Shown here in pieces: positions 1-20,352 of a stretch of 20,352 bases of DNA; the stretch's first letter is position 1, and every line of letters begins with the position of its first letter. Both the position numbers and the translations under genes were made by a program. This DNA comes from a virus. The stretch covers positions 1 through 20,352 of IMG/VR virus record IMGVR_UViG_3300042868_004830, one strand, 5' to 3'. The notes beneath the pieces are model-generated. The model searched no databases, had not been told where the DNA came from, and saw only the letters and a list, made by a program, of their open reading frames with translations.

Positions 1-90
1 GTGCTTTTATTTATTATGAGATGACACACGAAAACGCCTCCACCAGGGAGCGCGAGCAAGTACCGATCAAAAACACGAAAGGCCAGCACA
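1..90 (+). promoter_or_regulatory. AT-rich left leader with -10-like element
   Basis: This stretch precedes the first gene. Its first 20 bases are almost all A/T, in sharp contrast to the A/C-rich rest of the window. TATTAT at 12-17 matches five of six bases of the TATAAT -10 consensus. Any -35 element would lie off the left edge, so this is only a candidate promoter for the packaging operon. GAAAGG at 77-82 is a plausible ribosome binding site for the methyltransferase start at 91. No RNA gene is visible. Confidence 0.3.
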
Positions 91-1389
91 ATGCCGGACA
101 ACCCAACCAAACTTCAAGTCATTACCGTCAAACTTGAACAAATTCAGAGCGACCCAAACAACGCCAGAAAGCATGACGACAAAAACATCGAAGCGATAAT
201 GGCCAGCCTGCGCACCTTCGGCCAGCGCAAGCCCATCGTGATAACGCACGACAAAACGGTGATCGCCGGCAACGGCACAGTTGAAGCAGCCCGCCGGCTT
301 GGATGGACCACCATCGCGGCAGCACGTACACCAGAAGACTGGACAGCAGACACGATCAAGGCGTACGCGCTCACCGACAACCGCACAGCGGAACTAGCCA
401 CATGGGAACAGAGCACCCTCGCAACACAACTAAGCGACCTTGAGCTCGCCGGTTGGGATATCCAGAATTTTGGCTTCGACCTAAAAGACATGGAAGGCAA
501 CCAGGAAACAGTCGAGGTCGATCCACCACCACCACCAGCAAAACCAAAAACCCGCACCGGCCAAATTTGGCAAATGGGCGAACACCGTCTCCTTGTAGGA
601 GACGCAACAAAGAGCAGCGACTACACGAAACTAATGAACGGCCAAACAGCGGACCTCGTAATTACAGATCCCCCTTATAACGTCGCCTACGTAGGAAAAA
701 CCGCTAACGAACTTACGATCGAAAACGACGCAATGACGGAGCAAGACTTCGACGCATTCCTCCTAGCCGCCTTTGAGAACATATTCAACAACACCGAACC
801 AGGCGCACCCATTTACGTCTTTCACGCAGACAGCAGCGGCCATCAATTTAGGAACCAATTCACGGACGCCGGCTTTCTATTGAAGCAAGTACTCATCTGG
901 GTAAAAAACACCTTCGCAATGGGCCGCCAGGACTACCACTGGCAACACGAACCCATTCTCTACGGATGGAAACCAGGCGCATCGCATAAGTGGTACGGAG
1001 CCCGCACCAAGGTAACGGTCATAGATGACGAAGTACCGCTAGAACAAATGAAGAAGAACGAACTTCTGCGGATCCTTGAGGAAGCCCGCTACACCAGCAC
1101 CGTCATTCGAGAAGATAAACCGCACCGCAACGCGGAGCACCCTACGATGAAACCGATCCGATTGATTGCGCGTCTACTAGCCAACAGCAGCGAACCGACC
1201 GCCATCGTTCTGGACCCCTTCGGCGGCAGCGGCTCCACGCTAATCGCCGCTGAACAACTAAACCGCACCTGCTACACAATGGAAATGGATCCAACCTATG
1301 CCGACGTCATCATCGCCCGATGGGAAAAACACACCAAGAAAAAAGCGAGCCTCGCCAAAACAACCAGCGCAACCCCAGGTCGCACCTGA
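91..1389 (+). CDS. ParB-domain-fused DNA methyltransferase (N4/N6 type)
   Basis: This 432-residue protein should transfer a methyl group from S-adenosylmethionine to an exocyclic adenine or cytosine amine in DNA. Residues about 8-130 resemble a ParB/sulfiredoxin-like N-terminal domain (GQRKPIVITHDKTVIAGNGT, 44-63). A proline-rich linker (144-149) leads to the methylase. Catalytic motif IV is TDPPYNV at 192-198, and the SAM-binding motif is DPFGGSG at 375-381. Because motif IV precedes motif I, the order is that of a beta-class enzyme. The start at 91 has a GAAAGG-type site upstream. The gene sits directly before the terminase genes, a frequent place for such enzymes in actinophages, and probably protects phage DNA from host restriction. 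Recognition sequence cannot be read from the protein. The basic tail (KKKAS, about 412-416) overlaps the next gene out of frame. Confidence 0.92.
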   Translation: MPDNPTKLQVITVKLEQIQSDPNNARKHDDKNIEAIMASLRTFGQRKPIVITHDKTVIAGNGTVEAARRLGWTTIAAARTPEDWTADTIKAYALTDNRTAELATWEQSTLATQLSDLELAGWDIQNFGFDLKDMEGNQETVEVDPPPPPAKPKTRTGQIWQMGEHRLLVGDATKSSDYTKLMNGQTADLVITDPPYNVAYVGKTANELTIENDAMTEQDFDAFLLAAFENIFNNTEPGAPIYVFHADSSGHQFRNQFTDAGFLLKQVLIWVKNTFAMGRQDYHWQHEPILYGWKPGASHKWYGARTKVTVIDDEVPLEQMKKNELLRILEEARYTSTVIREDKPHRNAEHPTMKPIRLIARLLANSSEPTAIVLDPFGGSGSTLIAAEQLNRTCYTMEMDPTYADVIIARWEKHTKKKASLAKTTSATPGRT

Positions 1390-1750
1390 CATCGCAGCGC
1401 TCTGTTCAGAGGCCCGCAAAATTTACGACGACCTCGCAGAGCGCTGCGACATAAAGAACGCCGGACACAGCGTCGCAGAACTAGTCGCGATGACGGCATA
1501 CGCCGCGCATCTCTACTACGAAGCAAAACGACAGATTGAAACAACCGGCCTCCTGGTGCGCGGCTTCAGGAACCCGATTGTGAATCCACTAATAAAAGTA
1601 ACCCAGGAGCAGTCAGAGATTTACCTCAAACTCCTAGACAAACTAAAACAAGAAGCAGAAACAACAAATGACCCACTCGAACAACTCATCAAGCAGATCC
1701 AGTCCGAGGTGGGCAACGAAAAGAAACAAACGCCGTCGCAGCAGAGGTGA
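1298..1750 (+). CDS. terS: Terminase small subunit, P27-like
   Basis: This 150-residue protein fits the small terminase, which recognises phage DNA for packaging and recruits the large subunit. The core from about residue 60 (AAHLYYEAKRQIETTGLLVR, then NPIVNPL and the LLDKLKQEAE helix) has the layout of P27-family small subunits: helix, short beta turn, then an NP-containing helix. The first 30 residues are basic and Pro/Ala-rich. The only in-frame ATG that keeps the whole core is 1298, which overlaps the methyltransferase by 92 bases in another reading frame. The next in-frame ATG is near 1490 and would truncate the domain. The Shine-Dalgarno before 1298 is weak, so the start is uncertain. 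Position directly before the large terminase supports the call. Confidence 0.8.
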   Translation: MPTSSSPDGKNTPRKKRASPKQPAQPQVAPDIAALCSEARKIYDDLAERCDIKNAGHSVAELVAMTAYAAHLYYEAKRQIETTGLLVRGFRNPIVNPLIKVTQEQSEIYLKLLDKLKQEAETTNDPLEQLIKQIQSEVGNEKKQTPSQQR

Positions 1751-3077
1751 CGAAGTAGCCGCGATCGCCAAACGCCTCGGAACACCGCTAATGCCTTGGC
1801 AAAAATTGGTCGCAGACGTAGCGCTCGAAATGAACACAGACGGCAGCCCCATCTACCGCGAACTAAACGTTCTAGTCCCACGCCAGTGCGGGAAGACCAG
1901 CCTGATGCTTGCGATGGAACTACACCGCGCCCTTCTTTGGGGATCCCCGCAAACCATCGGATACACCGCCCAAACTGGATGGGACGCAAGGCGCAAACTA
2001 GTCGACGACCAGGTGCCGCTGATAGAAAACAGCGAACTAGCCGCCACGGTAAAACGCATCTATCGCGGAGCAGGAATGGAATCCGTCCACTTCAAAAACA
2101 GCAGCCGCATCGACGTAATGCCTTCAACACCAACAGCGGGCCACGGCCGCGTCATTTCGCTAGGCGTAATTGACGAAGCCTTTAGCGACGAAGACGATCG
2201 CCGCGAAGGAGCGCTCCTTCCAGCAATGGCCACAAAGCGCGACGCGCAGCTCTTCGTCATTTCCACCGCCGGCACCCAGGCATCGCTCTACCTAAAACGC
2301 AAAGTGGAACAAGGCCGCGCAATGGTAGAAGCAGGCATCGATGAAGGCGTCGCATACTTCGAATTCAGCGCACACGAAGACGACGACATCGACGATCCAA
2401 ACGTCTGGTGGAAAACCATCCCCGCACTAGGCCACACGATCGACGAACGCGTCGTGGCACACGCCCGCAGCACAATGACCGAGGGCGAATTCAGACGCGC
2501 GATGCTTTGCCAATGGACCGTCCTCGACGACGCAGCGATCCCCGCAAAATACGTGCAACGCGTAATGGATCCAACAACAGCGCCATCCGGCTCGCTTTCA
2601 TTTGGCATCGACGTAGCAATGGACCGCTCCTGGGCGGCCATTTCAGTCGCAGACGAAACAGGCCGCGTCGAACTAATAGACCACCGCGAAGGCGTTTCCT
2701 GGGTAGTAGATCGAGCGCTAGAACTTTGGCGCAAAAACAAAGGAGCACTAGTCGTGGATGGGTATTCACCCGCTAACAGTTTGGTCGACAGACTAGAAAC
2801 AGGCGGCCTGCCGGTGACCAGATACAGCCTGCGCGACATGACAGCGGCCTGCGGGATTTTCTACGACGCAGTCCTCGACGACGCCATCCGCATAAGACCA
2901 CACACATCGCTCAGCGCAGCAATTGAATCCGCAAAAAGGAAACAGATGGCATCGGGCTGGCTTTGGTCTCGCACAGTAGAGACAGCCGATCTAACACCAC
3001 TATTTGCCAGCACCCTTGCTTACCACCACGCAACAAACAGAAGACCACCAGAAACAACCAGGAGTAGAATTTACTAA
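1668..3077 (+). CDS. terL: Terminase large subunit
   Basis: This 469-residue protein is the packaging motor ATPase and the nuclease that cuts concatemeric DNA. Walker A is VPRQCGKTS at residues 70-78 and Walker B is LGVIDEAF at 165-172, with Asp169-Glu170. The C-terminal RNase H-like nuclease has acidic residues in FGIDVAMD (Asp315), VVDGYS (Asp364) and the DAVLDDA segment near 400. The overall length is usual for the family. The start at 1668 lies 83 bases inside the small terminase gene in another frame. It is preferred because the GDEVAAIAKRLGTPLMPWQ segment just before the ATPase fold is normally part of such proteins, and the next ATG (1791) would remove it. The stop overlaps the following small gene as TAATG. 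Confidence 0.95.
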   Translation: MTHSNNSSSRSSPRWATKRNKRRRSRGDEVAAIAKRLGTPLMPWQKLVADVALEMNTDGSPIYRELNVLVPRQCGKTSLMLAMELHRALLWGSPQTIGYTAQTGWDARRKLVDDQVPLIENSELAATVKRIYRGAGMESVHFKNSSRIDVMPSTPTAGHGRVISLGVIDEAFSDEDDRREGALLPAMATKRDAQLFVISTAGTQASLYLKRKVEQGRAMVEAGIDEGVAYFEFSAHEDDDIDDPNVWWKTIPALGHTIDERVVAHARSTMTEGEFRRAMLCQWTVLDDAAIPAKYVQRVMDPTTAPSGSLSFGIDVAMDRSWAAISVADETGRVELIDHREGVSWVVDRALELWRKNKGALVVDGYSPANSLVDRLETGGLPVTRYSLRDMTAACGIFYDAVLDDAIRIRPHTSLSAAIESAKRKQMASGWLWSRTVETADLTPLFASTLAYHHATNRRPPETTRSRIY

Positions 3078-3220
3078 TGAAGAAACACCTAGCCACAGTC
3101 CTACAAGCAGCAGGAACTACAATCATCACAATGAGCATCGCTTTTCTTTCGATACCAGTCTCGATGGCCTTCGCCGGCGTAGCACTAGTCGTCTTTGGTA
3201 TAGCGGTAGAAAGAAACTAG
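3077..3220 (+). CDS. Small membrane protein between terminase and portal
   Basis: This 47-residue reading frame starts with MKKHLATV. It then runs into one long or two short hydrophobic segments (TTIITMSIAFLSIPVSMAF and AGVALVVFGIAV) and ends VERN. The start ATG shares one base with the terminase stop (TAATG) and the stop lies two bases before the likely portal ATG at 3223, so the frame fills the gap exactly as other junctions in this operon do. The Lys-Lys N-terminus followed by hydrophobic segments indicates an inner-membrane protein. No function is recognised; a role in lysis timing, infection exclusion or head assembly at the membrane would be guesswork. Confidence 0.75.
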   Translation: MKKHLATVLQAAGTTIITMSIAFLSIPVSMAFAGVALVVFGIAVERN

Positions 3221-3222
3221 AA

Positions 3223-4347
3223 ATGCTGAACCGCCTACTTCAGAACAGGCCAGAAAAGCGCAACGCCTACGTCGACAACAACGGCCGCATCACGCGCACA
3301 AGTTTCGACAACTACGCCGGCGTGAATGTGAACACCGAGTCGGCGCTTTCAGTACCGGCCATTTGGCGAGCAACAACAATGATTGCTGACTCCGTAGGCG
3401 TAATGCCGCTACACGCGTATAGGAACGATCAAAAACTAGAACCAACGCCGCGCCTGCTAGAACGACCAAACCCGCTGGAAACACGAGTCGAAACGATAAG
3501 CGCAATGGTCGCGGCTCTAATTCTGAACGGCAACTACGTCGCCATCCTGGGCGAACCAGGGCCGAGTGGCTACCCAGAGTCCATCTATCCAGTCGCACCA
3601 GAACGCGTGACGATCTACAAGCGAGACGGCAGGAAGTACTTCAGAATTGATGAAGTCGAATACAACTCCGATCAGATTTTCCACATTAAAGGATTTAGCC
3701 TTCCTGGAGACGTAGCCGGCATAGGCATCGTTGCTGCACAGCGGCAAGGCGTAGGAGCAGCGGTCGCAGTAATGGAATACGCCGCGCGGTACTTCAACGG
3801 CGGCGCTATGCCGTCATACGCGATCAAGTCAAGCAACCCCGACTTGACAGAAGAAGAAGCAGACCTTCTAAAAATAAAGTGGATGGAGCACTACGGCGGG
3901 AAGTCAAGAATTCCAGCGATCCTAAACGCCTCCACAGACATTGAGCCATTGACCGCAAACGCAAACGACTCGCAACTTGTAGAAGCACGAAACATGGCGG
4001 TCTCCGACTCGGCAAACATAGTCGGCGTACCAGGAAACATGGTCGGAGCACCAAACACATCGCGCACCTACACCAACGTAGAAGCACAGGGCCTCGAATA
4101 CCTACGCACATCTATCGCGCCGATCACCACCCGCATCGAGTCAACATTTACCGACTACCTGCCGCGCGGTCAAGAGGCCAAGTTCAACTATGACAGCCTG
4201 CTCCGCGCAGACACATACACCAGATACCAGGCGCACAAACTAGCCCTTGACGCAGGCTTTCTAACCGTAGATGAAATACGAGAACTAGAAGACCTTCCGC
4301 CATTGGGAGTCCCAACAGAAACACAACCAGAGGAACTAGAACTATGA
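3223..4347 (+). CDS. Portal protein, HK97 family
   Basis: The portal forms the twelve-fold ring at the head vertex through which DNA enters and leaves and to which the tail attaches. The protein is 374 residues from the start chosen here. Recognisable HK97-portal segments are SVPAIWRATTMIADSVGVMP near the start, LERPNP, LILNGNYVA, the GFSLPGDVAGIGIV loop, and the C-terminal YNYDSLLR-like segment (here FNYDSLLRAD). The same frame is open back to an ATG at 3004, but that extension overlaps the terminase and a well-formed 47-residue membrane gene and has low-complexity sequence. The ATG at 3223 follows the small gene's stop by two bases. The stop overlaps the protease start (ATGA). Confidence 0.93.
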   Translation: MLNRLLQNRPEKRNAYVDNNGRITRTSFDNYAGVNVNTESALSVPAIWRATTMIADSVGVMPLHAYRNDQKLEPTPRLLERPNPLETRVETISAMVAALILNGNYVAILGEPGPSGYPESIYPVAPERVTIYKRDGRKYFRIDEVEYNSDQIFHIKGFSLPGDVAGIGIVAAQRQGVGAAVAVMEYAARYFNGGAMPSYAIKSSNPDLTEEEADLLKIKWMEHYGGKSRIPAILNASTDIEPLTANANDSQLVEARNMAVSDSANIVGVPGNMVGAPNTSRTYTNVEAQGLEYLRTSIAPITTRIESTFTDYLPRGQEAKFNYDSLLRADTYTRYQAHKLALDAGFLTVDEIRELEDLPPLGVPTETQPEELEL

Positions 4348-4877
4348 ACATTGAAAACCGCGCCTACGAAACGACGCTAGAAATTCGCGGCGAAGGAGAC
4401 GGACGCACCATCTGCGGCATCGTCGTGCCATACGACGTAGAACAAGCCATTACACCCAACTTGACCGAAGTCTTTCGACGCGGCGCATTTTCGCGTGTAA
4501 TACCAGCAGCGCACCGCGTCAAATTGCTAGTGAGCCACGACGCCCGCGCACTACCGATCGGCCGCGCCACCATGCTGCGCGAGGACGCTAACGGCCTATA
4601 CGGAGAATTCCGAGTGAGCAAAGGCTCACGTTCAGACGACGTCCTCGAGCTCGTACGCGATGGGGCGCTCAGCGAATTCTCGATCGGCTTCCAACCATTG
4701 AAAGACAACCGCCGCAAAGACGGAGTCGTTGAACGCATAGCAGCGCACCTCGCAGAAGTAAGCCTCGTCACATTTGGCGCATACGGCCACAACGCCCAAG
4801 TCGCTGGAGTACGCGAACAGTCCCCAACACCCAACCTCGATCAACTAGACGAAATACTCAAAGCAATTAGAAAATGA
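4344..4877 (+). CDS. Prohead protease, HK97 (U35) family
   Basis: This 177-residue serine protease should mature the procapsid by removing the N-terminal scaffold domain of the capsid protein. The fold is seen in GIVVPYD (25-31), EVFRRGAF (42-49), LLVSHDARALPIGR (61-74) and GALSEFSIGF (107-116). His65 in the SHD motif and Ser113 in SIGF are the likely catalytic pair, followed by the AEVSLVTFGAY strand typical of the family. It overlaps portal by four bases (ATGA) and the next gene likewise. The order portal, protease, capsid is the HK97 order, and a separate scaffold gene is absent, consistent with a self-scaffolding capsid protein. Confidence 0.93.
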   Translation: MNIENRAYETTLEIRGEGDGRTICGIVVPYDVEQAITPNLTEVFRRGAFSRVIPAAHRVKLLVSHDARALPIGRATMLREDANGLYGEFRVSKGSRSDDVLELVRDGALSEFSIGFQPLKDNRRKDGVVERIAAHLAEVSLVTFGAYGHNAQVAGVREQSPTPNLDQLDEILKAIRK

Positions 4878-5131
4878 AGTCGCGCACATTTACCGTCACA
4901 ACCACAGCGGCGGAAGTAATAGCAGCCGAACCAGTAACGCGCCAGGTTTGGCTCCACGTACTAGGAGCAGGCACCGTTTACATTGGCGGCGAAGACGTAA
5001 CAACAACCAACGGACTGCTTACAGAAAAAAACGCCGTCCCACAAGCGCTGACAATTCCAGCCGGCGAAGTTTTGTGGGCATTAGTAGCCAGCGGAACAGA
5101 CACGCTACGCATCCTTGTGCAAGGCGACTAA
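4874..5131 (+). CDS. Decoration / head-fibre-like beta protein
   Basis: This 85-residue protein is predicted to be all beta strand. The segment VWLHVLGAGTVYIGGEDVTT, then GLLTEKN and TIPAGEVLWALVASGTDTLRI, matches a layout common in small phage structural proteins that carry a GxVYIGG..VT turn. Such proteins are usually encoded beside the capsid gene and are thought to decorate the head or to form part of a fibre. It overlaps the protease gene by four bases. It ends 132 bases before the capsid start, the only sizeable gap in the head region. The assignment to the head rests on position and pattern. Confidence 0.72.
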   Translation: MKSRTFTVTTTAAEVIAAEPVTRQVWLHVLGAGTVYIGGEDVTTTNGLLTEKNAVPQALTIPAGEVLWALVASGTDTLRILVQGD

Positions 5132-5144
5132 CCGCGATTAGAAT
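5115..5144 (+). promoter_or_regulatory. Candidate promoter for the capsid gene
   Basis: TAGAAT at 5139-5144 matches five of six bases of the -10 consensus. TTGTGC at 5115-5120, 18 bases upstream, is a poor -35 with only the TTG conserved. It lies at the end of the decoration-protein gene and just before the longest untranslated leader in the structural region, a sensible place for extra transcription of the most abundant head protein. Support is by eye only. Confidence 0.3.
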
Positions 5145-5155
5145 GAAACTCAATC

Positions 5156-5225
5156 GGCACCCCACCGAGTCGAGAGCAGCACCCCACGATCGTGGCACCC
5201 TCTCCGGCGAGCGACTAGGCACCCC
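5156..5225 (+). repeat. Four GCACCC repeats and a 12-bp palindrome in the capsid leader
   Basis: GCACCC occurs at 5157-5162, 5179-5184, 5195-5200 and 5219-5224, three of them followed by another C. The perfect palindrome CCACGATCGTGG at 5184-5195 lies between copies two and three and is flanked by them. The spacing between copies (22, 16 and 24 bases) is irregular. The cluster falls in an untranslated leader, so it could be an operator, a protein-binding site on mRNA or an RNA structure. Function is not known. Confidence 0.45.
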
Positions 5226-5263
5226 GCCCCAATAAGCAGCCACACAACAGGAGAAACACCATC

Positions 5264-6610
5264 ATGGCTAACCAATTCCTTAGCAACCTTCACGAAACAC
5301 GCGCCGCAAAAAGCGCCATCATTGAAGCAACACTTACACGCGCAGCCGAAGAAGGCCGCGACATCACAGAGATTGAACTCGCAAACGTTCAAGCACTAAA
5401 ACTTGAAATTGACAAACTCGATGAGCGCATCGAGCAAATCACCGACATCGAAGTGCGCAAAGCAAAAGCAGCAGAACTCGCCGCCACAGTCGACTCCACA
5501 GTGACCGAAACACGCAGCGCAGCACCAGCCCGCGTCATTTCAGAAGAGCCCACATACCACGAGCGCAGCCACAACGACTTCCTCGCAGACGCGATCGCTG
5601 CCGAATTTGGCGGTTCATACGAAGCACGTGAGCGCATCCAGCGCTACCAGCGCGAGTCCATCGAAAAGCGCGATAGCGGATCGTCAAACTTCGCCGGCCT
5701 CGTAGTACCGCAATACCTTGTCTCAGAATTCGCACCACTACGCCGCGCAGGACGCAAGACGCTCGACATTTCGACACAGGCAGCATTGCCAGCAAACGGA
5801 ATGACCGTGAACATTGGCCGCTTGACCACAGGCGTAACTTCATACGTACAGGCATCGGAAAACACCGCACCAACAGAATCAAGTCCAGACGACACACTGC
5901 TCACCGTCAACGTGAACACAGTCGCTGCAATGTTTGACCTTTCCAAGCAGGCCGTTTTACGCGGCACCGGCGTAGAAACACAACTCCTCGGAGACTCGAT
6001 CCGTTCATACCAGTCAAAACTTGATGGATTAGCACTCAACGGATCCGGTTCAAGCGGCGAGCACCGCGGCATTCTGAACACAACCGGCATCAACGCCGTG
6101 ACGTACACAGACGCATCGCCCACCTACCTTGAACTTTGGCCAAAGTTGATCGATGCAGTACAAGCAGTAGCCACAAACTTTTACAGCGGCGCAAACTACA
6201 TCGTGATGCACCCATCAATGGCAGGAGCACTCCTCAAAGCCGTCGACGGAAGCAACCGCCCAATGATTGTCCCATCTTCCGGTGGACCAATGAACGCACC
6301 AGGCACCTACGACCAGCCAGGCTACGACTCGCGCTTCAGCCTTCTCGGAATTCCAGTCATTGAAGACGCAAACATGCCAACCAACCTCGGCACCGGAACA
6401 AACGAAACCGCAATCGTCGTGGGTAACTTTTCCGAGTCCTACATTTGGGAAGACAACGGCGGCGCTCCTTTGTACGTACGCTTCGAGCAGCCCGATGGCA
6501 ACATTGCGATCCGCACCGTTGTATTTGGCTTCAGCGCATACACCGCAGGAAAGTACCCCGCAGCATTCAGCGCCATCACCGGCACCGGCCTCATCGTCGC
6601 TAACTGGTAA
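5264..6610 (+). CDS. Major capsid protein, HK97 fold with fused scaffold domain
   Basis: This 448-residue protein forms the icosahedral shell. Residues about 5-72 are a charged heptad-like coiled coil (KLDERIEQITDIEVRKAKAA), the delta/scaffold domain that the upstream protease should cut off. A linker rich in Ala/Thr/Ser and Arg follows to about 140. The HK97-fold core starts near SSNFAGLVVPQYLVSEF (140-156) and continues through the spine helix (LGDSIRSYQSKLDGLALNGSG), the A-domain segment IVMHPSMAGALLKA and the C-terminal VRFEQPDGNIAIRT and YTAGKYPAAFS strands. The start at 5264 has a clear AGGAG site ten bases upstream. Length is usual for a capsid protein with an uncut N-terminal domain. 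Confidence 0.96.
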   Translation: MANQFLSNLHETRAAKSAIIEATLTRAAEEGRDITEIELANVQALKLEIDKLDERIEQITDIEVRKAKAAELAATVDSTVTETRSAAPARVISEEPTYHERSHNDFLADAIAAEFGGSYEARERIQRYQRESIEKRDSGSSNFAGLVVPQYLVSEFAPLRRAGRKTLDISTQAALPANGMTVNIGRLTTGVTSYVQASENTAPTESSPDDTLLTVNVNTVAAMFDLSKQAVLRGTGVETQLLGDSIRSYQSKLDGLALNGSGSSGEHRGILNTTGINAVTYTDASPTYLELWPKLIDAVQAVATNFYSGANYIVMHPSMAGALLKAVDGSNRPMIVPSSGGPMNAPGTYDQPGYDSRFSLLGIPVIEDANMPTNLGTGTNETAIVVGNFSESYIWEDNGGAPLYVRFEQPDGNIAIRTVVFGFSAYTAGKYPAAFSAITGTGLIVANW

Positions 6611-6625
6611 CAACCCCACCAGGAA

Positions 6626-6648
6626 CGGAGCCGCGCACAACGGCTCCG
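6626..6648 (+). terminator. Hairpin after the capsid gene (no U-tract)
   Basis: CGGAGCCG at 6626-6633 pairs perfectly with CGGCTCCG at 6641-6648 around a seven-base loop. No T-run follows, so it is at best a partial terminator. It could equally slow mRNA decay and so set the ratio of capsid to downstream proteins. The neighbouring gene's ribosome site (AGGGAAAC, from 6653) is just downstream and not within the stem. Confidence 0.5.
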
Positions 6649-6663
6649 CACCAGGGAAACACA

Positions 6664-6927
6664 ATGAACAAAGACGCTCAGATCGCCGCACTACGAACAG
6701 AGCTCGACGGATACATCCGTCGAGGCATGACGCTACGCGCAAAAGCCGTCCAGGAAGTGCTCGCTCAACTTGGAAGCCCAACGGCAACACCGCCCGCGGG
6801 AATTGTGCCTTCCAAGTTGAGCGGCACCCCCACAACGCCCGCAGCAGAAGTCAAAGAGCCCGCGCCAGTTGTAAAAAAACCTCGCGCATCTAAGACAACA
6901 GGAAGCAAGAAACAGAGCAGCAAGTGA
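6664..6927 (+). CDS. Small protein downstream of capsid, basic tail
   Basis: This 87-residue protein has an N-terminal amphipathic helix (AALRTELDGYIRRGMTLRAK, residues 8-27) continuing into AVQEVLAQLG. A Pro/Ala-rich linker follows, then a Lys/Ser-rich basic tail. Proteins of this layout directly after the capsid gene are common in actinophages, but their function is not established; the tail suggests binding to nucleic acid or to an acidic partner. A GGGAAAC site lies before the ATG. The stop overlaps the next start as GTGA. Confidence 0.75.
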   Translation: MNKDAQIAALRTELDGYIRRGMTLRAKAVQEVLAQLGSPTATPPAGIVPSKLSGTPTTPAAEVKEPAPVVKKPRASKTTGSKKQSSK

Positions 6928-7529
6928 CGATCACCAACGGCTACATCACGCTCGCCGGCTTGAAGACCTACCTCAAAATAGACGACAGCGTCGAAGACAC
7001 ACTGCTAGAACAAATAATCGAGTCCGCATCGCGCAGCATTGACCGCATCGCTAACCGCCGCTTCTATTTAGACAGCACAGCAACCGCCCGCACGTACCGT
7101 CCAATAGGCAACCTTCGAGTCATAACAGACGACATCGGAAGCACCACCGGTCTAATACTCAAAACAGATCCAAACAGCACCGGCGTTTACCAAACAACAT
7201 TCACGTTGAACACCGACTACATAGTCGAACCAACAACAGCGCTGGCAAAAGGCCGCCCGATCAACTACCTAACCATCGTCGGCTCCACAGCGCTCTCTTT
7301 ACCGGTGAACTATTGGCCACAAGTAGAAGTGACAGCCAAATGGGGCTGGCCTTCCGTACCAGACGACATCGAGCAGGCCACCTACATCCTGAGCGCAGAC
7401 CTATACAAACGAAAAGACTCGATCGGCGGCGTACTAGGCATTTCAGAACTAGGAGCAATACGCATGAGCCCGCTCGGACGCGACATAGCCGCAATGGTAC
7501 GCGCCTATAAACGCGAGTTCTTCGCATGA
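6924..7529 (+). CDS. Head-tail connector (HK97 gp6-like adaptor)
   Basis: This 201-residue protein should sit under the portal and join head to tail. The N-terminal part (ITLAGLKTYLKIDDSVEDTL, then LEQIIESASRSIDRIANRRF) is the helical signature of the gp6/Phage_connect family. The middle part is beta-rich, and WPQVEVTAKWGWPSVPDDIEQA followed by a helix is the classic C-terminal segment of actinophage connectors. The start codon is GTG at 6924, overlapping the previous stop by four bases. Position between capsid and tail genes agrees. Confidence 0.88.
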   Translation: MTITNGYITLAGLKTYLKIDDSVEDTLLEQIIESASRSIDRIANRRFYLDSTATARTYRPIGNLRVITDDIGSTTGLILKTDPNSTGVYQTTFTLNTDYIVEPTTALAKGRPINYLTIVGSTALSLPVNYWPQVEVTAKWGWPSVPDDIEQATYILSADLYKRKDSIGGVLGISELGAIRMSPLGRDIAAMVRAYKREFFA

Positions 7530-7924
7530 CGCCATCAGGCGTACGCACCGCACTAACAGCAGCGATCGACACCATCGCAGGGCTGCGCTGCTTTGAGTAC
7601 GTACCAGACAGCATCGCACCACCGGCCGCAATGATAGAACCGCTAGAAATTACCTACGGCATCGCAATGCAAAACGGCCTCGACATGTACCAGGCATACA
7701 TTCTGGTGATAGTAGGACGCATGGCAGACCGCAGTGCACAAGACAGGCTCGACGCATACGTGACTAGCAGCGGAGCATCCAGCATCAAAGCAAAAGTTGA
7801 ATCCGATCCAACGCTCGGCGGAGCCTGCAGCACACTACAAGTCACGGACGCGAACCCGCGAACTGTTACAGTTAGCGGTGTAGAAATGCTCGCATACCGG
7901 TTCGGAGTAGAAATTTATGGCTAG
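7526..7924 (+). CDS. Tail-terminator-like / neck protein
   Basis: This 132-residue protein has a helix (GVRTALTAAIDTIAGL), then a YVPDSIAPPAAMIEP strand segment, YQAYILVIVGRMADRSAQDR, and a short C-terminal beta region ending in YRFGVEIYG. That pattern is familiar from actinophage proteins encoded between the connector and the tail tube and annotated as tail terminator or head-tail connector. The role would be to cap the finished tail tube and bind the neck; which neck ring it forms cannot be decided from sequence alone. It overlaps its neighbours by four and eight bases. Confidence 0.75.
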   Translation: MTPSGVRTALTAAIDTIAGLRCFEYVPDSIAPPAAMIEPLEITYGIAMQNGLDMYQAYILVIVGRMADRSAQDRLDAYVTSSGASSIKAKVESDPTLGGACSTLQVTDANPRTVTVSGVEMLAYRFGVEIYG

Positions 7925-8075
7925 TTACAAAATCGCCGTGGACAATTCCACACTAGGCACACAAGGCACAACAATTACAGAAGAAGACATCGCAGCAGCG
8001 CCAGCAGATCTAGAACTGCTACTCGCCGCAGGCATTGTCGAACCCGCAAACAAAACAACAAAAGAAAAGGACTAG
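7917..8075 (+). CDS. Small acidic protein before tail tube
   Basis: This 52-residue frame begins MASYKIAVDNSTLG and continues TTITEEDIAAAPADLELLLA to VEPANKTTKEKD. It starts eight bases before the end of the preceding gene and stops two bases before the first tail-tube ATG, so it fills the gap in the same way as the other small genes here. The TTITEEDI..APADLELLLAAGI stretch resembles short phage proteins found just before tail tube genes. Function is unknown. Gap-free packing is the main evidence. Confidence 0.72.
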   Translation: MASYKIAVDNSTLGTQGTTITEEDIAAAPADLELLLAAGIVEPANKTTKEKD

Positions 8076-8077
8076 AA

Positions 8078-8476
8078 ATGGCTGTCTTCGTTTTCACCGA
8101 CGCATACCTCACCATCAACACCGTCGACCTTTCATCGTACGTAACAAGCATCACGCTCAATTACGAAAAAGACTCCGTCGAAGTAACCGCAATGGGCGCA
8201 ACCGGCCACGTCATGACCGGCGGCCTCCAGAACTTGTCAGTCGCGATTGAATTCAACAACGACCAAGCAACATCAAAAGTCTTAGAGACGCTTTACAGCG
8301 CAACAGGATCCGGAGCAAACACGCTAGTCATCAAGAACGCGACAACAGGAAGCCCACTGCCAGTCTTCACGATTTCTAATTCATTCCTAGCAGCCTCTAC
8401 ACCGGTGGCCGGCGCAGTAGGAGAACTAGCAAAGCAGTCGGTGACCTTCACCGGCGGATCGATTGTGAAGTCCTAA
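8078..8476 (+). CDS. Major tail (tube) protein, copy 1
   Basis: This 132-residue beta-rich protein should polymerise into the tail tube around the tape measure. It opens MAVFVFT, contains SSYVTSITLNYEKD and TGGLQNLSVAIEFNNDQA, and closes with the AASTPVAGAVGELAKQS and FTGGS strands. This is the layout of small tail tube proteins of actinophages (VTSVTL.Y..D..E.TAMG). The next gene is a paralogue with about 60% identity by eye, including the same first seven residues. It follows a TAG stop by two bases. Small size for the family fits the compact genome. Confidence 0.85.
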   Translation: MAVFVFTDAYLTINTVDLSSYVTSITLNYEKDSVEVTAMGATGHVMTGGLQNLSVAIEFNNDQATSKVLETLYSATGSGANTLVIKNATTGSPLPVFTISNSFLAASTPVAGAVGELAKQSVTFTGGSIVKS

Positions 8477-8477
8477 C

Positions 8478-8897
8478 ATGGCCGTCTTTGTTTTCACTAA
8501 CGCCTCCGTGACAATGGCACCAACAACCGGCGGAACAGCGGTCAACCTTTCTTCATACGTAACGAGCGTGACGCTCAATTACGAAAAAGACGCAATCGAA
8601 ACAACTGCGATGGGCGCAACCGGCCACCAGTTCACCGGCGGCCTTCAAAACCTCTCGTTGACGATCGAATTGAACAACGACCAAGCAGCGAGCTCCGTCC
8701 TTGAAACGCTCTGGTCTAACGTAGGAACAGGCACAACGCAAGTAATCGTCTCAAACACCACAACCGCCGGAGAACAAAAATTCACGTGCGTGAACATGTT
8801 CCTAGCGGCCTCCACACCGGTGGCCGGCGCAGTAGGCGAACTAAGCAAACAGTCCATCACGCTCACTGGTGGATCCGTAACAAAGGGAACCATCTAA
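8478..8897 (+). CDS. Major tail (tube) protein, copy 2
   Basis: This 139-residue protein is a tandem paralogue of the preceding one, starting one base after its stop. It has a six-residue insertion after the first strand (MAPTTGGTAV), otherwise the same strand order: SSYVTSVTLNYEKD, TAMGATGHQFTGGLQNLS, NNDQAASSVLETL, and AASTPVAGAVGELSKQS. Both copies keep every conserved segment, so neither looks like a pseudogene. The pair could make a mixed tube, or one could be the tube and the other an end ring or decorated form. The DNA identity near the 3' ends is much higher than elsewhere. Confidence 0.85.
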   Translation: MAVFVFTNASVTMAPTTGGTAVNLSSYVTSVTLNYEKDAIETTAMGATGHQFTGGLQNLSLTIELNNDQAASSVLETLWSNVGTGTTQVIVSNTTTAGEQKFTCVNMFLAASTPVAGAVGELSKQSITLTGGSVTKGTI

Positions 8898-8901
8898 CAC
8901 A

Positions 8902-9186
8902 ATGGCACTACACCTGACCGTCAAGCACAAAGACGGCACAGAGACAAAAACACAAGTCTCTGCAGCCACCGAAGTCGCGTTCGAGGCGCACTTCAACAAA
9001 GCCTGGTCCGAAGCATTTACAGAAGAACACCCGCGCAGCACGTACATCTACTACGCAGCGTGGCATTCAATAACAGAAGACAAAAACACAGCGCAACCAT
9101 TCGAGCAATGGATCAAAACACTCGCGTCGTTTGAGGTCGACACAGACCCCCCGCAACATTCAGACCAGGAAGCACAACCTGGTTAG
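8902..9186 (+). CDS. Tail assembly chaperone G
   Basis: This 94-residue product is the unshifted form of the tail assembly chaperone that holds the tape measure protein before tube polymerisation. Position between tail tube and tape measure is the standard one. The sequence has the HFNKAWSEAFTEEHPRSTYI and YYAAWHSI segments, and FEQWIKTLASFEVD leads into the frameshift site. An AAAGGGA site lies upstream at about 8881-8887. A fraction of ribosomes should slip at the C6 run near 9147 to make the longer G-T protein. Confidence 0.85.
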   Translation: MALHLTVKHKDGTETKTQVSAATEVAFEAHFNKAWSEAFTEEHPRSTYIYYAAWHSITEDKNTAQPFEQWIKTLASFEVDTDPPQHSDQEAQPG

Positions 9187-9344
9187 TTGCGGCACTAGCA
9201 GTCAAAACAGGCATTAGCCCGCTAGACCTGCTACGTACACCACCAGAAATCCTCGCCGCGATGGTAGAAGAAGTCTGGCCAACAACGCACATCAAAAAAG
9301 GAGACGAAGCATGGCTAGCACTGGCGTCTATGGCTACCGAGTAA
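8902..9344 (+). CDS. Tail assembly chaperone G-T (-1 frameshift fusion)
   Basis: Reading zero frame to residue 84 (DPP) and then -1 frame from 9153 gives a 147-residue protein. The added part is ATFRPGSTTWLVAALAVKTG, then ISPLDLLRTPPEILAAMVEE and a Trp-containing tail, ending at TAA 9342-9344. The shifted part has the usual T-domain pattern of actinophages (RPG..TWLV, GISP..LL, L..MV) and no start codon of its own at its left edge. It overlaps the next gene by 34 bases. Known biology: this fusion is conserved through long-tailed phages. The site itself is seen in the sequence; the frameshift is inferred. Confidence 0.85.
9147..9153 (+). other. Slippery site for -1 frameshift
   Basis: The heptamer C_CCC_CCG (zero-frame codons CCC and CCG) fits the X_XXY_YYZ rule. 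After slipping one base back both tRNAs read CCC. The zero frame then runs to TAG at 9184-9186, while the -1 frame stays open to 9344 and encodes the T domain. No strong hairpin was found right downstream by eye. Confidence 0.82.
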
Positions 9345-9757
9345 CGAGCGGCGGCAAACTACAAATCGATGGATTGCGCGAAGTACAGCGCGACCTGAAA
9401 AAACTAATTAGCGCATCACGTGAAGACATGAAAGACACGCACTTCACCGCCGGCGCAATAATTGCGACAGCAGCCAAACCACTAGCGCCAGTTCTAACCG
9501 GCAGACTTTCCAACACGATCGTGTCAAGCCCCACAAAGTACCAAGGCCGCGTCCGCATTGGGCGAGGAGCCCAAGTGCCCTACGCCGGTCCGATCCACTT
9601 CGGATGGCCAGCACGACGCATCGCGCCGCAACCATTCGTCTACGAAGCAATAGACAAAAGACGCGGTGAAGTAGTTCAAGCATACGAAAAGAAAATCAAC
9701 CAACTGATTACGCGCTACGACTTCGCACCAGGACAACGCTCGACAACTAACCGCTGA
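9311..9757 (+). CDS. HK97 gp10-like tail completion protein
   Basis: This 148-residue protein matches the HK97 gp10 family pattern: an N-terminal helix GLREVQRDLKKLISASREDM (21-40), a helix with AAKPLAPVLTGRLSNTI (54-70), then RVRIGRGAQVPYAGPIHFGW (80-99) and APQPFVYEAIDKRR (105-118). Members act at the neck or tail end. In many phages the gene lies before the tail tube gene; here it sits between the chaperones and the tape measure. It starts inside the T frame, overlapping it by 34 bases, and stops 15 bases before the tape measure ATG. Confidence 0.82.
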   Translation: MASTGVYGYRVTSGGKLQIDGLREVQRDLKKLISASREDMKDTHFTAGAIIATAAKPLAPVLTGRLSNTIVSSPTKYQGRVRIGRGAQVPYAGPIHFGWPARRIAPQPFVYEAIDKRRGEVVQAYEKKINQLITRYDFAPGQRSTTNR

Positions 9758-9772
9758 AAGTAGAATGCGCCA

Positions 9773-11776
9773 ATGGCCGCAAAATCAATCTCCATTCCAG
9801 TTACAGGAAATACAGCACCACTACGCAAAGCGCTAACAGCGGCATCCGTTGAACTGAACACCTTCGGCAGCAAAGCAACAGCAGCAGCAAAGACAGCATC
9901 CGTCGCAATGCTCGCCGTAGGCGCAGCAGGGACAGCGGTCGCATTGCGCTGGACCAAAATGGCGGAACTAGCAGCGATAGCCGATCAACGCATCGATGCC
10001 GTCGCTCAAACGATGGGATTGTTCGGTGCGCAAACAACAGCAACAACTAAACGCATCCAGGCCTACGCAGACGCCCTAGAACGCGAAACAGGCGTCACCG
10101 CAGAAACAATCAAAGCAGCACAAGCCAAACTGCTTACGTTCAGACAACTAGCCCTCACCGCAGACGTAGCAGGCGGAGCATTCGACAGGGCAACCCAGGC
10201 AGCCGTCGACATGGCCGCCGCCGGCTTTGGCAGCGCAGAACAAAACGCCGTCCAACTTGGCAAGGCCCTAGAAGACCCCATCAAAGGCGTGAACAGCCTG
10301 CGCCGCTCCGGTATTACATTCACCGACAGCGAAAAAGCAAAACTAGCGGTCCTCGTACAAACAAACAGAATCCACGACGCACAACGCGTCATCCTGACCG
10401 CCATCGAAACACAAGTCAAAGGAACAGCCGCCGCCACAGCCGTCTCCACCATGAGAATGAAAAACGGCTTCGGAGAAGTAACAGACGCGATCGGCACGAA
10501 GCTCTTACCAATAATGAACGGCGTCGCAGACGCGCTGGTGGCCATAGGCGAAAAAGCAACGCTAGAAGGCCTCGGTGCAGCATTCAGCGAACTAGGAAAC
10601 CAGGCCGACATTGCCCTTAAAAAAATGGACAAGGGCATGAACGACTTCTACCACACAACAGAAGGAACCGTTAGCGGTTGGGGCCGTTTCAGAAACGCAG
10701 CAACACGAGCCACCAACGCCGGCATCGCCACGCTCAACGGAGCCGCACGTGTAATGAACGTATTTGTTGACAAAGACGTGCAACTTCTACAACACATCGA
10801 CACGCTAAGCGCCTACACAGACGCCCAAAAAGAAACCATCGCAAACGATAAGCAGATGATTAGCAACCAGGAAGTGCTGAGGAAATACAACGAAGAACAA
10901 ATCAACATCCTGAAAAAGCAAGCAAAAGAAAAAGAAGCAGCAGACGCCGCCGCAGCAAAAGCATCCGAGAAAGCCGCCGCAGCAGCCAAAGACGCTGCAA
11001 CAAAAGAGAAAACCAAGTTCACAGCACTAACAGAAAACCTCAAAACAGCAAAAGAAGCCATTCAGGACTACGTCCAATCCATAAGCACCGCGATCGGCCG
11101 CGAAGTTTCCCTCGGTAGCGCGTTCAGTACGGCAGCAAACGAACAGACAGACGCACAAAGCAAAGTCAACGACGCGCTCCAAGAACGCCGCCAGGCATAC
11201 CAGGACCTTCAACAAGCAAACGCATCCGGCGACCAGGACGCCTACGCAGACGCCCTCGATCGCGTAGCAACGGCAGAAAAAAGCGTTACAGACGCACAAG
11301 CAGTCAAGCCCCGCAACTACACCGCCATCTTTCAGGAACAGATAGCAGCAGCGAAAACTTTCGCTGGACACATGAAAACGCTCATCGCCGGCGGCAACAT
11401 GAGCAAAGCCGCGATCGCTCAACTCCTAGAACTAGGACCGGTAGCGGGCGCACAAGTAGCAAAAGACCTAATAGCCGGCACCGGCGGTTTTACAGCAGCA
11501 TCCCTCTCAGCAGACCTAGCATCAGTCGCGGAAGCAGGAACCGCAGCAGGAATGGCGACTCCAGGCTTCACAGCAGCAATGAACGCAACCGCCGTCAACG
11601 GCGCTGGCAGCGGCAACTTCTACATCACGATCGAAAGCGGCATTGGCGACCCTACTGAGATTGCTAAAACAGTAACCAGCGTTCTCCAGACGTACGGCGC
11701 GACCACTAACGGCATCCCTGTCAAAGTAAAGACACCAAAAGCAGCGCCAGTCAAAACAGGCCGCCGGAGAAAATAA
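9773..11776 (+). CDS. Tape measure protein
   Basis: The longest protein here (667 residues) sets tail length and is ejected with the DNA. After a short N-terminus there is a hydrophobic helix (AMLAVGAAGTAVAL, 45-58). Residues about 95-230 match the TP901/PhageMin tape-measure core (AKLLTFRQLALTADVAGGAF, QLGKALEDPIKGVNSLRRSG). A Lys/Ala coiled-coil stretch follows near 370-415 and a glycine-rich C-terminus ending KTGRRRK. At the usual 0.15 nm per residue the tail would be about 100 nm. The stop overlaps the next gene as TAATG. No peptidase or transglycosylase domain is visible. Confidence 0.93.
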   Translation: MAAKSISIPVTGNTAPLRKALTAASVELNTFGSKATAAAKTASVAMLAVGAAGTAVALRWTKMAELAAIADQRIDAVAQTMGLFGAQTTATTKRIQAYADALERETGVTAETIKAAQAKLLTFRQLALTADVAGGAFDRATQAAVDMAAAGFGSAEQNAVQLGKALEDPIKGVNSLRRSGITFTDSEKAKLAVLVQTNRIHDAQRVILTAIETQVKGTAAATAVSTMRMKNGFGEVTDAIGTKLLPIMNGVADALVAIGEKATLEGLGAAFSELGNQADIALKKMDKGMNDFYHTTEGTVSGWGRFRNAATRATNAGIATLNGAARVMNVFVDKDVQLLQHIDTLSAYTDAQKETIANDKQMISNQEVLRKYNEEQINILKKQAKEKEAADAAAAKASEKAAAAAKDAATKEKTKFTALTENLKTAKEAIQDYVQSISTAIGREVSLGSAFSTAANEQTDAQSKVNDALQERRQAYQDLQQANASGDQDAYADALDRVATAEKSVTDAQAVKPRNYTAIFQEQIAAAKTFAGHMKTLIAGGNMSKAAIAQLLELGPVAGAQVAKDLIAGTGGFTAASLSADLASVAEAGTAAGMATPGFTAAMNATAVNGAGSGNFYITIESGIGDPTEIAKTVTSVLQTYGATTNGIPVKVKTPKAAPVKTGRRRK

Positions 11777-13590
11777 TGCCATACCCAACTACGACCGTTG
11801 AAATCGCATTCAATAACGGCCCCTACGACGCCAGCCCCACGTGGATTGACGTAACAAGCGACGTACGCGAAGTAACAACCAGACGCGGACGCGCAGACGA
11901 ATACCAAAACTTCGAAGCAGGAACAGCAACAGTCGTCCTCGACAACCGCGCCCGCAAGTACGACCCCATAAACACCGCAGGCACCTACTACGGCAAACTG
12001 CTACCAAAGAAACAGATCCGCATTAGCGCAACAACATCCTCCGCCTTTGTAGTTTTCCAGGGCTACATCAAAGGATGGCCAGTCTCAATGACTAACGCCG
12101 GCTACGACTCCACAGTGACGATCGAATGCTACGACGCGCTCGGACTTCTAGCGGCAGAAGAAATGCCAAACGACATCGCAGACAAATACATCCGCAGCCT
12201 AAGCCCGCGCCACTATTGGCCATTGACAGACCCAATCGATCCGGCCAACTTCGCGACAACACAACTGCAAGACTTCGGAAGCAACCCGCGACCACTAACA
12301 GCACCAGTGACAACGATCCGCACAGCCAACGCCAGCGGACTAGCAGTCGGATTACCAGACACATGCGTCTCACTTTCAGAAACTGAATTCATAGAGGGCT
12401 GGTACTTCGTAACACCGCCAGCAGCAGCAACAGCACAAACCATCGTCGAATGGTTTCAGATCGCCTCTGGAGACGCAAACTTCATCTTTCTCCAATACGG
12501 CATCGGACACGAAGTCGATGCCTACTTCGACAAAACAACATCAATCCTTTACGTAGGCACGTACAACGGAACACAAAACAAGGTTTATAGCGCAACCGTT
12601 TACCTCGATGAATTCCAGCCGCACCACATCGGCATTGTCACTACCAGCACCGGAGTACTAACCGCCTGCTACATCGACGGCATAGCAGAAACACTTACGC
12701 TGACCGCCACAAACCCCTGGACCGATCCACTAACAGAAAACTACGCAACAACACCAGGACGCCACCAACAAGCAGCAACCTGGTCATCAGCGCTAACCGC
12801 CACACAAATCCAAACGATCTACCGCCTAGGCCTAGGCAACATTACCGAAACAACAACTAACCGCTTCAACCGCATCATCGATTACACCTCATACCCGCCG
12901 CTAAAAACGACAACAGGAACAACAGTCGCAACAGTAAGCGAGATAAGCATTGGCGGCCCATCGATCACTAGCGAACTTCAACTTCTAGCCGACTCCGAAG
13001 GCGGCAACCTATACGTGAGCAAAGACGGCACCATCACAATGACCGGACGCTTCGACTTCGCAACAGGCACATCGCTAACAAGCCAGGCAACATTTGGTGG
13101 AGCCGGCATCGGCATAGGCACAGAGCTCGACTACGCAATCGACTCGGAAAACATGCGCAACGATTTAGCGATGGGTATTTCAGGAGACAGCACCGTCGAA
13201 GTACGAGACGCAACATCCGTCGCCGCATACGGCACCAGCGGCGGCAGTTGGCCCACACAACTATCAACAACCGCGGACGCGCAAGCACTAGGAAACTTGC
13301 TGGTCGGTTTCAGTAAAGACCCCGCGTTAGTAGTTTCACCTATTCAAATCAACGTGGAAGCATCCACAGCAAACTGGACACTAATTCTCGGATTAGAACT
13401 ACTAAACCGCATAACGCTAAACATTGTGCCGCGCACAGGTTCCAGCACAACCATCTCTCAACTACTGCAATCCATAGAACACAACATCACGCCAGGACAA
13501 TGGACAACAACGATCAACGGCTCCGTCCGTTTCACTAACCCATTCATCATCGGTACTAGCCTTATAGGTGGAACCGATCTAATAATTTAG
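11776..13590 (+). CDS. Minor tail protein with LamG-like domain
   Basis: This 604-residue protein should form the tail tip. The N-terminal part (WIDVTSDVREVTTRRGRADE, FEAGTATVVLDNRARKYDP, then FQGYIKGWPV) is the distal-tail type domain found in actinophage minor tail proteins. A concanavalin/LamG-like jelly roll appears inserted at about 145-355, starting RHYWPL and ending ATWSSALTATQIQTIYRLGL, and may bind host sugars. After it the sequence returns to tail-protein strands (LLADSEGGNLYVSKDGTITM) and ends with LLQSIEHNITPGQWTTTING, a typical hub C-terminus. It appears to replace the several tip proteins of larger phages. Confidence 0.87.
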   Translation: MPYPTTTVEIAFNNGPYDASPTWIDVTSDVREVTTRRGRADEYQNFEAGTATVVLDNRARKYDPINTAGTYYGKLLPKKQIRISATTSSAFVVFQGYIKGWPVSMTNAGYDSTVTIECYDALGLLAAEEMPNDIADKYIRSLSPRHYWPLTDPIDPANFATTQLQDFGSNPRPLTAPVTTIRTANASGLAVGLPDTCVSLSETEFIEGWYFVTPPAAATAQTIVEWFQIASGDANFIFLQYGIGHEVDAYFDKTTSILYVGTYNGTQNKVYSATVYLDEFQPHHIGIVTTSTGVLTACYIDGIAETLTLTATNPWTDPLTENYATTPGRHQQAATWSSALTATQIQTIYRLGLGNITETTTNRFNRIIDYTSYPPLKTTTGTTVATVSEISIGGPSITSELQLLADSEGGNLYVSKDGTITMTGRFDFATGTSLTSQATFGGAGIGIGTELDYAIDSENMRNDLAMGISGDSTVEVRDATSVAAYGTSGGSWPTQLSTTADAQALGNLLVGFSKDPALVVSPIQINVEASTANWTLILGLELLNRITLNIVPRTGSSTTISQLLQSIEHNITPGQWTTTINGSVRFTNPFIIGTSLIGGTDLII

Positions 13591-13597
13591 GACACAT

Positions 13598-14140
13598 ATG
13601 GCAACACCACCAGACTTCACAGACGCCACAGCACTAGCGGCATCATCACTCAACTCAATCGGATTATGGAAGACGGCGTCGGTCACTTTGACAGGGCAAA
13701 CAACCGCATCACTAACTAACGCATTCACATCCGATTACTCGAATTATTTGTTTGTGTATAACGTAAGAACCAACACAGGCACAACAGCCATGAGAGTACA
13801 ACTAGCCATCAATGGCACACCAAACGCAACCGCCGGTTCCTACATCGTTGGCGGTCGCTTTGTTGGCTATCCAGGAGTAGGAGCGGCAGACTTCAATGCA
13901 GCAGACCCATACTTCGGCTTTTCATTCATGGCTACATTTCCCAATAATGGACACGTAACAATCTCTAACCCCTTTGACACTACGCCCACCTCCATAACAG
14001 GAAACTATTCAAGCAATAATGCAATGGTCGTGGTAGGTGGTTACCACAATCAAAGCGTCTCCTATAACGGCCTATACATCACGAACAGCGCAACGGCTGC
14101 TCTTTTTGGCCAATTCAGCGTCTACGGAATGAAAAAATGA
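13598..14140 (+). CDS. Tail fibre-like beta protein, probable host contact
   Basis: This 180-residue protein is Thr/Ser/Asn/Gly-rich and beta-stranded. It has SVTLTGQTTASLTNAFTSDY, then SNYLFVYNVRT, and ends LFGQFSVYGMKK. The N-terminal LTNAFTSDYSNYLF and C-terminal VYG segments recur in receptor-binding or fibre proteins of environmental phages. It follows the minor tail gene by seven bases, with AGGA at a good distance before the ATG. Its base composition is more T-rich than its neighbours, in line with a horizontally exchanged host-range gene. The stop overlaps the next start (ATGA). Confidence 0.7.
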   Translation: MATPPDFTDATALAASSLNSIGLWKTASVTLTGQTTASLTNAFTSDYSNYLFVYNVRTNTGTTAMRVQLAINGTPNATAGSYIVGGRFVGYPGVGAADFNAADPYFGFSFMATFPNNGHVTISNPFDTTPTSITGNYSSNNAMVVVGGYHNQSVSYNGLYITNSATAALFGQFSVYGMKK

Positions 14141-14274
14141 ACAACGAAAACAAACCAACAATCATCATCCACGACGGTCTAACTGGCGAAACCATTATCC
14201 GAGAACTAACAGAAGAAGAACTAGCGCAACAACCGCGCGAACCTTCAATCTTTGAAACATTGTCTAACGAATGA
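14137..14274 (+). CDS. Small acidic protein after the fibre gene
   Basis: This 45-residue frame reads MNNENKPTIIIHDGLTGETI and then IRELTEEELAQQP. It overlaps both neighbours by four bases (ATGA on each side), a strong sign of a translated gene. The pattern TGE..IRELTEEELAQ is familiar from short phage proteins following tail fibre genes. Those may help fibre assembly or be virion parts, but this is unproven. Confidence 0.75.
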   Translation: MNNENKPTIIIHDGLTGETIIRELTEEELAQQPREPSIFETLSNE

Positions 14275-15482
14275 TGCGCCGGCTCCTGCCCCTAGTAGGA
14301 GTCGTAATCGCACTAACCGCAACAGCACAAAAAGCAACTGCGAACAACGACGGCTTGACCGTAACCGGCTACGCCATAACAGACGTCCCGCCGATCAAAA
14401 ACGCGACGACGTACCAGCAATGCGGAACAACGACCGCGGCCTTCATAAACACCGTGTACGAATACGATCCAATAGGCGATTGCGGAACCGACATGTTCAT
14501 GGCGCACTACACCGGTACCATAAACATCCCCGCGCACAACACGATCGAGTTCTGGCTCGCATCCGACGACGGCGGCACCATAAAAATTGGCACAGATGAA
14601 TGGGGCAACTGGTACGACCAGGGATGCACCGCAACGGAAAGCGGACCACTTCAAATCGCGCCAGGCCCGCAGCAGCTCGATGCCTGGTTCTACGAGAACG
14701 GCGGCGGCACGTGTTTCATGTTGGCCTGGAACATAGACGGCCAAGGCTGGGAAATAATCCAGCCGGACGCGTTCACTCGTCCAACACCCGCCACAACCAC
14801 GACGACCTCCACCACCACCACAACCACAAGCAGCACGTCGACAACGACCACCACAACCACCACGACCACCGCACCACCCGCAACGACGACGCCGGCGACC
14901 ACCTACCCCGCAACAACGACAGCCCCAACAACAACGACGATCAACGTCCCGCCTTCCACCGCTGCCAACACAACCAGCACACAGCCCCCTGCACCGCAGC
15001 AGACAACCACAACAACAACAACATCGACCACGACACTAGCGCCACCCCCTGTCACCAATAACACCATCGACGAAGCCGTTCTGGATTTGCTAACAACCGC
15101 GCAAGACATCCCACAAGCAGAAGTGCAAAAAGCGATCACCGCCATCATTGACGCCGGCGTCAACGACGCAGAAGCGCAACAACTAGCAACGACACCAGCG
15201 GTCCTGGAAGCAGCCACAACAGAACAAGCCGCCGCGATTTTCGAGGCCATCAATGAAGACAACCTCACCATTGAACAAGCGACCGCGATCGCGGAAGCAG
15301 TACAAAACGCGCCCGACAACGTACGTCAAGAATTCGAAGCGGCCATTAACATTTTTAGCGGCAAGACCGACAACTACACCGCCGTCGGTTCACGCGTACC
15401 AGTTCGCACAAGACGCATCATCATCATCACAACCGCTCTCCTGGTAGCAGTACCAGCACCACAACGAAAGACCACCACATGA
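14271..15482 (+). CDS. Secreted, membrane-anchored PA14-like surface protein
   Basis: This 403-residue protein has a signal peptide at 1-24 (Arg-Arg, LLPLVGVVIAL, cut after ATA). A beta domain at about 30-165 resembles PA14 (HYTGTINIPAHNTIEFWLAS, DDGGTIKIGTDEW, WFYENGGG). It has four cysteines (51, 71, 119, 148) that could form disulfides outside the cell. A Thr/Pro linker runs from about 172 to 260. A helical region (261-360) and a C-terminal membrane helix (IIIITTALLVAVPA after RTRR) follow, with a short basic tail. This is the plan of a host cell-surface protein, not of a virion part. It starts at ATGATG overlapping the previous stop, and the stop overlaps the next ATG. A surface-masking or superinfection role is possible but unproven. 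Confidence 0.85.
   Translation: MMRRLLPLVGVVIALTATAQKATANNDGLTVTGYAITDVPPIKNATTYQQCGTTTAAFINTVYEYDPIGDCGTDMFMAHYTGTINIPAHNTIEFWLASDDGGTIKIGTDEWGNWYDQGCTATESGPLQIAPGPQQLDAWFYENGGGTCFMLAWNIDGQGWEIIQPDAFTRPTPATTTTTSTTTTTTSSTSTTTTTTTTTTAPPATTTPATTYPATTTAPTTTTINVPPSTAANTTSTQPPAPQQTTTTTTTSTTTLAPPPVTNNTIDEAVLDLLTTAQDIPQAEVQKAITAIIDAGVNDAEAQQLATTPAVLEAATTEQAAAIFEAINEDNLTIEQATAIAEAVQNAPDNVRQEFEAAINIFSGKTDNYTAVGSRVPVRTRRIIIITTALLVAVPAPQRKTTT
14784..15050 (+). repeat. Thr-codon (ACN) low-complexity tract
   Basis: This section encodes the Thr/Pro/Ala linker of the PA14-like protein with runs of up to ten Thr codons. ACC, ACA and ACG are mixed, so the DNA is not a perfect repeat and slippage should be limited. 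It is coding sequence, not a CRISPR or satellite array. Long Thr linkers are common in exported actinobacterial proteins. Confidence 0.8.
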
Positions 15483-15634
15483 AATTCATCCAAGACAACG
15501 TCTGGACCTGGGCCGGCACCGGCATAGCCCTAGTCTCAATGTCCGGCGTCGTACAATCCCGCGCACTAGCCATCTCCGGCGCAGCGGTTCTTCTACAATT
15601 AGCACTAGCACTATTCATGAAAGAACCAGAATGA
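15479..15634 (+). CDS. Small two-helix membrane protein, holin-like
   Basis: This 51-residue frame begins MKFIQDNVWTWAGTGIALVS, with a first hydrophobic stretch to about residue 24. A second membrane segment follows (ALAISGAAVLLQLALALFM), ending KEPE. It overlaps both neighbours by four bases (ATGA). Two short helices beside a second small membrane gene and an endolysin suggest a holin or antiholin. No family is recognised, so its part in lysis is inferred from place and topology. Confidence 0.75.
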   Translation: MKFIQDNVWTWAGTGIALVSMSGVVQSRALAISGAAVLLQLALALFMKEPE

Positions 15635-15855
15635 AACCAACAACAGTAATTGCTCGCATCGTCGCCGTCTTTGGCACCAGCGCACTAAGCGCCCTAGCAG
15701 GCGGAGCCATCCTCGGAGTTGATCTAGCAAAGGCAGCAGGCATGGCCGGCTTCATGGCCGCAGCAGGCGTCCTGGAGCGCGTACTACGCGCCTATTACGA
15801 AGACGGCGTCCTTACAAAAGAAGAACTAGACAACGCCGTCGGCGGCAAAAAATGA
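15631..15855 (+). CDS. Holin candidate
   Basis: This 74-residue protein has two membrane helices (about 8-30 and 34-48) and a charged C-terminus (ERVLRAYYEDGVLTKEELDN). The pattern GGAILGVDLAKAAGMAGF followed by ER..RAY..DG.LT.EE matches small actinophage holins that sit next to the endolysin. A holin opens the membrane at a set time to release the endolysin. It is flanked by four-base overlaps with the 51-residue membrane gene and the endolysin. Confidence 0.8.
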   Translation: MKPTTVIARIVAVFGTSALSALAGGAILGVDLAKAAGMAGFMAAAGVLERVLRAYYEDGVLTKEELDNAVGGKK

Positions 15856-16373
15856 GCAACACGCAACGCCCATACACCGGCTTCGACAAAGTAGGAACAG
15901 CGACACATCCCGCTGCTAAGAAACTAAGTGACCTACTACAACGCCGATGGAAAATGGATTACATGGGCGGCCTCGTAGTACGCGTAATGCGGTCAGCACC
16001 AGCAGCGATCCAAAAACTAGATCCACACAACCCCAAGTGCGCACCGTACATGTCTGTTCACGCAACAGGCAGAGCGGTCGATATTGGCCACGCCGATCCC
16101 AAATTGCTAGACACCGTTTTCACGTACCTGGTCGCAAACGCCACCGAGCTCTGCCTCGAAGAAATTCATCAGTACAACTACAAAGCACCCAAGGCAACTA
16201 AGGCGTGGGGCCGCGGCTACCGCTGCAGCAGAGCAAACAAGAACGCCGGCGTCGTAGATTGGGATGCCAAGAACAACGGCGGCACACCAGGCGGAATGTG
16301 GATCCATTTCGAGGTGGCACCAGGCGCAGACCCCGCCGCCATAGAAAGCCACTTCAGAGCAAACAAGGCTTAA
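15852..16373 (+). CDS. Endolysin, M15-like zinc peptidase
   Basis: This 173-residue protein should cut peptide bonds in host peptidoglycan. The motif SVHATGRAVDIG (68-79) gives zinc ligands His70 and Asp77 with the H-x6-D spacing of D-Ala-D-Ala/L-Ala-D-Glu carboxypeptidases. WIHFEV (150-155) gives the third ligand, His152. The length is that of a single catalytic domain with no separate wall-binding domain and no signal peptide, so a holin is needed for export. It closes the structural/lysis operon and is followed at once by strong hairpins. Confidence 0.88.
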   Translation: MSNTQRPYTGFDKVGTATHPAAKKLSDLLQRRWKMDYMGGLVVRVMRSAPAAIQKLDPHNPKCAPYMSVHATGRAVDIGHADPKLLDTVFTYLVANATELCLEEIHQYNYKAPKATKAWGRGYRCSRANKNAGVVDWDAKNNGGTPGGMWIHFEVAPGADPAAIESHFRANKA

Positions 16374-16381
16374 TCTAGTTC

Positions 16382-16459
16382 GTCGCGGAGCACTTGAACA
16401 CGGCCCCCCGCGACAGGGTAGAGCCCCTAGCGCGGTACTTCTTCCCGCGCCAGGGGCTC
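16382..16459 (+). terminator. Double hairpin ending the late operon
   Basis: GTCGCGG at 16382-16388 pairs with CCGCGAC at 16408-16414 around a 19-base loop. A second, stronger hairpin has arms 16421-16435 and 16445-16459 (15 pairs, one A/C mismatch, GC-rich, nine-base loop). There is no long T-run after it, only CCCCATTTC. It lies between the endolysin stop and a good promoter, as expected for an operon boundary, and could act in both directions. Confidence 0.75.
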
Positions 16460-16473
16460 CCCATTTCGCATAC

Positions 16474-16502
16474 TTGACTTGTAGCCCCGATTGCCCCACA
16501 AT
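16474..16502 (+). promoter_or_regulatory. Promoter of the right-hand operon
   Basis: TTGACT (16474-16479) matches five of six bases of the -35 consensus. CACAAT (16497-16502) matches four of six of the -10, including the A at position two and the final T, at the ideal 17-base distance. It lies just after the terminator hairpins and about 45 bases before the first ATG of the second operon. This is the best sigma-70-like promoter seen in the window. Confidence 0.65.
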
Positions 16503-16546
16503 GAGAACACCGGAGTTCAAGCCGGCCACAACGAAAGAAGAAGCAC

Positions 16547-16702
16547 ATGTTCCACGTAGTAAGCACACACGACAACTTGATCGTGCGCACCTACCAAGAC
16601 CCAACAAACGCCAGAGAGATGGCCGAAGTCCTAAATGCCCTCGCGGGAAGCGATACCGCATTCATAACCATCGGTTACAAGAAAGAAGAAGAAGCACAAT
16701 GA
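16547..16702 (+). CDS. Small protein, first gene of right operon
   Basis: This 51-residue frame reads MFHVVSTHDNLIVRTYQDPT, then NAREMAEVLNALAGSDTAFI and TIGYKKEEEAQ. It is the first ATG after the promoter with a good purine-rich ribosome site (GAAAGAAG). Its stop overlaps the next ATG as ATGA. Predicted fold is a small beta-alpha-beta unit. No function is recognised. Confidence 0.72.
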   Translation: MFHVVSTHDNLIVRTYQDPTNAREMAEVLNALAGSDTAFITIGYKKEEEAQ

Positions 16703-16998
16703 CACTCAACGAACTAATCCAACGCCTAGAAGAACTACGCGACGACTTCGAGATGGACGGCAACACGCCGATCACCGGAGCATTCCAACAGAACTACCCG
16801 CTCCTAGGAGACATAGAAGCAGTAACAACCATCATCGAACCAGACAACACCGCAACGATCTACCTCGCCCTCGGCGGCGCAGAAAGTTACGGCACCGGCC
16901 ACGAATGGCGCGACGATGTAATGGACCTAAGCGCCTACGGCAACATTGACAACGACGACGACTGCTGCTGCAGCGCCTGCGAAAGAGCACACGCATGA
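16699..16998 (+). CDS. Acidic small protein with Cys-rich C-terminus
   Basis: This 99-residue protein starts MTLNELIQRLEELRDDFEMD and continues GNTPITGAFQQNYPLLGDIE. The frame stays open back to 16474, but the upstream part would run over the promoter and the 51-residue gene, so 16699 (ATGA overlap) is the better start. The N-terminal LNELI..LEEL and NTP segment recalls small phage proteins whose function is not known. The C-terminus DNDDDCCCSACERAHA is unusual: an acidic patch followed by four clustered cysteines and a His that could bind metal. Confidence 0.78.
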   Translation: MTLNELIQRLEELRDDFEMDGNTPITGAFQQNYPLLGDIEAVTTIIEPDNTATIYLALGGAESYGTGHEWRDDVMDLSAYGNIDNDDDCCCSACERAHA

Positions 16999-17219
16999 GC
17001 AAGCGACGCACCCGCGAAGAAATAGAACACCGCGATCGCATCCTGGCCGCAGCAGATCAACTGGTCAAAGCGGAACTAGGAAACGACTGGACATGGACCC
17101 ACAGCAAACGCAAAAGCGAACTGCTCAAATTCATCGACACAACACCGATCACCACAATTAGCGACCCATACCAGGAATACATCCTGACCGGCAACAGCGA
17201 GGACATAGTCACACCGTGA
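16995..17219 (+). CDS. Small charged protein
   Basis: This 74-residue protein has a helical N-terminus rich in Arg and Glu (SKRRTREEIEHRDRILAAAD). It continues ELGNDWTWTHSKRKSELLKF and ends near DPYQEYILTGNSEDIV. The ATG overlaps the previous stop and the stop overlaps the next GTG. No domain is recognised. The net basic start could contact nucleic acid, but that is only a guess. Confidence 0.72.
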   Translation: MSKRRTREEIEHRDRILAAADQLVKAELGNDWTWTHSKRKSELLKFIDTTPITTISDPYQEYILTGNSEDIVTP

Positions 17220-17830
17220 GCAACTACGAAGACAAAATGAAGGACTACGTCGATGTAGCAGAACGCCTGCGCATCTTCAGAGAACGCCACCCAGAAGGCA
17301 GCCTTCAACCACTACACCTAGATGAGCCCTACAAGATTGTCACGCTAAAAGACGCGACATACATCGTGTACGTAGCAGCGGCCTACCGCACCCCAGACGA
17401 CACCAGGCCTGGCATTGGCTCCGCTTGGGAACAGCACCCAGGGAAAACGCCCTACACCGCCGGCTCGGAATTGATGAACGCGGAAACAGCCGCCTGGGGG
17501 CGAGCGATCCTGGCAGCACTAGCAGCCGACTCAAAACGAGTCGCATCGCTAGACGAAGTGCGAGCTCGTAGAGAAACAAAAGAGCACCCCTCGCAACAAC
17601 CGCAGGAACCAGCACCAACAGAACCGCGCCGGTACAGCACCTACGCACAGACCGGTGAGATAAACGACCCGCCAGCAACAGACGCACAAGAACGCGCCAT
17701 GTTTGCGATCAGCAAAAAACTAGACCGCCTACCGCCGGCCAAAGGCTCCCTCACAAAGAAGCAAGCCGGTGCCAAGATTGAAGAACTTCAAGCAGCACTA
17801 GACGACCTAAACAACGGAGCAGAGCAATGA
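17216..17830 (+). CDS. Probable ssDNA-annealing protein (Erf/Sak-like)
   Basis: This 204-residue protein starts with GTG in a GTGA overlap. Residues 9-30 (KDYVDVAERLRIFRERHPEG), a strand segment ATYIVYVAAAY (47-57) and GKTPYTAGSELMNAETAAWG (76-95) form a pattern known from actinophage proteins near recombination genes. The NAET..WGRAI helix is like that of Erf/Rad52-type annealing proteins. A Pro-rich linker (about 122-155) joins a C-terminal unit (AQERAMFAISKKLDRLPPAK to LTKKQAGAKIEEL) of the type often fused to such proteins. It would bind single strands and aid recombination-dependent replication. It is the only candidate DNA-metabolism protein of its kind here. The family call is moderate. 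Confidence 0.6.
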   Translation: MSNYEDKMKDYVDVAERLRIFRERHPEGSLQPLHLDEPYKIVTLKDATYIVYVAAAYRTPDDTRPGIGSAWEQHPGKTPYTAGSELMNAETAAWGRAILAALAADSKRVASLDEVRARRETKEHPSQQPQEPAPTEPRRYSTYAQTGEINDPPATDAQERAMFAISKKLDRLPPAKGSLTKKQAGAKIEELQAALDDLNNGAEQ

Positions 17831-18009
17831 GCGACGGAGCAATCCTCCTATTTACGACGATTGGCTTCTTTTGGGGCTGGGCCTTTGGCATAGCGCTTCA
17901 ACGCGGGATCCAAAACGACCGCGAGCGCCTACGCCGCGAACGTATGCGCAACGAATACAGACGCCACGTTCAGATCCAAATGAAAGAACACGACTGGCAG
18001 CAAAACTAA
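17827..18009 (+). CDS. Small single-helix membrane protein
   Basis: This 60-residue protein has one N-terminal membrane helix (AILLFTTIGFFWGWAFGIAL, residues 5-24) and then a strongly basic helical cytoplasmic tail (RERLRRERMRNEYRRH). The positive-inside rule would place the N-terminus outside. It is joined to its neighbours by ATGA and TAATG overlaps. Function is unknown; a membrane-tethered protein with a nucleic-acid-like basic tail is notable in a replication region. Confidence 0.72.
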   Translation: MSDGAILLFTTIGFFWGWAFGIALQRGIQNDRERLRRERMRNEYRRHVQIQMKEHDWQQN

Positions 18010-18194
18010 TGGGATGGGCAGAAGAAGAAATGAAGCACTACCCCGCCATCTACGAAGTGCGGTGCGCCATTTGTAAAGAGCCAAACACGATCATCGTGGA
18101 AGCGGAAAACGGCCTATTCGGGCCAGACGTACAACCAGCCACCGTCCTAGAAGGATGCGCCCATTTCTGGGAGCGAGACAGGAGCCCACAATGA
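18009..18194 (+). CDS. Small CxxC...CxH protein
   Basis: This 61-residue protein begins MGWAEEEMKHYPAIYEVRCA. It contains a CAIC knuckle and, further on, GCAHFW, giving a C-x2-C...C-x-H set that could hold one zinc ion. The start shares one base with the previous stop (TAATG). The frame is open upstream, but that region is covered by the membrane gene. No function is known. Confidence 0.72.
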   Translation: MGWAEEEMKHYPAIYEVRCAICKEPNTIIVEAENGLFGPDVQPATVLEGCAHFWERDRSPQ

Positions 18195-18385
18195 ACTCAG
18201 CGCTACACAACCCAGAGCCACACGGCCACACATGGCACTATCCAGAATGCGAAATCCACAATCACACGGACCCGCACGATTTCTGCGTGAAGCGCATGGT
18301 GGAGCAGATAGAACGCCTTCAACAGGAGCACCGCATCCAGGCGATCCAACTACGGAAAGCCAGGTCCCGCTATGACGGAAATTAG
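18191..18385 (+). CDS. Small His-rich protein with coiled tail
   Basis: This 64-residue protein has an N-terminal half rich in His and with two Cys (HGHTWHYPECEIHNHTDPHD, then FC), a plausible metal site. A helical basic half follows (KRMVEQIERLQQEHRIQAIQ). The ATG at 18191 overlaps the previous stop by four bases; a longer in-frame version from 18155 would overlap more and is less likely. The 3' end overlaps the next gene by 14 bases. No function is recognised. Confidence 0.72.
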   Translation: MNSALHNPEPHGHTWHYPECEIHNHTDPHDFCVKRMVEQIERLQQEHRIQAIQLRKARSRYDGN

Positions 18386-18914
18386 AAGCACCGATTACTT
18401 TGCGATAGTTCCGGAGTACGTCCTATACGCACCCATTTCGAGCAACGCGGTCCGGCTCTACGCGATCCTGAACCGCTTCGCAAACAGCCAAGGCCGCGCC
18501 TGGCCTTCACGCAAAACCCTCGCAGACTTAATGCAATGCTCAACCGCCACGATTGACAGAGCAAAAGACGAACTAGTCGAGATAGACGCGCTGACAGTAG
18601 AGCACCGCACAGGGCCAGCAGGCGATCCATCATCGAACCTATACACGCTCAAAACATCATCACCAGTGACGAAGGGTAGCCCCAAGAATGAGCAGAGGGG
18701 TACCCTCACAGTTGACGCACTAAACAAAGCCAGTATGAAACAAAGCCAAACAAGCCAGTCATCAAAAGCAAAAACATGCAACACGTGCATCGGCCGCTAC
18801 CGCGTCGGCTACGAAGACGAAACCGAAGAAGGCCTCTCGCACGTAGTCGACGAAGAAACACGCGAATTCATCATCTGCCCCAAGTGCCACGGAACAGGAA
18901 AACAACCAGGATGA
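18372..18914 (+). CDS. Winged-helix DNA-binding protein with zinc ribbon
   Basis: This 180-residue protein has an N-terminal helix-turn-helix domain: SSNAVRLYAILNRFANSQGR (23-42), then WPSRKTLADLMQCSTATIDR (44-63), with the recognition helix in STATIDRAKDELVEI and a wing around SSNLYTLK. This is the layout of phage HTH proteins related to replication initiators. A low-complexity linker leads to a C-terminal CNTC (136-139) and CPKCHGTG (169-176) pair, a zinc ribbon like DnaJ repeats. It could start or regulate phage DNA replication, or regulate transcription. It is the best candidate for origin recognition here. Confidence 0.78.
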   Translation: MTEIRSTDYFAIVPEYVLYAPISSNAVRLYAILNRFANSQGRAWPSRKTLADLMQCSTATIDRAKDELVEIDALTVEHRTGPAGDPSSNLYTLKTSSPVTKGSPKNEQRGTLTVDALNKASMKQSQTSQSSKAKTCNTCIGRYRVGYEDETEEGLSHVVDEETREFIICPKCHGTGKQPG

Positions 18915-19084
18915 GAATTGACCGCAACGAAGTCAAAGACGACCTCAAAGCGCTCATCAACGACGCCGGCAACAACAAAGAAAAACAAACGCTCCGATCG
19001 GCGCTCAGCCTCATACGCCAGATGGAAGGCGACCTGCGCCGACAAGGTTTCATCGAATACACAGACAAGGAAGAAGACCAATGA
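18911..19084 (+). CDS. Small charged helical protein
   Basis: This 57-residue protein begins MRIDRNEVKDDLKALINDAG and ends in an acidic EYTDKEEDQ tail. The middle (KQTLRSALSLIRQMEGDLRR) is an amphipathic helix. Start and stop both sit in ATGA overlaps; a longer version from 18776 would overlap the zinc-ribbon part of the previous gene and is rejected. It resembles no family I can name. Confidence 0.7.
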   Translation: MRIDRNEVKDDLKALINDAGNNKEKQTLRSALSLIRQMEGDLRRQGFIEYTDKEEDQ

Positions 19085-19311
19085 CAGACCACACAGACCA
19101 AAATGAGCGCTACCGCTTGGAAGGAGAACTAGACCGCACGATCCGAGAATGCGACGCCCTGCGCGACATTCAAAGAGCCGCGCAATTCCTAGTTGACGCC
19201 ATCCACCTGCGCAGCGTAGGAGCAGACGCAGAGAACCTATTCATGGACGGATACGCAAACTTAAAAGCAGCGCTCCGCTCCTACTACGAACCGAATGGAA
19301 CAGGCCGATGA
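19081..19311 (+). CDS. Small helical protein
   Basis: This 76-residue protein is mostly helical: RYRLEGELDRTIRECDALRD, IQRAAQFLVDAIHLRS, then a second helix to LKAALRSYY. It starts and stops in ATGA overlaps with its neighbours. It has no recognised motif; the arrangement would suit a small adaptor or dimeric protein. Confidence 0.7.
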   Translation: MTDHTDQNERYRLEGELDRTIRECDALRDIQRAAQFLVDAIHLRSVGADAENLFMDGYANLKAALRSYYEPNGTGR

Positions 19312-19661
19312 ACCAACAGCCCTCACTATTTGACGCCCTGCCCATCGACACCACGATCAACCCGATTAGGCTGGCAAGAACCACAGACCCAGACACCTCA
19401 CACAAGGCCGCAGAGAACGCATCGCGCCGCGGCCCCTCACAAAGGAAACGCATATGGGAAGCACTCCAGCGTCTAGGCGACGCTACCGATTACGAACTAT
19501 CCATCGAAGCGGGCATCCTGCGCAGCAGCGCAGCGAAACGACGCCAAGAACTACAAGACCTGGGACACGTAATGCCGACAAAGGACCGCAGGAAAACAGA
19601 CACAGGATCGCTCGCAGTAGTTTGGCGCTGTTCATATGCCTCGCCATACCAGGGCTCCTAA
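19308..19661 (+). CDS. Winged-helix protein with TSH motif and clamp-like peptide
   Basis: This 117-residue protein contains LARTTDPDTSHKAAE (22-36), a signature repeatedly found in actinophage DNA-binding proteins. A winged helix follows: SQRKRIWEALQRLGDATDYE (44-63), AGILRSSAAKRRQELQDLGH (68-87), and a wing to LAVVWR. The very N-terminus reads MNQQPSLFDA; QPSLF at residues 4-8 fits the pentapeptide by which replication proteins bind the DnaN sliding clamp. It may join phage DNA to the host replisome or regulate a promoter. Another reading frame overlaps its second half. Confidence 0.75.
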   Translation: MNQQPSLFDALPIDTTINPIRLARTTDPDTSHKAAENASRRGPSQRKRIWEALQRLGDATDYELSIEAGILRSSAAKRRQELQDLGHVMPTKDRRKTDTGSLAVVWRCSYASPYQGS

Positions 19662-20044
19662 TGGCAACGCCAGTACAAGCAGGCAGCATCTACCACCGCA
19701 ACTATCACGGCGTACTTCCAGACGCCTACTATGACGGCCTCGCCCAATGTGAAACAGGCGGCAACTGGAACCACAGCACCAAGTCCTACACCGGCGGACT
19801 AGGCATCTACCGCGGCACGTTCAAACGCTGGAGCAACCACACAAGCGCAAAAGGAATGACACCACGACAACAAGTCAAAGTCGCAGACGCGATCGCGTTC
19901 AAAGGCCACACAGAGCAAGACGGCACACACGTATGGAGAGTAGGTCCTTGGGGCTGGGGCTGCCTACGCAACAGCCCACGACTTCAGCAGTTCATCTGCC
20001 GATCGGCGCACCCACTAGTCCGCAAGTGGAAACGCAACTGCTAA
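19454..20044 (+). CDS. Rpf/transglycosylase-like wall hydrolase with signal peptide
   Basis: From ATG 19454 (AAAGGA upstream) the protein has 196 residues. A basic N-terminus leads to a signal-like segment (RIARSSLALFICLAIPGLL at 51-69, then ATPVQA with a cut after residue 76). A domain follows with AYYDGLAQCETGGNWN (91-106), in which Glu100 takes the place of the catalytic Glu of resuscitation-promoting-factor lysozyme-like domains. TGGLGIYRGTFKRW and VGPWGWGCLR complete it. It would cleave peptidoglycan glycan strands. The start is uncertain: 19661 (TAATG after the previous stop) gives a 127-residue form without a hydrophobic signal, and TTG at 19622 is a third choice. The longer form overlaps the HTH gene by 208 bases. 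Confidence 0.78.
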   Translation: MGSTPASRRRYRLRTIHRSGHPAQQRSETTPRTTRPGTRNADKGPQENRHRIARSSLALFICLAIPGLLMATPVQAGSIYHRNYHGVLPDAYYDGLAQCETGGNWNHSTKSYTGGLGIYRGTFKRWSNHTSAKGMTPRQQVKVADAIAFKGHTEQDGTHVWRVGPWGWGCLRNSPRLQQFICRSAHPLVRKWKRNC

Positions 20045-20289
20045 TGGCAAGGAAGCCACAATACTCAGGACCATGGCGGCGCATACGCCTCGAAGTACTA
20101 CAACGCGACAACAACCAATGCCAGATCAAAGGCGATGGCTGCACAGGAACAGCACAACAGGTGGACCACATCCTGCCGGTTTCGATGGGCGGCGACTGGT
20201 TCGATAAGGAGAACCTACGCGCAGCCTGCGCTCGCTGTAACAACAACCGCAACATCAAACACCGCATCACTTCAAGCCGCGCCTGGTGA
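20044..20289 (+). CDS. HNH endonuclease
   Basis: This 81-residue protein is a minimal HNH nuclease. After PWRRIRLEVLQRDNNQC come two metal-binding Cys pairs (26 and 33; 62 and 65). The catalytic core is VDHILPVSMGG (40-50) with the DH motif, then NLRAACARCNNNRN (57-70). Such enzymes next to terminase genes take part in DNA packaging by helping cut at cohesive ends. It starts in a TAATG overlap with the previous gene and is the last gene in the window. If the genome is circularised it lies just before the methyltransferase and terminase genes. Confidence 0.9.
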   Translation: MARKPQYSGPWRRIRLEVLQRDNNQCQIKGDGCTGTAQQVDHILPVSMGGDWFDKENLRAACARCNNNRNIKHRITSSRAW

Positions 20290-20352
20290 ACCACACGACC
20301 CCAACAGCAGGCACCGATCTCTTGAATTTTCCCCTCACCCCCTCACGGACAC
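20290..20352. other. Right-end non-coding segment
   Basis: These 63 bases after the HNH stop hold no reading frame of note. The pyrimidine-rich part from about 20321 (TTGAATTTTCCCCTCACCCC) differs from the purine/C-rich coding DNA. In phages of this layout the packaging site often lies between HNH and terminase genes, so a cos or pac site here, or across the joined ends, is possible. No inverted repeat was found that would prove it. Confidence 0.3.

Follow-up and report, generated by a model that had tools for sequence, protein, structure and literature searches.

Our analysis of 20,352 nt of DNA from a small, uncultured siphophage (IMG/VR virus record IMGVR_UViG_3300042868_004830, positions 1 to 20,352, hereafter the window) points to an old tandem duplication that gave rise to two tail-tube subunits, A and B, which on balance probably both enter the same tail tube. 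This reading is based on comparisons of related genes and on predicted structures. The usual view of a tail tube is that of a stack built from a single protein.

Profile and structure searches supported the assignment of A and B as siphophage major tail (tube) proteins. When compared with the PHROG profiles, gene A matched phrog_4574 (major tail protein) with an E value of 5e-11 and gene B with an E value of 5e-15, and both also matched the major tail protein profiles phrog_9522 and phrog_10528. The AlphaFold2 models, which are of moderate confidence (pLDDT 77.6 for A and 73.1 for B, lowest in the L2 loop at about 60), show a tail-tube beta-sandwich with a flanking helix and a long beta2-beta3 loop. 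Their best solved matches were tail tubes and related injection tubes, with Z scores of 10-10.8 to solved tail tubes; the top PDB match of A was the tube of siphophage R4C (8gtb, Z 10.8), and B matched tail tubes at Z about 10. The identity that had been proposed for both genes from the letters alone was therefore corroborated by two kinds of search. In addition, the pair lies between the tail terminator and the chaperone and tape measure genes, as siphophage tube genes do (Table 1). The putative chaperone gene at 8902..9186 had no match among the PHROG profiles, and it comes after the tube gene or the pair in relatives. At the stop of this gene (CCTGGTTAG), there is probably a -1 frameshift into a 53-codon open frame (8902-9344 for the gene with its extension), although this slip site differs from the classic XXXYYYZ heptamer.

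Table 1. Features of the tube locus in the window. Loop boundaries and functional assignments are predictions.
Feature	Position	Strand	Remarks
Tail terminator gene, upstream	7526..7924	+	phrog_17840, E 1.5e-29
Shine-Dalgarno-like AAAGGA	8066..8071	+	6 nt upstream of the A start
Tube gene A (copy 1, ancestral-like)	8078..8476	+	132 aa, tail-tube fold
A hinge (beta2-beta3) loop, residues 37-49	8186..8224	+	predicted ring-stacking, from AlphaFold2 secondary structure; 11/13 identical to B
A L1 region, residues 88-95	8339..8362	+	2/8 identical to B; diverged middle
A L2 loop, residues 105-117	8390..8428	+	AASTPVAGAVGEL; 13/13 identical to B; block seen in the sequence-only reading
Junction TAA-C-ATG	8474..8480	+	B start 1 nt past A stop; no good Shine-Dalgarno site
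Tube gene B (copy 2)	8478..8897	+	tail-tube fold, 139 aa; L1 region and C-terminus derived, 6-residue insert
B-only insert APTTGG, residues 14-19	8517..8534	+	invariant in every copy-2 gene of the window's clade
B hinge (beta2-beta3) loop, residues 43-55	8604..8642	+	by identity to A and AlphaFold2 model
B L2 loop, residues 110-122	8805..8843	+	by identity to A
Tail assembly chaperone (G-like) gene	8902..9186	+	assigned from its position and from its conservation in single-copy loci
Probable -1 frameshift extension of chaperone (T-like part)	9183..9344	+	open frame LVAALAVKTGISPLDLLRTPPEIL..., conserved in relatives
Tape measure protein	9773..11776	+	667 aa; phrog_27166, E 7.6e-16

The A and B ORFs are separated by a single base. 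An earlier sequence-only reading of this DNA had described them as neighbouring genes encoding proteins that are about 60% identical and share their first seven residues; in our alignment 87 of 131 residues (66%) and 268 of 393 bases (68%) were identical, with a third-position identity of 0.53, and both proteins start with MAVFVFT. Divergence was uneven along the genes, since nucleotide identity in 15-codon windows ranged from 0.44 to 0.84. It was low (0.44-0.52) in the gene middle, 8270-8345, and high (0.78-0.84) at 8120-8210 and 8375-8405. Thus, the patchiness noted before, a diverged middle and a near-identical 3' block, was recovered, except that there are two blocks of high identity and not the 3' one alone. 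The 3' block, said to contain about three differences, is real, but its position in A has to be shifted by two bases: 8384-8427 differs from 8799-8842 (offset 415) at 3 of 44 bases (GCA/GCG, TCT/TCC and GGA/GGC, counted by eye), whereas with the A copy placed at 8386-8429, as originally given, 35 of the 44 bases mismatch.

Relatives were gathered by scans of IMG/VR, which provided a first set that was de-duplicated and a second set centred on another clade. Both one-gene and two-gene loci were found: two short tube genes lay side by side in 32 loci of the first set and one in 55, and among the fully flanked loci of the second set (n=70) there were two tube genes in 37 and one in 33. As the chaperone gene directly follows the tube gene in nearly all single-copy loci, a hidden, diverged second tube gene in these relatives could be rejected. 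In the tube tree, the copy-2 genes of the window's clade, from 13 related viral contigs, form a single branch with 100/100 support, which excludes a recent duplication in each genome separately. The copy-2 genes of another group of two-copy phages branch separately (99/93), and the two-gene design therefore has at least two origins. Comparison of orthologs of both copies gave dN values of 0.01-0.11 and dS values of 0.18-1.54, indicating purifying selection; together with the distinct copy-2 clade, this means that the duplication is old. In agreement with this, we found no decay of the second gene in relatives; the B reading frame is intact and its dN is far lower than its dS, although a single tube gene is present in one close relative (L080, described below). 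The hallmarks of copy 2, namely the APTTGG insert, the L1 region and the GTI/GTV C-terminus, are constant across all copy-2 genes of the clade, and this constancy and the low dN indicate that B is kept as a distinct protein.

In a third arrangement, present in 37 fully flanked loci, a short tube gene comes immediately after one for a long tube protein (about 240 aa, phrog_9522). A long tube gene without a short partner was seen once, at a contig end. Long and short partners are only about 35% identical to each other. The long form bears an extra C-terminal region of about 110 aa, and the long+short pairs (L146-L194) come from dozens of viral contigs, with one more on a Nitrosospira MAG contig (L142). 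Three of the loci (L188 2477-3742, L189 1205-2485 and L190 1104-2369) have three ORFs in a row where the others have two; there, the long protein seems to be split into a tube-domain gene and a gene for the C-terminal region, ahead of the short tube gene.

The number of tube genes has changed even among close relatives of the window. In a tree of neighbouring genes, the single-copy virus L080 falls inside the window's two-copy group, and this tree requires the copy number to have switched between one and two at least three times, implying that loss or cassette exchange happened more than once. The neighbouring DNA of L080 is 71-92% identical to the window, whereas its single tube gene (8001-8399) shares only 65-68% identity with A along most of the gene, and B is missing altogether. 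Tube genes therefore seem to move between relatives as a cassette, and at least one background can do without B. L080 thus has a cassette with one tube gene where the tail module is otherwise similar, with recombination at the tube locus, and the two viruses offer a natural comparison for the role of the second subunit. By sequence, the closest cultured relatives are Pontimonas phage phiPsal1 and Rhodococcus phages REQ1/Shagrat, which have a similar gene order but differ from the window in having one tube gene each. Both A and B match the phiPsal1 major tail protein at 29-33%, and other family members match the Rhodococcus phages at 32-41%. A tblastn search of cultured phages with A, B, long, short and clade-2 tube proteins as queries returned one-copy relatives or nothing, and no pair. 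Likewise, we found no siphophage with two tandem tube genes in the literature, a weak negative as it covers open-access papers only.

The gene conversion suspected in the sequence-only reading was borne out by a genome-specific similarity at silent sites. Of the 85 codons for residues shared by A and B of the window, 53 were identical, compared with 35.8 (sd 3.5) expected from shuffling synonymous codons within the gene (P<0.001). Across the clade, silent identity between A and B of the same genome was 0.538 against 0.412 expected, whereas between lineages it was 0.405 against 0.391. A second control, with codon usage taken from other genes, gave the same picture (0.538 against 0.442 within genomes, 0.436 against 0.427 across), and the two controls led us to reject codon usage as the cause. 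As the excess is found within genomes and is absent across lineages, we conclude that patchy conversion continues to make parts of A and B alike within a genome. The excess is strong at alignment columns 18-54 and around 102-114, and absent at the 5' end. A run-length test on the window pair alone was not significant (longest silent run, P=0.67), and the signal in the window is therefore the total silent excess taken with the comparison across genomes. Residue 111 in the L2 loop (PVA/PVN) is Ala in both copies of four genomes and Asn in both copies of seven, and changed in both copies within the window's lineage. In the second clade, both short+short groups had this within-genome excess as well, with cross-lineage values there also somewhat above expectation. 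Gene conversion between the copies, as had been proposed, is thus upheld as a continuing, patchy process; a recent duplication is not supported, given the 100/100 copy-2 clade with its own insert and C-terminus.

Regarding expression, AAAGGA is found 6-7 nt upstream of every copy-1 gene in the window's clade. In contrast to this, B of the window has no good Shine-Dalgarno site and starts one base past the stop of A, and the other copy-2 starts that could be read in the clade (L054 copy 2 was left out) lie 1-2 nt after the stop, also lacking a good site. In the other clade, second copies often have an AAGGAG-like site of their own. For the window, this arrangement suggests coupled translation, and it would be natural for B to be translated by coupling to A and to be no more abundant than A. 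The one-base junction also argues for co-expression of the two genes and against a switch between subunits, and we noticed no element that could act as a switch.

Further evidence comes from the loops that are expected to connect successive rings. In T5, SPP1, lambda and YSD1, rings contact each other and the tube grows by way of the beta2-beta3 loop (review PMC8718954); in JBD30, the loop is inserted between two loops of the following ring, L1 and L2 (PMC11445458). In A and B, we presumptively named L1 and L2 from the order of the secondary-structure elements. The blocks shared by A and B would correspond to these ring-stacking loops, which suggests that part of the patchiness reflects selection and not exchange. 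We then examined 27 long+short pairs, in which the partners are diverged enough (about 35% identical) that shared history cannot hide a matching pattern, and permuted the long/short partnering 5000 times. True partners matched in the hinge loop at 0.764 compared with 0.537 after permutation, in the pre-hinge strand at 0.580 compared with 0.409, and in L2 at 0.550 compared with 0.456, and in none of these three regions did any of the 5000 permutations reach the observed value. The excess was small in the N-strand (0.345 against 0.307), and in these 27 pairs matching was at chance in L1 (0.118 observed, 0.122 permuted), the post-hinge strand and helix (0.263, 0.255) and the C-strand (0.206, 0.194). 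The loop co-variation persisted when only pairs less than 50% alike were kept (n=14). Silent excess in the hinge and pre-hinge regions of these pairs was about 0.09-0.18, close to the gene-wide excess. This co-variation was measured in long+short pairs, and in the window's own clade the within-genome matching is mostly at silent sites. As the stacking loops of long and short paralogs track each other, the paralogs most likely stack on each other, which strengthens a two-subunit tube as a plausible reading for A and B.

According to this reading, rings of A and of B, or mixed rings, would stack through their common beta2-beta3 and L2 loops, and these loops would then have to stay compatible, being kept matched by gene conversion and selection. 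B would be read by coupled translation from the stop codon of A and made alongside it, in equal or lower amount. Through its diverged L1 region and N-terminal insert, B would expose another surface than A or be placed elsewhere along the tube. If true, a helical polymer could change its subunit composition without losing assembly, by means of matched stacking loops, and loop co-variation would offer a test, from sequence alone, of which tube paralogs share a tube.

Conversion and loop conservation are also compatible with B forming only one special ring, and it could be, although we consider it unlikely, that B is a specialised end ring, with A making up the tube apart from a single ring or a few rings of B next to the terminator or at the tip. 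In contractile injection systems, extra tube paralogs sit at the baseplate. A precedent is the PVC baseplate, which has, next to the main tube chain, another chain with the tube fold (9qgl_5A), and the gp48/gp54 rings of T4 start the tube (review PMC8718954). The matching hinge and L2 loops are what stacking on A would need, and a B that is translationally coupled without a Shine-Dalgarno site may be a minor product, but second copies in clade 2 often have good sites. Moreover, the single-copy relatives, with the chaperone directly after the tube gene, need no such ring, and copies that are 66% identical and undergo conversion are closer than would be expected of end-ring paralogs. Quite improbable, in our view, is that A and B are interchangeable genes that raise supply, or are nearly neutral duplicates, with conversion keeping them alike and their differences meaning little. 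Conversion itself, the close relative L080 that manages without B and the polymorphic presence of the pair across the tree would all fit such redundancy; however, the three copy-2 hallmarks are constant despite large silent divergence, a gene that has no ribosome site and depends on coupling is ill suited to increasing dose, and long and short partners have been retained together in spite of their low identity. Finally, a tube built from either A or B, for example to suit different hosts or to escape defences that sense tail tubes, such as DSR2, of which tube proteins are described as known triggers (PMC10981675, PMC11087589), would agree with the differing L1 region and insert and with the exchange of tube cassettes between relatives (L080), but is very unlikely given that the one-base spacing implies co-expression and that either/or use would not require the stacking loops to co-vary in related pairs.

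A shared tube made of A and B would have partial counterparts, as tubes with two subunit forms are already known. The SPP1 tail tube contains gp17.1 and gp17.1* at 3:1, the latter being a frameshift product with an FN3 domain, and this extended form is dispensable (PMC8718954). As in SPP1, one siphophage tube would consist of two forms of the major tail protein. In contrast to SPP1, where one gene and a frameshift give identical tube domains, the tube domains in the window are diverged and encoded by two genes, with no domain added: B is not a frameshift form with a C-terminal domain but has an ORF and a start of its own. Among relatives, the long+short pairs resemble an SPP1 tube encoded by two genes. 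According to its PDB entries (9vne, 9vnd), the Hcp2-Hcp3 heterohexamer of the Bacteroides fragilis T6SS places two tube-fold paralogs in one ring, and it was among the top structural matches of both the A and the B model (Z 10.7). However, it is a secretion tube unrelated in sequence to A and B (8-10% identity), and we claim no homologous pairing. PVC and the Bacteroidales BIS clusters with two tube proteins resemble A/B in having at least two tube-fold paralogs per gene cluster (PMC7394362), but they are contractile and their paralogs are not close tandem copies with conversion. In T5 pb6, the tube domain is also duplicated (PMC8718954), but the domains are fused in one chain that forms trimeric rings, whereas here there are two separate chains. 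More broadly, and with less confidence than for the window itself, it is possible that a widespread type of siphophage tube, from phages not yet cultured, is a patterned two-subunit polymer of tandem paralogs that evolved several times (short+short twice, and long+short), with inter-ring loops co-evolving in a lock-and-key manner while the rest diverges.

Some other genes of the window were noted as well. At the start of the record (91-1389), a ParB-like N-terminal region is fused to a DNA methylase (PF01555). No Pfam match was obtained for the 403-aa protein at 14271-15482, which is unusual for so small a phage and combines a long Thr-rich stretch with a hydrophobic C-terminus. Near the end of the record (19454-20044), a protein contains a transglycosylase-like domain (PF06737), which suggests an actinobacterial host.

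Follow-up and report, generated by a model that had tools for sequence, protein, structure and literature searches.

A small tailed phage encodes, directly ahead of its lysis genes, a predicted lectin-headed surface protein and a small membrane partner, which we read as a late-expressed, two-gene lectin display on the infected cell, most likely a coat against the adsorption of competing or newly released phages (probability of roughly 0.55). The stretch of DNA that was analysed (hereafter the window) is the whole of one virus record from IMG/VR, 20,352 bp long, in which end repeats were looked for and none was found. It holds terminase, portal, protease, capsid, tail, tape measure, lysis and replication genes, several of which were identified by sequence resemblance. 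The terminase is closest (32-33%) to those of small actinobacterial phages, e.g. Gordonia phage EricDab and Arthrobacter phage Jessica, and an exported-looking protein at 19454-20044, a second candidate secreted protein, carries an Rpf-type transglycosylase domain (PF06737, 2e-7). Based on these two resemblances, an actinobacterial host is likely. Upstream of the terminase, positions 91-1389 encode a fusion of ParB-N with an N6/N4 DNA methyltransferase.

Table 1. Features of the surface gene and its neighbours; positions are those of the window.
Feature	Position	Strand	Basis
45-aa small tail-region ORF	14137..14274	+	read from sequence
Stalked PA14 surface protein, 403 aa	14271..15482	+	ORF and translation; homologue family
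Predicted signal peptide (residues 1-24), likely cut after A22-T23-A24	14271..14342	+	sequence; AxA conserved in homologues
PA14 lectin head, residues 28-169, invariant Cys51/71/119/148	14352..14777	+	AlphaFold, Foldseek, family profile, alignment
D99-D100, equivalent by alignment of the Ca2+-binding DcisD pair (MpPA14 Asp110-Asp111)	14565..14570	+	alignment; 77/77; PMC8092209
YENGG loop (141-145), with N143 as the counterpart by alignment of Gln156 in MpPA14 loop 11	14691..14705	+	alignment
Thr/Pro-rich stalk, residues 170-262	14778..15056	+	composition; homologue spacing
Helical C-terminal module, residues 268-375, core FExxINIF...Y..VGSxVPV	15072..15395	+	AlphaFold; family alignment
Putative anchor: VPVRTRR, hydrophobic stretch, PAPQRK, residues 376-403	15396..15479	+	sequence; AlphaFold; homologue C-termini
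Membrane partner of 51 aa with two helices (PHROG 29041, function unknown), joined to the surface gene by an ATGA overlap	15479..15634	+	sequence, homologous loci
Separate holin-like protein, 74 aa, ATGA-coupled	15631..15855	+	sequence
Putative peptidoglycan peptidase of the lysis cassette; no convincing Pfam match	15852..16373	+	sequence resemblance

The open reading frame at 14271-15482 is real and translates as originally predicted. The 45-aa ORF shares an ATGA with each of its neighbours, its ATG overlapping the stop of the tail gene at 13598-14140 and its TGA the start codon of the surface gene. Every junction onwards to the 51-aa gene (15479) and the holin-like gene (15631) has the same ATGA arrangement. 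By these overlaps the surface gene is part of a coupled tail-lysis run, and from its membership in this run we infer late expression. The coding strand is A/C-rich over the whole window (1-20352), with an AT skew of about 0.2-0.5 and a GC skew that is negative throughout. The possibility that a Thr-rich reading frame merely reflects such a composition was excluded, since frame, head and C-terminal module are conserved across divergent phages. The anatomy was the same in every homologue that was not cut by the end of a contig.

The N-terminus of the protein reads MMRR, followed by LLPLVGVVIALTA and then by ATA-NN, with the expected cut between ATA and NN. A hydrophobic N-terminal region was present in all homologues tested for a signal peptide, and A-x-A stands directly before the mature head in 43 of the 67 distinct homologues with enough N-terminus (11.2 expected by shuffling). 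This enrichment argues for the signal peptide that had been proposed, probably a cleavable one of the kind found in Sec-exported proteins. The sequence of the surface protein contains no lipobox; cleavage is instead expected after AxA.

Searched alone, the head of the window protein gave a weak Pfam PA14 match (E=6, below the Pfam cut-off). However, PF07691 was matched by 11/11 aligned family members (best 3e-8), and the family profile found the RsgI3 PA14 domain (6qe7) in the PDB at 3.9e-16, plus other PA14 domain structures. AlphaFold modelled the head with a pLDDT of about 90, and the best Foldseek matches of this model were a sugar-bound Marinomonas PA14 (E 4e-8), RsgI-type PA14 and then yeast Epa/Flo lectins. 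Family profile and fold exclude a chance PA14 call and place the modelled head in PF07691, as expected from the PA14-like domain of the original prediction.

In PA14 lectins, neighbouring aspartates joined by a cis peptide (DcisD) hold the sugar-binding Ca2+ with the assistance of loop 11 (PMC8092209; PMC6218569), and Gln156 in loop 11 of MpPA14 helps to coordinate the sugar diol (PMC8092209). Over 77 distinct heads, D99, D100, G101, G102, Y141, E142 and G145 never vary, nor do the four cysteines at 51, 71, 119 and 148 that had been noticed at the outset; N143 is kept in 72/77. The YENGG loop aligns with the Gln156-Gly157 region of MpPA14, and large phages, whose PA14 heads are distant, also retain both ADDG and YENGGG. 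By alignment, the DcisD pair and the second calcium loop of Ca2+-dependent PA14 lectins appear to be present, and the head is predicted to bind sugar. The fold, the DcisD-equivalent aspartates and the second loop are shared with known PA14 lectins (PF07691; MpPA14 of Marinomonas, RsgI3, yeast Flo5/Epa1), as is the placing of a lectin head on a cell-surface stalk. These lectins have a GPI or RTX anchor, whereas the phage protein has a membrane tail and a two-helix partner, and Asp159 of MpPA14 is replaced by Gly146 in the phage head.

Composition bears out the predicted Thr linker, as there are 50 Thr and 15 Pro among the 93 residues from 170 to 262. In 79 distinct homologues the Thr/Pro-rich spacer between head and C-terminal module measures 94-218 aa and is never shorter than 94; extended, such a stalk could span a monoderm cell wall. 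AlphaFold likewise predicts the expected helices (268-358) and a last helix at 378-393, and the core of the module continues in the family as FExxINIF...Y..VGSxVPVxxRR. The motif [VI]x[VI]xxR[RK] occurs in 62/66 distinct C-termini and is followed by an uncharged run (median 17), after which at least two K/R are found in 61. The evidence on the membrane helix claimed after RTRR points both ways: the helix at 378-393 and the conserved RR-hydrophobic-basic tail speak for it, but the hydrophobic stretch of the window protein has only about 15 residues, short for a full membrane span, with arginines on its outer flank. In versions fused to the partner, the C-terminus was modelled with three predicted membrane helices at low confidence, and neither AlphaFold model makes the packing of the parts visible. 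Motif, hydrophobic stretch and basic end are reminiscent of LPXTG/PEP-CTERM-type sorting signals; in contrast to these, the tail has no LPXTG-like motif and its arginines precede the hydrophobic stretch. A sortase or PEP-CTERM-like substrate was rejected, as LPXTG is absent from the window protein and the listed homologue C-termini, and a search of the surface protein against NCBIfam gave no match. Taken together, the conserved signal peptide, anchor and head support a phage surface protein that is probably exported and membrane-anchored, in agreement with the original prediction.

That prediction had left out the 51-aa gene, the swapping of heads, natural fusions and the joint loss of both genes in close relatives. 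In all loci whose contig extends past the surface gene, a protein of 51-59 aa comes after it, which is predicted to have two membrane helices and carries the motif W[TV][WL]AGTG.VL.TLSG. Across all fetched loci, this two-helix protein lies downstream of, or is fused to, the C-terminal module in 188/188 distinct testable modules, 19 of which are fused; conversely, the module is found upstream of all 138 distinct two-helix proteins (138/138). As judged from these gene neighbourhoods, the two are inseparable and the two-helix protein is an obligate partner. The surface protein of phage DSL-LC01, like that of many large-phage contigs, itself ends in the two-helix part, which sits behind an acidic linker. 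Gene fusions of this sort usually point to proteins acting together. Fused versions (L282:6010-6762 and relatives) keep a methionine at the join to the two-helix part (M-KKF, M-KRTF), as if it were an old or still used internal start. At another locus (L240:3562-4008), an HNH-type ORF is inserted precisely where the surface gene would otherwise meet the two-helix gene.

At least 484 viral loci were found with the profile of the C-terminal module and at least 584 with that of the two-helix protein, the contigs overlapping between the two scans; locus lists comprise the best 80, and counts are of distinct sequences, not of independent events. Hundreds of related aquatic phages keep this scaffold. 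Its head is PA14 in most loci, and other heads are beta-rich (LGxWTYSQSC type), of a second type (FDDLSQWTVVRNGGNG), FnIII-resembling, or tiny and cysteine-containing. Heads on this scaffold scored above the Pfam cut-offs for L-type lectin (5.7e-43), SUEL (1.5e-7), C-type lectin (1.5e-5) and PA14 (7.4e-8). A single stalked large-phage protein (L285:3307-6792) has both L-type lectin and SUEL (rhamnose/galactose-binding) lectin domains, and another large-phage version (L297:3871-6591) has a C-type lectin domain as its head. Thus, across these loci, stalk, anchor and partner stay constant while heads change, and since several unrelated lectin folds sit on one anchor, glycan recognition appears to be the common theme.

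Individual members of the family have been deposited as "PA14 domain" or as hypothetical or uncharacterised proteins. UniProt/BFVD A0A6J5SZ50, a "PA14 domain containing protein" of an uncultured Caudovirales phage, matches over nearly the full length (423 columns, 34% identity); it is an uncharacterised record, for which we found no description of a partner or system. Protein WJZ48438.1 of the Actinomycetia phage DSL-LC01 (OQ999401), annotated as hypothetical, shares the stalk, C-terminal module and two-helix part but differs in having other heads, one of them FnIII-like, a fused two-helix part and a 129-kb phage as its source. Host prediction, together with WhiB genes and the phylogeny of its terminase, led to the assignment of DSL-LC01 to Actinomycetia (PMC10611076).

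The idea that the gene was taken from an actinobacterial host found no support. In a scan of 84,980 cellular genomes with a single peptide pattern, no C-terminal module was confirmed, and the PA14 relatives of the head in these genomes were distant (24-38%) and confined to Planctomycetota, Verrucomicrobiota and Bacteroidota; a scan of plasmids gave none. Since neither the one-pattern module scan nor the head scan yielded a close cellular copy, against hundreds of viral ones, a host origin is unsupported. It is therefore barely credible that the protein is a host adhesin of recent acquisition, a passenger with no role in infection. Such cargo would fit the accessory status of the pair among close relatives (see below), and Thr-rich stalks are reminiscent of secreted actinobacterial proteins; the number of viral copies, the conserved position and the strong conservation of head and partner argue otherwise.

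Small phages share the gene order tape measure, minor tail, variable tail genes, surface gene, two-helix gene, holin, peptidase, and in large phages the surface gene has tail-fibre, glycosyltransferase and lysis genes around it; the location between tail and lysis genes that was first remarked on in the window therefore recurs in both. The median identity between phages is 63% for the head, compared to 37% for the minor tail protein, 32% for the tape measure and 24% for the tail6 protein. Head divergence follows that of the peptidase (Spearman rho 0.86) but not that of the presumed host-range tail genes tail6 (0.16) and g4 (-0.07). In close relatives, with minor tail proteins about 77% or peptidases 66-84% identical, the surface and two-helix genes are jointly absent. 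Their slot is occupied by a 69-73-aa lipobox protein and a different holin-like gene in four relatives (L302, L316, L317 and L319), and by a different holin-like gene alone in L303/L327. The predicted slot lipoproteins (L302:3502-3708, L316:737-955, L317:1125-1331, L319:3505-3711) are Cys-rich with an LTGC or ITGC lipobox, and each is a candidate exclusion protein. A weak DrmC match of a slot lipoprotein looks like signal-peptide or low-complexity noise, and the PADLOC defence families gave no match for the surface protein or the two-helix protein. Given this joint loss and replacement, the pair is an accessory unit, and its slot is one that takes exported proteins.

We propose that the surface protein, made alongside the tail and lysis proteins, would be exported by its signal peptide and fixed in the membrane by the helical module and the RR-flanked hydrophobic tail, together with the two-helix partner. 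The stalk would hold the Ca2+-dependent PA14 head beyond the cell wall, where it may bind glycans, most likely on the envelope of the infected cell itself. Late-infected cells and debris coated in this way would be adsorbed to less by competing or newly released phages. Adsorption blocking is favoured as the presumed benefit because a small lipoprotein is exchanged into the same slot and because T5 offers a precedent, where the gene for the exclusion lipoprotein Llp adjoins that for receptor binding (PMC9586334). The head does not covary with the tail genes, which speaks against its hiding the specific receptor used by the phage itself. The same lack of covariation leaves room for adhesion in trans, in which infected cells displaying the lectin would stick to neighbours or glycan-rich particles and lyse near new hosts. 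We regard this as possible though rather unlikely. The heads have lectin or adhesin folds, the Marinomonas adhesin and Flo/Epa adhesins are among the closest PA14 structures, and a PA14 pocket that is strongly conserved while tail genes diverge (the head at 63%, against 37% and 24%) fits a common, phage-independent ligand. However, the small lipoprotein in the slot of close relatives is of a type better known from exclusion, and production from a lysis operon would leave little time for building aggregates.

A role in lysis, with the two-helix protein as holin or antiholin and the stalked lectin as a surface sensor or envelope disruptor setting the time of lysis, would explain why overlapping, coupled genes stand immediately ahead of holin and peptidase. 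The partner does have two predicted helices beside lysis genes, yet the window and its relatives carry a separate holin-like gene and a peptidase downstream, and in several large phages the two-helix part is fused to the lectin with separate lysis genes (non-contiguous or on the opposite strand in DSL-LC01, L285 and L291). Since the lysis cassette is complete in relatives that lack the pair and the fused gene of DSL-LC01 lies away from the endolysin, we consider this role improbable. Even less probable is a virion tail protein, either receptor-binding or an accessory fibre. The surface gene does lie directly downstream of tail-fibre genes, and lectin-like domains are frequent in phage tail proteins, but a family-wide signal peptide, a basic-flanked hydrophobic C-terminus and the linkage or fusion to a two-helix membrane protein are at odds with it.

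The display proposed here has known parts, namely a PA14 lectin, a surface anchor and a phage exclusion protein; in the open-access papers searched, no description of a two-component lectin-display system was found, nor of this combination, and possibly more than the combination is new. T5 Llp and Cor of T1/phi80 are likewise exported phage proteins encoded beside receptor-binding or tail genes. Compared to them, the surface protein is far larger and has a lectin head, a long stalk and a partner gene but no lipobox. Host-surface-altering phage proteins are mostly small lipoproteins, membrane proteins and glycan-modifying enzymes. We give an even chance to the wider proposal that this is an undescribed, widespread system of aquatic, probably actinobacterial, phages of about 20-200 kb, in which a two-component anchor bears interchangeable lectins of unrelated folds as a coat that excludes rivals or steers cell contact. 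If so, a modular stalk with exchangeable lectin folds and a constant small membrane partner would be a different phage strategy for the host surface, and hundreds of aquatic phages would keep a virus-run glycan-recognition coat on the cells they infect.
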